From assembly GCF_002847345.1 (NCBI RefSeq), contig NZ_LXFV01000001.1, forward strand, positions 496,001 to 560,000: a stretch of 64,000 nucleotides of DNA, read 5' to 3'. Numbering within the stretch: position 1 is the stretch's first letter; every line of letters begins with the position of its first letter. This document shows positions 1 to 64,000 of the stretch, one piece after another. Made by a program: the position numbers and the translations under genes. Below the pieces are notes generated by a model. That model did no database searches and was not told the DNA's origin. It saw only the letters and a program-made list of their open reading frames with translations. Origin of the DNA: Pectobacterium peruviense (GTDB lineage Bacteria > Pseudomonadota > Gammaproteobacteria > Enterobacterales > Enterobacteriaceae).

Positions 1-3
1 GGC

Positions 4-201
4 TCACTCATCCACGCTTACCCTGCTGTAATCCGCCGGGCCATTGCGCAGGTCAGGCTGCCACCAGATGATGAGCTGTCGCGTTTCCGGCTGCGGACGA
101 CAGGTGACCGAAGCACAGTTGGCCACCTGCCGCGGTGAATTGCAGGCACTCAATAAAAATGCGATGAGCACCACTAACCACGTTTTATAGTTCATAAACA
201 T
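4..201 (-). CDS. hrpT: HrpT, type III secretion lipoprotein
   Basis: A 65-residue protein with an N-terminal hydrophobic stretch ending in a lipobox (LLSAC, Cys20), so a predicted lipoprotein. Size, lipobox and position directly after hrcC match HrpT of enterobacterial Hrp1 clusters, a small outer-membrane lipoprotein thought to help HrcC secretin assembly. It lies 21 bp downstream of hrcC and is the last gene of the hrpA operon visible here; hrpV and hrpN would be expected beyond the window edge. An alternative start two codons in (Met3) is possible. Identification rests mainly on synteny plus the lipobox, because the mature peptide is short. Confidence 0.85.
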   Translation of the reverse strand: MFMNYKTWLVVLIAFLLSACNSPRQVANCASVTCRPQPETRQLIIWWQPDLRNGPADYSRVSVDE

Positions 202-222
202 CTCCGGTAGTGGATAAGATTA

Positions 223-2292
223 TTAATTTGATATCAGCACGTTACGTCGAGCAGGCTGGGGCGTTAGTGCAGGCTGCAAAGCCAGGAACACCTCACTGGA
301 TTCCCCCGGTGCCAGCGTCGTTTTCGGCCACACGGCCACCGCCAGCGTGCGGCTACTGGCACAGGCCGCTTCATCAAAACGCTGCGGCTGTGTGCCTCCG
401 TTACGCACCACACCGACACTCAGGCGTACCTGGCCGTTGCCATACCACTGATAGCGCGTGCTGTCATAAATCAGACCCGACTGTGAGCGGCACACCTCTC
501 CCAATCGCGCACCTTTGCTGTCGTCCTGAAACCCAGCAGGAAGCTGGCGACTGGCAAGATCGCGGAATGCGCCTTCAATCAGGCTATAGAGATCCGTTTT
601 ACCATTGCGTTGCGCTACGCGGTTCATGGCACCGTTCAACTGCTGGCGATTGACGGAGGACACGTAGCGCGTAGGATCGGTTTGATCGCCGACGAGATGC
701 GGCGTAAGAATAAAAAGGCGCTCACGGCGAGAGACTTCATGACGCGTCGAGGTAAACAATTTTCCCAGCAGCGGAATATCGCCGAGGATCGGAATACGGC
801 GATCGCGATCACCGCTCTCCTCGACGTGAAAACCGCCCAACACCAGCGCACGGTTCTCCCCAATCAGCGCCTGCGTACTGACAGTGCCGCGCTTCACGCC
901 AGAGGCTTCCCCCTCTCGCCCTGTCTCGACCTGACCGTCTTCGATATCGATAACCAGTTGAATGCTGCGCTGTGCGCCTTCCCCGATCACCCGCGGTGTC
1001 ACTTGCAGACTGGTGCCTGCCGTCACCGATTGAATGTCCGCAACGCGCTCACCCGTCGCCGTGATGAACGCCGTCCGGCTGAAATCGACAATTGCGGGCT
1101 GATTCTCCAGCGTTAGTACGGAAGGATTGGCGACGATGGAGGCAGTCCCTTCGCCCTCCAGCGCCTGAATATCGGCGAAGAAGCGCTTGAAATCACTGAC
1201 GAACAGCGTGCTTCGTCCCATCATCATGGTGCTGCCCGCACTCACGTTGCCAAGCTGCGCCTGCCAGTTCGCTTCCAATCGCGACAGCGCGGTACGATCC
1301 ACATCCAAAATAATGGCATCAATGTTGACCAGATTTTGCGGTACATCAATATGCTCGACGAGCTGTTGGTACTCCGCACGACGCTTCTCATCATCCCGAA
1401 TCAACAATGCGTTATTGCGCACATCAGCGGAAATCTTGCCGCTTAGTGTCGCGCGGCCAGAAGCCTCACCGCTGCGCCCGGGACTATTGCGGGTTGCCAG
1501 CCGCGTCATCAACGAACGCGTACTGTCACGCATGGCGTCCATCCCCGTATCTGGCTGCACGGGCGTCGGGCCGGATGCCCCCGCCGGTGCCGCACGTTGA
1601 CCGTCCATCAGCTCATTGAGAATGGTCGCGACGCCGGGAATCGTAACTTTTTGATCGCGGTATTGCAGCGTCCGGTCAGATACGGAGGCATAGCGCAGCG
1701 GGAAAATCATCACCTTACGCCGTTCGTCCTGCTTTTCCCGCTGCTGGCTAAAATTACGGATCAGATCGATATACGCCTGCGGTCCAGTAACCAGCACCAC
1801 GCCCTCTTCAGGTAACTCCCCCCAGCCGAAGCGTGAATCGAGCAGCCCGATACCGCTGAGTGCCTGTTTGATGTCAGGCGCAGCATCCGGCGAGATCTCC
1901 AGACGCACCGATGCCTGTTCGTCCTGCGGGCTGACATACAGCGCATTGTTATACACGAACCACTGGAAACGATGCTCCAGCGCCAACCTATCGAGAAACA
2001 GCGTGGGGTTATCCGCCCGAATTTTCGCCGTCACCTCATTGTCCGCAATATTGCCCATCACCAAATCCACGCCGTGGCTGTTAGCGAAATCCGTCAAGAT
2101 CGCCGACAGCGGCGTTTGCTCGGCAGAATACGCATACGCCCCTTTATTCCAGTCGGCTGGCGTGGCGGCGTGCGCCAGCGAAATCACCCCGTTCACAGGG
2201 ATAATCCCAGTCAGCACGACCGCCCAGCAAAACCAGCGATAGGCCACCAGCAAAATGCTATACGATCCATTACGCATCAATCCCTTACGCAT
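223..2292 (-). CDS. hrcC: HrcC (SctC), outer-membrane secretin of the Hrp type III secretion system
   Basis: A 689-residue secretin forming the outer-membrane ring through which the Hrp pilus and effectors exit. The N-terminus has a hydrophobic signal peptide with likely cleavage after AHA near residue 43. Periplasmic N-domains follow (for example YVSPQDEQASV and ILVTGPQAYIDL-like segments), then the secretin core in the second half (NPSVLTLENQPA, RIPILGDIPLLGKLF, RRERLFILTPHLV). Start chosen at the ATG preceded by AAGGAG with 6-nt spacing; it overlaps the hrpG stop by 8 bp, showing translational coupling. Length and motif order are normal for Hrp1 secretins. Confidence 0.95.
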   Translation of the reverse strand: MRKGLMRNGSYSILLVAYRWFCWAVVLTGIIPVNGVISLAHAATPADWNKGAYAYSAEQTPLSAILTDFANSHGVDLVMGNIADNEVTAKIRADNPTLFLDRLALEHRFQWFVYNNALYVSPQDEQASVRLEISPDAAPDIKQALSGIGLLDSRFGWGELPEEGVVLVTGPQAYIDLIRNFSQQREKQDERRKVMIFPLRYASVSDRTLQYRDQKVTIPGVATILNELMDGQRAAPAGASGPTPVQPDTGMDAMRDSTRSLMTRLATRNSPGRSGEASGRATLSGKISADVRNNALLIRDDEKRRAEYQQLVEHIDVPQNLVNIDAIILDVDRTALSRLEANWQAQLGNVSAGSTMMMGRSTLFVSDFKRFFADIQALEGEGTASIVANPSVLTLENQPAIVDFSRTAFITATGERVADIQSVTAGTSLQVTPRVIGEGAQRSIQLVIDIEDGQVETGREGEASGVKRGTVSTQALIGENRALVLGGFHVEESGDRDRRIPILGDIPLLGKLFTSTRHEVSRRERLFILTPHLVGDQTDPTRYVSSVNRQQLNGAMNRVAQRNGKTDLYSLIEGAFRDLASRQLPAGFQDDSKGARLGEVCRSQSGLIYDSTRYQWYGNGQVRLSVGVVRNGGTQPQRFDEAACASSRTLAVAVWPKTTLAPGESSEVFLALQPALTPQPARRNVLISN

Positions 2293-2719
2293 GTCGTTCT
2301 CCTTGCAAAAAAGCCAGCGTGCTCAGATTAAGTGGGGCGGAAATAGGCGCTTTTTCTCGCGATGTGAGCAGGCCCAGCCAGGCGTCCCGTTGATTAAGTA
2401 AGGTTTCCAGGCTGCGGCATAACTGCATGACGTCGTCGGCATCGGGCCGCATCCATAGCCAGAACTGCTCATCCTGCGGTGAGAGCGAAAGTACCGCCGT
2501 ATCCTCCTGAAACTGCGCTCGGGCGGCATCAGCCAACTGTAATGCGCGTGTCAGCATCGGCTCATCCGGCACCGTGTGCAGCGGAATAGCCGCACTGCAC
2601 GCCACGCCCGATGACTGCCGCACCATCGCCACCGCGCCGCCATCAATCTCCAGCTTCAACATCGATGTTCCACCGTTTAGCCAGCGTTCCAACATCATGG
2701 CTAACTCAGTTGAAGTCAT
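2285..2719 (-). CDS. hrpG: HrpG, Hrp cluster accessory protein
   Basis: A 144-residue soluble protein between hrpF and hrcC, the position of HrpG in enterobacterial and Pseudomonas syringae Hrp1 clusters. No signal peptide or membrane segment is visible. Its start overlaps hrpF by 14 bp and its end overlaps hrcC by 8 bp, so it is tightly co-translated. In P. syringae HrpG is a chaperone-like negative-circuit regulator that acts with HrpV; carrying that role over to this enterobacterial protein is inference. Identification is mostly by synteny. Confidence 0.85.
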   Translation of the reverse strand: MTSTELAMMLERWLNGGTSMLKLEIDGGAVAMVRQSSGVACSAAIPLHTVPDEPMLTRALQLADAARAQFQEDTAVLSLSPQDEQFWLWMRPDADDVMQLCRSLETLLNQRDAWLGLLTSREKAPISAPLNLSTLAFLQGERHA

Positions 2720-2930
2720 TGATGATGGCCTTTGCCAAACCGTGTTTGACGCTCAACAGTTGCCCGACAGCCCAACTGGCATTGGAATAATCCATACTGG
2801 CTTCAAAAAAAGCGTAGCTATCCGCTTGGCTGGCACCTCCTTCGGCAACATTCAGCGCAATATCATCAAGTTGTTGCTGAGAATCGACCAGGTGCGCGTC
2901 AAGGCGACGTTGCATGGGGTTAAGGGACAT
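2706..2930 (-). CDS. hrpF: HrpF, small Hrp needle-related protein
   Basis: A 74-residue, mostly helical soluble protein with the expected size and position of enterobacterial HrpF (between hrpE and hrpG). The start is supported by a GAGGAG Shine-Dalgarno about 9 nt upstream. Small proteins here are considered relatives of the YscF/YscE class of needle or needle-chaperone subunits, but the exact role is not settled. It overlaps hrpG at its 3' end; 147 bp of noncoding sequence with a tandem repeat separate it from hrpE. Confidence 0.85.
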   Translation of the reverse strand: MSLNPMQRRLDAHLVDSQQQLDDIALNVAEGGASQADSYAFFEASMDYSNASWAVGQLLSVKHGLAKAIINDFN

Positions 2931-2974
2931 AGCACTCTCTCCTCATAGGGTATTTTCTTCACAAGACAGGTTTC

Positions 2975-3040
2975 GGTCGTCAACCTGATGTTTGGGTCGC
3001 TAACCTAAGGTTTTAGTCATTGACCTGATAGTGAGTGGTT
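2975..3040. repeat. Imperfect 20-bp tandem repeat between hrpE and hrpF
   Basis: Three consecutive 20-bp units (2975-2994, 2995-3014, 3015-3034) share the core GTC-N4-ACCT, and a fourth degenerate unit starts at 3035 with GGTTAACC. The repeat sits in the only long untranslated gap inside the hrpA operon. It is seen directly; function is unknown. Expressed on the minus strand, it would lie in the operon mRNA just upstream of hrpF. Confidence 0.75.
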
Positions 3041-3077
3041 AACCCCAGCGTGCAGTTCCCACCGTTCGAAGGTGATT

Positions 3078-3677
3078 TCACATCGCGGCGGAATGATCGG
3101 GAGGAATGAGCTGCTGTGTCGCCTGCCGCCAGCTCAGCGACATCACGCCATGCGCCGTAATCAGCTTCATGGCATCGTTATCCAGAGCCTCATCGCTGGC
3201 GAGACGCCACGCCAAATGCGGATGCGCGTCTAACCAGTTTTGTACATCGGCAAGCTGGCCGGGATGGCAGTACAGCGTTCCCCTACTCTCCCCTTGCTGT
3301 TGCTTCAGCAGTTGCCGCAGTAAGGCATGGTGACGCGACGGCGCAGGCGTCTTATCCAGCAAGTGTGCCAACGCATCGCGCAGCAGTTGTCCGGCTTGCG
3401 TAACGATGGTTTGCTCAAGGTGCAGCCTGTCTTGTCGAACGCCTTGCAGGAGCGTATTTGCCTGCTGCCAGAACGCAGCTTCTGCGTTTTCGACCGCCTG
3501 CTCACAGAGCGTTTGGGCACGTTCGTTCGCCTGTGCCACGATCGTATCCGCCTGCGCATTAGCCTCTTCCCAGAGTGTCCGACTACGCCGATGTGCTGCG
3601 ACCCGCTCCGCCGGAATAATCACCGTTTCATCCCGACTTACGCCGGGTAATGTCACAAACGTCTTTGTCTTCAGCAT
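3078..3677 (-). CDS. hrpE: HrpE (SctL), stator of the type III secretion ATPase
   Basis: A 199-residue FliH/YscL-family protein that links the HrcN ATPase to the cytoplasmic sorting platform. The sequence shows an Ala/Glu/Gln-rich coiled coil over about residues 30-100 followed by a globular C-terminal domain, the usual SctL arrangement, with no membrane segment. Start at the ATG preceded by AAGGA. The 36-bp gap to hrpD and shared strand place it in the hrpA operon. Confidence 0.93.
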   Translation of the reverse strand: MLKTKTFVTLPGVSRDETVIIPAERVAAHRRSRTLWEEANAQADTIVAQANERAQTLCEQAVENAEAAFWQQANTLLQGVRQDRLHLEQTIVTQAGQLLRDALAHLLDKTPAPSRHHALLRQLLKQQQGESRGTLYCHPGQLADVQNWLDAHPHLAWRLASDEALDNDAMKLITAHGVMSLSWRQATQQLIPPDHSAAM

Positions 3678-3713
3678 GCTTCGTCCTTAGCAAAATGAAT
3701 AAAAATTAGCCGG

Positions 3714-4334
3714 TTATACGGATGCTGACGCCTTCCAGATTAAGGCATCGCACAGTGCATTCAGCCGGGCGGCAGGTAATGACATGGCCGGAGCCTGGCA
3801 GTGAGCACCCCAATCACGGGGAAAGAGCAATCGCAGACGCGGCCAGCACGTTTCACCATAGCGAACGCGCAACAGCATCAAGGCGTCTTGATAGCGCGAT
3901 GTCGAGGGCACTGACGTTGATTGAACAGAAAATGCGGCCGATGTCGGTAGCCATAAACCCGGCCGCAGCGCCTTTGCCAACCGCTCACACCATATGGCCT
4001 CTGCATCAGCGTGATTCGGTTCACGTAAAGGCTGACACACCCGTGCCATCAGGCGTAACACCGTTTCCCGCTGCGCCGTATCTAGCGCTCCCATTTGTAT
4101 CAGCGAGGCCAACGGATCCGGCGGCAGCACCAGCGGCAGAGAAAAATAGCGATTAAGCTGTACAGCATTCACATGCAACCAGTCGCGGCGCTGTGGTGAA
4201 TCAGGCAACATAACGCCATCCGTCCACCAACTGGGATCCGCTTGTAACAGACAGTCCTCTACCCACCAGGTCACCCACGCAAGTGGTGTGATGCCATCCG
4301 GTTCGCGCCCTCTGCTTTGCGCTTGTGTTGTCAT
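3714..4334 (-). CDS. hrpD: HrpD (SctK-like), sorting-platform accessory protein
   Basis: A 206-residue soluble protein between hrcJ and hrpE, the HrpD position. HrpD belongs to the SctK/YscK-like family of sorting-platform adaptors, which are poorly conserved. The frame is open farther upstream (to 4445), but the start chosen is the ATG at 4334 because it overlaps the hrcJ stop as ATGA, the coupling typical of this operon, and because the upstream residues would come from within the hrcJ frame. Trp-rich N-terminal half (TWWVED, SWWTDG). Confidence 0.88.
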   Translation of the reverse strand: MTTQAQSRGREPDGITPLAWVTWWVEDCLLQADPSWWTDGVMLPDSPQRRDWLHVNAVQLNRYFSLPLVLPPDPLASLIQMGALDTAQRETVLRLMARVCQPLREPNHADAEAIWCERLAKALRPGLWLPTSAAFSVQSTSVPSTSRYQDALMLLRVRYGETCWPRLRLLFPRDWGAHCQAPAMSLPAARLNALCDALIWKASASV

Positions 4335-5098
4335 GGTGACGACGACGCCCTCGCTTTTTTCTGCTGCCATTGTCTCAGGTAAGGCGTGCCAACGCGCCAG
4401 CCTAATAGCCCAGCCAGCATCAGGCCAAACAGCCCGGCGCTCCACTGCCAGCGCTTCATCTCATCTGGCGTCAGCGTGAACGGCCCCAGCGTAACAACGG
4501 GGATCGTGTCCTGATACGGTTCAGCCGGAACAAAAACGATCGCCAGCTCTTTATCATCCTTACCAGACAGACCGGGAATACTGCTAGCGACCATCCGACG
4601 GATACGCTGCTCCATCCCATCCGGTTCCAGTTCGGCACGATATTTAATAAACACCGCCGCTGAGGCGGGCTGAACCGGCTCCCCAGGCGCGATACGCTCG
4701 GGCAACACCACATGCACCCGTGCTACCAGCACGCCATCGATCTGCGCCAGCGTGGCTTCCACCTCCTGCGACAGGGCATAGATATAGCGAGCCCGCTCTT
4801 CCAACGGCGTCGAGATCACGCCACTTTTCTGAAAGACTTCCCCCAGATTGGTGCGCGACTGCTTCGGTAAGCCCGCCGCATTCAGAATGTTGACGGCGCG
4901 CTCCATATTTTTTGCATCAATCACCAGCGTAACGCCGGTTTTGTCTACCCGTTTCTCGGCACCGATCTGATAGCGACCAAGCATTGAAATCGCCTCGTTG
5001 GCATCGTTCTCCGACAGCCCGCGATTCAGCTCAATCGGCTCGCCGCAGCCAGCCAATAATCCGATCAGCAGGAGAAACACTCGCTTATCGATTTTCAT
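4331..5098 (-). CDS. hrcJ: HrcJ (SctJ), inner-membrane ring lipoprotein
   Basis: A 255-residue YscJ/FliF-family lipoprotein forming the inner-membrane ring. It has a signal peptide with lipobox LLAGC (Cys18), the periplasmic ring-building domains (GLSENDANE, RARYIYALSQEVEATL, VHVVLPE), and a C-terminal transmembrane helix at about residues 220-238 followed by a basic tail. It starts 6 bp downstream of hrpB and overlaps hrpD by 4 bp. Length and features are normal for the family. Confidence 0.96.
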   Translation of the reverse strand: MKIDKRVFLLLIGLLAGCGEPIELNRGLSENDANEAISMLGRYQIGAEKRVDKTGVTLVIDAKNMERAVNILNAAGLPKQSRTNLGEVFQKSGVISTPLEERARYIYALSQEVEATLAQIDGVLVARVHVVLPERIAPGEPVQPASAAVFIKYRAELEPDGMEQRIRRMVASSIPGLSGKDDKELAIVFVPAEPYQDTIPVVTLGPFTLTPDEMKRWQWSAGLFGLMLAGLLGWRVGTPYLRQWQQKKARASSSP

Positions 5099-5104
5099 AG
5101 GCCG

Positions 5105-5476
5105 CTACTGTAAGTTGGTGAGTTTTTCCAGACTTTGCACACTTTTCGCCACCAGCTTGGCGCTCAGCAGGCTCTCCAGATAGAACGACGACAGCGTTCG
5201 GGTCGCATCCAGCACGTCCTTGGGATTATTGGAGCGCATCGACTGGCTGATGTCGCGTTCGGCAGATTTGAAGACGCCATTCAGTCCCTGAGATTTTTCC
5301 GCCAGCGCGCCCAGCCACTGACTATTACCGCTTTCTGCCGTCATCGGTGCCGACGACAACGCCGCACTAAACCAGGAAACATCCTGATCGTTGGCGGAAA
5401 AGGAAAAAGACGTGCCGTTGCCCGCCAGCGGAGCATCCCCCGGTTGAGCCAGCGTCGTAGCGTGGTTGATTTTCAT
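5105..5476 (-). CDS. hrpB: HrpB (SctI), inner rod protein
   Basis: A 123-residue protein in the HrpB position between hrpA and hrcJ. The polar N-terminus and amphipathic helical C-terminal half (ending KSVQSLEKLTNLQ) fit the inner-rod family (SctI), which connects the export gate to the needle or pilus base and is itself an early export substrate. A 67-bp gap with a strong hairpin separates it from hrpA, so its transcription probably depends on read-through. Confidence 0.9.
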   Translation of the reverse strand: MKINHATTLAQPGDAPLAGNGTSFSFSANDQDVSWFSAALSSAPMTAESGNSQWLGALAEKSQGLNGVFKSAERDISQSMRSNNPKDVLDATRTLSSFYLESLLSAKLVAKSVQSLEKLTNLQ

Positions 5477-5509
5477 GGTGTGGATTCCATCGCGGACGGG
5501 ATAAAATAA

Positions 5510-5530
5510 AGCCGGAGCATAGCCCCGGCT
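5510..5530 (-). terminator. Strong hairpin with U-rich tail after hrpA
   Basis: On the minus strand there is a 9-bp stem (AGCCGGGGC pairing with GCTCCGGCT, one G-T wobble) and a 3-base loop, followed directly by TTATTTTAT. It lies 13 bp downstream of the hrpA stop and 34 bp upstream of hrpB. It has the form of an intrinsic terminator, or of a stabilising 3' hairpin, and would give much more hrpA mRNA than downstream mRNA. Confidence 0.8.
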
Positions 5531-5543
5531 CGTTGACTCACGA

Positions 5544-5750
5544 TCAGAACTGGATAGCTTTCGCCGCTTTCTGCCCGGAGTTCATTGATTTGGAAGCAGA
5601 ATCCATCTGACCATCCAGAATGGAGTTTTCCGTATCCAGCGCAATTTTCTGTGCCTGAGCGCCAGCTGCACGAGTCAGAGAACCCGCCATCGCGGTATCC
5701 AGAGTTTGAGAAGCCGCCTGAGATGCAACCTGAGAAAGTCCTAAAGCCAT
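5544..5750 (-). CDS. hrpA: HrpA, Hrp pilus subunit
   Basis: A 68-residue pilin rich in Ala, Ser and Gln with no signal peptide, as expected for a subunit exported by the type III system itself. It polymerises into the Hrp pilus, the conduit across the plant cell wall. It is the first gene of its operon: an HrpL box lies 75 bp upstream, GGAG lies 8 nt before the ATG, and a terminator-like hairpin follows. HrpA sequences diverge strongly between species, so the call rests on size, composition, promoter and position. Confidence 0.92.
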   Translation of the reverse strand: MALGLSQVASQAASQTLDTAMAGSLTRAAGAQAQKIALDTENSILDGQMDSASKSMNSGQKAAKAIQF

Positions 5751-5824
5751 GATATATCTCCAAATATGATGAATGTTTACGGTAGTGAACTGTCATGCTG
5801 TACATACAGTCATCTTGTTCATTC

Positions 5825-5854
5825 ATTAAGTAGAGATCGGGCTGACGGAGTTCC
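5825..5854 (-). promoter_or_regulatory. HrpL-dependent promoter (hrp box) of the hrpA operon
   Basis: Read on the minus strand: GGAACT, 15 nt, then CTACTTAAT. This matches the consensus GGAACC-N15/16-CCACTCAAT with one change in the first element and two in the second. It ends 75 bp upstream of the hrpA ATG, consistent with a short leader. Confidence 0.85.
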
Positions 5855-6041
5855 CGCTGAGAGGTAATTCTTTCAGTAAATTGTATTCGAGGGGAAGAAC
5901 TAGCCCAGTTTTATCAATCTTTCCGACCGTTAGCTGGCGATCATTTTCCTTTAAAATAGCAAAGACCATGATTGCGCCTGCCGAAAGCGCACGCGTGGTT
6001 TTGATTTGTAGGATCGTTTACGCCATTCTTCTGTCTCTGTA

Positions 6042-7709
6042 ATGGCTGATAAACGCTGTACCGTTGGCAAGGATGCGATATCTGAATCTATGCCGCTTTT
6101 ATTTCCGTCATACTGCCGGATGATCGCTATGCTCGCCTTAACGACGAATACTGGATTGTGGTTCAGACTGGTTTCAATTTCACTTAGCAGCGCACTGCTG
6201 GCCCTAGTGCTTGGGCAAGCCATTGTCGCCAGGCTGGAGCAAACAGAGCTGCTGAACTATAGCGAGGAGGTACTCAATCAGGGAACTGCCGTCGCGAATG
6301 AAGGTCGGGAAACCATCAACCGGGTGCTGACGCTGAATAACGCGCCTTGCTCCAATGCCGATCTAAAAGAATTGCGCCTGCTCTCTTTTTACTCCGTTTA
6401 TCTACGCGATATCGGGCGTATCAAAAATAACTATCTCATCTGCTCTGCTGGCTGGGGAATACTCAACCCTCCGATTTATTTGCTGCCGCCAAACCTGACG
6501 ACGCCCGATGGTGTACAACTGTGGACCGCAATGAAAGATGTGGTTGATCCACGTATTACCGCGGATATGGCAAGCCTCAACGGTGTAGTCACCATCACCG
6601 CCGCCGCCGCATTTCGCCGTTTAACTCAGCCGCCCGCCCAGCATAGCGCGATGCTACTCACGCGTAATCTGGACCACGTCTATCAAAAATTTGGCGACAT
6701 AGACCTGCCTGCGTTTAAGCAGACACGGCAACAAAATAACGCGTGGCTGACCATGGGAAAACGCCAAACGTTTTCCTGTGTGTCAAATCGGGATATCTGC
6801 GTACTGGCTCAGTTGGATTCTGCGGGTATTCTGCATCATCCTTGGTATGTCATCCTCTCCCTTCTGTTTCTCGGGTCGCTGATTGGTGCTGGCTCTACCT
6901 TCTCCTATCAGCTCTACTACGATCGGCATCAGGCTTTGCCATCACAGCTAAAACGCGCGATCAAACACCAACGGTTTCAGGTACATTATCAGCCGCTGAT
7001 CAGCCTGCCACAGCGTGCCATTATTGGCGTAGAAGCGTTGGCGCGTTGGAAAAACGAGCACGGCGACAACGTATCGCCGGAATATTTCATCAATATCGCA
7101 GAAGAAATGGGCTATTTAACGGATCTGACTCGAATCATTACGCGTCAGGCATTGCATGATATGCAGCCGTATCTCACGCAGGAAACCCCCTTCCTCCTCA
7201 GCATTAATCTGTCGGTAACCGATATTGTTTCACCTGACTATCACCACTTCCTCCAGAATATGTGTGACGAACTGGGGATAGACAGAGCGCGTGTCATGTT
7301 AGAACTGACCGAACGATCGAGCACATCCCATCAGACGCTGGCCAACGGTCTTGAAGCATTGCGACGCGCAGGCTATAAGGTCGCACTTGATGATTTCGGC
7401 ACGGGGTATTCCAATCTGGATTATCTGAGCCACTTATCGTTCGATATGATCAAGATTGACAAGGTTTTCGTCGGTGCCATCGGCACGGACTCGGTCAATG
7501 CTGCCATGGCGGACCTGCTCTTCACCTTGGTCAAAAAACTGGACGTCCCTGTGATTATCGAAGGGGTAGAAACACGCGAACAGGCCGCTTACATCCTGCA
7601 GCAGTGTCCTTCAGCGATGATACAAGGATGGTATTTCAGTAAAGCGGTCGCATTAGGCGATCTACCGGATATTCGTCACTATCAGTGTCCACCGATAGAA
7701 ACGGCGTAA
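6042..7709 (+). CDS. CSS-motif EAL-domain c-di-GMP phosphodiesterase
   Basis: Membrane phosphodiesterase predicted to hydrolyse c-di-GMP. An N-terminal transmembrane helix (about residues 40-63) precedes a periplasmic domain with two Cys-Ser pairs (C103-S104 and C134-S135) in the pattern of the CSS-motif domain, a disulfide-controlled redox sensor. A second membrane helix lies near residues 265-290, then a cytoplasmic EAL domain with EAL at 331-333 and the signature DDFGTGYSNLDYL, so probably active. The true start may be an inner ATG at 6090 or 6120; the first ATG is given. It is divergent from hrpA and convergent with hrpS, inside the hrp cluster. From memory, Dickeya dadantii EcpC, an EAL protein affecting type III expression, has a similar setting. 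Confidence 0.88.
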   Translation: MADKRCTVGKDAISESMPLLFPSYCRMIAMLALTTNTGLWFRLVSISLSSALLALVLGQAIVARLEQTELLNYSEEVLNQGTAVANEGRETINRVLTLNNAPCSNADLKELRLLSFYSVYLRDIGRIKNNYLICSAGWGILNPPIYLLPPNLTTPDGVQLWTAMKDVVDPRITADMASLNGVVTITAAAAFRRLTQPPAQHSAMLLTRNLDHVYQKFGDIDLPAFKQTRQQNNAWLTMGKRQTFSCVSNRDICVLAQLDSAGILHHPWYVILSLLFLGSLIGAGSTFSYQLYYDRHQALPSQLKRAIKHQRFQVHYQPLISLPQRAIIGVEALARWKNEHGDNVSPEYFINIAEEMGYLTDLTRIITRQALHDMQPYLTQETPFLLSINLSVTDIVSPDYHHFLQNMCDELGIDRARVMLELTERSSTSHQTLANGLEALRRAGYKVALDDFGTGYSNLDYLSHLSFDMIKIDKVFVGAIGTDSVNAAMADLLFTLVKKLDVPVIIEGVETREQAAYILQQCPSAMIQGWYFSKAVALGDLPDIRHYQCPPIETA

Positions 7710-7718
7710 CCTGAAAGC

Positions 7719-7742
7719 AGGTCTACCGTCAAAGGTAGACCT
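7719..7742. terminator. Hairpin between convergent EAL gene and hrpS
   Basis: A perfect inverted repeat, AGGTCTACC / GGTAGACCT, with a 6-nt loop, 10 bp past the stop of the EAL gene and 63 bp past the end of hrpS. No strong T-tract follows on either strand, so it is a probable but not certain bidirectional terminator. Confidence 0.5.
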
Positions 7743-7805
7743 ACCATCATCGTCCACGGTATCCGGGTGTTGAAACGATCGGTTTACACAGTCGTCATGC
7801 GTTTA

Positions 7806-8900
7806 TCATGCCTGACACGTTTCCCCGCCCCCTGCGCACATTTCTCGCACCGTCACGTTAAGCACTTTCAGGCGATGATAGAGCGTTCGTTTGGGGATCC
7901 CCAATTCCACAATCACATCGTCAATACAGTGGTCGTGGCGACGCAGCGCATCCTGAATCAGAAATTTTTCAATCCGCTTTAATCGGTCTTTTAGTTGCAA
8001 AGGGCGCGGGTGCAACAGCGGCTGAATTTCAGCCAGCGGTGGTAGCCCCAGCGCCCAGCGATCCGCGGCAGCTTTCAGTTCGCGGATATTGCCCGGCCAA
8101 CTGTGGGTCAGCAGTTGCTCGTAAATTTCCGCCGTCATCGGTGGCAATGTCATTCGCAGGCGTACCGCCGCTTCCTGACTAAAACGCTGAAACAGCGGCA
8201 GAATGAGATCGCTGCGGGAACGCAGGGTCGGCAACTGAATTTTTACCGTATCCAGACGGAAATAAAGATCGCGTCGAAACAATCCTTTCTCTACCAGTTG
8301 CAGCAGCGGCGTTTGCGTCGCCACAATCACGCGCATATCCACGGGAGTGAACTGGGTGCTCCCCAGCCGCTTAACACCACGGCTTTCCAGCACGCGTAGC
8401 ATCTTGGCTTGTAGCGTCATGGGCATACTGTCGATCTCATCCAGAAATAGGATCCCCTTATCCGCACTTTCCAGATAACCGGCGCGGGAGCGGTTAGCCC
8501 CGGTATACGCGCCCGATACCACGCCAAACAGCTCACTTTCAGCCAGATTTTCCGGCACGGCGGCACAGTTCACCGCCACCAAAGGGCCGCTGCATTGAGA
8601 AATTCGATGGATCCGGTTTGCCAACGTATCTTTCCCTGTCCCCGTTTCGCCTTCAAGAACGATATCGACATTGAGAGGAGCAATAACATTGATGATTGGC
8701 GACAGCGATGAGTGAATATCTTCAGCCGTATGCGTGGAATAGCTCGACGGTGACGAGGAATATTCTAGTGATCGGTTTGTTAATGGAGGATTTTCTAATG
8801 CCGAGTTCTCTGATGATGAATGCCCTAATGATGAATTTCCTAATGATGAATTCCCTGATGATGAATAGTGCTGTCTGTCCTGACGGTAATGATTATTCAT
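7806..8900 (-). CDS. hrpS: HrpS, sigma-54 enhancer-binding activator of hrpL
   Basis: A 364-residue AAA+ activator lacking a receiver domain, as in HrpR/HrpS. Walker A is GETGTGKD (84-91). The sigma-54 contact loop reads GAYTGA (130-135), with Tyr replacing the usual Phe of GAFTGA. Walker B is LFLDEID (about 151-157), and a Fis-type helix-turn-helix lies at the C-terminus. Residues 1-60 are an odd Ser/Asn/Leu/Glu low-complexity tail built from 5-residue repeats encoded by a 15-bp DNA tandem repeat. The start is backed by AGGAG 7 nt upstream. Expected role: with sigma-54, activate hrpL; activated in turn by HrpXY. Confidence 0.95.
   Translation of the reverse strand: MNNHYRQDRQHYSSSGNSSLGNSSLGHSSSENSALENPPLTNRSLEYSSSPSSYSTHTAEDIHSSLSPIINVIAPLNVDIVLEGETGTGKDTLANRIHRISQCSGPLVAVNCAAVPENLAESELFGVVSGAYTGANRSRAGYLESADKGILFLDEIDSMPMTLQAKMLRVLESRGVKRLGSTQFTPVDMRVIVATQTPLLQLVEKGLFRRDLYFRLDTVKIQLPTLRSRSDLILPLFQRFSQEAAVRLRMTLPPMTAEIYEQLLTHSWPGNIRELKAAADRWALGLPPLAEIQPLLHPRPLQLKDRLKRIEKFLIQDALRRHDHCIDDVIVELGIPKRTLYHRLKVLNVTVREMCAGGGETCQA
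8761..8865. repeat. hrpS: 15-bp tandem repeat encoding the HrpS N-terminal tail
   Basis: Seven 15-bp units in register from 8761 to 8865. The last four are nearly identical (for example tttcctaatgatgaa and ttccctgatgatgaa); outer units are progressively degenerate. Because 15 is a multiple of 3, unit gain or loss keeps hrpS in frame and changes the tail by five residues (SLGNS/SSENS-type units). Confidence 0.85.
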
Positions 8901-9079
8901 TAACTACTCCTGAGCCCAAACGGGCTAACTCACTGCTTTCCATAACATGGGGCGTACCACCGCATTTCTTCGCGTAGCGCACACCGATTCATCACTGGTG
9001 GAACATTGACAAGCATTACCGTCATTGAATAATGAAACCATCAGGCATCGCTGAACATCAGGTAGGAATTCCAGAGGGA

Positions 9080-9101
9080 TTTGTAGGGAAATGCCTACAA
9101 A
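9080..9101. promoter_or_regulatory. Dyad TTTGTAGG-N6-CCTACAAA upstream of hrpS, candidate HrpY site
   Basis: A perfect inverted repeat with 8-bp arms and a 6-bp spacer, about 180-200 bp upstream of the hrpS ATG. NarL/FixJ-type regulators bind as dimers to short inverted repeats, and HrpY is in that class. Assignment as the HrpY operator is inference from symmetry and position. Confidence 0.45.
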
Positions 9102-9194
9102 AAATCGGCCAAAATGAGTAAAAACAGCCCGTTACTCTTTCAGATAATTCGCAGGAAAACGAAAAGATATTGTCAGGAAATTGTTAGCTTCAGC

Positions 9195-9226
9195 AAAAGG
9201 GATTCACCGACCGTTGAATCCCTTTT
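9195..9226 (-). terminator. Intrinsic terminator after hrpXY
   Basis: 12-bp perfect arms (AAAAGGGATTCA / TGAATCCCTTTT) with an 8-nt loop; the descending arm ends in TTTT on both strands. It begins 28 bp past the hrpY stop, so it probably terminates the hrpXY transcript. Confidence 0.8.
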
Positions 9227-9253
9227 ATCTGTTATCGCTTCGCGATCCCATTG

Positions 9254-9895
9254 CTAGGGAATGAGCTTTTTACTAAAGACGTATTTCACGATCTCTACAT
9301 TGGTACTGAACTGCATTTTTTCCATCAGTCGCGCTTTATGGGTACTGACCGTTTTGTTGCTGATGGCCAGCTCATTGGCGATAGTGTTAATCCCCATACC
9401 CTGCGCAAACATAATCATGATTTGGTGCTCTCTGGCCGTCAGGATATCGTGCTCGGCTCTGCCGCCCTCCGTGTAATTGGAAAATACCAGTTGCTCAGCA
9501 ATAGTGTGATCGATATAGCGTGCTCCCTGCGCCACACGCCGGATAGCCGCCAGCAGCGCTTCTGGGTCTTTATCTTTGGTGATGTAGCCTCTGGCACCGC
9601 TTTTCAGGGCATGCTGTGCAATCTGCGCCTCGCTGTACATGCTGAGCACCAGAATCGGTAGACGCGGATATTGCGCCACCACGCGTGAAATCAGCGCTTC
9701 ACCGCTGATACCGGGCATCGACATATCCAGCAGCAGCAAATCGGGCGCCACGCTGCGCAACTGCGCCAGCACCTGTGCACCATTTCCTGCTTCAGCGACG
9801 ACGCTCAGCGAGTCATCCAGCGCGAAGATCTGCTTGAGTCCTTCACGCATGATGACGTGATCGTCGGCGATCATTAAACGTATTTGTTTGCCCAT
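9254..9895 (-). CDS. hrpY: HrpY, NarL/FixJ-family response regulator
   Basis: A 213-residue response regulator. The receiver domain has the acidic pair DD (11-12), the phosphoacceptor Asp57 in LLLLDMSMPG, and a conserved Lys in the TKDKD segment. A LuxR/NarL helix-turn-helix (LTAREHQIM ... SNKTVSTHKARL) occupies the C-terminus. It lies 36 bp downstream of the cognate sensor gene hrpX and ends just before a terminator. Known role in Pantoea, Erwinia and Pectobacterium: activation of hrpS, opening the HrpS -> HrpL cascade. Confidence 0.95.
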   Translation of the reverse strand: MGKQIRLMIADDHVIMREGLKQIFALDDSLSVVAEAGNGAQVLAQLRSVAPDLLLLDMSMPGISGEALISRVVAQYPRLPILVLSMYSEAQIAQHALKSGARGYITKDKDPEALLAAIRRVAQGARYIDHTIAEQLVFSNYTEGGRAEHDILTAREHQIMIMFAQGMGINTIANELAISNKTVSTHKARLMEKMQFSTNVEIVKYVFSKKLIP

Positions 9896-9931
9896 CGCTC
9901 ATTTCTTCCTTTTGTTATTCTTGTCCCGTGA

Positions 9932-11401
9932 TTAACGGATATAGCCATTTTTAGGAAACGTTAACTGCACCTGCGTACCTTTGCCGGGCGCACTTTCAAT
10001 GATGACTTCGCCCCCCAGCATGCGACCTCGCTCCTTCATACTCATCAGGCCAAAGGCGTTTTTATTTTTCGCGTGGGAATCAAACCCTTTACCGTTATCC
10101 TTGATGCACAGCACGACGCAGTCCTGCTGGTTTTCCAGCGTAATGATCACCTGTGTGGCAGCCGCATAGCGCGCCACGTTAGTCAACGACTCCTGAGCGA
10201 CGCGAAATGCCGCGGTAGTGCTTTCATCGTTCAGTGCCAACGTTTCCCCCGGCGTTCTCAGCAGGCAGGTTGCGCTATAGTGTCGATTAAATTCGTCACA
10301 CAGCCATTCCAGCGCGGGCGTTAGCCCCATGTTTAATACATTCGGCCTGAGTCGCGTCGAGACGTTGCGCACCACCTGAATCGTTTGGTCAGCCAGCTGC
10401 ATCAGCTTTTGCAGATGCGCCTGCATCTCTGGATTTTCCTTCGCAAAGCACATGCGCATCAGCGACAGGCTCATGCGAATCGTGGTCAGGTGCTGCCCTA
10501 GCTCGTCGTGAATTTCCTGTGCGATATGCTTACGCTCTTCCTCGCGTGAAATCTCACGCTGACGTGCCAGCAAGCGCAGTTGCATATGTGAATCGGCCAG
10601 CTTCTTCTCCGCATAGCGAATAGCGGTAATGTCTCGCCCCACGGTCAGAATGGAAACCAGTGCGCCACGCTGGTCGAACTCCGGCACGCAGCGAATATGG
10701 TGAATATTCTGATGACGCTGATCGCCTTTCCCTAGCTCTTCCATCACTTCGCCTTCCGCACTGCTGCGGGTATCAAGAACCTGCTTCACCAACTGCTCCA
10801 TGCGGATGGCGCACCCCGCTCCGGGCATCAGCTCCGTAATCATTCGCCCCCGAAGCTGCTCTACGGTAAATTCCAAATGTTTCAAACTGGCAGGATTGGC
10901 ATACAGGCAATTCAGGCCGGGATCGAAGCGAATAATCAAATCCGGTGAATTTTCTACCAGCGCGCGAAATTCCTGATCCCTCGCGTAAGCCAACTGTTCG
11001 ATGTGTTTACGTTCCCTGATATCTCTGACTACACACATGCTGTAGCTGCGTCCTTTATGTTGGAAATGCGTTAGATTGACCTCGACCGGAATCGTCATGC
11101 CGTAACGTGTGAGGTGCCGGGTTTCAAACGTCGTGCCCACGCCAGATTCATACTCCTGCAACCAGTCAGGCGAACGGTGCTCGGCGGCCCAGCAGGGATC
11201 GATATCGGCAACGCTCAGATGCATGAATTCCGCGATGCTGTAGCCCAGCGTCTGACTGGCAGCCTCATTGACATAACAAAAACGCTGATCTGAATTGACG
11301 ATATAAATCGCGTCCTTGATACGGCTAAACGCAAAATCCACCAGCTCCAGTTCGGGGGCCTTGGTTTGTTCATCGGAACGAAAAGGTTGGGTAAACATCA
11401 T
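9932..11401 (-). CDS. hrpX: HrpX, PAS-domain sensor histidine kinase
   Basis: A cytoplasmic sensor kinase with no transmembrane segment, so it senses an internal signal. Two PAS domains (about residues 20-135 and 145-270) are followed by a NarX/NarQ-type HisKA_3 dimerisation domain with EIHDELGQHL (His298) and a HATPase domain (NVARYAAAT, DNGKGF, ERGRMLGG). The start chosen is the ATG at 11401, 6 nt after AAGGAG; the frame is open up to 11461, but that ATG has no ribosome site. Partner of HrpY. In Pantoea stewartii the orthologous kinase senses internal nutritional cues; transfer of that to this species is inference. Confidence 0.92.
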   Translation of the reverse strand: MMFTQPFRSDEQTKAPELELVDFAFSRIKDAIYIVNSDQRFCYVNEAASQTLGYSIAEFMHLSVADIDPCWAAEHRSPDWLQEYESGVGTTFETRHLTRYGMTIPVEVNLTHFQHKGRSYSMCVVRDIRERKHIEQLAYARDQEFRALVENSPDLIIRFDPGLNCLYANPASLKHLEFTVEQLRGRMITELMPGAGCAIRMEQLVKQVLDTRSSAEGEVMEELGKGDQRHQNIHHIRCVPEFDQRGALVSILTVGRDITAIRYAEKKLADSHMQLRLLARQREISREEERKHIAQEIHDELGQHLTTIRMSLSLMRMCFAKENPEMQAHLQKLMQLADQTIQVVRNVSTRLRPNVLNMGLTPALEWLCDEFNRHYSATCLLRTPGETLALNDESTTAAFRVAQESLTNVARYAAATQVIITLENQQDCVVLCIKDNGKGFDSHAKNKNAFGLMSMKERGRMLGGEVIIESAPGKGTQVQLTFPKNGYIR

Positions 11402-11641
11402 TGCCATCTCCTTATTTGAATTAAGACATTGGTGCAGCCACCCGCCGTGCAGGTCGCGCAATACGGCGTCTCAACATTCCAGAAGATGGACAGGAAACCC
11501 TGCAACGGCTAAATGCGACCTGATACCACGGTGTGCGGCCTGCGTCCTGAGCGGCAACCGCCCTATTGAATCAGGCGGTCACCACATCAAGCAGTGAAAA
11601 ACGGCGGCGGCAGACACGTCCTTTCGTCCCGTGGGATAGCG

Positions 11642-12187
11642 TCAGGATTCAACGGCCTGACGGATCACACCGCGGGCACGAGACAGTCGTGACCGCACCG
11701 TACCGATGGGGATCCCCAACTGCAATGCGAGATCCTGATAGCTGGCATCGGTGTCCAGCAGTTGCATTAGCATCTGACGGGTATCCTCCGGCAATGAGAC
11801 GATGGCATCCATCGCGCGTTTCAGGGCTCGCTGGCTTTCGGTAATGGCGCCGGGGTCGAGTTCTATCGCGATATGTTCCAGCATCTCATCGCCCATTTCC
11901 TGAGCGCGCTGTCGTGCCTGTTTGAAATAGTTGCGCACCAGATTAAGAGCAATGCCGAACACCCACGTCTCCGGCCGCGATGCCCCCGCAAATTTATCCT
12001 GATGTTTGAGCACTTCCAGGTAGGTCATTTGCTGTAAATCCTCAACGTCATCATGGTTGCTGACGCGTTTGCGGATAAAGTTATGCAATTTCTTTCCGTG
12101 TTGACGAAACACCTGTTCCCAATCGACAGCTAGCGCCGGGTAAAGCGAAGGGGTCTGTTCGGTGTGTTTCAGGGTAGACATTTCCAT
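11642..12187 (-). CDS. hrpL: HrpL, ECF sigma factor for hrp genes
   Basis: A 181-residue extracytoplasmic-function sigma factor. Region 2 includes DDVEDLQQMTYLEVLKH and FGIALNLVRNYF; region 4 includes YQDLALQLGIPIGTVRSRLSRAR with its helix-turn-helix. It directs RNA polymerase to hrp boxes, such as those in front of hrpA and hrpJ here. A consensus sigma-54 promoter lies 44-60 bp upstream, matching the known HrpS/sigma-54 control of hrpL. The ATG has GGAG 9 nt upstream; a second ATG two codons in is also possible. Confidence 0.96.
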   Translation of the reverse strand: MEMSTLKHTEQTPSLYPALAVDWEQVFRQHGKKLHNFIRKRVSNHDDVEDLQQMTYLEVLKHQDKFAGASRPETWVFGIALNLVRNYFKQARQRAQEMGDEMLEHIAIELDPGAITESQRALKRAMDAIVSLPEDTRQMLMQLLDTDASYQDLALQLGIPIGTVRSRLSRARGVIRQAVES

Positions 12188-12230
12188 TTGCTGACTCTCC
12201 GTTGTTGTGCCCTATTGGCAAAAACGGAAG

Positions 12231-12246
12231 AGCAAGCCTTGTGCCA
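12231..12246 (-). promoter_or_regulatory. Sigma-54 (-24/-12) promoter of hrpL
   Basis: Minus strand: TGGCAC-AAGGC-TTGCT, a near-perfect match to the sigma-54 consensus TGGCAC-N5-TTGCW. It lies 44 bp upstream of the hrpL ATG. HrpS, encoded in this cluster, is the expected activator. Confidence 0.92.
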
Positions 12247-12266
12247 GCCCGGAATAATTTTTATCC

Positions 12267-12285
12267 AACTGATTTTTAATCAGTT
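12267..12285. promoter_or_regulatory. AT-rich dyad upstream of the hrpL promoter
   Basis: A perfect inverted repeat AACTGAT / ATCAGTT with a 5-bp spacer, about 20 bp upstream of the -24 element. It might be an IHF or HrpS contact site; the position is close for a classic enhancer. Symmetry is seen; function is a guess. Confidence 0.3.
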
Positions 12286-12421
12286 ATTTTTTACTTTGCT
12301 TTTTATCGCGCCACTTGTTGCCAACGCCAACGGCGTGAAATTGCAAGTTATTGCAATCAGTAAAACGGCATTTAATCCAATCCGCCATCAAATTCAGCCT
12401 GCTCCGATGACTTCACATCGG

Positions 12422-12451
12422 GGAACCCATCCTTTTCTGCGTCCACACAGC
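12422..12451 (+). promoter_or_regulatory. HrpL-dependent promoter (hrp box) of the hrpJ operon
   Basis: GGAACC, 15 nt, CCACACAGC: a perfect first element and a perfect CCAC core. It ends 64 bp before the hrpJ ATG and would drive hrpJ through hrcU. Confidence 0.92.
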
Positions 12452-12514
12452 AATACATGCGTATCACTGCACGTTCACACCACGACACGTAGCCGATTCA
12501 TTCAGGATGACATC

Positions 12515-13705
12515 ATGATCAAAATACCGACGGTTCTCCCCACTAGCAGCGCCCTGCCGCGCCCTGTCGTCGTGGATGACGATCCCGTGCCACAGGTTGC
12601 GATACAGCAAACAAGTTCGCTACACGCTTCACCCGGTTCTCCGCTTTCGACCTCAATGGAGGAAGTGGCCATGGCGTTTGGCGAGCAGGCCGAACGCAGG
12701 AGTAAATCGCTGAATCGGCGTCAAATCGCCCAGCAGCCAGAAGCGCGCGCCACTGCCAACGTCGAACGGATCGAGAAACTGACGGAACTGTTCAAAATGT
12801 TGGAAAATCCGTCGCAAAGTACCCTCGATCAGCAGCTAAGCCGCATGCGCGATCTGTTGATGCGGCAAGGTTCTCCATCTCTTGACGCAGTGCTGGAGGC
12901 CGCAGGCAACGATCCGGCACGCGGGGATATTCTGCTGCGCCACATCCAACAGCAATCCGCGCAGCAGCCTGAGCTGGCAACAGCGGCAGACAATGCGCTA
13001 CAGCAGTTGCATCAAGAGAAAGGACCGGAAGTTCGGGCTGGCCTGAATACGGCAACGGCCATTGCACTGTTCAGTACGCAGCCGGAACAAAAACAGGCGA
13101 TGCGCGAGCTGTACTACCAGAAAATCGTGCATCAGCAGTCGGCCAGTGCGCTGCTGGATTCCCTGTTGGAACGCTTTGATGCTGCGACATTTTCCATTGG
13201 GCTGCGCACGTTGCAGCGCGCATTAGCGGCGGATATTGCCTCACTGACGCCGTCTATTTCAAAAGCCGTTCTCAGTAAGATGCTGAGCAATCTCAACGAT
13301 TCCCGTCACCTGAGCCACACGCTGTCATCCAGCCAGACGCTGCTCACTCGATTAGCGAACAAAGTGCCCGCATTTACGCTGGGTGCCGTGGAATTGACGC
13401 GTCGTTTGATTGGCCTGAGCGCCAACGGTGCCTACGCCCGCGATCTGCATAATCTCGGTCGGGAAGTCGCCGGTACCCAGGTGCAGCATCAAGCCATGTT
13501 TTTCAGCGCCCTGCTGCCGCTCGTCAGCGACCTGCCACATCCGCTGTGGCGAGACAGCAAAAATCGGCAAACGGCGCTGCAACTAATACGCGGCATGATT
13601 GGCGATATCGCCCAATACGAGAAACAGCAGGTCAAAAGTACTCAGCATGATGATCTGACGCAGCCAAAACAGCCCCCGCACACGCCGGATAAGGGGCAGC
13701 CATGA
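12515..13705 (+). CDS. hrpJ: HrpJ (SctW), type III secretion gatekeeper
   Basis: A 396-residue YopN/TyeA/SctW-family protein, the gatekeeper that controls the order of translocator and effector secretion. Helical repeats fill most of the chain (RIEKLTELFKML, DILLRHIQQQ, the SISKAVLSKML region). The start chosen is the ATG at 12515 with AGGA 7 nt upstream; the open frame reaches back to 12164 through the promoter region, and an HrpL box at 12422-12451 makes any earlier start implausible. The stop overlaps hrcV as ATGA. Confidence 0.93.
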   Translation: MIKIPTVLPTSSALPRPVVVDDDPVPQVAIQQTSSLHASPGSPLSTSMEEVAMAFGEQAERRSKSLNRRQIAQQPEARATANVERIEKLTELFKMLENPSQSTLDQQLSRMRDLLMRQGSPSLDAVLEAAGNDPARGDILLRHIQQQSAQQPELATAADNALQQLHQEKGPEVRAGLNTATAIALFSTQPEQKQAMRELYYQKIVHQQSASALLDSLLERFDAATFSIGLRTLQRALAADIASLTPSISKAVLSKMLSNLNDSRHLSHTLSSSQTLLTRLANKVPAFTLGAVELTRRLIGLSANGAYARDLHNLGREVAGTQVQHQAMFFSALLPLVSDLPHPLWRDSKNRQTALQLIRGMIGDIAQYEKQQVKSTQHDDLTQPKQPPHTPDKGQP

Positions 13706-15804
13706 ATCTGTTGATTATCTGGCTAAATCGCATTGCGCTGAGCGCGATGCAGCGCTCGGAGGTGGTGGGCGCGGTGATCGTCATGTCTATCGTTTTCATG
13801 ATGATCATCCCGCTGCCCACCGGGCTGATCGATGTACTGATCGCGCTTAATATCTGTGCCTCCTCCTTGCTGATTGTGCTGGCGATGTACCTGCCTAAAC
13901 CGCTGGCTTTCTCGACGTTTCCGGCTGTACTGCTGCTGACCACCATGTTCCGGCTGGCGATCTCCATTTCCACCACGCGCCAAATTCTGCTCCAGCAGGA
14001 CGGCGGCCATATCGTTGAGGCTTTCGGTAACTACGTGGTGGGCGGGAATCTGGCGGTCGGTCTGGTTATTTTCCTGATTCTGACGGTAGTGAATTTTCTG
14101 GTCATCACCAAAGGCTCTGAACGTGTGGCCGAGGTGGCGGCACGCTTCACGCTCGATGCGATGCCCGGTAAACAGATGTCCATCGACAGCGATCTCCGCG
14201 CAGGGTTAATCGAAGCCCATCAGGCACGGCAGCGGCGGGAAAATCTGGCGAAAGAAAGCCAGCTGTTCGGGGCAATGGACGGCGCGATGAAATTCGTTAA
14301 AGGCGATGCGATTGCGTCGCTGGTTATCGTGTTCATCAACATGATCGGCGGCTTTGCCATCGGCGTGTTGCAACACAATATGGCCGCGTCCGATGCCATG
14401 CACGTCTACTCGGTATTAACCATCGGAGATGGGCTGATCGCCCAGATTCCGGCACTGCTGATTTCATTGACCGCCGGGATGATCATTACTCGCGTCTCGG
14501 CCGACGGGCAAAAAGTGGATGCCAATATTGGTCGAGAAATCGCTGAACAGCTCACCAGCCAGCCCAAGGCGTGGATCATTTCGTCTATCGGCATGTTTGG
14601 CTTTGCGCTGCTGCCGGGGATGCCAACGCTAGTGTTTGTCGCCATCAGCTTGTCCTCGCTCGGCAGTGGTCTGTTTCAGCTCTGGCGCATCAAGCAACAG
14701 GGGCAGTTAGATGCCAGCCAGTTGGAAGCGGATAACATGCCTGCCGAACAGAACGGCTATCAGGATCTGCGGCGTTTCAACCCCACACGCGCCTACCTGC
14801 TGCTATTTCATCCCGTCTGGCAAGGGCAGCCGACAGCGACGGCGCTGGTGCAAAATATCCGTCGTCTACGTAACCGGCTGGTCTACCGTTTTGGCTTTAC
14901 GCTGCCGTCCTTTGATATCGAATTCAGCGACCGTCTGGCGGAAGATGAATTCCAGTTTTGCGTCTATGAAATTCCCTATGTTAAAGCCACGTTTGTCACC
15001 GACCAGTTGGCGGTTGCCAGTGGTGCCATCGAACAGGCTGACGCGACGATCGCCACGCCGGGCCACACGCTACGGGATGAAAGCCAGTGGCTATGGCTGC
15101 CGATAGCGCATGTCGCTGAGCAGCCGGACGACGTGCCGCGTTGGACATCAGATGAACTGATTCTGGCTCGCATGGAACAGGCCATTCACCGCACGGGTTC
15201 ACAGTTCATCGGCTTGCAGGAAACCAAATCTATTCTGGCCTGGCTGGAGAGTGAACAGCCGGAGTTGGCGCAGGAGCTACAGCGCATCATGCCGCTTTCA
15301 CGTTTTGCCAGCGTACTGCAACGGCTGGCTTCCGAACGTGTACCGCTGCGGTCGGTGCGCCCTATCGCCGAAGCGCTGATTGAAGTCGGCCAACACGAAC
15401 GGGACACGCTGGCACTGACCGACTACGTGCGTCTGGCACTCAAATCACAAATTTGCCACCAGTACAGCGATGAAAACAACCTCGCCGTCTGGCTACTGAC
15501 GCCGGAAAGCGAAGAACTGCTGCGTGATGCGCTACGCCAGACGCAGAACGAAACTTTCTTCGCCCTGACGCAGGACTACGCCTCAACGTTGCTCAGCCAA
15601 TTGCGGCAGGCGTTTCCACCGCTCTCGTCACAAAGCAGTCTGGTGCTGGTAGCGCAGGATTTACGCAGCCCGCTACGCACGCTGCTACAGGACGAATTTC
15701 ACCACGTCCCCGTACTGTCCTTCACCGAACTGGAATCCACTCTGTCGATCAACGTCATTGGACGCCTTGATCTTTACGATTCCCCCGATCCCTTTAGCGC
15801 ATAG
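13702..15804 (+). CDS. hrcV: HrcV (SctV), major export-gate protein
   Basis: A 700-residue FHIPEP/LcrD-family protein. The N-terminal half contains about eight transmembrane helices with the conserved loop around RFTLDAMPGKQMSIDSDLRAG. The C-terminal half (from about residue 345) is the cytoplasmic nonameric ring that receives substrates and chaperones. Length and conserved segments are standard. It overlaps hrpJ by 4 bp and is followed by hrpQ after 9 bp. Confidence 0.97.
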   Translation: MNLLIIWLNRIALSAMQRSEVVGAVIVMSIVFMMIIPLPTGLIDVLIALNICASSLLIVLAMYLPKPLAFSTFPAVLLLTTMFRLAISISTTRQILLQQDGGHIVEAFGNYVVGGNLAVGLVIFLILTVVNFLVITKGSERVAEVAARFTLDAMPGKQMSIDSDLRAGLIEAHQARQRRENLAKESQLFGAMDGAMKFVKGDAIASLVIVFINMIGGFAIGVLQHNMAASDAMHVYSVLTIGDGLIAQIPALLISLTAGMIITRVSADGQKVDANIGREIAEQLTSQPKAWIISSIGMFGFALLPGMPTLVFVAISLSSLGSGLFQLWRIKQQGQLDASQLEADNMPAEQNGYQDLRRFNPTRAYLLLFHPVWQGQPTATALVQNIRRLRNRLVYRFGFTLPSFDIEFSDRLAEDEFQFCVYEIPYVKATFVTDQLAVASGAIEQADATIATPGHTLRDESQWLWLPIAHVAEQPDDVPRWTSDELILARMEQAIHRTGSQFIGLQETKSILAWLESEQPELAQELQRIMPLSRFASVLQRLASERVPLRSVRPIAEALIEVGQHERDTLALTDYVRLALKSQICHQYSDENNLAVWLLTPESEELLRDALRQTQNETFFALTQDYASTLLSQLRQAFPPLSSQSSLVLVAQDLRSPLRTLLQDEFHHVPVLSFTELESTLSINVIGRLDLYDSPDPFSA

Positions 15805-15813
15805 GAAGACATC

Positions 15814-16749
15814 ATGTTTGAGTTACGCGTGCTGACTGGTTTACATCGTGGTGCGGCGCTGCCGCTTTGCGGAAACGCCTGGCGCATCGGTGCAGCCGAT
15901 GATGCCGATCTCGTGCTCTACGATCCCGGTATTGCGCCTTATCACGGACAACTGGAGAAAACCGCGGACGGCTGGGCGCTCAGCGCACAGGATGGCTCCT
16001 TGTGTAATGCGGAAGGCCACTCTGTCGAATACCTCAACGCGCTGCCGCCCGGTACGCCATTTGCGCTGGGGCAAATTTGGCTCTGCATCGTAGCCGCCGA
16101 TACCCCCTGGCCTGATGACAATGAAACGCCTCTGGCTGCGGAAGAGGATGTTCCCCCTACGGATATCCCGGCTGACGACCCACCGGTTCATACCACAGTG
16201 CCAATGCCTACTACTGCACCCGCGCCACGCCTGCCGCTGTGGGCCAAAGCCAGCTACTTGTTGCTTGGCGCATTGCTGCTGGTGATGGTGGGCAGTTGGC
16301 AGCTACAGGAGAGTGTCGCGATGCCTGCCGCCCCGCCGCCGCAGGATACCCGCAAGCCACTTGGCACGCTGCCACAGTTAGAAAGCACGCTGCGCATTAT
16401 GTTGCAGGAACGGGAGCTGAGCGCGGCCGTGAAAGTGGCGGCGTATCAGGATCGCCTCACGCTCACCGGGCAATTAACGCCAGACGATCAAAAAAAGCTG
16501 GAACGGATGCTCGCCCAACTCCACCAACGTTATAGAACCGCGCTATCCGTTGATAACCGGACACAGCTGAAAACGGAGCAATTGCCGTTTCAGATCGTTC
16601 AGGTCACCAGCGGGTCACGCGCCAATGTCGTCACAGCGGATGGACAGCGCTTTTTCATCGGCGATGAGATCGACAACCTGCGTCTGGTGAGAATTGATGA
16701 ACACCAGATTGAATTCAGCGGCAGACAACAGATAACGGTGAACTGGTGA
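15814..16749 (+). CDS. hrpQ: HrpQ (SctD), inner-membrane ring protein
   Basis: A 311-residue YscD/SctD-family protein. It has an N-terminal cytoplasmic FHA-like domain (about residues 1-95), a Pro/Thr/Asp-rich linker (about 100-140), one transmembrane helix near residues 145-165 (YLLLGALLLVMVGSW), and a periplasmic domain with BON/ring-building repeats. It encircles HrcJ in the basal body. The stop overlaps the hrcN start (TGATG). Confidence 0.92.
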   Translation: MFELRVLTGLHRGAALPLCGNAWRIGAADDADLVLYDPGIAPYHGQLEKTADGWALSAQDGSLCNAEGHSVEYLNALPPGTPFALGQIWLCIVAADTPWPDDNETPLAAEEDVPPTDIPADDPPVHTTVPMPTTAPAPRLPLWAKASYLLLGALLLVMVGSWQLQESVAMPAAPPPQDTRKPLGTLPQLESTLRIMLQERELSAAVKVAAYQDRLTLTGQLTPDDQKKLERMLAQLHQRYRTALSVDNRTQLKTEQLPFQIVQVTSGSRANVVTADGQRFFIGDEIDNLRLVRIDEHQIEFSGRQQITVNW

Positions 16750-18116
16750 TGCAGACACAACCTTCTTCTTTTCCGCTGCTCGATCAGTGGGTCGCCGAGC
16801 AGCGCCAGCATCTGGCAGGTTACGCGCCGGTGGAGAAAAAAGGCCGCGTCATGGCCGTCAGCGGTATTTTGCTGGAGTGCAGCCTGCCGCAGGCACGTAT
16901 TGGCGATCTGTGCTGGGTGGCGCGTCAGGATGACAGCCAGATGATGGCCGAAATCGTGGGATTCAGCCTGGACAATACCTTTCTCTCCGCACTCGGTGCG
17001 CTGGACGGCATCGCACAAGGTGCGACCGTGACGCCGCTGTATCAACCACACCGCATTCAGGTGTCGGAACGCTTGCTGGGCAGCGTGTTGGACGGATTTG
17101 GTCGGGCATTGGAAGACGGCGGCGAGAGCGCCTTTGTCGAACCAGGTCAGGCTACGGGCCGCACGCAGCCGGTGCTGGGCGATGCCCCGCCGCCGACCTC
17201 CCGACCGCGCATCATCCAACCGCTTCCCACCGGATTACGTGCCGTCGATGGCCTGCTGACCATCGGTCAGGGTCAGCGCGTCGGCATTTTCGCCGGTGCG
17301 GGATGCGGTAAAACCACGCTACTGGCTGAACTGGCGCGTAATACGCCGTGCGACGCCATCGTTTTCGGGCTGATTGGCGAACGTGGGCGCGAACTACGCG
17401 AGTTTCTCGACCACGAACTGGACGACGAGCTGCGCAGCCGCACCGTGTTGGTGTGTTCAACTTCCGACCGCAGCAGCATGGAGCGCGCCCGCGCAGCCTT
17501 CACTGCCACCGCCATCGCCGAAGCCTACCGCGCCGAAGGCCGTCAGGTGCTGCTGATTCTTGATTCCCTGACGCGTTTTGCTCGTGCCCAGCGTGAAATC
17601 GGTCTGGCGCTCGGGGAACCGCAGGGGCGAGGCGGGCTACCGCCGTCGGTCTATACGCTGCTGCCGCGTCTGGTCGAACGTGCCGGACAAACGGAGGACG
17701 GTGCCATCACCGCGCTCTATTCCGTGCTGATCGAACAGGATTCCATGAACGATCCCGTCGCAGACGAAGTTCGTTCATTGATTGACGGACACATCGTGCT
17801 CGCCCGACGTCTGGCGGAACAGGGGCATTATCCGGCTATCGACGTGCTCGCCAGCCTGAGCCGCACCATGAGTAACGTTGTGGATACCGATCACACCCGC
17901 AATGCGGGAGGCGTAAGGCGTCTGATGGCGGCTTACAAGCAGGTTGAGATGCTGATCCGCCTCGGCGAATACCAGCCCGGTCATGACGTGCTGACCGATT
18001 CGGCAGTCAACGCCCATTCCGAGATCACACAGTTTCTGCGCCAGTCGATGCGTGAACCGATGCCTTATGGCGTGATTCAACAACAGCTCGCCGGAGTCAG
18101 CCGCTATGCCCCATAA
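16749..18116 (+). CDS. hrcN: HrcN (SctN), type III secretion ATPase
   Basis: A 455-residue FliI/YscN-type ATPase that unfolds and releases substrates at the base of the apparatus. Walker A is GAGCGKTT and Walker B is VLLILDSLTRFA. Also seen are GERGREL and the conserved C-terminal segment DHTRNAGGVRRLMAAY. The start is ATG at 16749, overlapping the hrpQ stop by one base; a GTG one codon earlier is equally possible. It overlaps hrpO by 11 bp. Confidence 0.97.
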   Translation: MQTQPSSFPLLDQWVAEQRQHLAGYAPVEKKGRVMAVSGILLECSLPQARIGDLCWVARQDDSQMMAEIVGFSLDNTFLSALGALDGIAQGATVTPLYQPHRIQVSERLLGSVLDGFGRALEDGGESAFVEPGQATGRTQPVLGDAPPPTSRPRIIQPLPTGLRAVDGLLTIGQGQRVGIFAGAGCGKTTLLAELARNTPCDAIVFGLIGERGRELREFLDHELDDELRSRTVLVCSTSDRSSMERARAAFTATAIAEAYRAEGRQVLLILDSLTRFARAQREIGLALGEPQGRGGLPPSVYTLLPRLVERAGQTEDGAITALYSVLIEQDSMNDPVADEVRSLIDGHIVLARRLAEQGHYPAIDVLASLSRTMSNVVDTDHTRNAGGVRRLMAAYKQVEMLIRLGEYQPGHDVLTDSAVNAHSEITQFLRQSMREPMPYGVIQQQLAGVSRYAP

Positions 18117-18543
18117 CACCGAACGCGATGCCGAGTTACAAAGCGTGTTGAACCTGCTAATGCCGATACGCCGCCAGCGCTTAAGCCGCAGCGAGCGCCA
18201 GCAGCGGCAGGAGGAACAGCAGCTTATCAGGATTGCGGAACAGCAACGCCATCACCAACAGCAGGTCGAGGCGCTGCAGCAGGCCAGCCACACGCAGCGT
18301 GACGCGTTTGCCCGAGAAACCCAGGGACAACGCCAAACGCTGGAACACCTGAAAAAACACCTTGCCGCCGAACAGCGCTTACTCGGCGAGATAGCGACTG
18401 AAGCGCAGCAGGTTCAGGCCACACAGCAGCAGCACGACGATCAGCAGCGTCAGGTTGATGACGCCCGCAACGCGACCCGCCAATGCCAAAAGGCGGTGGA
18501 GAAACTGGAATATCTGCTTACGTTACCTCAGGAGCACGTATGA
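18106..18543 (+). CDS. hrpO: HrpO (SctO), ATPase central stalk
   Basis: A 145-residue protein that is almost entirely predicted coiled coil, very rich in Gln, Glu, Arg and His (RSERQQRQEEQQLIRIAEQQ). This is the FliJ/YscO/SctO pattern: a stalk inserted into the HrcN hexamer that links it to HrcV. It overlaps hrcN at the start and hrpP (ATGA) at the end. Confidence 0.92.
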   Translation: MPHNTERDAELQSVLNLLMPIRRQRLSRSERQQRQEEQQLIRIAEQQRHHQQQVEALQQASHTQRDAFARETQGQRQTLEHLKKHLAAEQRLLGEIATEAQQVQATQQQHDDQQRQVDDARNATRQCQKAVEKLEYLLTLPQEHV

Positions 18544-19061
18544 ATAACCGACAGATTGCGTCATCCGAGTCCAAGGCAACACAGAATGCACAGACCGCAC
18601 TACACGGCAAATCCTCGCGCGCAGACGATCCGCAACATACAGATTTCTGGGAAGCCTTCACGTTTTCAGACGGCTTTGAAGACGCGTTCTATCAGGAAAC
18701 GCCTATCGCATTGCCATCAGGCAACTCCATCAGTCCGCCGCTGCCGCTACATAGCGAGGCACCAGAAAACCCACAAAACGTGACACCGTCACAATGGCAG
18801 TCACTGCAATGCGAGCTGATTGAGGCGATGGACAACATTTGCGCGCCACCGTTTTCCTTCAGCCTGCAACTGCCGCAGTTGGGCGACATCGATGCCCGTT
18901 TAGCCAATCTGGTGCCACGCGGCTGGGACATCTCGCTTCGCTTTAGCCGGGAAAGTTACCACCAGTTAAAAGATCGGCGTGAAGCCTGCCGTCGCTCAAT
19001 CGCCACGGCGCTGGATTGCCCGATCAACCTGCGTTTTGACGCCAGAGAGTATGAGCGATGA
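18540..19061 (+). CDS. hrpP: HrpP (SctP), substrate-specificity switch protein
   Basis: A 173-residue protein with a polar, Ser/Pro-rich disordered N-terminal half and a compact C-terminal domain, as in SctP/YscP-type length-control and substrate-switch proteins. The frame extends upstream to 18483, but the start at 18540 is preferred: it has AGGAG 7 nt upstream and overlaps the hrpO stop as ATGA. The C-terminus overlaps hrcQ by 4 bp. Primary sequence is weakly conserved, so the call uses position and architecture. Confidence 0.88.
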   Translation: MNNRQIASSESKATQNAQTALHGKSSRADDPQHTDFWEAFTFSDGFEDAFYQETPIALPSGNSISPPLPLHSEAPENPQNVTPSQWQSLQCELIEAMDNICAPPFSFSLQLPQLGDIDARLANLVPRGWDISLRFSRESYHQLKDRREACRRSIATALDCPINLRFDAREYER

Positions 19062-20251
19062 GCCAGAATTCACCCGACTTCAATTCCCCCTACTTCAACT
19101 CGCCGCACGTCAGGCCGTTGACGCTGCCGACCATGCGCACGCAGTACGCCCGCATCAGATCGACGCTGGCCGCCGGACTATCGCTGCCTTTTGTTCGCGA
19201 TGGGAGTGCTGGTCGCCTGCACCTCCAACTGGCGCATGAGTGTGAGCGGATAGAGGAAACCTCTGCCGCACAGGCAAGCGACTGGCGTAGCGATATCGGC
19301 AATTTCTCACTGACCGATCCGTTTCCTGTGCTCAGCCTGCTGTCCGACTGCCCACTGTTACCCCTCACCGAAAACGACGGCGCAGCACAGGCGTGGTACT
19401 GGACGCTCTACAACCAGTCGCTGAACCCCGTGCTGCGGTCGCTGGTGGGAGAAATTTATCCAACGGGAGCGACCTCGGAAGCACGTGATTCAGCACAGCA
19501 GCACGGCACCCGACAACACAGCACCAAACAATGCAGCAATGGTGCCGCACTCTGCGCTTGGTTCAGCGTGAACTGGAACGGGATGGTCGTGCGCAGTTGG
19601 ATGCAGGCTGCTGACGCCGTCTGGCTAACACTGTTTTCCCGCGTTGACTGGCATCACCAGTGCCATGCGCTACCCGCAGGAATGACTATCGCTATCCCGC
19701 TCACGCTGGCTGACGTCGTGTTGCCGTTTACCGCGCTGCACCAGCTCCAGACCGGCGACATTGTTCTCCCTAACCGCCCGTGGTTTACACCGTCCGGCGA
19801 GGGAACGCTGTCATCTGGCACGCTACGTCTGCACGGCACGCTGCAACTCGCAGAACAGGCGCCCTACACCTTTACCGTTACCGACATGGAGACTGTCTCA
19901 ATGCCCTCGTCAGCTATCGACACAATGCTAACCGCTCCCCACTCAGAGTCATCGGCGCTTGAATTTACGCTCATGAGTGACAACGTCACTGAAAATTTAC
20001 CACCGCTACCGATTACCTTACAACTTCGCTGCGGCAGCCTGACGATGACGCTGGCGGAATTGCAACACCTTGCCAACGGTAGCGTACTGACGCTGCGCGA
20101 TGTGGTGCCGGGGCAAGCCTGGCTGTATCACGGAGATATTGCGCTGGCGAGCGGCGATCTGGTCGATGTGGAAGGCCGATTGGGGCTACAGATTACCCAG
20201 CGCTTTTCCGCACCAACGCATAAGCGGCCAACACAGGAGCTGGCACCATGA
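19058..20251 (+). CDS. hrcQ: HrcQ (SctQ), C-ring/sorting-platform protein (unsplit)
   Basis: A 397-residue protein with a C-terminal SpoA/FliN-like domain (about residues 310-385: [33 protein letters not shown]). It builds the cytoplasmic sorting platform. Here it is one gene, unlike Pseudomonas syringae, where it is split into hrcQA and hrcQB. An internal ATG at 19901 preceded by GGAG could give a 116-residue C-terminal product resembling the short SctQ form known in other systems. It overlaps hrpP and hrcR by 4 bp each. Confidence 0.93.
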
Positions 20252-20901
20252 CGTCCGGCGCGTTCGACCCGTTGATGTTTGCGCTCTTTCTGGGCGCACT
20301 CTCTCTGATTCCGCTGATGATGATTGTCTGTACCTGCTTTTTGAAGATTGCGATTGTGCTGCTGATTACCCGCAATGCCATCGGGGTACAGCAGGTGCCG
20401 CCGAATATGGCGCTGTACGGCATCGCACTTGCGGCGACGATATTTGTCATGGCTCCCGTATTTCAGGACATCAGCAAACGCGTGCAGGAAAAGCCGCTGG
20501 ATATGACCGATATCACCTCGCTTCAGGCCAGCGTGACCTACGGGCTCGAGCCGCTGCAAACCTTTATGTCGCGCAATGTTGACCCGGATATCCTCACCCA
20601 TCTACATGAGAACAGCCTGCAAATGTGGCCAGCCTCGCTATCCGAGAAGGTGAATACGCAAAACTTGCTGCTAGTGATTCCGGCTTTCGTGCTGTCGGAG
20701 CTACAGGCTGGGTTCAAAATCGGCTTCCTGATCTATATCCCGTTCATCGTCATCGACCTCATTGTCTCCAATGTGCTGTTGGCGCTGGGGATGCAGATGG
20801 TCGCCCCGATGACGCTCTCGCTGCCGTTAAAGCTGCTGCTGTTTGTGCTGGTCAACGGCTGGACGCGGCTGCTGGACGGCCTGTTCTACAGCTACCTGTG
20901 A
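20248..20901 (+). CDS. hrcR: HrcR (SctR), export-gate membrane protein
   Basis: A 217-residue FliP/SctR-family protein with four hydrophobic segments and the conserved motifs [18 protein letters not shown] near the N-terminus and [18 protein letters not shown] in the second half. It forms the core export channel with HrcS and HrcT. It begins inside the hrcQ stop (ATGA) and is followed by hrcS after 7 bp. Confidence 0.97.
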
Positions 20902-20908
20902 GGTCGCG

Positions 20909-21169
20909 ATGGAAATAATCACGCTTTTCCGTCAGGCCATGGTGATGGTCGTACTGCTCTCTGCACCGCCGCTGCTGGTGGCGGTGATTGTTGGCGTATT
21001 GATTTCACTGCTACAGGCGGTGATGCAATTGCAGGATCAGACGCTGCCCTTTGCCGTCAAACTGATATCCGTCGGGCTGACGCTCGCGCTTTGCGGGCGC
21101 TGGATTGGTGTAGAGCTGATGCAATTAGCCATCACCGCGTTCAACATGATTGCGCAGACTGGGGTATAA
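20909..21169 (+). CDS. hrcS: HrcS (SctS), export-gate membrane protein
   Basis: An 86-residue FliQ/SctS-family protein with two transmembrane helices (LLVAVIVGVLISLLQAVMQ and a C-terminal one) and the conserved QDQTLPFAVKL between them. The start at 20909 is chosen over an upstream in-frame codon at 20843 because it gives the standard family length and is preceded by GAGG. Part of the HrcR-S-T channel. Confidence 0.96.
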   Translation: MEIITLFRQAMVMVVLLSAPPLLVAVIVGVLISLLQAVMQLQDQTLPFAVKLISVGLTLALCGRWIGVELMQLAITAFNMIAQTGV

Positions 21170-21175
21170 ATCCGC

Positions 21176-21976
21176 ATGATCGCCACCATTCAGCACGTTT
21201 ACGACTTTATCATCGCTATTACGCTCGGCATCGCCCGGCTGTATCCCTGCTTTATTCTGGTGCCGGTTTTTTCACTCAACGTGTTGAAAGGCATGATGCG
21301 CAACGCGGTGGTGATTTCCCTGACGCTGCTGCCCGCTCCCATCGTGCAGCAGCAGCTTCTGTTGACGCCGCTCTCCTGGCCGATGCTTCCCGCGCTGTTG
21401 TTCAAAGAACTCATGGTGGGATTGCTGATTGCACTCATTCTGGCGATGCCGTTCTGGCTATTTGAATCTGTCGGAGCGCTGTTCGATAACCAGCGCGGTG
21501 CGTTGATGGGCGGCCAGCTCAACCCCGCGCTGGGTTCGGACGCCACGCCGCTCGGCCATTTACTGAAACAGACTCTGATTCTGCTGCTGATTATCGGTAT
21601 CGGCCTAAAGGGGCTAACCCAGCTGATTTGGGACAGCTACCAAATCTGGCCGGTCCTGTCCTGGCTACCGGCACCAAGCGAAAAAGGGTTTGAGGTGTAT
21701 CTCAACCTGCTGGCCGACACCTTTACTCACCTGGTGGTGTACGCGGGGCCGCTGGTGGCGCTACTGCTGCTGTTGGAGTTCAGTATTGCGTTACTTAGCC
21801 TGTATAGCCCACAGCTTCAAGTGTTCGTCCTGTCGATTCCGGCTAAGTGTCTGGTCGGGATGGCATTTTTCATCATCTATCTGCCGGTGCTGCAATATTT
21901 AGGCGACTACAAACTTCAGGGGTTGCTGGATCTCAAGCACCTGATCCCGCTGCTTTTTACCGCATCGAATAGCTAA
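21176..21976 (+). CDS. hrcT: HrcT (SctT), export-gate membrane protein
   Basis: A 266-residue FliR/SctT-family protein with about six transmembrane helices. Recognisable segments include FKELMVGLLIALILAMPFW and FESVGALFDNQRG near residues 80-110. It completes the HrcRST channel. It is 6 bp after hrcS and 13 bp before hrcU. Confidence 0.96.
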   Translation: MIATIQHVYDFIIAITLGIARLYPCFILVPVFSLNVLKGMMRNAVVISLTLLPAPIVQQQLLLTPLSWPMLPALLFKELMVGLLIALILAMPFWLFESVGALFDNQRGALMGGQLNPALGSDATPLGHLLKQTLILLLIIGIGLKGLTQLIWDSYQIWPVLSWLPAPSEKGFEVYLNLLADTFTHLVVYAGPLVALLLLLEFSIALLSLYSPQLQVFVLSIPAKCLVGMAFFIIYLPVLQYLGDYKLQGLLDLKHLIPLLFTASNS

Positions 21977-21989
21977 CAAGGCAGAACCG

Positions 21990-23069
21990 ATGAGTGAGAA
22001 AACGGAAGAACCCACAGAGAAAAAACTGGAAGACGCGCGTCGCAAAGGGGAAGTGGGACAAAGTCAGGATGTGCCCAAGCTGCTGATCTGCATCGGTCTG
22101 CTGGAGTGTGTATTGTCGCTGGCGGACAGCACGATGGGGAAACTGCAAACGCTGGTGCAACTACCGCTGCAACGGCTTGGTACACCGTTTGCACAGGTGG
22201 CGAAAGAAGTGTTTCATGACGCGGCCGTGCTGGCGGGTACGCTCTGCCTGCTGTCTGCGGCAATTGCCGTACTGTTACGCATCGCGGGCGGGTGGCTCCA
22301 GTATGGTCCGCTGTTCGCGCCCGAAGCGCTGAAGCTCGATCTCAATCGACTGAACCCGATCAACCAGTTCAAGCAGATGTTTTCGATGCGCAAGCTGGTG
22401 GAAATGTTGACCAATATCCTGAAGGCGGTAGTGATCGGGACGGTTTTTTATAAAGTGGTGGTGCCGGAGTTAGAGGCGTTGGTTGAATTAGCCTATGGCG
22501 ATCTGCACGGCTTCTGGCAAGGCGTGAAAGCGCTGCTGACACGCATTACCCGTACCACGCTGACGGCGCTGCTGGTGCTATCGGCACTGGATTTCGGCAT
22601 GCAAAAATATTTTTTTCTCAAGCAGCAGCGGATGAGCCACGAAGATTTACGCAACGAGCACAAAGATTCCGAAGGCGATCCGCATATGAAAGGCCACCGC
22701 AAATCGCTGGCGCATGAACTGGCGAATGAATCCGCCGCGCCGCGTCCCAAACCGAAAGTGGAAGAGGCCGATATGCTGCTGGTCAACCCGACGCACTATG
22801 CGGTGGGACTCTACTATCGCCCCGGCAAAACCCCGCTGCCGCGCATCTTGTTTAAAGGCGAAAACAAAGCGGCGCAGGAGCTTATCGCACAGGCGAAAAA
22901 AGCGGATATCCCGGTGATTCGTTTCATCTGGCTGACCCGCACGCTGTATCGCACCACGCCAGAAGGCCATTATATTCCGCGCGAAACGCTTCAGGCGGTA
23001 GCGCAGGTGTATCGCGTCTTGCGTCAGCTCGAAGACGAGCAAAAACGCGAGATTATCGAGATGGAGTGA
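21990..23069 (+). CDS. hrcU: HrcU (SctU), autocleaving export switch
   Basis: A 359-residue FlhB/YscU-family protein. The N-terminus is SEKTEEPTEKKLEDARRKGE, followed by four transmembrane helices and a cytoplasmic domain with the autocleavage site NPTH at residues 266-269. It switches substrate class from pilus to effectors. It is the last gene of the hrpJ operon. Its final 69 bp are repeated at 27087-27155, 4,086 bp downstream, on the far side of an inserted effector/immunity cassette. Confidence 0.97.
   Translation: MSEKTEEPTEKKLEDARRKGEVGQSQDVPKLLICIGLLECVLSLADSTMGKLQTLVQLPLQRLGTPFAQVAKEVFHDAAVLAGTLCLLSAAIAVLLRIAGGWLQYGPLFAPEALKLDLNRLNPINQFKQMFSMRKLVEMLTNILKAVVIGTVFYKVVVPELEALVELAYGDLHGFWQGVKALLTRITRTTLTALLVLSALDFGMQKYFFLKQQRMSHEDLRNEHKDSEGDPHMKGHRKSLAHELANESAAPRPKPKVEEADMLLVNPTHYAVGLYYRPGKTPLPRILFKGENKAAQELIAQAKKADIPVIRFIWLTRTLYRTTPEGHYIPRETLQAVAQVYRVLRQLEDEQKREIIEME
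23001..23069. repeat. hrcU 3'-end direct repeat, copy 1 (functional)
   Basis: The last 22 codons and stop of hrcU. They are repeated at 27087-27155 in the same orientation with two mismatches, one silent and one Arg-to-His. The two copies bracket the lipase/immunity cassette. Confidence 0.93.
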
Positions 23070-23208
23070 AAGCGGAATTCGTGCTGTGAATACTCACGAT
23101 TGTTTCCTGTGTTGGTATTCGCTGGGCTGGCGATGCCATGATAGCCAGAAGGCAACGCAACAGCCCCTCATCCAACCTGTTATCAGTAACATCGTGTTAT
23201 TTAATCGG

Positions 23209-23907
23209 CTATTGGTCCGTTTTAGGCTGGTTGGCGCGGTAGGCATCCATGATCGGTGCCCAGTCCATGCCTAATGGGATAGGGTGCTGTTTAAACAGCT
23301 CGCCATACTCCTTGTCGAAATTTTGGAGCGTCACCGTGTATTGGCTCACGCCGATTGGGAATTTTTTATCATACCAATTGTCAGTGACCTCTTCGGCAAT
23401 ACCACGGGCAAGCAAGAGATCTGGACTGACGCCAAGCCCACGCCCCATCAATACCACCTCATAATAACCGCCGGGTGCCAGACCAAAATAGAGCCGATTT
23501 CGTTGATCAAGGCGTTCGCCAACCTGATAGCGTTGCTGCATTTGCTGGGCTAAATCTGCCGGTAAGCCGACTTTGATGCGATACCGCTTGCGATCGTAGA
23601 AAGAGACCATCTCGATCGAAGCCTTATCAGGGACGGGGACACCCTCGGTAGGTAAACCGCTACCCCCAGCCCAGTAATATTTTCTATCAATGATATCTTT
23701 GTACGGTGCGCCTGCGTTACATCCCCCACCGGGATAACTGGATACGACTTTCCCGTTATGATAGAAAGTGGCTTTAGTTGTACAAAAACTGTCAATATTG
23801 CTGCCAGTACCATATCGCCATGAAAAAGCCGATGTGGTTGGGGCCATCGCACAGGCTGTCAATGAAAAACAAAGCCCCAGCAACACAATAAATGGTTTAA
23901 ACATCAT
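23209..23907 (-). CDS. DUF2931 lipoprotein, probable immunity protein (downstream copy)
   Basis: A 232-residue lipoprotein with lipobox SLTAC (Cys19) and DUF2931 features (NWRYGTGSN-like WRYGTGSNID, YYWAGG, GRGLGVSPDLLLARGIAEE). DUF2931 lipoproteins commonly sit beside Tle1-type lipase effectors as periplasmic immunity proteins. It is a paralogue of the gene at 23959-24666: the C-terminal two thirds are almost identical, whereas the signal region and residues about 20-90 differ. It lies downstream of the effector gene on the same strand, with a remnant of the effector's last codons just upstream. Confidence 0.85.
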   Translation of the reverse strand: MMFKPFIVLLGLCFSLTACAMAPTTSAFSWRYGTGSNIDSFCTTKATFYHNGKVVSSYPGGGCNAGAPYKDIIDRKYYWAGGSGLPTEGVPVPDKASIEMVSFYDRKRYRIKVGLPADLAQQMQQRYQVGERLDQRNRLYFGLAPGGYYEVVLMGRGLGVSPDLLLARGIAEEVTDNWYDKKFPIGVSQYTVTLQNFDKEYGELFKQHPIPLGMDWAPIMDAYRANQPKTDQ

Positions 23908-23954
23908 GCCTCCTGATTGCCGATGATATGCCGCCGTTCCTTGCTCACGGTGAC
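23904..23954 (-). pseudogene. Remnant of effector 3' end in front of the second immunity gene
   Basis: In the gap between the two immunity genes, the minus strand still reads VTVSKERRHIIGNQEA-stop, matching the true effector C-terminus TTVSKERRHIIGNLEA-stop at 24663-24712. It overlaps the downstream immunity ATG as ATGA, exactly as the intact effector does with its own immunity gene. This shows that the immunity unit was duplicated together with the effector tail. Confidence 0.88.
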
Positions 23955-23958
23955 CTCA

Positions 23959-24666
23959 TTACTTCACAGGCTGTTGGTCTGTTTTGGGCTGGTTGGCACG
24001 GTAGGCATCCATGATCGGTGCCCAGTCCATGCCTAATGAGACAGGGTACTGTTTAAACAGTTCGCCGTACTCCTTGTCGAACTCAGCCCAACGCTTTTCA
24101 TATTGTTTTTCCAAGGGTATGGCCTTATCTCTCCAATCATCGGTGACCTCTTCGGCAATACCACGGGCAAGCAAGAGATCTGGACTGACGCCAAGCCCAC
24201 GCCCCATCAATACCACCTCATAATAACCGCCGGGTGCCAGACCAAAATAGAGCCGATTTCGTTGATCAAGGCGTTCGCCAACCTGATAGCGTTGCTGCAT
24301 TTTCTGGGCTAGGTCTGCGGGTAAACTCACCGTAATACGGTACCGCTTACGATCGTAGAAGGACACCATTTCGACCACTGCGTGATCGGGAACCGCCATT
24401 CCCTCTACAGGCAAACCGCCACCGCCGGCCCAGTAATAACGCTTTTCCGTAATCCGTTTTACACTGGCACCAGGACCTACTCCGCCCCCGGGATAGCCGC
24501 CAATAAATGCCCCAGTACGATAGAACTCAACGTTGGTCGTCCATGTTTCATCAATATTGCTGCCCGTACCATAACGCCAGTTAACCGGTATTTTGACATT
24601 TGGACTTGAGCAGGCGGCCAGCGAAATGCATAGCCCCATGACCATAATAAAATATCTGAACATCAT
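23959..24666 (-). CDS. DUF2931 lipoprotein, probable immunity protein (effector-proximal copy)
   Basis: A 235-residue lipoprotein with lipobox SLAAC (Cys19), the same DUF2931 core as its neighbour, and a C-terminal extension (NQPKTDQQPVK). Its ATG overlaps the stop of the lipase gene (ATGA) and is preceded by GGAGG within the effector's last codons, so it is translationally coupled to the effector, as expected for cognate immunity. The most diverged region from its paralogue is residues about 20-90, suggesting different effector specificity. Confidence 0.87.
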   Translation of the reverse strand: MMFRYFIMVMGLCISLAACSSPNVKIPVNWRYGTGSNIDETWTTNVEFYRTGAFIGGYPGGGVGPGASVKRITEKRYYWAGGGGLPVEGMAVPDHAVVEMVSFYDRKRYRITVSLPADLAQKMQQRYQVGERLDQRNRLYFGLAPGGYYEVVLMGRGLGVSPDLLLARGIAEEVTDDWRDKAIPLEKQYEKRWAEFDKEYGELFKQYPVSLGMDWAPIMDAYRANQPKTDQQPVK

Positions 24667-26657
24667 GCCTCCAAATTGCCGATGATATGCCGCCGTTCTT
24701 TGCTGACGGTGGTTTCCTGTTTGTGGGTTCCCGCCAGGCTGGATATCCCCTGGTTACTGGCACTGCGGTGCACATAGTCGCGACGCAGCGCCCGATACAC
24801 CTCGGGGGAGAGCTGCTGACTCAGGTTCTTTATCACGCCCTGCTCGGTGGCTGCCAACGACCAGAGTTCATCCAGCGCGTTAAGATTAACCGCCGGTAAT
24901 TTAGTGGCCAGAGATTCCACGGTCATTAAAGGATCATTGGCATCCCACACCTTAAACGGTACCCCAGCAGCCCGCCCGGCCTCCACCATCATATGTAGTG
25001 GAATACGTGAGTATTCCCCTTCTACCACACGGCTCATCACCACCTCTACATACACGGCTTTTTTCGGCCAGGCATCATCCTTACCGCGCCGCCGGATAAA
25101 CGAATAGGGGATCAAACTGATTGCTCCCACGGGTGGCGTGGCGGCACGCAGTAAATGCGGATGAAGCCGATCCACCCAGCCCTGCGCGATCTTTTCCTCG
25201 GCATAAGCGCGGGCCTGACGGTAAGCGCGACTTTCCGTCTCCGGCGTAGTCGTCGCTTCCTCGCTCATAAAGCGCTCCAGTTCAAGGCACTCGGTCAGCG
25301 CCGGATCAATGTTTGGGTTAGGCAGGCTCCAGCGGCTGTAATACCCGCCGCCGATATCTGAGTGTGCCCCCGGCAGGGCCAGCTCGGTAAAATGGGGCGG
25401 GATGCTGGTGCCAATGGCCGTAGGCGTGATGCGTGTTAAGGGGAAGTGCTTGCGTACCTCATCCAGCGCGGTTAAATGCACCACCCGTTCGGCGCAGTCA
25501 TCCTGCAAGCGGATATTGAGGCTGGGATGGTACGACGAGGCTACCGTATCAAAAATCCCGACAAAGGTGATACGCACATCGTCCCGCTTGGCCCAGTCAA
25601 ACCCAGCTTTCAGCCGAATTGTGGGCATATTGGCGATCGCTTGTACCAGTGGGTGATCAGTCTTCTGGTCGATGACATTGACAAAATGGCGTGCCGCCGC
25701 TGCCCCACGGCTAAAGCCAAACACATCGAAGACAATACGGTGGATACAGTCGATGTTAGAAAAATCCTCCTTCAGATCATCATCAATCGCTTGTACGATA
25801 GACAGTTCACAGGCCTGATTCACCTTGCCAACGATAGAGGTATTTTCACCGCCAAAATCGAGATCCAGCCCTTTTGTCAGCATATTGTCCGATCGGTACT
25901 CTAGGCCCTCGTTTCCTGCAACCGGATCGCGCGTACCAATGCCGCTGATATAAGCATGCGCACTTAACGTTTCGCCACCGACGTTAAACTGCTCATAGAG
26001 TTTCCAGACATTGGTTTTATCATTCGCCGCACTGTCACTCACCGGAAGCCGCCCCATCTGGCAGCCACGCAGCTCTTTCTCCCTCTGTGCCGGATCAGCG
26101 CAGGTTTCAGCCAGCCATTGTTCTACCTTTTTAAGGCCAGACTCGGCATTATAGGTGTTATTCCCTGTGCCATCGAAGAACACGCCGATGCGCAGCACGT
26201 TGATCTGATAACCTTTTACTTCGATAACGTAGGAATGGTTGGTAAAGAAACGAACTTTTCCGGCTTTTCCTTCCTGATGTGCCTCTGGCAACGGTTGTTC
26301 TGGCGCAGTCAGGCACAGGTCACCGGTGGTCGCCTTAATATGTTCACGTGGCGTTTCATCATACCCAGCCTTCTCTGCCACATAGGCAGGGACGGCACTT
26401 TGCCCGTCCTTCAATACTTCACGCGATTGTGCTGCCTTGAGCCAGGGCTGCGTCTCCAGCTTGACGGCTATCGGGCCCACCGCAAAACCCGGTACGACTA
26501 CAGGCCCGTCGTTGAGGGGGACCGTTTCGGACTTGCCAGTATCGTCGGTGAGTGTCGCTTTTAGCCCCTTAAACGAACGATTGTGTTCATCACGAACCTC
26601 AATCTCTATCCAGCAATCGTAATGTTCGCAGGGAATACAGTAAGGATCTGCCGCCAT
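24663..26657 (-). CDS. DUF2235 / Tle1-type phospholipase effector (probable type VI secretion toxin)
   Basis: A 664-residue protein with an alpha/beta-hydrolase DUF2235 domain. FFDGTGNN (160-167) and the nucleophile elbow GFSRG (314-318, Ser316) are present; an Asp in the FVGIFDTVAS segment and a His in GAHSDIGGGY are plausible catalytic partners. The first ~150 residues are a separate beta-rich domain starting with Cys-rich CIPCEHYDC. There is no signal peptide. These features match Tle1 lipases, which attack membrane phospholipids of rival bacteria through type VI secretion. No VgrG, PAAR or Hcp gene is nearby, so the delivery partner must be elsewhere or unknown. Two DUF2931 immunity genes follow. 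Confidence 0.85.
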   Translation of the reverse strand: MAADPYCIPCEHYDCWIEIEVRDEHNRSFKGLKATLTDDTGKSETVPLNDGPVVVPGFAVGPIAVKLETQPWLKAAQSREVLKDGQSAVPAYVAEKAGYDETPREHIKATTGDLCLTAPEQPLPEAHQEGKAGKVRFFTNHSYVIEVKGYQINVLRIGVFFDGTGNNTYNAESGLKKVEQWLAETCADPAQREKELRGCQMGRLPVSDSAANDKTNVWKLYEQFNVGGETLSAHAYISGIGTRDPVAGNEGLEYRSDNMLTKGLDLDFGGENTSIVGKVNQACELSIVQAIDDDLKEDFSNIDCIHRIVFDVFGFSRGAAAARHFVNVIDQKTDHPLVQAIANMPTIRLKAGFDWAKRDDVRITFVGIFDTVASSYHPSLNIRLQDDCAERVVHLTALDEVRKHFPLTRITPTAIGTSIPPHFTELALPGAHSDIGGGYYSRWSLPNPNIDPALTECLELERFMSEEATTTPETESRAYRQARAYAEEKIAQGWVDRLHPHLLRAATPPVGAISLIPYSFIRRRGKDDAWPKKAVYVEVVMSRVVEGEYSRIPLHMMVEAGRAAGVPFKVWDANDPLMTVESLATKLPAVNLNALDELWSLAATEQGVIKNLSQQLSPEVYRALRRDYVHRSASNQGISSLAGTHKQETTVSKERRHIIGNLEA

Positions 26658-27086
26658 CAGTTAACTCCTGTCAACGCTGATGAAAAATGAAATGCCCCAG
26701 ATTGTGGTCTGAGTCTGCTCACATCACGATACGTTTTGGTAAACACTAATTTGGATAAAACGCAGAAACTTAGATTGGGCAAAAATTACGCCCCCTCACA
26801 CGGCCGAGGGCAAACGGACTGAAGGCGTGGAGCAATAGGCAGAATAATGAAAACGTTCCCTGTGGCATCCTTTGAGGCGAGTCCTTTAATAAAAAATGGC
26901 AAGCAGAGGATAGCAAGCAAATGAAAATGTAATAGTATGAAAAAAGAACCGAAAGTAACTCAATAAATTGATTAATTTTGAAATTATTCCATTTGAATAA
27001 AGACCACACATAGAAATAGGTCTGATCTTTCTCCTACTGCGGCATAGATAGCATGATGCAGTATTTCGCAAGTTGAAAACTCAGTC
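26658..27086. other. AT-rich noncoding stretch upstream of the lipase gene
   Basis: 429 bp with no supported gene. The portion about 26880-27010 is strongly AT-rich, unlike the flanking hrp DNA, which suggests foreign origin. It should contain the effector promoter. A partial hrp-box-like GGAAC...CCAC pair is present but with the wrong spacing. Confidence 0.5.
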
Positions 27087-27155
27087 GCGCAGGTGTATCG
27101 CGTCTTGCGTCAGCTCGAAGATGAGCAAAAACACGAGATTATCGAGATGGAGTGA
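27087..27155 (+). pseudogene. hrcU 3'-end fragment, copy 2
   Basis: Encodes the last 22 residues and stop of HrcU (begins AQVYRVLRQLEDEQK, ends EIIEME-stop). It is 67/69 identical to the functional copy and has no start or upstream coding sequence. It marks the far end of the 4.09-kb inserted cassette. Confidence 0.93.
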
Positions 27156-27173
27156 AAACACTCCAACGTATAT

Positions 27174-28100
27174 TTAGGATTCAGCGATCTGGCTTAAGTA
27201 ATACGCTTCTCCCTGACGCAATTCCGCAATCATGAAATCCAGAAAAGCCTGCTGCTGAGGTGCATGCGCTTTACCAGCCAGCGTTTGGATCTGGAGCGAA
27301 CGCTGGTCGAGCTGCTTGATATTCAACGGCTTCAGGCGCATCGGTTCCTGTAAGCACTTATACATCACGGAGTAGAAGCTACAGGCCGTGACCGCCCCCG
27401 GCGTGCTCATCGCATAGTAATAGAGCGTGGTGAAGTTGTTGCAGCACAGCGTCGGTTCCAGAAAAGTACCATTCATCCGGCATGAGAGGTCAAACAGCTG
27501 TCGCAGCGTAGTCGACGATTCCGGCAGCGCCAGCGGGAAAGGATGCAGATCCGCCAGTTGAATAGACTGGTGCGCCAGCGGATGTTCATCCGATATCAGC
27601 AGCATCAGTGGCGCAGGCAGCGCCAGTTCCACATTCACGCCCTGCTCGGGCGCCAGCGCAAACTGTAGCGCGATATCCACTTCGCCATTACGGATCATCT
27701 GGGACACCTGCATCGCCGAATCCACCTTCAGCGCAAACGTGGTATCTGGGTCATGTTGGCGGAAGCGCGCAAACAAGGTCGGCAGTAGATCGAATGCCAT
27801 TCCCTCCGTACAGCCAATCCGCAGCAGTGCCCGTCGACTGGCCTTCAGCCCTTGAATCTCCGCCACGGCAGCATCCATATCCATCATGCTCTTGCGCACA
27901 TGGTTTTCCAGAATGCGTCCGGCATCATTTAACACCATGCCGCGCGCATGGCGCTCGAACAGCGGCACGCCAATGCGTTCTTCTAACCGCTGAATCTGAC
28001 GGCTGATAGCAGAAACGGCAACAAACAGGTGTTGACTGGCGGCGCTGAGCGAACCGGTGGTGGCAACCACCAAAAAATAACGAATCTCGGAGCTGTGCAT
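27174..28100 (-). CDS. LysR-family transcriptional regulator
   Basis: A 308-residue LysR regulator: an N-terminal winged helix-turn-helix (residues about 1-60, TGSLSAASQHLFVAVSAIS, RLEERIGVPLFERHARG) and a periplasmic-binding-like effector domain (about 90-290). It is divergent from the M20 peptidase gene with a 143-bp intergenic region, the usual LysR arrangement, so the peptidase is its likely target. The ligand cannot be read from sequence. Confidence 0.92.
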   Translation of the reverse strand: MHSSEIRYFLVVATTGSLSAASQHLFVAVSAISRQIQRLEERIGVPLFERHARGMVLNDAGRILENHVRKSMMDMDAAVAEIQGLKASRRALLRIGCTEGMAFDLLPTLFARFRQHDPDTTFALKVDSAMQVSQMIRNGEVDIALQFALAPEQGVNVELALPAPLMLLISDEHPLAHQSIQLADLHPFPLALPESSTTLRQLFDLSCRMNGTFLEPTLCCNNFTTLYYYAMSTPGAVTACSFYSVMYKCLQEPMRLKPLNIKQLDQRSLQIQTLAGKAHAPQQQAFLDFMIAELRQGEAYYLSQIAES

Positions 28101-28243
28101 ACCGGCCTTCCTTTCAGATAGAGCGAGGGGATTTTGAGGTTTATATTAAAAGCAAAGCTTAATTGCAATTTTTATTATTGTTGCAAAGCTCATTTTTCCT
28201 TTAAATATCGGTAACTTCGGCACATTATCCAGCAAGGAAAGGC

Positions 28244-29662
28244 ATGACCAGCGCAGACCTTATTCGTATCGCCTGTGAACGTTTCGATCGCGGAGAATTT
28301 AAGCAGACGCTGGCACGGCGTATTGCGCACACCAGCGAGAGTCAGAAAACCGATAACCAGCCTGCGCTGAATCGCTATCTGACTGACGAGATCCAGCCCG
28401 CGTTGCAGGCAATGGGATTCAGCGTAAAACTGATCGCCTCGTCAGATGAACGTCATCCCCCTTTCCTGCTGGCCGAACGCATTGAGGATCCTAGTCTGCC
28501 GACAGTGCTGTCTTACGGCCACGGCGACGTGGTTTTCGGTGATGAAGAAAACTGGCGCGATGGGCTCACACCCTGGGAATTAGTGGAAGAAGGCGACCAC
28601 TGGTACGGACGCGGCAGTGCCGATAACAAAGGCCAGCACAGCATCAACCTGATGGCGCTGGAGCAGGTGTTTCGGGCGCGCGGACAGCGTCAGGGCTTCA
28701 ACTGCAAGCTGCTGTTCGAGATGGGTGAAGAAATTGGCTCACCGGGGCTGGCCGACCTGTGCCAACAGCACAAAGAAGAACTGGCTGCCGATATTTTTAT
28801 CGCCTCCGACGGGCCGCGCCTTAATGCCGAACGCCCGACGCTGTTCCTCGGCTCTCGCGGCTGTGCCAACTTCCGTTTACGCATCAAGGCACGTGAGCAG
28901 GCATACCATTCTGGTAACTGGGGCGGGCTGCTGAGCAATCCGGGTACACAGTTAGCGAACGCCGTGGCCAGTCTGGTAGACGGACAAGGACGGATGAAAA
29001 TCGACGCCCTGCTGCCACCGCTGCTGACGCCAGCACTGCGGGACATTCTCAGCACGATCGACCCCGCAGGCAGCGAGGGCGATCCGGCGATTGATGAAAA
29101 CTGGGGTGCAGAGGGACTCACGCCTGCCGAGCGGTTATTTGGCTGGAACACGCTGGAAGTCCTGTCATTCATTACCGGTAACCCAAACAAACCGGTGAAT
29201 GCGATCCCCGCTGACGCGACTGCCATTTGCCAACTGCGCTTTGTGGTCGGCACCGACTGGAAAAATCTGGCACAACATGTGCGCCAACACCTCGACCAGC
29301 ACGGCTTTGATCAGGTAGACGTTGAGGTGCTCAATACCTCTCCAGCGACGCGGTTTAACCCCGAAGATCCGCTGGTAAACTGGACGCTGGCACTGATGCA
29401 GCAAATCAGCGGTAAGCAACCCGCGCTGTTACCGAATCTGGGCGGATCGCTGCCTAATGACGTCTTCGCCGACATCCTCGGCCTGCCAACGCTGTGGATC
29501 CCCCACTCTTATCCCGCATGCGGCCAGCACGCCGTCAACGAGCACATGCTGAAATCCATCGCCCGCGAAGGATTAGCGATCATGACCGGCCTGTTCTGGG
29601 AACTGGGGGAACAAGGACATGCGCTGTTAGAAAAACACAGAGAGTATGTGCATCAGAAGTGA
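28244..29662 (+). CDS. M20-family metallopeptidase
   Basis: A 472-residue zinc-dependent M20 (ArgE/DapE/dipeptidase-like) hydrolase. Metal and catalytic residues are visible: His93 in YGHGD, Asp127 in GRGSADNKG, and the acidic pair in EMGEEIGSPGL (Glu162/Glu163). A dimerisation domain occupies the middle of the chain. There is no signal peptide, so it is cytoplasmic. The substrate is probably a dipeptide or N-acylated amino acid; the nearby methionine-type transporter and OSBS/NSAR-like racemase make an N-acyl amino acid an attractive but unproved idea. A terminator-like hairpin follows. Confidence 0.88.
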   Translation: MTSADLIRIACERFDRGEFKQTLARRIAHTSESQKTDNQPALNRYLTDEIQPALQAMGFSVKLIASSDERHPPFLLAERIEDPSLPTVLSYGHGDVVFGDEENWRDGLTPWELVEEGDHWYGRGSADNKGQHSINLMALEQVFRARGQRQGFNCKLLFEMGEEIGSPGLADLCQQHKEELAADIFIASDGPRLNAERPTLFLGSRGCANFRLRIKAREQAYHSGNWGGLLSNPGTQLANAVASLVDGQGRMKIDALLPPLLTPALRDILSTIDPAGSEGDPAIDENWGAEGLTPAERLFGWNTLEVLSFITGNPNKPVNAIPADATAICQLRFVVGTDWKNLAQHVRQHLDQHGFDQVDVEVLNTSPATRFNPEDPLVNWTLALMQQISGKQPALLPNLGGSLPNDVFADILGLPTLWIPHSYPACGQHAVNEHMLKSIAREGLAIMTGLFWELGEQGHALLEKHREYVHQK

Positions 29663-29700
29663 TGTTTAGCGGCTGATCACAATGCGGTATAAACGCAAAA

Positions 29701-29721
29701 GTGGCCGTATTAGACGGCCAC
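29701..29721. terminator. Hairpin between peptidase and antitoxin genes
   Basis: GTGGCCGT / ACGGCCAC arms with a 5-nt loop. On the minus strand the stem is followed by TTTTGCG, so it can terminate the toxin-antitoxin transcript; it can also end the M20 transcript. Confidence 0.75.
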
Positions 29722-29762
29722 TGAATACTATGCAAAACAGAACGTCTTCCGCAATCACATCA

Positions 29763-30083
29763 TCAGAGAATAGCGCTTAGCCCTTTTCTCTCGATGACCT
29801 CAAGTATCCGTAATGCCGCTCCCGTTGGTGAGCTTACCCCACGTTCCCATTTCTGAACGCTATTGGCCGACATATTAATGATGCCAGCAAGCTGGCTTTG
29901 GCTAATTTTTTCACGCTCACGGATGGCTCGTACTCTGCTCGCGTCCATACTGGCGCGTGATTCCGTTTTTTGACTTTCCGCTACCAAGCGATTGATAGCG
30001 TCAAGATCGACGTCACTGGCCGTACCTGCGGCATGTTGACGCTGAATCATGCCCTGTATATTTAATAAGCGCTTATCAACCAT
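29763..30083 (-). CDS. XRE-family antitoxin (HigA/NadS-like)
   Basis: A 106-residue protein with a C-terminal XRE helix-turn-helix (SQSQLAGIINMSANSVQKWERG). This is the layout of NadS/HigA-type antitoxins whose toxin gene comes first. It overlaps the toxin gene by 8 bp. It should neutralise the toxin and autoregulate through the upstream operator. The antitoxin is intact, whereas the toxin is frameshifted. Confidence 0.87.
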   Translation of the reverse strand: MVDKRLLNIQGMIQRQHAAGTASDVDLDAINRLVAESQKTESRASMDASRVRAIREREKISQSQLAGIINMSANSVQKWERGVSSPTGAALRILEVIERKGLSAIL

Positions 30084-30466
30084 TTATCACCTCAACAAGC
30101 TCTTTGTTTTTAAGGTCCGTTTCAAGATCGGCATCTGATTTGTTTTTAAATACCGATGATGCAATTTTAAAAGCCGCCAATACATCATCGGGAATTTCCT
30201 TCCCACGCGTTGATACTGTGTTTTTCTCCCATCCTTCAAAGAAAAACACGTTACCTTCTCGATGATAAGCCACTATTATCCGGGCTCCACCACGTTTACC
30301 CAGACCAGTAGAAACCCGTTTCTTATACACACCGCCACCGAGACCTTCTTTAATCTGGGTGATCAATAATGTCTGCCGCAATATCACATAACTGCTGATC
30401 GGTTATGCCCGATTTTCTGCGAGATTTACCGTAGTGACGCGCAACAAAAATCCTTTTTTGTCCCAT
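30076..30466 (-). pseudogene. RelE/HigB-type toxin, frameshifted
   Basis: The 3' part (30076-30387) encodes a RelE-superfamily toxin core (LGGGVYKKRVSTGLGKRGGARI, FFFEGWEKN). The expected N-terminus of this family is present in another frame just upstream: from the ATG at 30466 it reads MGQKRIFVARHYGKSRRK ... LCDIAADII, then hits a stop at 30350-30352. Removing one base near 30361 restores a full-length protein of normal spacing to LGGG. So the gene looks broken by a single-base insertion, unless the window has a sequencing error or frameshifting occurs. Confidence 0.78.
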
Positions 30467-30471
30467 AAAAA

Positions 30472-30516
30472 TGCCCGATATTACTATGGTAGTTATTACC
30501 ATAGTAATATCGGGCA
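30472..30516. promoter_or_regulatory. Perfect palindrome with 20-bp arms upstream of the toxin gene
   Basis: Arms of 20 bp, beginning TGCCCGATATTAC and ending in the mirror GTAATATCGGGCA, around a 5-nt centre (GTTAT). It lies 27 bp after the metQ stop and 5 bp before the toxin ATG. On the minus strand TTTTT follows. It may be the autoregulatory operator of the toxin-antitoxin pair, the metQ terminator, or both. Confidence 0.8.
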
Positions 30517-30543
30517 ATCGCGTCAAACAATTCTCAGTATGAC

Positions 30544-31365
30544 TTACTCAGACTTCGCCTTCTTCATCCATTCCGGCTTCTGGAACGCGTGGAACATGGA
30601 GTTTTTATCCGCAAAGAATGCGGCGAATTCTGGGGATTGAACGGCAGCTTTCAGATCCTGAGCAAACGGTTTGTCGGCATCTTCCGCACGCACAACGATC
30701 ATGTTTTTCAGATCTTCCGGCAGCACATCTAACTGAATCGCGTCAGACAGATTCAGACCCGCAGAAATCGCGAAATTGGCATTAATCAGCGAACCGGTAA
30801 CGCCGCCCAGCGCACGCGGTAGCTGTGCCGCTTCCAGTGGTTTAAAGACCAGCCCTTTCGGGTTTTCCGTGATATCACGCAGCGACGCTTTGGTCGGCGT
30901 AATGTCTGGATTGATCTTAATCAGGCCGTATTTTTGCAGGAAATCCAGCGAACGCGCCAGATTTGACGGATCGTTTGGCAACGTAATGATATCACCCGCT
31001 TTCAGTTCATTCAGCGAGCGGACTTTGTTGGAGTAAAAGCCCATGCTGGCCGTCGGCACGGTGATCACTTCCGCCAGTTTCAGCCCTTTATCCGCGCTGA
31101 AACGGTCAAGATAGCGGCGATTTTGGAACAGGTTGGCGTCGATACTATTGTTCGACAGCGCCAAATTCGGCTGGATGTAGTCGCTGAATTCGCGCACTTT
31201 CACCTCGTAGCCTTTTTTCACCATTTCCGGTTTGATCGCTTTCGTCACCATATCGCCATACGGGCCCGGCGATACGCCGATGGTGATTTCTTTGCCTGAG
31301 TCTGCTGCGTAAGCCTGAGAAATGCCCAACGCCAGCATGAGTGGAATAAGTTTTTTCAATCGCAT
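30544..31365 (-). CDS. MetQ/NlpA-family substrate-binding protein
   Basis: A 273-residue periplasmic binding protein of the NlpA/MetQ family (ITIGVSPGPYGDMV, NLALSNNSIDANLFQN, ITLPNDPSNLARSL). The signal peptide has an AYA-A type cleavage site (AYAAD) and no lipobox Cys, unlike the lipoprotein MetQ of E. coli. It is the last gene of a MetN-MetI-racemase-MetQ set. The substrate could be methionine or another (possibly N-acylated or D-) amino acid. Confidence 0.9.
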   Translation of the reverse strand: MRLKKLIPLMLALGISQAYAADSGKEITIGVSPGPYGDMVTKAIKPEMVKKGYEVKVREFSDYIQPNLALSNNSIDANLFQNRRYLDRFSADKGLKLAEVITVPTASMGFYSNKVRSLNELKAGDIITLPNDPSNLARSLDFLQKYGLIKINPDITPTKASLRDITENPKGLVFKPLEAAQLPRALGGVTGSLINANFAISAGLNLSDAIQLDVLPEDLKNMIVVRAEDADKPFAQDLKAAVQSPEFAAFFADKNSMFHAFQKPEWMKKAKSE

Positions 31366-31652
31366 CGTCGCGTTCCTGTCTGTCCGATTTAGTCAGTGTT
31401 AGCCGTTTTTCTAACGGCATTGTCGTTATATAGAGCAGCAACACCTGGTTAAGATCGAGATACCGGGAGCGACCACGGTGCGAGGTATCCCTACGGGAAT
31501 CTCATCACCGTGTTTCTCCCTAAATCCACACTCTTATTCACAGTGCGACATCGCTCATTATTTTTCTCTATTTTTATGACGTTATTCCCTGGTGTTGGAT
31601 AACGTTTTACTGCCTACATCACTAACTCTAAAATTTATTATTTAACAAATAG
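31366..31652. other. Intergenic region with a long imperfect hairpin
   Basis: 287 bp between the racemase gene and metQ. It holds CACGGTG (31474-31480) pairing with CACCGTG (31506-31512) around a partly paired core, and a smaller GCCGTT/AACGGC hairpin near 31410. It may contain a separate metQ promoter or an mRNA stability element. No gene is seen. Confidence 0.45.
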
Positions 31653-32765
31653 TTAAAACAAAAAGGTTTCCTGTCCGTAGCAATATTTGTCGTACAGTTC
31701 AGGGTTGATATCAAAGCCAATTCCCGGTTTATTTGGCACCGCGACACAGCTGTCGTTGTCTAATTCGACAAACGGCAGCATGAAGTCTTCATGCCAATAG
31801 CGGGAAGACGGTGGAATATCGTGCGCGTAGACAAAGTTCGGCAGCGTAGACACCGCAATGTTGTGCGCTTTACCGACCGCCGTATCCAGCATGCCGCCGC
31901 ACCACACCGGAATATTGTGCGCCTGACAGTAGTCATGAATCAGCTTGGTTTCAGTAATACCGCCCACGCGCGCCACTTTGATATTGATGATTTTGGCGCT
32001 GCCCAGCTCTATTGCTTTACGAGCATCTTCTACCGACGCAATACTTTCATCCAGACAGATAGGCGTATTCACCGCCGCCTGAAGTTTGCGGTGGTCGATA
32101 ATATCGTCGTGTGCCAGCGGCTGTTCAATCATCAGCAGATTGAATTTATCGATGCGCTTAAAGAAATCAATATCGTCCAGCGTGTAGGCGGAATTGGCAT
32201 CCACCATCAGCGTAATATCACCAAACTCCTGACGCAGCGCCGCAATATAGTCGTAATCTTTTCCCGGCTTGATTTTTATTTTGATGCGCTTATAGCCTTC
32301 CTTCAGGAAATTATCGACCACGCTGACTAATTTATCGGGCATTTCCTGAATACCGATACTGACACCTGCTTCGACCTTATCCCGTACGCCACCCAGTAAT
32401 TGATGCAGCGGTACGCCTTTTATCTTTGCGTAAGCATCCCAAATGCCACCTTCGATTGCCGCTTTAGCGCAGTTATTACGCTTTACCGGAGCGAAAATAT
32501 CGCGAACCTGAGAAGGATGTTCAATATCTCCAGCCTGCTTAATCATCGGGATCAAGAAGTCACGCATAATATGCCAAGCGGTGACGTTGGTTTCTTCGTT
32601 ATAAAATGGCAGGGAAATAGCGGAACAATCGCCATAACCAATCTGCCCACCTGCGTGAATTTCCGCGATGGAAAAGTGTTTTTCCGTCTGCGTCGCAAAG
32701 CTGGTGGTAAATGGCGTTTTGAGCGCCATTTTCATTTTTCGTAATACAATTTTGTCTATTTTCAT
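31653..32765 (-). CDS. Enolase-superfamily OSBS/N-acylamino-acid racemase-like enzyme
   Basis: A 370-residue member of the muconate-cycloisomerase group of the enolase superfamily, closest in pattern to o-succinylbenzoate synthase/N-succinylamino acid racemase. Catalytic residues are visible: Lys164 and Lys166 in KIKIKPG, metal ligands Asp189 (VDANSAYT), Glu214 (IEQPLA) and Asp239 (CLDESI), and Lys263 (NIKVARVGG). Enterobacteria make menaquinone with a different MenC type, and no men genes are nearby. Location between permease and binding-protein genes of a MetNIQ-type transporter suggests racemisation of an imported amino-acid derivative. Confidence 0.85.
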   Translation of the reverse strand: MKIDKIVLRKMKMALKTPFTTSFATQTEKHFSIAEIHAGGQIGYGDCSAISLPFYNEETNVTAWHIMRDFLIPMIKQAGDIEHPSQVRDIFAPVKRNNCAKAAIEGGIWDAYAKIKGVPLHQLLGGVRDKVEAGVSIGIQEMPDKLVSVVDNFLKEGYKRIKIKIKPGKDYDYIAALRQEFGDITLMVDANSAYTLDDIDFFKRIDKFNLLMIEQPLAHDDIIDHRKLQAAVNTPICLDESIASVEDARKAIELGSAKIINIKVARVGGITETKLIHDYCQAHNIPVWCGGMLDTAVGKAHNIAVSTLPNFVYAHDIPPSSRYWHEDFMLPFVELDNDSCVAVPNKPGIGFDINPELYDKYCYGQETFLF

Positions 32766-32806
32766 GACATTTCTCTGCTGTCCTGAATAACGTATTCTGT
32801 CGCGGC

Positions 32807-33466
32807 TTAGCGGCGTTCGCGCTTATTCGCCCGTCGCGAGAGCATATCGCCCAGCGTTTGCACGACTTGCACCAGTACCACCAATGCAATGACCGTCACG
32901 ACCATGACTTCGGTTTCATAGCGATAATAACCGAAGCGGATCGCCAGATCGCCGACACCGCCGCCGCCCACAATCCCAGCCATCGCCGAGTAACCGATCA
33001 GGCTAACCAGCGTGATCGTCAGGCCGCGTAATAAGCCTGCCAGAGCTTCAGGCAACAATACGGTAGCGATGATGCGCGTCGGGCTGGCACCAAAGGCTTC
33101 CGCCGCCTCCACAATACCCGGATCGACTTCACGCAGTGCGGAATCCACCAGACGGGCATAAAACGCAATCGCCGCTACCGACATCGGTACCGCCGCCGCC
33201 ACGGGTCCTATCGTGTTCCCCAGCAGCAACTGTGTTAATGGCAACAGCAGCACCAGCAGGATCACAAACGGGATCGAGCGGATAATATTCACCAGAATGG
33301 TCGATATCAGATAAATAAAACGGTTCTGCCAAAACAAATGGCGATCGGTCACATAAATCGCGATACCTAATGGCAGGCCGAATATCACCGCACAAAGCGT
33401 TGAAATACACACCATCGTGAAGGTTTCACCGAAGGCAAAGACTAATTCACCGAATAACTCAGTCAT
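32807..33466 (-). CDS. MetI-type ABC transporter permease
   Basis: A 219-residue permease with five hydrophobic helices and the EAA-type loop (EAAEAFGASPTRIIATVLLPEA), typical of MetI. The start is ATG at 33466, preceded by GGAGG with 6-nt spacing and overlapping the ATPase gene by 8 bp; the open frame farther upstream lies inside the ATPase gene and is discarded. It works with the MetN-like ATPase and MetQ-like protein. Confidence 0.92.
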   Translation of the reverse strand: MTELFGELVFAFGETFTMVCISTLCAVIFGLPLGIAIYVTDRHLFWQNRFIYLISTILVNIIRSIPFVILLVLLLPLTQLLLGNTIGPVAAAVPMSVAAIAFYARLVDSALREVDPGIVEAAEAFGASPTRIIATVLLPEALAGLLRGLTITLVSLIGYSAMAGIVGGGGVGDLAIRFGYYRYETEVMVVTVIALVVLVQVVQTLGDMLSRRANKRERR

Positions 33467-34493
33467 TGATGACCTCCACCCCGAAGGTATTCTGTCGAAT
33501 ATAAGCAATAGCCGCAGCGAGATTCTCCGCTGCCGGATCGTCACGGTATGAAATTTGGGCGATGATATGTCCCAACGCGCGATCGTTAATGTATTCAATA
33601 TTCCCGTGCAGGATATTCACCGATACTTGGAACTGCTGCGCAACATCGGATAATATCGGTTGTTCTACCGAATCATCGGCGAAGAGTATTTTCAGCAGGA
33701 CGCCTTTATTATTTTGCTTAAAGCGTTCAGGTAATTCGACCGGTGTGGTATGGCTAACCAGCTGTTTAGTATAAGCGTGTTGAGGTGCAGAGAAGATCGT
33801 AAAAACCTCGCCCTCTTCCACAATATTTCCGCCCGTCATCACCGCCATGCGCTGACAAATACTTTTAATCACGCTCATTTCATGGGAAATCAGCACGATC
33901 GTGATACCTAACCGAGCATTAATACTTTTCAATAACGCCAGAATAGACGCCGACGTTTCCAGATCCAGTGCAGAGGTGGGTTCATCACATAGCAGCACTT
34001 CGGGATGGTTGGCAATGGCGCGGGCTATGCCCACACGCTGTTTCTGCCCACCACTCAACTGCGCCGGATACGAGGTCCCTTTATCCTGCAACCCGACCAG
34101 CGCCAGAATTTCCGGCACGCGCGAGGCAATCTCTTCTTTACTCTTGCCCGCGGCACGCAGGCTGAACGCCACGTTGTCATACACATTGCGGGTATGCATT
34201 AGATTAAAATGCTGAAAGATCATACCAATACGCTGACGATGCTGGCGCAGTTCGCGGCCAGAAGCATCGCTGATCAGCGTATCGCCAAGAAAAACGCGCC
34301 CTTCGGTTGGACGCTGCAATAAATTGATCGTTCGCAGCAGCGTACTTTTTCCCGCGCCGCTGGTGCCAACAATCCCAAAAACTTCACCCTGTTGAATGGT
34401 CAGGTTGACGTTGTTCACCGCCCTGGACTGTGCATCTTTACCGGCGGGAAAATCAACGCTCACGTTTTCTAACCGAATCATTACCTGACTCAC
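33459..34493 (-). CDS. MetN-type ABC transporter ATPase with NIL domain
   Basis: A 344-residue ATPase: Walker A GTSGAGKST, Q-loop IFQHFNLM, signature LSGGQKQR, Walker B LLCDEPTSALD, switch His in LISHEM. A C-terminal NIL (ligand-sensing) domain (about residues 265-340) is characteristic of MetN and allows inhibition by the transported substrate. It is the first gene of the operon; the 547 bp upstream should hold the promoter. No obvious MetJ box was recognised. Confidence 0.93.
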   Translation of the reverse strand: MSQVMIRLENVSVDFPAGKDAQSRAVNNVNLTIQQGEVFGIVGTSGAGKSTLLRTINLLQRPTEGRVFLGDTLISDASGRELRQHRQRIGMIFQHFNLMHTRNVYDNVAFSLRAAGKSKEEIASRVPEILALVGLQDKGTSYPAQLSGGQKQRVGIARAIANHPEVLLCDEPTSALDLETSASILALLKSINARLGITIVLISHEMSVIKSICQRMAVMTGGNIVEEGEVFTIFSAPQHAYTKQLVSHTTPVELPERFKQNNKGVLLKILFADDSVEQPILSDVAQQFQVSVNILHGNIEYINDRALGHIIAQISYRDDPAAENLAAAIAYIRQNTFGVEVIND

Positions 34494-35040
34494 TCCTGCT
34501 GTTACTGACTATTTTAAGAGATATAACGTTGGCATACGCAAGGTAGGCCTGTTTGATGTAGGGAAGCCTGTGTTCGTGGGTAAAATCATTTCGCATTAAT
34601 GGGCGTTAAACCTATCCCACGGAACTGTTTCACTTGTTATGTTGAACAGAGATAGGCTCTTCATCGCCTTTTGGTATTGAGGAATAACCGGGCTATTTAC
34701 AGCTGCCATTTTTGTTATAATTAGATTAATTTCTTATAAATCAATAAAATATTAAAAAATATTCTTCTGTTTAAATTAGAGAGAAATGAGCTTTGCGTCA
34801 ATGATAAAAAAAGCAAATCACCCTTCTGTTTTTTAGAAACTCTTTTATGCCTTTTTCTTCTATATAGTCACTCGCTGCCTTTGTTTATCCCGTGGACGTT
34901 TACTGCATCACTAAACATAACAAATCATGATAATTCTTTGATAAGTATCTCAAAATATATCCTGAAACATTACCATCACAATCAGCGCCTAGCCTGATCC
35001 CGCACCGACAAACGTTTGTCTTCCCAATAAGGATGCCATC
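34494..35040. other. AT-rich divergent intergenic region
   Basis: 547 bp between the divergent transporter operon and the PAP2 phosphatase gene. The stretch 34700-34970 is very AT-rich. It must hold promoters for both directions. No ORF, repeat or RNA gene that I can support. Confidence 0.5.
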
Positions 35041-36348
35041 ATGCGTTATCGCACGACTATGCTTGCGACGATCAGAGTGTTACCGATTGCCAGTCTTTTT
35101 CTACTACCGCTTTCCGGGATTGCCGCCTCACCCCAGCCGGACAACGCGACTATCAGCACCATTGTGGATTCCACCACGCAGGCCAGTAGCCGCCCTCACG
35201 TTATTGAACTGGAACAAACCATTCAGGCCGCACTGCGCAAAGCAATCCAAGGCGATGCGCCGCAGCTCACTCGTGCGCAGTTAGCACAGGCACAAGAAAC
35301 GCCACAAATGGCGGATATCAACTGGCTGAACGCCAGCGGCTATGATTTCGCGGTCAAAGCCAACCAGCAGGCAGGCATTGCGCTACTGGAATCCTTCTCA
35401 CACCTTTCTACCGATGTGTTGCAGCAAAACACGGCTATCGTGACACGCATTAACCGTGAAGCCACCACGGGACAACGTGAGCAAGCAGTCATCGATGCTG
35501 AAGGTCAGGGATATCTCTATTATCTGGCGGATGCGCTAGGCCCGAGGCTGGGCAAGGTATTTATCACCGCCTATAACCACGGTGAAATACGGAAGGCCGC
35601 CGTGTTACTCAAGCTATCGGGCGTCAGCACGTCCGCCGCCAAGCTGCATTTCAACTATCCTCGCCCTTTTCTACAGCCAAATAACACCATTCATCTGGTG
35701 CCGGATACTGCCGTGATCGGCGATAACAAACCCTATACCGCAACCGGTGGCGCGTTTCCGAGCGGCCATACCAACACTGGCTATACCGATGCCCTACTGT
35801 TAGCGGAAATGATCCCTGAACGCTTCGTCCCGCTAATCGATCGCGGCGCACGCTATGGCTATTCACGCGTCGTGCTGGGCGTCCATTATCCATTGGACGT
35901 GATAGGTTCACGGATGATTGCCGAACGCAACGTGGCCCACTACCTCAACGACCCACAGTATCGTCGGCTGTTTGAACAGGCCAAGACCGAGTTACGCAGC
36001 GCGTTAGAGAAAGCCTGTGGCACCACGTTGAGCGCTTGCGCCAAAAATGCCCCGCAGGACGATCCTTACGCGGCACCGCAAATGAAAACGTTTTATCACT
36101 ACACCATGACATACGGGCTGCCTGCTCAGCCTGGCGTTGCGTCTACGGTTAGCGTTCCCGAAGGTGCTGAGGTGCTGCTCGACGCCGTGCTGCCGCAGCT
36201 TTCTGCCGCCCAACGCAGAGATTTGATGATGAAAACTGCGCTAGCCGATGGCTACCCACTGTCCGGCGCACCGGGTGATAACGGTACGCAGAATTTCTGG
36301 CAGCGCCTCAATCTCCACGAGGCCGTGCAGTTGGCTCAACATCGTTAA
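35041..36348 (+). CDS. Secreted PAP2-family acid phosphatase
   Basis: A 435-residue exported phosphatase: signal peptide (cleavage near GIAAS, about residue 30) and the three PAP2/class A acid-phosphatase motifs, namely KLHFNYPRP, PSGHTNTGY and SRVVLGVHYPLDV. It should release phosphate from organic phosphomonoesters in the periplasm or outside. It is longer than classic PhoN/PhoC (about 250 residues), with extra N-terminal and C-terminal segments (about 1-100 and 310-435). The ATG has AGGA upstream. Single-gene unit with a strong hairpin after it. Confidence 0.88.
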   Translation: MRYRTTMLATIRVLPIASLFLLPLSGIAASPQPDNATISTIVDSTTQASSRPHVIELEQTIQAALRKAIQGDAPQLTRAQLAQAQETPQMADINWLNASGYDFAVKANQQAGIALLESFSHLSTDVLQQNTAIVTRINREATTGQREQAVIDAEGQGYLYYLADALGPRLGKVFITAYNHGEIRKAAVLLKLSGVSTSAAKLHFNYPRPFLQPNNTIHLVPDTAVIGDNKPYTATGGAFPSGHTNTGYTDALLLAEMIPERFVPLIDRGARYGYSRVVLGVHYPLDVIGSRMIAERNVAHYLNDPQYRRLFEQAKTELRSALEKACGTTLSACAKNAPQDDPYAAPQMKTFYHYTMTYGLPAQPGVASTVSVPEGAEVLLDAVLPQLSAAQRRDLMMKTALADGYPLSGAPGDNGTQNFWQRLNLHEAVQLAQHR

Positions 36349-36353
36349 TTGTT

Positions 36354-36397
36354 CCCCCCTTTTCCTTCGCGTTTTCTCACGCGGGGGAAAAGGGGGG
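36354..36397. terminator. Long hairpin after the PAP2 phosphatase gene
   Basis: CCCCCCTTTTCC pairs with GGAAAAGGGGGG, and an inner CGCG/CGCG stem extends it. It begins 5 bp past the stop. The stem is very GC-strong but lacks a clear T-tract, so it may act as a terminator or mRNA 3' stabiliser. Confidence 0.65.
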
Positions 36398-36795
36398 GAT
36401 TAGAATATAAAAGTTAATAACGGAAATTCATTATCCGCATTATTTTATCCACTTTCCATTTTGTTTCATTTTTCTTAAAAATCAGCCGTCCTACTTTTTT
36501 AAAAAAGCACCACTCTGGCAACGACATCACGCCATAATGATGATTTCATGACTTTACCTTCATAATTATTTCCTTCACTTAGCTGTAACGCTAACTTTCC
36601 GGCTAGGATAATATTTTAATTATTATTTATCATTCAGCATAGAATATCGAACGTTTTGTAAAGCAATGTCAGTTACTGCTATCGCAAGCCCTCTAATGCC
36701 ATTTTAAAATTTTAGTTCATCCCGATATAAATATTCTATTTCTCGCGTCGATATAAAAACACCGTCCCTTACCTAGGGATAATTTAGAGGTACTT
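36398..36795. other. AT-rich leader of the chemoreceptor gene
   Basis: About 400 bp of AT-rich sequence upstream of the MCP gene. It probably contains the promoter (possibly FliA-type, not recognised with confidence). No gene is supported. Confidence 0.45.
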
Positions 36796-38322
36796 ATGAG
36801 CATTAAATTTAAATTAATTTCGGTTATGGTGTTAATGGCATTATTGCTTTTGGTTGTCTCTTTTACCGGCTTGTTTGGCATGAACAATACCAATCAGTCG
36901 ATGAAAACCCTGTATCAGGATCGACTGATCGCGCTGGGTTACCTGGATAATATAACCAGACAGGTGAATAGCGTGATGTTTGAAATTGCCAGCGTTGATC
37001 TCTCGCAGCCAAACAATGTCAAAGCAGGACTGGCGCACATCGCAGAAGCACAAAAAATTTATGATGCGCAATGGGATTTATACAGTAAGACTTATTTAAC
37101 TGGCGAAGAAAAAACACTAGAAGAACAGTTTGCCATTTTGTACAAACAGTACAATGAAAAAGCCGTTATTCCTGCCATTAATGCAATACAGAAAAATGAT
37201 ACTGCCGCATTAGAATTTATTATCAATCACACATTAAAAAGCGAATATGAACCCCTACAGAAAATTGCCGATCAGCTGATTAAATTACAATCTGATGTTG
37301 GTCAAGAACTCTATTCCGAATCACAGGATAGTTTCAATAAACTATTATTTTCTGTAGTGATTATCCTTCTGGCGGGAATCATTATTGTTGCGTTATCAGG
37401 CTGGCGGTTGATTATGTCAATTGCCGTACCGATAAAAAATGCCGTGGAGTTAGCAAGAAAAGTAGCGAGTGGCGATCTAACGCATCGCATCGCCATTACC
37501 TCGCGCGATGAAATGGGTCAACTGCAAACCGCGCTGCGGGAAATGGTGTTGAATCTGACGGATATTGTAGAGCGCGTACACAGTAACGCCGACATTATTG
37601 CGACAGCATCCAGCCAGATTAGCAGCGGCAATATCGATCTTTCCTCCAGAACCGAACAGCAGGCCAGCTCACTGGAAGAGACGGCGGCATCAATGGAACA
37701 GATGACCTCCTCCGTCAAACAGAATGCAACGCATGCCTCTCATGCCAGCCAGTTGGCAACAACCGCCTCACAGCGCGCGGTTGATGGGGGCAAGATGATG
37801 GGTGACGTCACATCCGCGATGCAACAGATGGTGTCATCCGCAGAGAAAATAACCAACATTATCGGCGTGATCGACGGCATTGCTTTCCAAACCAACATCC
37901 TCGCACTGAACGCCGCGGTGGAAGCCGCTCGCGCGGGAGAACAAGGCCGAGGCTTTGCCGTCGTCGCGGGAGAAGTCCGCACGCTGGCGCAACGCAGTGC
38001 AAACGCGGCCAAAGAGATTAAAAGCCTGATCGGGACATCTGTCGAACAGGCAAATCTTGGCCACACTATCGTCATTGACGCTGGCAGCACGATTCAAAGC
38101 GTGGTGGAAGACATAAAACGCGTCGCGTCGCTCGTGACCGAAATTTCCACCGCCAGCAATGAGCAAAGTCTGGGCATTGGGCAGATTAATACCGCCATTT
38201 CACAGATGGAAACGGTGACGCAGCAAAACGCCGCACTGGTTAACGAAGCCGCCGCTGCCGCAGGTTCATTGTCCGAACGGGCCGGTGAACTCAGTCATGC
38301 CGTGGCGGCGTTTCGTATCTAA
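36796..38322 (+). CDS. Methyl-accepting chemotaxis protein (Tsr/Tar-like topology)
   Basis: A 508-residue chemoreceptor. It has a first transmembrane helix (about residues 7-29), a four-helix-bundle periplasmic ligand domain (about 30-185), a second transmembrane helix (about 188-210), a HAMP domain, then a long cytoplasmic coiled coil with the signalling hairpin tip (IGVIDGIAFQTNILALNAAV and AARAGEQGRGFAVVAGEVR). The C-terminus ends AVAAFRI without an NWETF-type CheR/CheB tether. The ligand is unknown. Transcribed alone. Confidence 0.95.
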   Translation: MSIKFKLISVMVLMALLLLVVSFTGLFGMNNTNQSMKTLYQDRLIALGYLDNITRQVNSVMFEIASVDLSQPNNVKAGLAHIAEAQKIYDAQWDLYSKTYLTGEEKTLEEQFAILYKQYNEKAVIPAINAIQKNDTAALEFIINHTLKSEYEPLQKIADQLIKLQSDVGQELYSESQDSFNKLLFSVVIILLAGIIIVALSGWRLIMSIAVPIKNAVELARKVASGDLTHRIAITSRDEMGQLQTALREMVLNLTDIVERVHSNADIIATASSQISSGNIDLSSRTEQQASSLEETAASMEQMTSSVKQNATHASHASQLATTASQRAVDGGKMMGDVTSAMQQMVSSAEKITNIIGVIDGIAFQTNILALNAAVEAARAGEQGRGFAVVAGEVRTLAQRSANAAKEIKSLIGTSVEQANLGHTIVIDAGSTIQSVVEDIKRVASLVTEISTASNEQSLGIGQINTAISQMETVTQQNAALVNEAAAAAGSLSERAGELSHAVAAFRI

Positions 38323-38339
38323 CGCCCTGTCTTTTTCAT

Positions 38340-38377
38340 GGCACCCGCGCAATCGATTATCTTCGCGCGTGGGTGCC
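38340..38377. terminator. Hairpin at the convergent MCP/aminotransferase junction
   Basis: GGCACCC / GGGTGCC with an inner GCGC stem and a 2-nt bulge. It overlaps the last codons of the aminotransferase gene and follows the MCP stop by 17 bp, preceded by CTTTTT. It probably serves both genes. Confidence 0.55.
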
Positions 38378-39658
38378 GATTACCGCTAATACGTCACTCA
38401 GCGTGGTTAAAAAGACATCCGCGTGTTCTTCCAGAAACACCAGCGGTGGGCGAATTTTCAGTATGTTCGCAGCTGGCCCCGTCGCGCTGATGAGCACGCC
38501 GCGTTGACGCATCGCATTCACCACCTGCAACGCGGATTCACTTGCTGGTGCTTTACTTTCGCGATCGCTAACCAGCTCCACGCCAATAAACAGGCCGTAA
38601 GCCCGAATATCACCCATCAGCGGGAAATGCTGCGCCAGTTGCTGTAACCCTTGCCGCAGATAATCACCCACCCGCTGGGCATTCTGCTGCAACTGCTCTT
38701 CACGAATCACCCGCAGCACCGCGTGTGCAGCCTGGCAGGAAACCGGATTGCCACCAAAGGTATTGAAATAGCGCACATCTCGACCAAAGGCGTCGAACAG
38801 CGCGGAACGCCCAACCAACCCAGCGATGGGATACCCGTTGCCCATCGGTTTCCCCAGACTCACCAAATCCGGGACGATATTGTGGCGCGCAAAGCCCCAC
38901 AGCGATTCCCCGGTGCGTCCAAAACCCGGCTGCACTTCATCCGCAATAAACAGCCCACCCGCCTGACGAATCAACGCCGCCGCCTGCGCCATTTCACCTT
39001 CCGGCGCACAGAACACGCCATCACTGGAAAAAATCGTATCCACCAGCAACGCCGCAGGGCGAATACCTTCCTGCTGCATCTGCGCCAACGCCTCACGAAT
39101 GCTGGTAAGAAATGCACCTGGCTGACGATAAGTGTCCGGTGCGTCGATCAGCTTCACATGACTACCGCGCGCCACGCCATCCCCCAGCGACGGTGACAGT
39201 TCCGCCAGTGCGCTGGTTACCCCGTGATACGCCCAGCGCGTCACCAGCACCCCCGTCCCGCCTGTGGCATGCCGTGCAATACGTAAAGCCAGATCGTTAG
39301 CCTCACTGCCGGTGCAGGTCAGCATCACATTGTTCAATTCAGCGGGGAATTCGCTCAGTAAATCTTCCGCAAAATCGACAATCGCGTGGTGCAAATAACG
39401 CGTGTGGGTATTGAGCTGTGCGCTCTGTCGCGCCATCGCTTCAACCACCGCGGGGTGGCAATGCCCGACCGAAGCCACATTATTGTAGACATCCAGATAA
39501 CGTTTCCCCTGATGATCGAACAGCCACACGCCCTCACCGCGTGCAACGTGCAGCGGTTCTTCATAAAACAGGCGGTAACCGCAGCCCAGTACCCGCTGAC
39601 GGCGCGCCAGCAACGCGTCTGTCGCTGTCATTTCAGGCGTCATTCCTTTCTGGTTCAT
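38357..39658 (-). CDS. Class III PLP-dependent aminotransferase / phospho-lyase
   Basis: A 433-residue fold-type I PLP enzyme. Seen are CTGSEANDLALRIAR, the IADEVQPGFGRTG motif, and the PLP lysine in SLGKPMGNG. The start at 39658 overlaps the kinase stop as ATGA. Pairing with an aminoglycoside-phosphotransferase-fold kinase is typical of the AGXT2L subgroup, whose members are phospho-lyases acting on phosphoethanolamine or 5-phosphohydroxylysine. I infer a kinase plus phospho-lyase pair, with simple transamination as the alternative. Confidence 0.88.
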   Translation of the reverse strand: MNQKGMTPEMTATDALLARRQRVLGCGYRLFYEEPLHVARGEGVWLFDHQGKRYLDVYNNVASVGHCHPAVVEAMARQSAQLNTHTRYLHHAIVDFAEDLLSEFPAELNNVMLTCTGSEANDLALRIARHATGGTGVLVTRWAYHGVTSALAELSPSLGDGVARGSHVKLIDAPDTYRQPGAFLTSIREALAQMQQEGIRPAALLVDTIFSSDGVFCAPEGEMAQAAALIRQAGGLFIADEVQPGFGRTGESLWGFARHNIVPDLVSLGKPMGNGYPIAGLVGRSALFDAFGRDVRYFNTFGGNPVSCQAAHAVLRVIREEQLQQNAQRVGDYLRQGLQQLAQHFPLMGDIRAYGLFIGVELVSDRESKAPASESALQVVNAMRQRGVLISATGPAANILKIRPPLVFLEEHADVFLTTLSDVLAVIGTHARR

Positions 39659-40779
39659 CGTACATTCTCCGGGCAAACCTGCTGTAGACGAGTCAAAAAC
39701 TGCGCATGGGAATAGGTCGCAATGCGCTGCAAACTGTGCCAACAGCGCGGCACATTACGCAGCAGATACTCACGATTTTCGGGGTAGCGTGATGCACGCC
39801 ACTGCGCGATGGTCAGGGTCAACGCCATGCGGGTCGCTATCAGATCGGGCAACAGAGCGATCTCCTCCGGCGCTAATGGAATACGTTGGTGATACGCCGC
39901 AACAAACGGCACAACATGCTCCAACAGATCCGTCCCATCACCAATCTGGTACGCCAGCGCCGTCGCGACTTCGCAGATTAACGGGGCGAATACCGCATCA
40001 CCAAAATCGATAATGCCGGTAACCCGCGTCGGCGACGAACCATCCACTAACACGTTATGCGGATTCAGATCGTTATGAATGACCTGACGGCGTAGCGTCG
40101 TCAACAGCGGCGCGACATGGCTGTCATAACGATCAAAAATACGCTGAAGATGCTGATACTGCTGCGGTTCAGAAACGAAATCGAGGTAAGGACGCACCTG
40201 CTCCGCACGGCTGATATCCCACAGCAGCGAACGGTTTGCCGCAGGATGTGTAAAGCTGTGAAGTGCGTTATCCAACTGCGCCAGCGTGCTCCCCAACTGC
40301 GGCATCAGCGCCGTTGATGGTGAGGCCAGATACTGCGGCATTCCAGCCAGATAGCTCACGAGCCGCACACGCAGCAGTACGCCATCGATCTCAACGCCGG
40401 TTTCCGGTTGACCCGCTTTTGTCAGCCTGATACGCGGTACGGGCAGCTCAGGTGCCTGACGCGCAAGATGCAACAGCAGTGCGGTTTGAAAATCGCTGAC
40501 GTCGGCGGGTTCTGCCGCGTTGATGACTTTCAACATGTAGCATTCGTCTGGCGTGACCGTCAGACAGAAATTCACATCGCGCTCGCCCTGAAGCAGCGAC
40601 ATCTGCCCGGACAAGCCATATTCTTGCTGCGCAATCGCCAACGCTTGCTGGCAGGAAACCTGCGGTACGGCCTGCGTCATTAATTCGTCGTCATGCGGCG
40701 AAGCCTCGGCAAATACAGGCTGATTAGACGCCGGGTGCGGGAATGCTGGAAAGAGTGCGATAAGTCGTCCGTCAGACAT
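39655..40779 (-). CDS. APH-family kinase (hydroxylysine-kinase-like)
   Basis: A 374-residue protein with an aminoglycoside/choline-kinase fold: catalytic HNDLNPHNVLV and metal-binding IIDFGDAVF, with a nucleotide-binding N-lobe (LLQGERDVNFCL, YMLKVINA). The start is ATG at 40779 with GGAGGG upstream, overlapping the SDR stop. The pattern resembles the hydroxylysine kinase group. It probably phosphorylates an amino alcohol that the next gene's PLP enzyme then cleaves. The substrate is inferred. Confidence 0.85.
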   Translation of the reverse strand: MSDGRLIALFPAFPHPASNQPVFAEASPHDDELMTQAVPQVSCQQALAIAQQEYGLSGQMSLLQGERDVNFCLTVTPDECYMLKVINAAEPADVSDFQTALLLHLARQAPELPVPRIRLTKAGQPETGVEIDGVLLRVRLVSYLAGMPQYLASPSTALMPQLGSTLAQLDNALHSFTHPAANRSLLWDISRAEQVRPYLDFVSEPQQYQHLQRIFDRYDSHVAPLLTTLRRQVIHNDLNPHNVLVDGSSPTRVTGIIDFGDAVFAPLICEVATALAYQIGDGTDLLEHVVPFVAAYHQRIPLAPEEIALLPDLIATRMALTLTIAQWRASRYPENREYLLRNVPRCWHSLQRIATYSHAQFLTRLQQVCPENVR

Positions 40780-41506
40780 GCTGCCCTCCATTAACGTGAA
40801 TCTCCGCGCCGTTGACATAAGAAGCACCGGACGTACAGAGAAAATAGATCAGGCTGGCCACTTCTTCGGGCTTACCTAAGCGCTGCATCGGCACCTGCCG
40901 CTCAATGATGGCGTCCGTACCGGGCGACAGAATCGAGGTTTCAATTTCTCCCGGCGCAATCGCATTCACACGAACGCCGTGCGGACCAAAATCAAATGCC
41001 ATTTCTCGCGTCAACGCAGACAGCGCCGCTTTTGAAGTGGCGTAGGCCACACCCGCAAAGGGATGAACGCGCGAACCGGCAATCGAAGTCACATTGATGA
41101 CGCAGCCCTGTGAAGCCTTGAGTTCATCGAACAGGCCGTTTGCCAATAGCGCACAGGAAAACAGGTTAACGTTGAAGACGCGCAGCCAGGTCGCATAGTC
41201 CGTATCGCGGACGCCCAGACGTTGGCCGCCTTCCCCTTTTGGCGAAATCCCCGCGTTATCGACCAGCGCATCCAACCGCCCACCCAGCTTTTCCTTAATC
41301 AGCGGCAACGTCTGTTGCAGGCTGTCGATATCTTCCAAATCGAGATGAATATGGTTGAGCAACTTTTCTGCCCACGGGCACTCTTCCGCCCAGTTCTGGC
41401 GTGAAGCGGTAAAGATCCGCCACCCCGCCGCGTGGAAATGCTTAACGGTAGCATGCCCGATTCCCCGGCTGGCACCGGTCAGCAATAACGTTTTTTGCGC
41501 TGTCAT
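40772..41506 (-). CDS. Short-chain dehydrogenase/reductase (SDR)
   Basis: A 244-residue classical SDR: NAD(P)-binding TGASRGIG (about 11-18), NNAG-equivalent DNAG, catalytic Ser in TSIAGS, and YATSK (Tyr and Lys). First gene of the SDR-kinase-aminotransferase operon. Probably oxidises or reduces an alcohol/aldehyde intermediate of the same pathway. It is followed by the kinase with 8-bp overlap. Confidence 0.9.
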   Translation of the reverse strand: MTAQKTLLLTGASRGIGHATVKHFHAAGWRIFTASRQNWAEECPWAEKLLNHIHLDLEDIDSLQQTLPLIKEKLGGRLDALVDNAGISPKGEGGQRLGVRDTDYATWLRVFNVNLFSCALLANGLFDELKASQGCVINVTSIAGSRVHPFAGVAYATSKAALSALTREMAFDFGPHGVRVNAIAPGEIETSILSPGTDAIIERQVPMQRLGKPEEVASLIYFLCTSGASYVNGAEIHVNGGQHV

Positions 41507-41659
41507 ACCGAACCTCCTGAACCCTGTTACACAATAATCTTTTTATACGACACACATCAAAATGGTGTTTGATGCATCATGATTTTGGTTTTAAAAAAAG
41601 CTGAAAAAATTTCAGCGAAAAAACCGTTCTTTTCCTTTCACCACTATATGCACACTAGT

Positions 41660-41975
41660 GTGGAGGTTTCGTGCGCTACAGCACTGCCATTTCATGCTAC
41701 CTCGTAGCACGCGCCCGACACAGGGCGGCTCAATCGCCGTCGCCCTGTGAACCCTGGCTTCCGGCTAAATTATGCCGCTTCGCGATGCCTTCGTCGGTAT
41801 CTGGCTTAACGGACCACTTGCGACACGCTTACTCGCCCCATAAATGGGGCTCGCCTTACGGGCCAGCACAAGTGCTGTTCAAAAACGTCTCTGACGTTTT
41901 TGTCCGACGTGGCGCAAGCTTTCGCCGCGTCCATGCGGCTCATCCTAAGCCTGATATCTCCTCAGCATAATTTTT
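41660..41975. repeat. Structured intergenic element with multiple hairpins
   Basis: Within 592 bp lacking a convincing gene, four perfect inverted repeats occur: 41719-41727/41741-41749 (CACAGGGCG), 41835-41841/41844-41850 (GCCCCAT), an AGCAC/GTGCT pair near 41866-41877, and 41881-41889/41893-41901 (AAAAACGTC). From memory, similar sequence recurs between genes in Pectobacterium genomes. A 99-codon ORF crosses it but has no family resemblance. Confidence 0.6.
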
Positions 41976-42098
41976 TACGCCGGATAACAACCACCCCTCA
42001 TTGCGCTCTACATTAATTACGTGAAAAAAACAGTACGCGAAGGGAAAAATAAAGTATCAAATGCGCACGAAAATAATCCATACACCAAGCGCTTCTGA

Positions 42099-42917
42099 TT
42101 ATCCCCCACTCCGTAACCGCTCCGAACGACGGCGTAAAATCTCCATCACGATCAGTAGGATAAGTGCCGCACCGACCATCATTGTCGCGGCGGCGGCTAT
42201 CGTTGGGTCGAGGTTTTCACGAATGCCAGCAAACATCTGTAGCGGCAGCGTGCGCTGGCGCGGGCTGGCCAGAAACAGCGTGACAATGACCTCATCAAAC
42301 GACGTTGCGAAAGCAAAGAGCGCACCGGAAAAGACTCCCGGCGCAATCAGCGGAAACGTCACCTTGCGGAAAGCCAGCAGCGGCGAAGCACCCAAACTGG
42401 CAGCCGCACGCGTCAGGTTGTGATCGTAGTTCTTCAATACCGCCGTGACCGTAATCACCACGAACGGCACGCCCAGCATCCCATGCGCCAACACCAACCC
42501 CAGATAGCTGTTCAGCAGCGACAGTTTGGCGAAGAAGAAAAACATCCCTACCGCGACAATCACCACAGGTGCAATCATCGGCGAAATCAGTACCGCCATC
42601 ACCAGCGATTTGCCACGAAATTCACCACGTACCAGCCCGACTGACGCTAATACGCCGAGCACCGTCGCCAACAGCGTCGCCAGCGGTGCAATCAGCAGGC
42701 TGTTGCCCAGCGCGCCCAGCCACTCGCTAGAGTTGAAAAACTCGCGATACCAACGCAGGGAAAATCCCGTCAGCGGATAGCTCAGAAACGACCCCGCATT
42801 AAACGAAAGCGGAACAATCACCAGCACAGGGACGATTAAAAACAACAGCATCGCCGCACCGTAGAAATTAAAGAACGTGTTCCACAGTCGGATACCCACT
42901 TCACCCTGCTGTCTCAT
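42099..42917 (-). CDS. PotC-type ABC transporter permease
   Basis: A 272-residue permease of the spermidine/putrescine class, with six transmembrane helices and the EAA loop in LTRAAASLGASPLLAFRKVTFPL. It sits downstream of the PotB-type gene (37-bp gap) and of the PotD-type binding protein gene, with the ATPase gene at 50266 on the other strand. Substrate unknown; a polyamine or GABA-like amine fits the neighbourhood. Confidence 0.9.
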   Translation of the reverse strand: MRQQGEVGIRLWNTFFNFYGAAMLLFLIVPVLVIVPLSFNAGSFLSYPLTGFSLRWYREFFNSSEWLGALGNSLLIAPLATLLATVLGVLASVGLVRGEFRGKSLVMAVLISPMIAPVVIVAVGMFFFFAKLSLLNSYLGLVLAHGMLGVPFVVITVTAVLKNYDHNLTRAAASLGASPLLAFRKVTFPLIAPGVFSGALFAFATSFDEVIVTLFLASPRQRTLPLQMFAGIRENLDPTIAAAATMMVGAALILLIVMEILRRRSERLRSGG

Positions 42918-42954
42918 TTGTTATCTCCCCAGAATAAGGTTATGGATATCGTAC

Positions 42955-44223
42955 TTAGTGCGCCGCCGCTTCCGCATTGGTGCGCGTCACGCGGATGTAA
43001 ACCACGTACAGGAGCGTCACGATGATCAACAGTTGCGTACCCAGCGCGGCCGCCATTCCCCAGTTCATGGTGGTATTGGTGAAGAACGCGACAAAGTAGC
43101 TCAGCATTTGGTCGCTTGGCCCACCCAACAGCGCTGGCGTAATGTAGTAGCCAATCGCCATCATGAAGACTAGCAGCGCCCCCGCAGTCACACCCGCGTA
43201 AGTTTGCGGCACGTAAACCCGCCAAAACGCAATAAACGGATGCGCACCCAGCGAGATCGCCGCACGCACATAGTTCGGGGAAATGCCTTTCATTACCGCG
43301 TACAACGGCAGAATGAAAAACGGCAGCAGGATGTGGGTCATCGAGATATAGACACCGATGCGGTTGAACACCAGCACCAGCGGTTCATCAATAATCCCGG
43401 AGCCAATCAGCGAACGGTTGATCAACCCACCGGACTGCAACAGCACAATCCAGCTCGCCGTCCGTACAATCAGCGATGTCCAGAACGGCAGCAAAACCAG
43501 AATGAGTAGCAGATTAGCGCGGTTAGACGGCTGTTTTGCCAGCCAGTACGCCAGCGGATAGCCCAGCCCCACGCACAGCAGCGTCACGACACCCGCCATC
43601 AGCAACGTGCGCAGCAGCACGTCCACATACAGCGCCTGATCGGCAGGAAGCGGAACGATTTGCTGGGTAGTGGCATCAACTTTATGGTCAAACACCGCCA
43701 GCAGGTAATAGCTGGTGAAAGGCCGCGCAGCACGATCGAACGTTTGCCAGGTCGCCAGCTCTCCCCACATCGGCTGTTCACGTATCAGTTGGTCACGCAC
43801 ATCGCTGCTGCCCTCAGCGGGCAGCTTACGCAATGTGCGGGTAATCAGCGTGCGATATTCTGACCCTTCATACCCTAACCGTTTAGTGATCGAGCTTAAC
43901 TTGCCGCTGCTGCGTGCATCACGCAGATCGCCGACCAGCGCCCGAAAGACCGCCTCATCCGGCACACCGTTACCCGACCAGAGCCGCATAGCGGCAATGG
44001 TCTGTGGCATGTTGTCGCGCAATTCTGGATTGGAGACGCTTTTCCCCAAAATCGAGGTGATCGGGAAGAGAAAACTCACCACGATAAACAGAAACAGCGG
44101 TGCAATCAGCAGCAGAGAGCGTTTCTTATAGGCTTTCTGCGCGATCCACAGTTGCTGCTTCAAGGTTGAATTTTCTTCGTTTCCGCCAGGCGGTACAGCG
44201 GCGACGATATCACTCTGGGACAT
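42955..44223 (-). CDS. PotB-type ABC transporter permease with large periplasmic insert
   Basis: A 422-residue permease. TM1 (about residues 38-58) is followed by an unusually long periplasmic segment of roughly 150 residues (about 60-205), then five more helices with the EAA loop (RAAISLGAHPFIAFWRVYVP). Classic PotB is about 280 residues; this long-insert form occurs in opine/GABA/polyamine-type importers. The start at 44223 has GGAG about 9 nt upstream; in-frame ATGs up to 44244 are possible. Confidence 0.88.
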   Translation of the reverse strand: MSQSDIVAAVPPGGNEENSTLKQQLWIAQKAYKKRSLLLIAPLFLFIVVSFLFPITSILGKSVSNPELRDNMPQTIAAMRLWSGNGVPDEAVFRALVGDLRDARSSGKLSSITKRLGYEGSEYRTLITRTLRKLPAEGSSDVRDQLIREQPMWGELATWQTFDRAARPFTSYYLLAVFDHKVDATTQQIVPLPADQALYVDVLLRTLLMAGVVTLLCVGLGYPLAYWLAKQPSNRANLLLILVLLPFWTSLIVRTASWIVLLQSGGLINRSLIGSGIIDEPLVLVFNRIGVYISMTHILLPFFILPLYAVMKGISPNYVRAAISLGAHPFIAFWRVYVPQTYAGVTAGALLVFMMAIGYYITPALLGGPSDQMLSYFVAFFTNTTMNWGMAAALGTQLLIIVTLLYVVYIRVTRTNAEAAAH

Positions 44224-44265
44224 AGGCTCTTTCTCCATCATCACGTACGGTAAATCACTGCAACT

Positions 44266-45345
44266 TTATTGGGCAGCCCAGGCGTTGAAGCGTTGTTCCA
44301 GCTCTTCACCGTGATCGATCCAAAACTCAGTGTCTACTTGCAAGGCCTGTGCCAGATTATCTGGAGCCGTTGGCAGATTGGCGGCAACAGCCGGAGCCAG
44401 CAGGCTGGTGGTCTTGACGTGTGTCGGGCCATAAGGGATGTTCTCGGCGAACACCTTCTGGTTTTCCGGCTGGTTGGCAAACGCAATAAACTGCTCCGCC
44501 AGTGCCTTATGCTTGGAACCTTTAACAATCGCCCAACTATCCAGATCGTAAATGCTGTCGGCCCAGACAATCTTGAAGTCATGCCCTTCTTTCTGTGCGG
44601 CTGAGACGCGACCGTTGTAGGCAGACGTCATCACCACATCGCCCGACACCAGCCATTGCAGCGGTTGCGCACCAGATTCCCACCATTGGATATTCGATTT
44701 GATCTGATTCAGTTTCTTAAAGGCACGCTCGACACCCTCTGGCGTCGCCAGCACCGTGTAGAGATCTTCACGCTTCACGCCATCGGCCAGCAGCGCGATT
44801 TCCAGCGTAAATTTGGCGCTTTTACGCAACGCACGCTTGCCGGGATAATCTTTCACATTCCAGAAATCGGCCCAGCTTTTCGGTGCCTGTTTCAGTTTCT
44901 CTGCGTTGTAGGTCAAGACGGTTGACCACAGGAAGATCCCCGCGCCGCACTCGGTGACTGCGCCTTTGACAAACTGGGATTGATCGCCCAGTTTTGACCA
45001 ATCCAGCGGCTCGAACAGCCCTTCGCTACAGCCGCGCACCAGCTCTGGGCCTTCGACTTCCACGACGTCCCAGCCCACTTGTCCGGTTTCTACCATCGCC
45101 CGGATACGCGCCATTTCGCCGTTATACTCACCGGCTTCTACCGTACCTTTGCCCGCAGCGGCGAACGGTTTGTAAAACGCCTTATCCTGCGCATCTTTGT
45201 TCAAACCACCAAATGAGATCACCGTGACAGATTCCGCCTGCGCCTGACAGGCCATCGTCACCAGAAAAGCCGTCGCCGCGATTTTTTTCAGCGCCTGACG
45301 CGTGAACAGTCCCTTTGCTTTGGAGGAAGTATTGAGTTTGGACAT
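44266..45345 (-). CDS. PotD-type periplasmic substrate-binding protein
   Basis: A 359-residue extracellular solute-binding protein (family 1, PotD/PotF group). The signal peptide ends near CQAQAES (about residue 38). Family features include VISFGGLNKDAQDKAF at the mature start and ESGAQPLQWLVSGDVVM later. First gene of the transporter operon. Its substrate is probably an amine or small amino acid, given adjacent gabD/gabT. Confidence 0.9.
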   Translation of the reverse strand: MSKLNTSSKAKGLFTRQALKKIAATAFLVTMACQAQAESVTVISFGGLNKDAQDKAFYKPFAAAGKGTVEAGEYNGEMARIRAMVETGQVGWDVVEVEGPELVRGCSEGLFEPLDWSKLGDQSQFVKGAVTECGAGIFLWSTVLTYNAEKLKQAPKSWADFWNVKDYPGKRALRKSAKFTLEIALLADGVKREDLYTVLATPEGVERAFKKLNQIKSNIQWWESGAQPLQWLVSGDVVMTSAYNGRVSAAQKEGHDFKIVWADSIYDLDSWAIVKGSKHKALAEQFIAFANQPENQKVFAENIPYGPTHVKTTSLLAPAVAANLPTAPDNLAQALQVDTEFWIDHGEELEQRFNAWAAQ

Positions 45346-45710
45346 TGCTTTGCTCCTGGAGTGGTAGTCAACGTAAAGGTCAAATGCGAATCACAATTTT
45401 GCACACGCTATTTCGTGCATTACACTCTTGATGCATCATGTGTCAAAATAATCATGCAAAAGAATATGAGCATAAACTGTGCCAATTCAAAAATTTTATT
45501 GATGTTTTACTGCTGTGGCGGCGGGAACGGCGATGAGGAACATCAGGGGGACGCAGTGTTGCTTTATGCCTGACTGTATTTCGCCATTTTTGCCATATTG
45601 TGGTGCAATCCATCTTGCCTTGCACCACCCAGACGCATTGCGCGTCTGTTGCACGCATGCCGACATTCACTGCCGACACGCGCTGCTTACCGACTATCGG
45701 GATGAAAACC
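45346..45710. other. Intergenic region upstream of the binding-protein gene
   Basis: 365 bp between gabD (ending at 45711) and the PotD-type gene, all on the minus strand. It should hold the transporter promoter. A 70-codon plus-strand ORF there looks like chance. No repeat or RNA gene recognised. Confidence 0.45.
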
Positions 45711-47183
45711 TTATCGGGAAAGATCGACGCAAAGGTATTTCATTTCCAGATAGTCTTCGATACCGAAACGTGAGCCTTCACGGCCCAATCCAGACTGCTT
45801 CACCCCGCCAAACGGCGCGACTTCATTCGAGATCAATCCGGTATTGATGCCAACCATGCCGTAGTCCAGCGCTTCCGGCACCGTCCACTGGCGTACCGCG
45901 TCGCGCGTGTAGACATAGGCTGCCAGACCGAACTCGGTATCGTTCGCCATCGCAATCACCTCGGCTTCATCGCTAAAGCGGAACAGCGGTGCAACTGGCC
46001 CGAACGTCTCTTCACGCGCAAAACGCATCTCGCGGGTCACATCGCCGACAATCGTTGGTGTGAAGAACGTGCCACCTCGTTCGTGGCGTTGACCGCCCAG
46101 CAATAGCGTTGCCCCGTGCGATAATGCATCGGCAATGTGCTGCTCGACTTTGCTGACCGCATCGTTATCAATCAGCGGCCCCTGCGTCACGCCGGGCTGC
46201 GTACCGTCGCCCACGTTTAACTTACGCACTTCCTCGATCAACCGTTCTACCAGCGTCGGGTAAATCCCGTTCTGCACATAGATCCGGTTAGCACAGACGC
46301 AGGTCTGCCCGCTGTTACGGAATTTGGAGGCTAAAATGCCTTTCACTGCCTGATCCACGTCGGCATCATCAAACACGATAAACGGCGCGTTGCCCCCCAG
46401 CTCCAGCGACAGTTTTTTCACCGTTGGCGCACTCTGCGCCATCAGGATGCGCCCGACTTCCGTGGAACCGGTGAAGCTCAGCTTGCGCACCACAGGGCTA
46501 TCACACAGCACCTTACCGACAGATTGTGCATCGCCGACAATCACCTGCAACACGCCGCGCGGAATACCCGCCTGCTGCACCAATTCTGCCAGCGCCAACG
46601 CGGTAAACGGCGTCTGCTCCGCAGGTTTAACGATCATCGTGCAGCCCGCCGCCAACGCGGGACCGACCTTACGGGTGATCATCGCCGCGGGGAAATTCCA
46701 CGGCGTAATCGCTGCGCACACGCCGATGGGCTGCTTAATCACCATCAGGCGCTGCTGCCCCTGCGGCGATTGCAGCACGCTGCCTTCAATACGTTTAGCT
46801 TCTTCCGCAAACCAGTCGATAAAACTGGTGGCATAGGCGATTTCGCCCCGCGCTTCCGCCAGCGGCTTTCCCTGTTCCGCCGTCAGCAGCACAGCCAGAT
46901 CGTCCTGATTGTCCATAATCAGGCGTGCCCACGCCTGCAATAGCGCGGCTCGTTCTTTTCCCGTCTTCTTGCGCCACTCAACCAGCGCCTGTTCTGCGGC
47001 GGCAATGGCCTGCTCGGTTTGTGACACCGTCACCAGAGGCACTGTGCCCAGTACCTCGCCCGTCGCTGGATTGGTGACATTCAGGCGTTCACCGTTTTGG
47101 CTATCCAGCCACTCGCCGTCAATCAGGCAGTGTTGACGGAATAACGCTTGTTGTTTCAGTGAAATAGACTGTTTTAGTTGCAT
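45711..47183 (-). CDS. gabD: NAD(P)-dependent succinate-semialdehyde dehydrogenase
   Basis: A 490-residue aldehyde dehydrogenase. Catalytic Glu is in LELGGNAPFIVFDDAD, and nucleophile Cys in NSGQTCVCANRI, where GQTCVCANR is the GabD hallmark. Converts succinate semialdehyde to succinate, the second step of GABA breakdown. It lies 10 bp downstream of gabT on the same strand, giving a two-gene catabolic operon under the divergent GabR-like regulator. Confidence 0.93.
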   Translation of the reverse strand: MQLKQSISLKQQALFRQHCLIDGEWLDSQNGERLNVTNPATGEVLGTVPLVTVSQTEQAIAAAEQALVEWRKKTGKERAALLQAWARLIMDNQDDLAVLLTAEQGKPLAEARGEIAYATSFIDWFAEEAKRIEGSVLQSPQGQQRLMVIKQPIGVCAAITPWNFPAAMITRKVGPALAAGCTMIVKPAEQTPFTALALAELVQQAGIPRGVLQVIVGDAQSVGKVLCDSPVVRKLSFTGSTEVGRILMAQSAPTVKKLSLELGGNAPFIVFDDADVDQAVKGILASKFRNSGQTCVCANRIYVQNGIYPTLVERLIEEVRKLNVGDGTQPGVTQGPLIDNDAVSKVEQHIADALSHGATLLLGGQRHERGGTFFTPTIVGDVTREMRFAREETFGPVAPLFRFSDEAEVIAMANDTEFGLAAYVYTRDAVRQWTVPEALDYGMVGINTGLISNEVAPFGGVKQSGLGREGSRFGIEDYLEMKYLCVDLSR

Positions 47184-47193
47184 AGCTTCTCTT

Positions 47194-48459
47194 CTATCGT
47201 GTTAATACGCGCGTCAGGATATTCATCGCCTTGCTGAACTGCTCATCGGGAACCGTCAGCGGATACAGGAAACGAATCACGTTGCCATGCACACCGCAGG
47301 TCAGCAACAGCAAGCCTGCTTCTAACGCGCTTTTCTGAAATTGGCGGGTAATCTCTGCCGAGGGTTTACCCGTGTTCGGATCGCTAAATTCAGCCGCAAC
47401 CATCGACCCTTGTGCACGAATTGCCACCAGTGCTGGACACTGCGCTTTCACATTCTCCAGCGTTTCTACCAGTGCCGCCCCCAGCCGCTGCGCCCGTTGG
47501 CACAATTTTTCTTCTTCAATCACATCCAATACCGCCAGCGCCGACGCGACCGACAGCGGGTTACCCGCATACGTACCGCCCAGTCCACCCGGCGATGGCG
47601 CATCCATCACCTCAGCACGGCCGACCACGCCAGAGATCGGGAAACCGCCGCCCAGACTTTTCGCCATGGTGATCAGATCCGCTTTCTCCGCATAATACTC
47701 CATCGCAAACAACTTACCGGTACGCGCAAAGCCCGTCTGTACTTCATCGGCAATCAGCAGGATGCCATGCTCATCGCACAGCTTACGCAGCCCGTTGATA
47801 AAGGCAGGTGGTGCGACATGAAAACCGCCTTCGCCCTGTACCGGTTCCAGAATAATCGCAGCAACCTGATCGGCAGCGATGTCGGTATGCATCAGACGTT
47901 CGACGCTTTCCAGTGCCTGTTCAACGGTGATGCCCGTCTTCTCATTCGGATACAGCGCGTGAAAAATGGAACCGGGGAACGGGCCAAATCCCGTGGAGTA
48001 CGGTGCCACTTTGCCCGTCAGCGTCATGGTCAGCAGCGTGCGACCGTGGAACGCCGCGTTGAAAGCGATTACGCCAGGACGCTTGGTGTAAGCACGGGCG
48101 ATTTTCACCGCGTTTTCCACCGCTTCTGCTCCAGTGGTAAAGAACGTGGTTTTTGCCGCACCTTGAATCGGTGCCAACACGTTAATACGCTCGGCCAATG
48201 TGACATAGCTACCGTAAGGCACAATCTGATAGGCCGTATGGGTAAAGCGATCCAGCTGTTCACGCACCGCAGCGACAATTTTCGGGTGACGATGCCCGGT
48301 GTTCAGCACCGCAATCCCGGCAGCGAAATCGATAAACTCGCGCCCTTCCACATCCCACAAGGTGCTGTTTTCGGCACGCTCAGCATAGAAATCACACATG
48401 ACACCTACACCACGCGGTGTGGCGGCCAGACGGCGTTGATTCAGTTCGCTATTCTTCAT
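47194..48459 (-). CDS. gabT: 4-aminobutyrate aminotransferase
   Basis: A 421-residue class III aminotransferase: FTTGAEAVENAVKIAR, LIADEVQTGFARTGK, and PLP lysine in TMAKSLGGGFP, all typical of GabT. Transfers the amino group of GABA to 2-oxoglutarate, yielding succinate semialdehyde for GabD. The first gene of the gabTD pair; divergent from the MocR regulator with a 107-bp control region. Confidence 0.93.
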   Translation of the reverse strand: MKNSELNQRRLAATPRGVGVMCDFYAERAENSTLWDVEGREFIDFAAGIAVLNTGHRHPKIVAAVREQLDRFTHTAYQIVPYGSYVTLAERINVLAPIQGAAKTTFFTTGAEAVENAVKIARAYTKRPGVIAFNAAFHGRTLLTMTLTGKVAPYSTGFGPFPGSIFHALYPNEKTGITVEQALESVERLMHTDIAADQVAAIILEPVQGEGGFHVAPPAFINGLRKLCDEHGILLIADEVQTGFARTGKLFAMEYYAEKADLITMAKSLGGGFPISGVVGRAEVMDAPSPGGLGGTYAGNPLSVASALAVLDVIEEEKLCQRAQRLGAALVETLENVKAQCPALVAIRAQGSMVAAEFSDPNTGKPSAEITRQFQKSALEAGLLLLTCGVHGNVIRFLYPLTVPDEQFSKAMNILTRVLTR

Positions 48460-48566
48460 TGTCTGCTCCGGTATCCCAAATACATCTGTTATTAGTTGAA
48501 GATGTCATTTAGACGCGAGATGGTTCTATAATCCAGTGCCAGTTTTGAATATTTGAAGGATCCACT

Positions 48567-50060
48567 TTGCGCTCACTCCTGACCGACTTATTGCTTCAGC
48601 GTTTAGCCAACCAGCAGGATGGCGCACTGAACAAGCGTTTATACGACAGCATTCGGCTCGCGATTCTTGACGGCGCGATTGCCGCAGGCGTTCGTCTACC
48701 GTCGTCACGCGATTTGGCGCAGCAGCTCGCGTTGTCACGCAATACCGTGCTAACGGCTTACGAACAGCTATTGGCTGAAGGCTATATCGAGGCGCGCAAA
48801 GGAAGCGGGACCTTCGTCACGGAACAGTTGCCCGACGGCAACATGCAGCCCGTGAATAGCGACAATGCGGGGGAAATGCGGGAGCCTAAACATGAGCTTT
48901 CGCGTCGCGGTATGCATCTGCTGGGTTATGCCGGTGCCTCCGTCCGCCAATGGGGAGCATTTATGCCCGGCATCCCCGATATCGCCAGTTTCCCGCATGA
49001 TTTATGGCGGCGTATTCAGACGCGGTTGACGCGGCGCGTTCGTCCTGAACAACTGTCTTATTCGCCTATTGGCGGCTGCCCCGAACTCCAGTTGGCGCTG
49101 GTGGACTACCTGCGCGTCGCTCGTTCCGTCGAGTGTACACCGGAGCAGATTCTGATTACTGAAGGCACCCATCAGGCGATGGATCTGCTCGCCAAAATGC
49201 TGTGCAATCCCGGTGATTTGGCATGGATTGAAGATCCCTGCTATTGGGGGATTCGCAATGTTCTGACGATTAACGGCCTGCGCATTGCTCCAGTCGATGT
49301 GGATGAACAAGGGCTAGTGCCGCCGGATACCCTGTTGCCCGACGCCGCACCGCGTTTGATTTGCGTGACACCGTCACATCAGTATCCGCTGGGTGCAGTG
49401 ATGAGCCTGGCACGTCGTCAACGACTGCTGGCACTGGCACAGGAGCACGGCTGCTGGGTGGTGGAAGATGATTACGATAGCGAGTTTCGCTTTTCTGGCA
49501 GCCCAATCCCCGCACTGCAAGGGCTACAGGCGCAATCACCGGTGATCTACATCGGTACATTCAGCAAAACGCTCTACCCCGGCCTGCGCGTCAGTTACAT
49601 GGTGCTGCCGCCGCTGCTGGCGCAGTCTTTGAAGACGGCACATTCCGAGCTTTATCGGGGAGGACATTGGCTAACGCAGGCAACGCTCGCGCAGTTTATC
49701 CGTGAGGGCCACTACGCCGCGCACATCCGCCGCATGCGCCTGTTGTATGCCAAACGCCGTGCGTTATTGACATCGCTGATCGAACAGCATCTGGGGGCGG
49801 ATTACGTCGGAGATAACAGTAATGCCGGTCTGCACATGCTGCTTAGCCTGCCGCCCCACGTTGATGATGTTGTGCTGAGCGCCGCCATCCTACGCCGTGG
49901 CGTGATGGTCAAACCGCTTTCCAGCTACTACCTGCAACCGACGCAGCAGCGCGGTTTATTGCTGGGCTATGCCAGCATCGAAGAACCTCAAATGGAGCAG
50001 GCTTTCGCTGTGATTGTGACGTGTATTCAGGCGCTGAATACGCATGATTTGAACGCCTGA
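48567..50060 (+). CDS. GabR-like MocR/PdxR-family transcriptional regulator
   Basis: A 497-residue fusion of an N-terminal GntR winged helix (about residues 15-85, PSSRDLAQQLALSRNTVLTAYE) with a C-terminal aminotransferase-like PLP domain (about 120-490; PLP lysine in GTFSKTLYPG). This is the MocR/GabR design, in which PLP plus GABA activates gabTD. Divergent from gabT, so gabTD is the likely target. The start codon is TTG at 48567, with AAGGA upstream; the protein begins RSLLTDLLLQRL. Confidence 0.9.
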   Translation: MRSLLTDLLLQRLANQQDGALNKRLYDSIRLAILDGAIAAGVRLPSSRDLAQQLALSRNTVLTAYEQLLAEGYIEARKGSGTFVTEQLPDGNMQPVNSDNAGEMREPKHELSRRGMHLLGYAGASVRQWGAFMPGIPDIASFPHDLWRRIQTRLTRRVRPEQLSYSPIGGCPELQLALVDYLRVARSVECTPEQILITEGTHQAMDLLAKMLCNPGDLAWIEDPCYWGIRNVLTINGLRIAPVDVDEQGLVPPDTLLPDAAPRLICVTPSHQYPLGAVMSLARRQRLLALAQEHGCWVVEDDYDSEFRFSGSPIPALQGLQAQSPVIYIGTFSKTLYPGLRVSYMVLPPLLAQSLKTAHSELYRGGHWLTQATLAQFIREGHYAAHIRRMRLLYAKRRALLTSLIEQHLGADYVGDNSNAGLHMLLSLPPHVDDVVLSAAILRRGVMVKPLSSYYLQPTQQRGLLLGYASIEEPQMEQAFAVIVTCIQALNTHDLNA

Positions 50061-50265
50061 CGGGGTGCATTTTTATAGGGCACAGCGATACAGCATGCTC
50101 GCACCATTAGAGTGCCACCTATCCATGACGCGCCCCATTACAGGGCATTCATCGTAGCAAGCGACGGCATTTTTGCCTGTCGTAGTATGACAATCCTCAG
50201 CTCTCTCGTATCCGGCATGGTTTATGCATCCTTATGAATAACAGTGACTGCCGGAGAGTGAAAAA

Positions 50266-51360
50266 ATGAGAAATTATGTCAGCTTCAAGAACGTTCAGAA
50301 GACCTACGACGGCGACCGCCTGATCGTCAAAAACCTGAATCTGGATATTCGTGAAGGTGAATTTCTGACCCTGCTTGGGCCGTCCGGCTCGGGAAAAACC
50401 ACCAGTTTGATGATGCTCGCCGGGTTTGAAACCCCAACGCAGGGAGAAATCCTGCTGCGCGATGCACCGTTGCATCATCTCCCGCCGCATCAGCGCGACA
50501 TCGGCATGGTGTTTCAGAACTACGCACTGTTTCCACACATGACTGTGGCGGAGAATCTGGCGTTTCCGCTGTCCATCCGCCGTCTAAACCGCGTCGATAT
50601 CAAAGAGAAAGTCGATCGCGTGCTGGATCGCGTAAAGCTGACTAGCCTAGCCGATCGCTACCCCGCACAGATGTCCGGCGGCCAGCAGCAGCGTGTGGCG
50701 CTGGCTCGCGCGCTGGTCTTCGAACCGAAACTGGTGCTGATGGATGAACCACTGGGTGCGCTGGATAAGCAACTACGCGAGCATATGCAGTTAGAAATCA
50801 AAGAGCTGCATCAATCGCTGGAATTAACCGTGGTGTACGTCACCCATGACCAGAGCGAAGCGATGACGATGTCCAACCGCGTCGCCGTGTTTAACGACGG
50901 CGTGATTCAGCAGATGGACAGCCCTAGCGATATCTACGAAAAACCGGAGAATGCGTTTGTGGCGCAGTTTATCGGCGAAAACAATACGCTGCTCGCCACG
51001 CGCGCCGAGGCCGAAGGCGCGTTCTACCGGGCAACGCTAGACGACGGCACATCGCTGCGTGCGCTGAAAGTCCGCCCCAGCTCGCCGGGTCGTAAAATCA
51101 CACTCTGCATTCGGCCGGAACGTATTCACGTCAACGCGGCTCATACCGACGACACAATGCAGCATGTCAAAGCCCGCATTCAGCAGTTCATCTATCTGGG
51201 CGATCACGTCAGGATGATGACGGAAGTCGCAGGCCAGCCGCAGTTTATGGTGAAACTCCCTGCTAACGAGATTCAGCCGCACTGGAAAGCGGGCACCGAA
51301 GTCAACCTGTCGTGGCAGCCAGAGCACCTGCGCGCGCTGGATAGCATCATCACGCATTAA
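50266..51360 (+). CDS. PotA-type ABC transporter ATPase
   Basis: A 364-residue ATPase: Walker A GPSGSGKTT, Q-loop VFQNYALFPHM, signature MSGGQQQRVALARAL, Walker B LVLMDEPLGALD, His in YVTHDQSEA, and a C-terminal TOBE domain (about 280-360). It is of the CUT1/PotA group and no permease adjoins it, so it most likely powers the PotB/PotC/PotD-type transporter at 42099-45345. GGAGAG precedes the ATG. Confidence 0.9.
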   Translation: MRNYVSFKNVQKTYDGDRLIVKNLNLDIREGEFLTLLGPSGSGKTTSLMMLAGFETPTQGEILLRDAPLHHLPPHQRDIGMVFQNYALFPHMTVAENLAFPLSIRRLNRVDIKEKVDRVLDRVKLTSLADRYPAQMSGGQQQRVALARALVFEPKLVLMDEPLGALDKQLREHMQLEIKELHQSLELTVVYVTHDQSEAMTMSNRVAVFNDGVIQQMDSPSDIYEKPENAFVAQFIGENNTLLATRAEAEGAFYRATLDDGTSLRALKVRPSSPGRKITLCIRPERIHVNAAHTDDTMQHVKARIQQFIYLGDHVRMMTEVAGQPQFMVKLPANEIQPHWKAGTEVNLSWQPEHLRALDSIITH

Positions 51361-51497
51361 TGGTGACGCATTAACCTCTTTCGTATTAGCCACTTTCCAG
51401 ACCCATTCACCGGGCGCAATGTGCGCCCGTCTCACTGATTTCCAGCCCACACTATTGTATATCTCGCTAACAGACACACGGCTGAACTCACGACCTC

Positions 51498-52115
51498 ATG
51501 GATATACTGTGCTTTATCATCGCGTTAACCCCGATCACATTATCTCCTGGAGCCAGTTTTACGCTGGCAATGAATAACGCAACCAGTGGGGGAATACACG
51601 CCGTATCGCGCATTATTATCGGTACTGCGCTGGGTATTTATACACATAGCTTACTGGCAAGTATTGGTCTCGCAGGGCTGCTATCCTTTTACCCTACGAT
51701 CATGCATACCATTACCGCGATTGGTACGGGTTATTTGCTCTACTTAGCGTTTCGTTTGATAGAGAGTGGGTTGCGGGAGAAAAGTACAACCTCATGCAAC
51801 AGCAGCAGAGTGGGTATCAAAGAGGCCTATTTGGCAAATGTTCTGAATATTAAAGCGATCCTACTTTATGTCACTATTGTTCCGCTGTTTGTGAATACCA
51901 AAGGCACCTCACCCGTGTCGCTTGCGTCCTACCTAACACTCGCTACCCTACACATTGTAATGATGTCGGCCTGGCTGCTATTTTCAGCACAGTTACTTAT
52001 CCGCTCATCAGGCAGAATCAACCCCATTGCGTTGAAAAAAAGCATTAATATTGGTGGAGGGATCGTGCTGGTTGTTCTGACACTCTCTCCCTATATCTCA
52101 ACTTATTTTTACTAG
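51498..52115 (+). CDS. LysE/RhtB-family exporter
   Basis: A 205-residue membrane protein with about six hydrophobic helices and the family N-terminal motif around LTPGASFTLAMNNATSGG (here LSPGASFTL). LysE/RhtB proteins export amino acids such as lysine, threonine or homoserine. Typical length. Single gene; composition is slightly more AT-rich than the preceding block. Confidence 0.88.
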   Translation: MDILCFIIALTPITLSPGASFTLAMNNATSGGIHAVSRIIIGTALGIYTHSLLASIGLAGLLSFYPTIMHTITAIGTGYLLYLAFRLIESGLREKSTTSCNSSRVGIKEAYLANVLNIKAILLYVTIVPLFVNTKGTSPVSLASYLTLATLHIVMMSAWLLFSAQLLIRSSGRINPIALKKSINIGGGIVLVVLTLSPYISTYFY

Positions 52116-52505
52116 AGATAATATTCCCGCCGAAGTTAAGGCCATCGACCGAATCGATGTCTACTCGCGTCGCCGTGATTCAGCAGATGGACAGCCCCAG
52201 CGTTCTCTACGCGTTAACCATAATCGCTTTCCTCACTACCATGCACAAACAGCCTGAAGTTTGACGGATATATACTGGCCTTATTTTTAAGCAATAAAAT
52301 ATATACTAAAAAAGCATCTTGTGGATAAAAACAAAAGCAGCTTATATGTCATAGTATTTTAGATAACTCCATGTATTTTTTGAATAGACAGGAGGGAAAC
52401 TCTCGTTAAATGAGGGTTTTATTTACCACAGCAACAACCCTGCACCATCGTAGGATGAATCCAACCAGAAATAAAATAGTAAAATGATAAAAAGGTTTTT
52501 TCATT
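52116..52505. other. AT-rich accessory intergenic region
   Basis: 390 bp after the LysE gene. It contains a scrap of ABC ATPase sequence (52166-52202) and then very AT-rich DNA (about 52260-52500) upstream of an unknown gene. Looks like a recombination-prone junction; no intact gene. Confidence 0.5.
52166..52202 (+). pseudogene. Fragment of a PotA-type ATPase gene
   Basis: CGCGTCGCCGTG followed by GATTCAGCAGATGGACAG and CCCCAGCG matches 50878-50929 of the intact ATPase gene, with one mismatch and a 15-bp internal deletion between CGTG repeats. It is out of context and cannot encode a protein. Confidence 0.7.
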
Positions 52506-53258
52506 ATGCTTTCAAAATATAATAACCCGCCCATTATAAAAACATTTTATCGCCCCATCGAAGTGGCTATTCGGTGGAGTCATTTAATGTCGTCAGAATC
52601 TGAAATACTTAAAAAACTCGATGAAGACCCCCTGTTTTTTTTACATTACGCGTATCAAACATGGCCAAAATTGTCGTTAAATCAAGAAAGAGTGATTGAT
52701 GGGCTTATCAATGGGGAATTGCGTCATAGCAAACGAGGGGTTACTAGTTTGACACCGGTAGACTTAAACGATCCAGATTTATCTATTCGACATGTCGATC
52801 TAAAAAACTGGATGATGTCATATTATCCGAACGAAAAGCCCGATTTTTTATTTTCCCCAGAAGAACGATTAACCCCGATAACAATAAACATGAATTCGGT
52901 GCAAATATTGCTAGCCGAATTAGAGGTGATGCGTATAAAAAATACCGCTCTTGAAGTTCAGCGAAATAATATAAAAAGCGATTATCTTTCACTAAACGCT
53001 ACTTACGCATCAGTGATGATGCACCCTACACAACCCATACTCGGGGAGCGTAGTGAAAGTACGTATCTGACGATTATTGGCGCGTTAATCAGCCTATATA
53101 ACCAACGCTCACCATCAGGCAAGGCCTATACACTTTTTAACTCTCAGGACGCTGTGATTTCTGCCTTAATTGCGCATTATGGCGATAAAAGAGGGATTTC
53201 CAAAAGCACGCTTGAAAGTAAGTTCGCTCAGGCAAAACGCCAGCTCAATGGCACGTAG
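52506..53258 (+). CDS. Uncharacterised 250-residue protein
   Basis: I do not recognise a named domain. The protein has no signal peptide or membrane segment. The N-terminal part (FYRPIEVAIRWSHL) and the middle (RHVDLKNWMMSYYPNEKPDFLF) are the most distinctive, and the C-terminus has a helical segment (STLESKFAQAKRQL) reminiscent of small DNA-associated accessory proteins of enterobacterial genomic islands. Codon use is AT-richer than its neighbours and upstream DNA is strongly AT-rich, so it is likely horizontally acquired. Function unknown. Confidence 0.75.
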   Translation: MLSKYNNPPIIKTFYRPIEVAIRWSHLMSSESEILKKLDEDPLFFLHYAYQTWPKLSLNQERVIDGLINGELRHSKRGVTSLTPVDLNDPDLSIRHVDLKNWMMSYYPNEKPDFLFSPEERLTPITINMNSVQILLAELEVMRIKNTALEVQRNNIKSDYLSLNATYASVMMHPTQPILGERSESTYLTIIGALISLYNQRSPSGKAYTLFNSQDAVISALIAHYGDKRGISKSTLESKFAQAKRQLNGT

Positions 53259-53372
53259 TTCCTACCCTTGCCAGGGTCCAATCCACCCCAGTTAAGGTGA
53301 AAGCCGTATACTCTTTTTTGCATAGTAGGTTATCCGCATCATTCTATTACGCCATAGGGATAATCTACTATC

Positions 53373-55337
53373 ATGCATAAACAGGATCGTTTTGTATTAG
53401 CGTATCGCCCATCATTTCACGCCCAGCGAATCTCACCGACCAGTAGAAAATCGCTAGTATCATCTTTTGTATTTCGCATGCCCTGCTTTCTCATTCTGCT
53501 GTGGACACTCACATTCAGCCCCCCAGGTGTTGCCTTAACGATCGCAGAAACACGACATCTGATAGATCGTACCGGATTTGGCACAACCCCACAGGATATT
53601 GAACGTTTCAACGATATGACGCGGGAGCAAGCCGTGGACTATCTACTGGGCACGCTCAATGCGCCTTTTTACACGCTTCCCCCGACTTTCGTGCAGCAAC
53701 CTCATCCAGATTACTGGCAGGAAGGTTGGCGAGAGCAGAAAATGATTTTTTTCCGTATCAACGAAATTAACCAGCTACAGGCTTGGTGGGTACAGGAAAT
53801 GATCCTTACTCCCACTCCTTTTGCCGATCGTCTCACGCTGTTCTGGCATAACCATTTCGTTTCCCGGTTTGACAATACCCTCATCACCGCGCCTTTTTTC
53901 GATCAGCTCACGCTATTTCGTCAAGCGGGTAGTCAGAGCTTTCGCCTTTTGGCACGAAAAATACTGCAAGATCCCATGATGCTCAGCGGGTTGGATAACA
54001 CGTCCAATACACGCCAACATCCTAATGAAAATCTTGCTAGAGAATTAATGGAGCTCTTTACCCTGGGAGAGGGTAACTACAGTGAAAATGATGTCAAACA
54101 GGTTGCCAAGATTCTGGCAGGGCACGGTGTAAACGCCACGCAACAATGGCGTTATCAATTTGACGCCAGCGCAGCGGTATCCGGCGAAAAAATGCTGCTC
54201 GGCCAGAAAATTCAAGGAACGCCCGATGAAGAACTCGATCAACTTGTCGATGTTTTGTTGTCGCAACCCCAAACGGCAACGCGTCTGGCGGGGAAATTCT
54301 ACCGAGCGTTTATTTCGTTAGAGGACGACCCTGAAACAGTATCGGTATTAGCGCAAGTGCTACGCAATCATGACTATGCGATGAAACCGTTCATGCGAGC
54401 ATTGCTGCTCAGTCCCGCGTTTTGGCACGAACACCATCGTGGATCATTGGTCAAATCCCCATTGGATCTGATCGTCGGCTTTTCTCGCACGCTGTCACTG
54501 GTGTTACCCGATCAACACATCCTACTGGATTATCTCCAAAATTTGGGACAGAGCCCGTTTATGGCCCCCTCCGTAGCGGGATGGGAAGAAGGCACCGCCT
54601 GGCTTGATGGGAAGACACTGGTCGATCGTACCAGAGTGTTAACCCGGCTGTGGTCCGCGATAGAAAGCTCGCCGCTGACTGACAATACGAAGCTAATCGT
54701 GCGTTTTTCATCCGAAAGCCGTGGACTTCCTGCACGTTTTATCGTTACCGCGAATGGGCAACAGCTTGCCAGAATTACCGCCAAGCTCGGAGCAGATACC
54801 CGGCAAGAACAAGCGTCCAACGAACCGGGAAATCTGAAACCGATGTGGGAAACTGTCGCCATTCCACTCCCCAATGCGTCTGCGGTATTGGAAAATGTCA
54901 CTATTACGATGGATGCTGATGAACCCGACACCCATTTATTTATCAATTGGATTTCCTTCAAGGGCTATCGTTTTTCCCCCTATCAGGCCAGTTGGATCAT
55001 TCCGAATGGTTCTTCCTGCCTTGCCGACTCACCGTTAGGATCTTTTTACTGTAACTTAAGTTTATCTTTTGACCTCACCACCCCAATCAGGAGCGAAGCA
55101 GCCAGCCTGATCGATCGGCACGCTCCGCTCAACGCCAATATCGAATACGGTACGGGTCGCCTGAGGCCGCAATTTAGCCAATCGGGAAACCGACTCCCCG
55201 CCAGCATCACGCCTTATACCCGCATACCTGTTGATTCACTACTGGCTACCACACCTTTCGGGCAGCCCGTGCCACCGGATAACAGTGCCACGGCCTTAAA
55301 GGCACTGACGCTTGATCCCGCATTTAATCTGAAATAG
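53373..55337 (+). CDS. Exported DUF1800-family protein with a possible carbohydrate-binding insert
   Basis: A 654-residue protein of the DUF1800 family, shown by RLTLFWHNHFVSRFD and NENLARELMELFTLGEGNYS. A hydrophobic segment near residues 35-53 suggests Sec export; translation could also start at Met35. Residues about 434-532 form a beta-rich insert ending in LFINWISFKGYRF, which resembles calcium-dependent xylan-binding modules (CBM36/60 type). First gene of a four-gene operon; 16 bp before the DUF1501 gene. DUF1800 proteins usually pair with DUF1501 proteins and have no settled function. Confidence 0.85.
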   Translation: MHKQDRFVLAYRPSFHAQRISPTSRKSLVSSFVFRMPCFLILLWTLTFSPPGVALTIAETRHLIDRTGFGTTPQDIERFNDMTREQAVDYLLGTLNAPFYTLPPTFVQQPHPDYWQEGWREQKMIFFRINEINQLQAWWVQEMILTPTPFADRLTLFWHNHFVSRFDNTLITAPFFDQLTLFRQAGSQSFRLLARKILQDPMMLSGLDNTSNTRQHPNENLARELMELFTLGEGNYSENDVKQVAKILAGHGVNATQQWRYQFDASAAVSGEKMLLGQKIQGTPDEELDQLVDVLLSQPQTATRLAGKFYRAFISLEDDPETVSVLAQVLRNHDYAMKPFMRALLLSPAFWHEHHRGSLVKSPLDLIVGFSRTLSLVLPDQHILLDYLQNLGQSPFMAPSVAGWEEGTAWLDGKTLVDRTRVLTRLWSAIESSPLTDNTKLIVRFSSESRGLPARFIVTANGQQLARITAKLGADTRQEQASNEPGNLKPMWETVAIPLPNASAVLENVTITMDADEPDTHLFINWISFKGYRFSPYQASWIIPNGSSCLADSPLGSFYCNLSLSFDLTTPIRSEAASLIDRHAPLNANIEYGTGRLRPQFSQSGNRLPASITPYTRIPVDSLLATTPFGQPVPPDNSATALKALTLDPAFNLK

Positions 55338-55353
55338 ATAAGGACATCTGCTT

Positions 55354-56553
55354 ATGTCTACACCATTTACATTGTCACGGCGCGTGCTCCTCGGCGGGCT
55401 TGGCGCGGGCCTATTAACAGCCATGCTTCCCCTGCGCGGGTTTGCCCAAAACGCCATTCCCACAAACAAGCATTTGATCGTCATCGAATTATTTGGGGGA
55501 AATGATGCATTAAACACGCTGGTTCCCTATCGGGATCCACTCTATCGACATTATCGCCCTACGCTGGCGTTAAACGCTCACGAATATGCACCGTTAAGTG
55601 ATGATCTGGCCTTTAATATCGTCTGGAAAAAGCTCGCTAATGTATTTCAAAAGGGGGAATTAGCGGTAATACAAGATGTTGGCTATCCGTCTCCCAATCT
55701 GTCTCATTTTAGTTCCGCCGCAATCTGGGCCAATGGTGCTGACACCCCAACGCTGAAGTCAGGCTGGGCTGGCCGCGTTCTGAGCACATCTTCACGTGAG
55801 GATCGCTATCATGATACTGACGGCATTATTCTCTCTGGCGATCAGTCTTTACTCATCCATCCGGCGATCCAGGCACTGACGCTTCAGGATAGTCGCGCCC
55901 TACTTAATGCCAATTTCACCCTACCCTCTGCCCACACGAATGATAGAAGTACGACGGCAGCACAGCATATCCTCCGGTTAATGGAGAGTACCAGCACGAT
56001 AAGTCGCCGGATTCAAAATAAGCTGCGCAATCAGAACCATTTCACCCGTCGATTTACACAGGACGGCTACATTGAACCGCAAAACGCGCAAGCGGCAACG
56101 ATACTCTGGCTGATAGAGAACAATGTCCGTTCACCACTATATAAAATCAGTTTGTCTGGCTTCGATTTGCATAGCCATTTACGCGGTGAACATGAACGCC
56201 AGCTCAGTAAAGTAGAGACGTTGCTGCTTGGGCTACGGCAAGGACTCATCGATATTGGTGCCTGGCAGGATAGCCTGATTATGGTGCATTCGGAGTTCGG
56301 CCGTCGGCCAAAAGAGAATGCATCGGGCGGAACCGATCACGGCACGTGCGGGCCGATGCTGCTAGTTGGCGGTCAAGTCGAGGGAGGTATCTGGGGAAAT
56401 CGCAGCCCACTCGATAAGTTGGATAACGACGGCAACCCTTATTTTTCGACCGACTTCCGCTCGGTATATGCCACCGTCGCCGAACGTTTTTGGCGACTTC
56501 CCGCCGCTCAGGTTAGCGGAACATCGCTCTCCCCGCTGAATATTCATCTTTAA
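55354..56553 (+). CDS. Tat-exported DUF1501-family protein
   Basis: A 399-residue protein with a twin-arginine signal (SRRVLLGG, residues about 8-15, then a hydrophobic stretch ending RGFAQNA), so it is exported folded, often with a cofactor or metal. The body has DUF1501 hallmarks: IELFGGNDALNTLVPY, HFSSAAIWANG, FDLHSH, SEFGRRPKENASGGTDHG. DUF1501 has an alkaline-phosphatase/sulfatase-like core, with the His- and Asp-rich segments as probable metal ligands. It follows the DUF1800 gene by 16 bp and precedes the glycosyltransferase fusion by 33 bp. Confidence 0.88.
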   Translation: MSTPFTLSRRVLLGGLGAGLLTAMLPLRGFAQNAIPTNKHLIVIELFGGNDALNTLVPYRDPLYRHYRPTLALNAHEYAPLSDDLAFNIVWKKLANVFQKGELAVIQDVGYPSPNLSHFSSAAIWANGADTPTLKSGWAGRVLSTSSREDRYHDTDGIILSGDQSLLIHPAIQALTLQDSRALLNANFTLPSAHTNDRSTTAAQHILRLMESTSTISRRIQNKLRNQNHFTRRFTQDGYIEPQNAQAATILWLIENNVRSPLYKISLSGFDLHSHLRGEHERQLSKVETLLLGLRQGLIDIGAWQDSLIMVHSEFGRRPKENASGGTDHGTCGPMLLVGGQVEGGIWGNRSPLDKLDNDGNPYFSTDFRSVYATVAERFWRLPAAQVSGTSLSPLNIHL

Positions 56554-56586
56554 CCCACCGCCTTATTTCTACAGGACACGCTTTCT

Positions 56587-59500
56587 ATGCAGAAAACAAT
56601 GACACCAAGCCATCCTCCGACAACGACAGACATGACAGACAGCAAAAACTGGCAGATGTTGGCAAAAATCCGTCAATCTTGTCGTGATAATATCCATATC
56701 AGTGGAGAGCTCCCCACCGGACAAACCGATATTCTGGTTTGCCTCACGCTGTATAACGAACCTGCGCCCATGCTTGCCGATACGCTGGCGGGGCTGGTGC
56801 GTAACCAGCAAGAGTTAACCGCAACGTTTGCCGATCGTCCGCCCAACATCATCATTTGCATCCTGCTTGATGGCACCAACAGTGCTCACCCATCAACCGT
56901 TTCACTTTTAGGGTCGCTAGGGTTGCTGCCAATGCAAATGCCCAGAGCGGATAGCCAGAATAATTCACTGACGCTTCAGGTCAGCGAACAGCCCGCCTCG
57001 CATATTCTGCGCTGCTGCGATCAATCTGACGCCATTGAAAACGCGGAGCAGAGCATTACGCTACTTCTTGCCAACAAACACCATAATGCAGGAAAGCTGG
57101 ATAGCCACGCCTGGTTTTTCTGGGGCGTTGGAAGTGTCGTTAAAGCCGAGTTTGCTATGCAGATTGATGTCGGTTCGGTGACAGAATCAGCATGTTTGAT
57201 ACAGTTGCTACAACACATGTGGCGAGATCCTTATTGTGGGGCCATCACAACGCGCGTTATGCTCCCGGTTCCCACGAATGCAAACCTGTCTCAGAATTGG
57301 CAATACGCCGATTTTATCTGGGAAAAAGTCAGTGATTGGGCCATCGGCAGCGCTCTGCATTATCTGGAAGTGGTTCCAGGGCAATGCAGTATGATTCGAT
57401 GGAGCCAATTTTGTGAAAACCACGGACATTCGCACGCGCCGCTCGACGCCTACCTGCGTGGGCTAATTCCTCAGAGTTTACTGGAGCGCAACCTGTTTCT
57501 CGCGGAGGATCGGGTTCTGGGATTTGAACTGACCAAACACCATAAAGGAAGCGGAGTACGTTATGAGCAAGGTGCCATCGTTCGTTCGGATCCTGCTCCC
57601 ACCTTCATAGAACTTCTGCGCCAGCGACGGCGCTGGGTCAACAGTACTATTGCCGCTCGCTTGCACTCACTGTCCCGATTGCCTGCGGTGATGACACAGT
57701 CTTCTCTTTCGCCACTGCGGCGCTGCGGTATTGCGCTTTCTTTGCTTTGGGGAATGTTGCAGTTTATTGCTCAATTTATCATGCCGGCATTTGTCGCCAT
57801 CTTGCTCGCCACTGGCGTACACCCACTTGCCAGCCATATCCTGCCAGATGCCGCACCGTCTCTTATCACCGCCGCAGCCATAGGTATGGCGCTGCTTTTC
57901 CTTGTCGTATGGATAAGCATCCTCTTTATGAGCCGCAGTACCACCTTGACTAGCGAGGTTGGCACACGCTACCACGTCTCAGCGATGTTGCTATTAGGTG
58001 CATTAATGGGGGGCGCATTCGTCTTCACGCTGCGGGTGGCACCCATACCGAGCATTGGCCTCATGGGTGTAGCACTTTTCTTGCTTTGCCTTGCAATTAG
58101 CCTGCATTCATTGCGCTATCTGCGACAGTTCATACGCTGGATGCCCCTTTACCTCATGCTATTACCCGTCTTCAGTCTCTATCTGACAACCTACTCTATC
58201 GCCAACATTAACGATGTCAGTTGGGGAACCAAAGGCTTGACTACTAATCATGTTGAGGAGAATAAACAAAAATCGTGGGCGGCCACACGCAACAAAGTGC
58301 TCTTTATCTGGAGTGCCTGTTCACTGAGCGCCGTGCTGCTGTTCTTGCTGACACTCCCTAACACGCAATGGATGTTCGTTATCCAATGTGCCTCCACGTT
58401 TTTCTGTGCCCGCATAATACTGTCATCCTCCGTCAGCATCGGTGCCAGTATCACCAAACGATTGCGGACTCTGCGTAAACACACCCCCATGCCGTTTGTC
58501 GATCGCGTTGAATGTCCAGTTTCCACCTCACTCCCTATCGTCAGGCCGGTTTTTCCCCCTTTCGCGTCATTCGCTTCGCTGATCAAAGAGAGTCTTACCT
58601 CCGGCCATGTCACGAACAATGGCCCCTATGTTCGTCAGTTAGAAAGCCGATTAACTGAATATCAATCGGTCCCCACACGCGTATTCTGTAACGGTGAGCA
58701 GGCGCTCATTACCCTGTTACTGGCCGCCGACATTCGGGGTAAAGACGTCATTGTTCCCTCATTTACCTTTGCTGGCACGCCCCATGCGGTTGTTATGGCT
58801 GGGGGAAACCCCGTGTTTGCTGATATCAAAAGCCGGGATTGCCCGCTGCTGGATGCCAACGATGTCGTGCACCGCATCACGGCGAATACCTGTGCGATTG
58901 TCGCGGTGGACGTGTATGGTTACGCCAGCGACTATTCCGCCTTGCAAAAAATTGCGCGAGACCACGGACTGCGTCTGTTTATCGACAGTGCCCCTGCGTT
59001 TGGTACTACGATCAATGGACAACGAACCGGTGGTTTCGGCGATGCACAGATTTTCAGTTTTCACGCAACAAAGCCATATAACACCATTGAAGGTGGCTGC
59101 CTATGCAGCCATGACGCAGAGCTTATCAAGCGTGCCGAAGCGATACGCAATTTCGGGTTGGATGCATCAGGCATCTGCGTATCTCCTGGATTAAATGGCA
59201 AGATGAGTGAACTCAACGCGATTATCGGGCTGGCGCAGCTTCCTTATCTGGAATCGCAATTAACGTGCCGCCGACAAGCGGCGTCACATCTGATTGCAGG
59301 TATAACGTCCATCCCCGGCCTTACACTCTGCTTACCTCCCGAGGGCCAATCCCCTGTCTGGCAGTATCTACCCATTCACGTAGACGCAAAGCGCTACGGT
59401 ATGGATCGTAACGACCTGCAACACGCGCTGCATGCCCAAGGGATCATGGTGCGCTGCTATTACGCCCCAGCCTGTCATCTCATGCCAGCCTACGCAGGGG

Positions 59501-59667
59501 AGCATCAGGCCACGCTCCCACAAACCGAACACCTGTCTGCCTGCGTTCTGGCATTGCCAATTTACAACGACATGACGGAGAAAGAATGCGAACGCATCAT
59601 TACCTCGCTCCGTGCAGTCGCCCTTTCTCCCATCACTCACCACGCGGCTGAAGGAGTATACGCATGA
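56587..59667 (+). CDS. Fusion of chitin-synthase-like GT2 and DegT-family aminotransferase
   Basis: A 1026-residue two-part enzyme. The N-terminal part (about 1-370) is a family 2 glycosyltransferase with chitin-synthase-type motifs: NAGKLDSHAWFF (167-178), Asp194 in QIDVGS, EDR (307-309) and QRRRW (346-350). About seven transmembrane helices follow (roughly 380-620). The C-terminal part (about 655-1015) is a DegT/DnrJ/EryC1 sugar aminotransferase with the PLP lysine at Lys829 (FHATKPYN) and SAPAFGTT. Predicted: polymerises or transfers a sugar at the membrane while making an amino-sugar precursor. Overlaps the epimerase gene by 4 bp. I know no characterised enzyme with this fusion. Confidence 0.87.
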   Translation: MQKTMTPSHPPTTTDMTDSKNWQMLAKIRQSCRDNIHISGELPTGQTDILVCLTLYNEPAPMLADTLAGLVRNQQELTATFADRPPNIIICILLDGTNSAHPSTVSLLGSLGLLPMQMPRADSQNNSLTLQVSEQPASHILRCCDQSDAIENAEQSITLLLANKHHNAGKLDSHAWFFWGVGSVVKAEFAMQIDVGSVTESACLIQLLQHMWRDPYCGAITTRVMLPVPTNANLSQNWQYADFIWEKVSDWAIGSALHYLEVVPGQCSMIRWSQFCENHGHSHAPLDAYLRGLIPQSLLERNLFLAEDRVLGFELTKHHKGSGVRYEQGAIVRSDPAPTFIELLRQRRRWVNSTIAARLHSLSRLPAVMTQSSLSPLRRCGIALSLLWGMLQFIAQFIMPAFVAILLATGVHPLASHILPDAAPSLITAAAIGMALLFLVVWISILFMSRSTTLTSEVGTRYHVSAMLLLGALMGGAFVFTLRVAPIPSIGLMGVALFLLCLAISLHSLRYLRQFIRWMPLYLMLLPVFSLYLTTYSIANINDVSWGTKGLTTNHVEENKQKSWAATRNKVLFIWSACSLSAVLLFLLTLPNTQWMFVIQCASTFFCARIILSSSVSIGASITKRLRTLRKHTPMPFVDRVECPVSTSLPIVRPVFPPFASFASLIKESLTSGHVTNNGPYVRQLESRLTEYQSVPTRVFCNGEQALITLLLAADIRGKDVIVPSFTFAGTPHAVVMAGGNPVFADIKSRDCPLLDANDVVHRITANTCAIVAVDVYGYASDYSALQKIARDHGLRLFIDSAPAFGTTINGQRTGGFGDAQIFSFHATKPYNTIEGGCLCSHDAELIKRAEAIRNFGLDASGICVSPGLNGKMSELNAIIGLAQLPYLESQLTCRRQAASHLIAGITSIPGLTLCLPPEGQSPVWQYLPIHVDAKRYGMDRNDLQHALHAQGIMVRCYYAPACHLMPAYAGEHQATLPQTEHLSACVLALPIYNDMTEKECERIITSLRAVALSPITHHAAEGVYA

Positions 59668-60692
59668 AAAACACGATTCTGGTCGCTGGCGCAGGTGGCT
59701 ACATAGGCATACCGCTATGCCATTTATTAATTAATCAGGGATATCGCGTGGTGGCCTTCGATCGCTTTTTCTTCGGCCTTCCTGTATCAGAAATGCCACA
59801 ATCACCAGAGTTCCATACGTTACGTGGCGATATACGCTACATCACCCCCGATATATTGCACAATGTTGAAGCCGTCATCGATCTCGCGGGATTAAGCAAC
59901 GATCCTGCCGCACAGATATCATCCACGCTCACTCATGCCATCAATTACGAAGGCGCTTGTCATCTCGCAAATACGGCGAAAAAGGCGGGTATTCAGCGCT
60001 ATATCTATATGAGTTCCGCCTCAGTTTATGGTCGTTCTGGTTCAACACCCGCAGATGAAGAGACAGAGTGCCAACCACAGAGTCTCTACGCGGAGCTGAA
60101 ACTCAATGTGGAACGTGAACTTCTTCGACTGCGTGATACCACCTTTCATCCGATCATTCTGCGCAATGCCACCGTGTTCGGCCTCGCGCCTCGCATGCGT
60201 TATGATCTCTCCGTCAATATCATGACGCATATGGCTGTGCGGGATAAATTCATTGCCATTGATGGTGATGGTCTCCAGCAACGTCCGTTTATTCACGTTA
60301 AGGATGTCGCTCGTGCCGTACTACTCACCTTACAGCTTAATCGCCCGCTTTCGGCGCCACCCGTATTTAATATTGGTGGCGACGTGTTAAATCACAACAT
60401 CAATAGCATTGCTAGCATCATCGCTGAGGAAGTGCCCAACGTGAAAATCGTTCATCGCCCGCAATCTCTGGATACCCGTGATTATCGACTCTGTTTTTTC
60501 CATGCGAAAAACACGTTAGGCTTTTCACCGACACGCAGCATTCGAGATGGTGTAAGAGAAATTGCGCATGTCCTGACTACCGATCAAGAGGCAGGAACAC
60601 AGCCGACCTGCTTTACTGCACAGTGGTACACCGATTTGATTGAGTGGGAGAAACGCTTACAGCCTTTGCAACTAGATGGACACCTCTTTTAG
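59664..60692 (+). CDS. NAD-dependent sugar epimerase/dehydratase
   Basis: A 342-residue extended SDR: dinucleotide-binding GAGGYIG (about 9-15), catalytic Ser region SSASVYG, and YAELK (Tyr and Lys). It probably acts on a nucleotide sugar, supplying the substrate for the DegT domain or glycosyltransferase upstream. Its ATG overlaps the fusion gene stop (ATGA); a hairpin 19 bp after its stop closes the operon. Confidence 0.9.
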   Translation: MKNTILVAGAGGYIGIPLCHLLINQGYRVVAFDRFFFGLPVSEMPQSPEFHTLRGDIRYITPDILHNVEAVIDLAGLSNDPAAQISSTLTHAINYEGACHLANTAKKAGIQRYIYMSSASVYGRSGSTPADEETECQPQSLYAELKLNVERELLRLRDTTFHPIILRNATVFGLAPRMRYDLSVNIMTHMAVRDKFIAIDGDGLQQRPFIHVKDVARAVLLTLQLNRPLSAPPVFNIGGDVLNHNINSIASIIAEEVPNVKIVHRPQSLDTRDYRLCFFHAKNTLGFSPTRSIRDGVREIAHVLTTDQEAGTQPTCFTAQWYTDLIEWEKRLQPLQLDGHLF

Positions 60693-60711
60693 GTATTAAC
60701 AACAGAAAGCA

Positions 60712-60735
60712 CGTTGCCCCTGAACCGGGGCAACG
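60712..60735. terminator. Terminator-like hairpin closing the glycan operon
   Basis: Perfect CGTTGCCCC / GGGGCAACG with a 6-nt loop, 19 bp after the epimerase stop. No long T-tract follows, so efficiency is uncertain. Confidence 0.65.
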
Positions 60736-60740
60736 GATAC

Positions 60741-60865
60741 ATACTCTAAATAATTCAAGTTTCAGGAAGGCGGCAAGGGAAGGAATCCCGATGAGCTTAC
60801 TCAGGTAAGTGATTCGGGTGACTAAACGCAGCCAACGCACATGCAATTTGAAGTATGACGAGTAT
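60741..60865. repeat. Enterobacterial intergenic palindromic repeat (about 125 bp)
   Basis: The ends are inverted relatives: ATACTC-N3-ATAATTCAAG at the left and the complement ATACTC-N3-ATACTTCAAA at the right. A central dyad (TTAC-TCAG-GTAA flanked by CCCGA/TCGGG) makes it fold as one long hairpin. From memory it matches a repeat family common between genes in Pectobacterium and Yersinia. It abuts the 3' end of the small membrane protein gene. Confidence 0.75.
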
Positions 60866-60869
60866 AGAA

Positions 60870-61118
60870 TTAATCTCGAATCTTGCGGTAAACCCACAGC
60901 ACAACAATCGCGCCGACAACCGCGACGACAAAGCTGCCGAAGTTAAAGCCATCCACCCGACCGAACCCAAAGAAAACGCTGATGTAGCCACCCACAACTG
61001 CACCGACAATCCCGAGTAGCACCGTCAGGATGAAGCCACCGCCGTCTTTACCGGGCATAATCCACTTAGCCAAAATCCCCGCAATCAAGCCAAAAATAAC
61101 CCAGGACAGAATACCCAT
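60870..61118 (-). CDS. GlsB/YeaQ/YmgE-family stress membrane protein
   Basis: An 82-residue protein with three hydrophobic helices and the family pattern GLIAGILAKWIMPGKDGGG. The start is ATG at 61118 with GAGGAG upstream; the frame extends to 61247 but without a ribosome site. These small transglycosylase-associated family proteins are induced by stress or stationary phase; molecular role unclear. Confidence 0.9.
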   Translation of the reverse strand: MGILSWVIFGLIAGILAKWIMPGKDGGGFILTVLLGIVGAVVGGYISVFFGFGRVDGFNFGSFVVAVVGAIVVLWVYRKIRD

Positions 61119-61433
61119 ACTTACTCCTCGCGTTTTCGTTTCACCACACCCGACTTGCCGTTCGTTATCAAATCGGGCAGTTAAGCAAGTATAGGTGAGG
61201 ATTGAGGAAATGGCTGGTGGTGCATACTTAGTTATGCCAGCAAGCAATAGTAGGCTAAGTAACGTATGAGACCACTATTATATAGAAGCGCCTCATATGA
61301 TAGTGCTGTTATCAACACACGCAAACAGCTCACGAATGTGACCTAGCCCAGTCACCATCATGAGTAACTGAGCTCAAGTGAGCTTCATATCCTGCAATCG
61401 ACATATTTCTGAGCAAATTCAGGATATAGCACA
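61119..61433. other. Intergenic region
   Basis: 315 bp between two minus-strand genes, with probable promoter of the small membrane protein gene and the 3' region of the large helical-repeat gene. No gene, repeat or RNA that I can support. Confidence 0.45.

Positions 61434-64000: not shown

Follow-up and report, generated by a model that had tools for sequence, protein, structure and literature searches.

In Pectobacterium, a bacterial chitin synthase (CHS) operon has already been published in outline (Goncalves et al., 2016; PMC5122149). According to the passages of that paper available to us, the operon combines a CHS fused to an aminotransferase (AT) domain with genes for a DUF1800 protein, a DUF1501 protein bearing a twin-arginine translocation (Tat) signal and a sugar epimerase, and is of horizontal origin. 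The same passages describe the CHS–AT fusion in Pectobacterium and Brenneria, nest the bacterial CHS in the eukaryotic division-1 clade and raise chito-oligosaccharides as an alternative product. A further study tabulates DUF1800 and DUF1501 among orphan proteins linked to the T6SS in Xanthomonas (PMC6653060). Searches of the openly licensed literature, which also covered chain termination by 4-deoxy sugars, listed no functional study of a bacterial CHS, whether of its activity or of what it makes.

We analysed a 64,000-nucleotide stretch of the Pectobacterium peruviense genome (the window), the CHS locus of which is this published operon. As far as the passages of Goncalves et al. extend, the two have genus, gene set, the Tat signal on DUF1501 and horizontal origin in common; in the window, co-oriented genes for DUF1800, DUF1501 and an epimerase-family protein lie beside the CHS gene, which is fused to the AT. 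Those passages contain no CBM60-like domain, no joint absence of AT and epimerase, and no reading of this pair as a C4-aminotransferase and a C4-dehydrogenase. What we add to them is a CBM60-like domain in CHS-linked DUF1800 proteins, the joint presence of the AT and the sugar-nucleotide oxidoreductase (SDR) encoded by the last gene, a fifth gene, the agreement of the gene trees and a tentative likeness of the DUF1501 protein to a known superfamily.

Four plus-strand open reading frames at 53373–60692 encode, in order, DUF1800, DUF1501, the CHS–AT fusion and the SDR. Their positions and close packing, with gaps of 16 and 33 bp followed by a 4-bp overlap, were confirmed as given in the first-pass annotation of the sequence. 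With the relatives' start codons placed to match those of the window, the two gaps are near-invariant (15–16 and 32–33 bp) across seven Pectobacterium loci including the window, and the overlap is present in all five measured Pectobacterium loci that have the last gene. Values of dN/dS between 0.09 and 0.26, obtained against four to six relatives per gene, show that the operon genes are under purifying selection. The hairpin that the annotation had placed at the operon's end is real (60712–60735, no strand assigned; 9 pairs, −18.5 kcal/mol), but the T tail that an intrinsic terminator requires lies on the minus strand, so that the hairpin would suit the convergent gene at 60870–61130 better than the operon as a terminator. 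A terminator scan returned nine terminator-like sites against a shuffle mean of 9.6, and hence no excess.

Within the genus, the inherited unit appears to include a further plus-strand gene, at 52506–53258. It encodes a 250-residue protein of unassigned family and occurs in 8 of 118 genomes, which are exactly the eight CHS genomes of the same genus; a search of the remaining 110 found no copy. Its dN/dS is 0.13–0.15, and in the seven loci measured it sits 112–114 bp 5′ of DUF1800. The gene is not named in the passages of Goncalves et al., a figure of which draws unnamed hypothetical genes. Searches of the protein returned no Pfam or PADLOC match, and its NCBIfam (E 0.049) and PHROG (E 0.009) hits are not meaningful, so that a prophage or defence origin, which we considered, is unsupported. 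Between this gene and DUF1800 lies an inverted repeat (53322–53371, no strand assigned) with 14-nt arms at 53322–53335 and 53358–53371 and a 22-nt spacer. It stops one base 5′ of the DUF1800 start codon and is conserved across seven aligned Pectobacterium loci (genome G002 was left out of the alignment), and is a possible operator or leader hairpin.

The fusion protein (56587–59667, 1026 residues) matches PF01644 (Chitin_synth_1, E 1e-31) and PF01041 (DegT aminotransferase, E 7e-82). Its GT2 part (56587–58497, plus strand) is most similar among solved chains to the chitin synthase 7wjm (E 6e-38, residues 48–552 aligned), and appears membrane embedded, with hydrophobic segments lying within residues 380–512 and at 569–592. 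EDR, QRRRW and SWGTKG are all found in the window protein; EDR, Q-R-(R/K)-R-W and WGTKG, which we take to be the signature motifs of chitin synthases, are present in all 13 CHS proteins scanned. Two further motifs were less constant, KLDSH being absent from L080 and D-(V/A/T)-G from Dickeya oryzae. These matches and the intact motifs bear out the earlier description of the protein as a chitin-synthase-like glycosyltransferase. It shares the GT2 core and the three motifs with the eukaryotic division-1 chitin synthases (7wjm, 7stl, 7xs6); however, while the division-1 CHS domain is present, the N-terminal PF08407 is not listed at E values up to 0.1, and a sugar aminotransferase is attached at the C-terminus. 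A search for CHS on plasmids gave no match.

CHS was found in 9 of the 118 relatives. In the window's family (71 of the 118), DUF1800 and above-cut-off DUF1501 are found in these nine genomes and in no others. DUF1800–DUF1501 lies directly upstream in the same order in 13 of the 14 CHS loci examined, including those of Rhizobium, Allorhizobium and Dickeya. These 13 loci span two classes, and the gaps are 4–44 bp in the 12 at which spacing was measured (G002 being left out). The trees of CHS, DUF1800 and DUF1501 have a common topology and differ only at tip nodes of weak support, with three of the five rows from outside the genus flagged as long branches in at least one tree. The trees cover 12 of the 14 CHS loci, omitting G002, all five proteins of which match those of the window at 100%, and L080, whose contig lacks the neighbouring genes; rows L076 and L077 are genomes G022 and G024. 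Co-inheritance, conserved order and matching trees uphold the proposal that the genes form one unit. The ten genes flanking CHS in Rhizobium, Dickeya, Allorhizobium, G412, G038 and L080 had no common theme.

The DUF1800 protein (53373–55337, plus strand; 654 residues; PF08811, E 3e-92) has an N-terminal hydrophobic export signal, its most hydrophobic 19-residue stretch being residues 28–46. A carbohydrate-binding insert had been proposed at residues 434–532. Structure prediction does return a fold resembling a carbohydrate-binding module, but the match runs over residues 438–573 (54684–55091, plus strand), so that the insert belongs to a larger C-terminal domain, situated after the end of the DUF1800 profile or in its place. 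By structure comparison, the predicted domain has the beta-sandwich fold of CBM60, a calcium-dependent carbohydrate-binding module, with 12% and 11% identity to the CBM60 modules 2xfd and 2xhh. A Foldseek search with the DUF1800 model, which is poor outside this domain (mean 53), gave no match reaching E 0.001. A profile of six domain sequences retrieved no PDB chain at E values up to 10, despite the presence of 2xfd and 2xhh in the PDB, and against Pfam a single member had any match (AsqO_C, E 0.07), with nothing relevant found. As no CBM60 sequence-profile match was obtained, we call the domain CBM60-like rather than a member of CBM60.

An insert unique to the window strain is ruled out, as it occurs in all six rows of alignment A2 and in G017, G038 and G412. 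Among the genomes searched, no DUF1800 copies other than those linked to CHS were found to carry the CBM60-like domain: it is present in three of three CHS genomes (G017, G038, G412) and in none of 18 CHS-less DUF1800 genomes. It was also found in none of the 165 other genomes of a 166-genome class sample, which carries no DUF1800 count and thus speaks for no more than the rarity of the domain. This distribution bears on whether DUF1800 and DUF1501 merely travelled with the synthase while keeping a usual, CHS-independent envelope role. The pair is indeed common without CHS (18 of the 27 DUF1800 genomes among the relatives), but a passenger role is highly improbable given the conserved order and tight spacing, the matching trees and the restriction of the domain to CHS-linked copies, even in G038, which has two DUF1800 genes. 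The DUF1501 protein itself (55354–56553, plus strand; 399 residues; PF07394, E 8e-28) carries the twin-arginine signal SRRVLL and looks alkaline-phosphatase-like, a fold likeness that comes from a poor model (mean pLDDT 43).

The AT part of the fusion (58498–59667, plus strand) is a DegT/DnrJ/EryC1/StrS sugar aminotransferase, scoring 275.9 bits with PF01041 against a gathering score of 19.8. The lysine of its FSFHATK motif (residues 823–829) is presumably the PLP lysine of the family. Its top matches are of the DesI C4-aminotransferase type: the NCBIfam model TIGR04427 and, in the PDB, 2po3 (E 4e-64), which we take to be DesI itself. It differs from DesI in its fusion to a chitin synthase and in its score of 280 bits, which is well under the curated cut-off of 650. 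The SDR (59664–60692, plus strand; 342 residues) belongs to PF01370 (E 1e-38) and is a predicted NAD-dependent enzyme, either an epimerase or a C4-dehydrogenase; it carries the motifs SSAS and YAELK. Its best PDB sequence match is 6vo6 (E 3e-28, with a shared PRMRxDLxVN stretch), presumably the C4-dehydrogenase Cj1427. Alpha-ketoglutarate is the co-product of glutamate-dependent transamination. In the passages available from a study of Cj1427, this C4-dehydrogenase is run with alpha-ketoglutarate and acts on a GDP-heptose (PMC10680097); the likeness of the SDR to it is one of sequence.

The two proteins thus resemble, in sequence, a C4-aminotransferase and a C4-dehydrogenase. Both are present in 6 of the 14 CHS loci and both are missing from the other eight, which suggests that they act in one pathway; six of the eight same-genus CHS genomes have the CHS-fused AT, the exceptions being P. 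zantedeschiae (G022) and G017. The co-occurrence expected of all the genes was therefore borne out for CHS–DUF1800–DUF1501, while AT and SDR proved to be an optional module and not a fixed part of the operon. The first-pass annotation had the last gene as a sugar epimerase, which fits its family but not its nearest solved structure. If it were a true C4-epimerase, with the AT acting on another sugar, the product would be a mixed amino-sugar heteropolymer, for example an exopolysaccharide containing GalNAc-type units. This would come nearer to the annotation's proposal of an exopolysaccharide or cell-envelope amino-glycan system, the product of which the two exported proteins would bind or modify. 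PF01370 is an epimerase family, GalE-type models match as well and the YxxxK motif fits either reaction; nevertheless, the GalE score of 81 bits, well below the cut-off of 262, the best structure being 6vo6 rather than a GalE, and the joint presence and absence of AT and SDR make this unlikely.

On the C4-dehydrogenase reading, AT and SDR may supply a 4-amino sugar with which a chitin chain is capped. Chitin grows through O4, so a 4-amino residue could only end the chain, and the likely effect would be a capped, length-limited chito-oligosaccharide. Pairing of the two families outside CHS loci is rare, which counts against this explanation. Only one of 28 SDR homologue loci (L104–L131) had an AT within the 1.5-kb flank. 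When 20 of these loci were viewed with about 5 kb of sequence either side, an AT was present at 6, including four that belong to a single genus and have the AT about 5 kb away. Likewise, among AT homologues, only one of the 21 loci covered with 1.5 kb of flank had an adjoining SDR.

We tentatively propose the following model, to which we give slightly less than an even chance as a whole. The inner-membrane CHS would polymerise GlcNAc from UDP-GlcNAc and thread the chain into the periplasm, where the exported DUF1800 protein would grip it through its CBM60-like domain. The Tat-exported DUF1501 protein, as an alkaline-phosphatase-superfamily-like metalloenzyme, would modify or release the chain. 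In the six genomes with the extra cytosolic pair, the SDR would oxidise a nucleotide sugar at C4 and the CHS-fused AT would then aminate it to a 4-amino sugar nucleotide. A more specific version seems decidedly doubtful to us: a dedicated chitin-secretion machine in which the CBM60-like domain guides the chain in the manner of BcsB, the phosphatase-fold DUF1501 modifies it, and an optional 4-amino-4-deoxy-GlcNAc capping module (C4-dehydrogenase and synthase-fused C4-aminotransferase) is a built-in terminator that sets chain length. Between DUF1800 and the BcsB of the cellulose synthase BcsA–BcsB there is no sign of homology. No outer-membrane exporter was evident among the five cassette genes by Pfam search.

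Instead of a structural polymer, the product might be a small secreted molecule, either a chito-oligosaccharide signal or a secondary metabolite, which neighbouring enzymes would decorate and which would target the plant host or competitors. The suggestion of chito-oligosaccharides in the passages of Goncalves et al. (PMC5122149) points this way, a capping module would tend to keep products short, and a dehydrogenase–TauD dioxygenase–sulfotransferase–class III aminotransferase module follows the cassette in four of the eight same-genus CHS loci (G003, G017, G022, G024). However, of 15 Pectobacterium slots examined that lack CHS, 4 contain this module as well, and none was detected next to the cassette of the window; we therefore rejected it as part of the system and regard it as an independent island gene set. 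The slot comparison kept matches above 60% identity and left out the CHS-less G006 and G011, which have no close ABC flank gene, with L097 unresolved. Pfam searches of the cassette genes gave no acyltransferase or deacetylase match either, and overall we consider such a small product somewhat unlikely.

DUF1800 and DUF1501 are widespread as a pair and, to our knowledge, have no agreed role. Their CHS-linked copies offer a handle: in one class of DUF1800, a predicted carbohydrate-binding-like domain was encountered solely next to a polymer synthase, which links the pair with a glycan on its way out of the inner membrane. A plant-rot bacterium here carries a fungus-type chitin synthase alongside two exported proteins, and the fused AT with its partner oxidoreductase raises the question of whether a bacterium uses a 4-amino sugar to end its chitin chains. 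Were this so, it would explain the product of the published, uncharacterised bacterial chitin synthases.

The four genes at 53373–60692 on the forward strand encode a DUF1800 protein, a DUF1501 protein, a 1026-residue fusion of a chitin synthase (CHS) with a sugar aminotransferase (AT), and an oxidoreductase annotated as an epimerase (SDR). They are tightly packed, with the exact spacing given in the first-pass annotation, which is near-constant in the relatives measured, and they are under purifying selection (dN/dS 0.09–0.26, window against four to six relatives each). The hairpin previously placed at the operon end exists, but its T tail sits on the opposite strand. Beyond it, a minus-strand open reading frame of at least 840 codons (61434–63956) is still open at the window end; searches of Pfam, NCBIfam and PADLOC gave nothing for it, and PHROG gave a single match (E 0.09).

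The four-gene operon is real and already known, having been published for Pectobacterium, the window's genus. Goncalves et al. (2016; PMC5122149) described bacterial division-1 chitin synthases acquired from eukaryotes. In Pectobacterium, Brenneria, Dickeya and others they reported the synthase co-localised with a sugar epimerase and the DUF1800 and DUF1501 proteins; the first two genera have the AT fusion, and DUF1501 bears a Tat signal. The genes were proposed to be functionally linked and perhaps to modify chitin or chito-oligosaccharides. In a later paper on Dickeya fangzhongdai, the species-specific genes tabulated include one for DUF1501 and, numbered directly after it, one for a glycosyltransferase (PMC6329079). 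Searches of the openly licensed PMC literature showed no functional study of a bacterial CHS operon.

The synthase is rare, with PF01644 found in 9 of 118 relatives, 5 of 392 genomes of a family sample and 2 of 398 of a phylum sample, the last two both from the window's genus. DUF1800 occurs in 27 of the relatives and DUF1501 scores above cut-off in 26. In the family to which the window belongs, represented by 71 of the 118, the two occur together in exactly the nine CHS genomes; the remaining 18 DUF1800 genomes lie elsewhere in the order and all lack CHS. We examined 14 CHS loci: eight from the same genus, one from another genus among the relatives (G038), one from a genome outside that set (G412) and four from named genomes. 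The co-occurrence predicted at first pass was borne out, with the order DUF1800–DUF1501–CHS in 13 of them; the fourteenth, a Hyphomicrobiales contig, starts 133 bases before the CHS frame, so its upstream order cannot be judged. The CHS-like frame on this metagenome-assembled contig (L080:134–2245) lacks the exact KLDSH motif, which is present in the other 12 proteins scanned. Trees of CHS, DUF1800 and DUF1501, built from 12 of the 14 loci and weakly supported at some tip nodes, were alike in placing G038 alongside Dickeya and G412 and in recovering a Pectobacterium set and two paired Rhizobiaceae, whose long branches may make the pairing false in the DUF1800 tree. This concordance is consistent with the joint transfer inferred by Goncalves et al. 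(PMC5122149).

A fifth gene precedes the operon (52506–53258; 250 residues, no meaningful family match). It occurs in 8 of the 118 genomes, which are precisely the CHS carriers of the window's genus, is absent from G038, and lies 112–114 bp from DUF1800 in the seven loci measured. Its G+C content, 0.40, is below that of its neighbours. An inverted repeat with 14-nt arms and a 22-nt spacer (53322–53371) ends one base 5′ of the DUF1800 start codon and is conserved in all seven loci aligned. One pair is changed on both sides, but most columns are invariant and covariation contributes slightly unfavourably to the consensus fold, so that an RNA hairpin and a protein operator are not distinguished; the repeat is possibly a control element.

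In the window an ABC transporter gene and a gene for a small transglycosylase-associated protein flank this cassette and the LysE-type gene ahead of it. Among 15 CHS-less genomes with the ABC gene, this place was empty in nine, held the LysE-type gene alone in one and a dehydrogenase–dioxygenase–sulfotransferase–aminotransferase module in four, and was unresolved in one. No cassette gene was seen there, and DUF1800, CHS, DUF1501 and the 250-residue gene were found nowhere in these 15 genomes, which makes the place an insertion hotspot and the cassette all-or-none except for its last part, AT and SDR. An example of this module (L074:13441–17494; TauD dioxygenase, class III aminotransferase) uses the same place and occurs independently of the cassette. 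In the carrier G017 some 20 kb or more separate the cassette from the ABC gene; the insertion site is thus not shared by all carriers.

AT and SDR form one optional module: six of the 14 loci have both, and the other eight have neither. P. zantedeschiae (L076:10001–11968) lacks both at a clean junction with unchanged downstream sequence, yet groups with module-bearing species in the trees; the most parsimonious history therefore has one gain and one loss. Its locus is a natural operon variant. The best NCBIfam model for AT, below cut-off, is DesI, a C4-aminotransferase of a 4-keto sugar nucleotide; its best PDB match is 2po3, which we take to be DesI itself, and that of SDR is 6vo6, presumably Cj1427. 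Cj1427 is described as a C4-dehydrogenase used with alpha-ketoglutarate (PMC10680097). Judged from these homologies, oxidation by SDR followed by amination by AT at C4 would be a coherent reading. Counting against such a pair, however, AT lies within the 1.5-kb flank of only 1 of 28 SDR homologue loci and in 6 of 20 wider regions, and SDR adjoins 1 of 21 AT homologue loci. Since chitin chains grow at O4, a 4-amino residue would, we infer, bring the chain to an end.

The proposed insert in the DUF1800 protein is indeed predicted to adopt a CBM60-like fold, resembling that of a carbohydrate-binding module. We prefer a putative chemistry in which the operon would produce a secreted GlcNAc chain, bound by the CBM60-like DUF1800 protein, modified by DUF1501 as a putative metalloenzyme and bearing a 4-amino sugar cap in some species.
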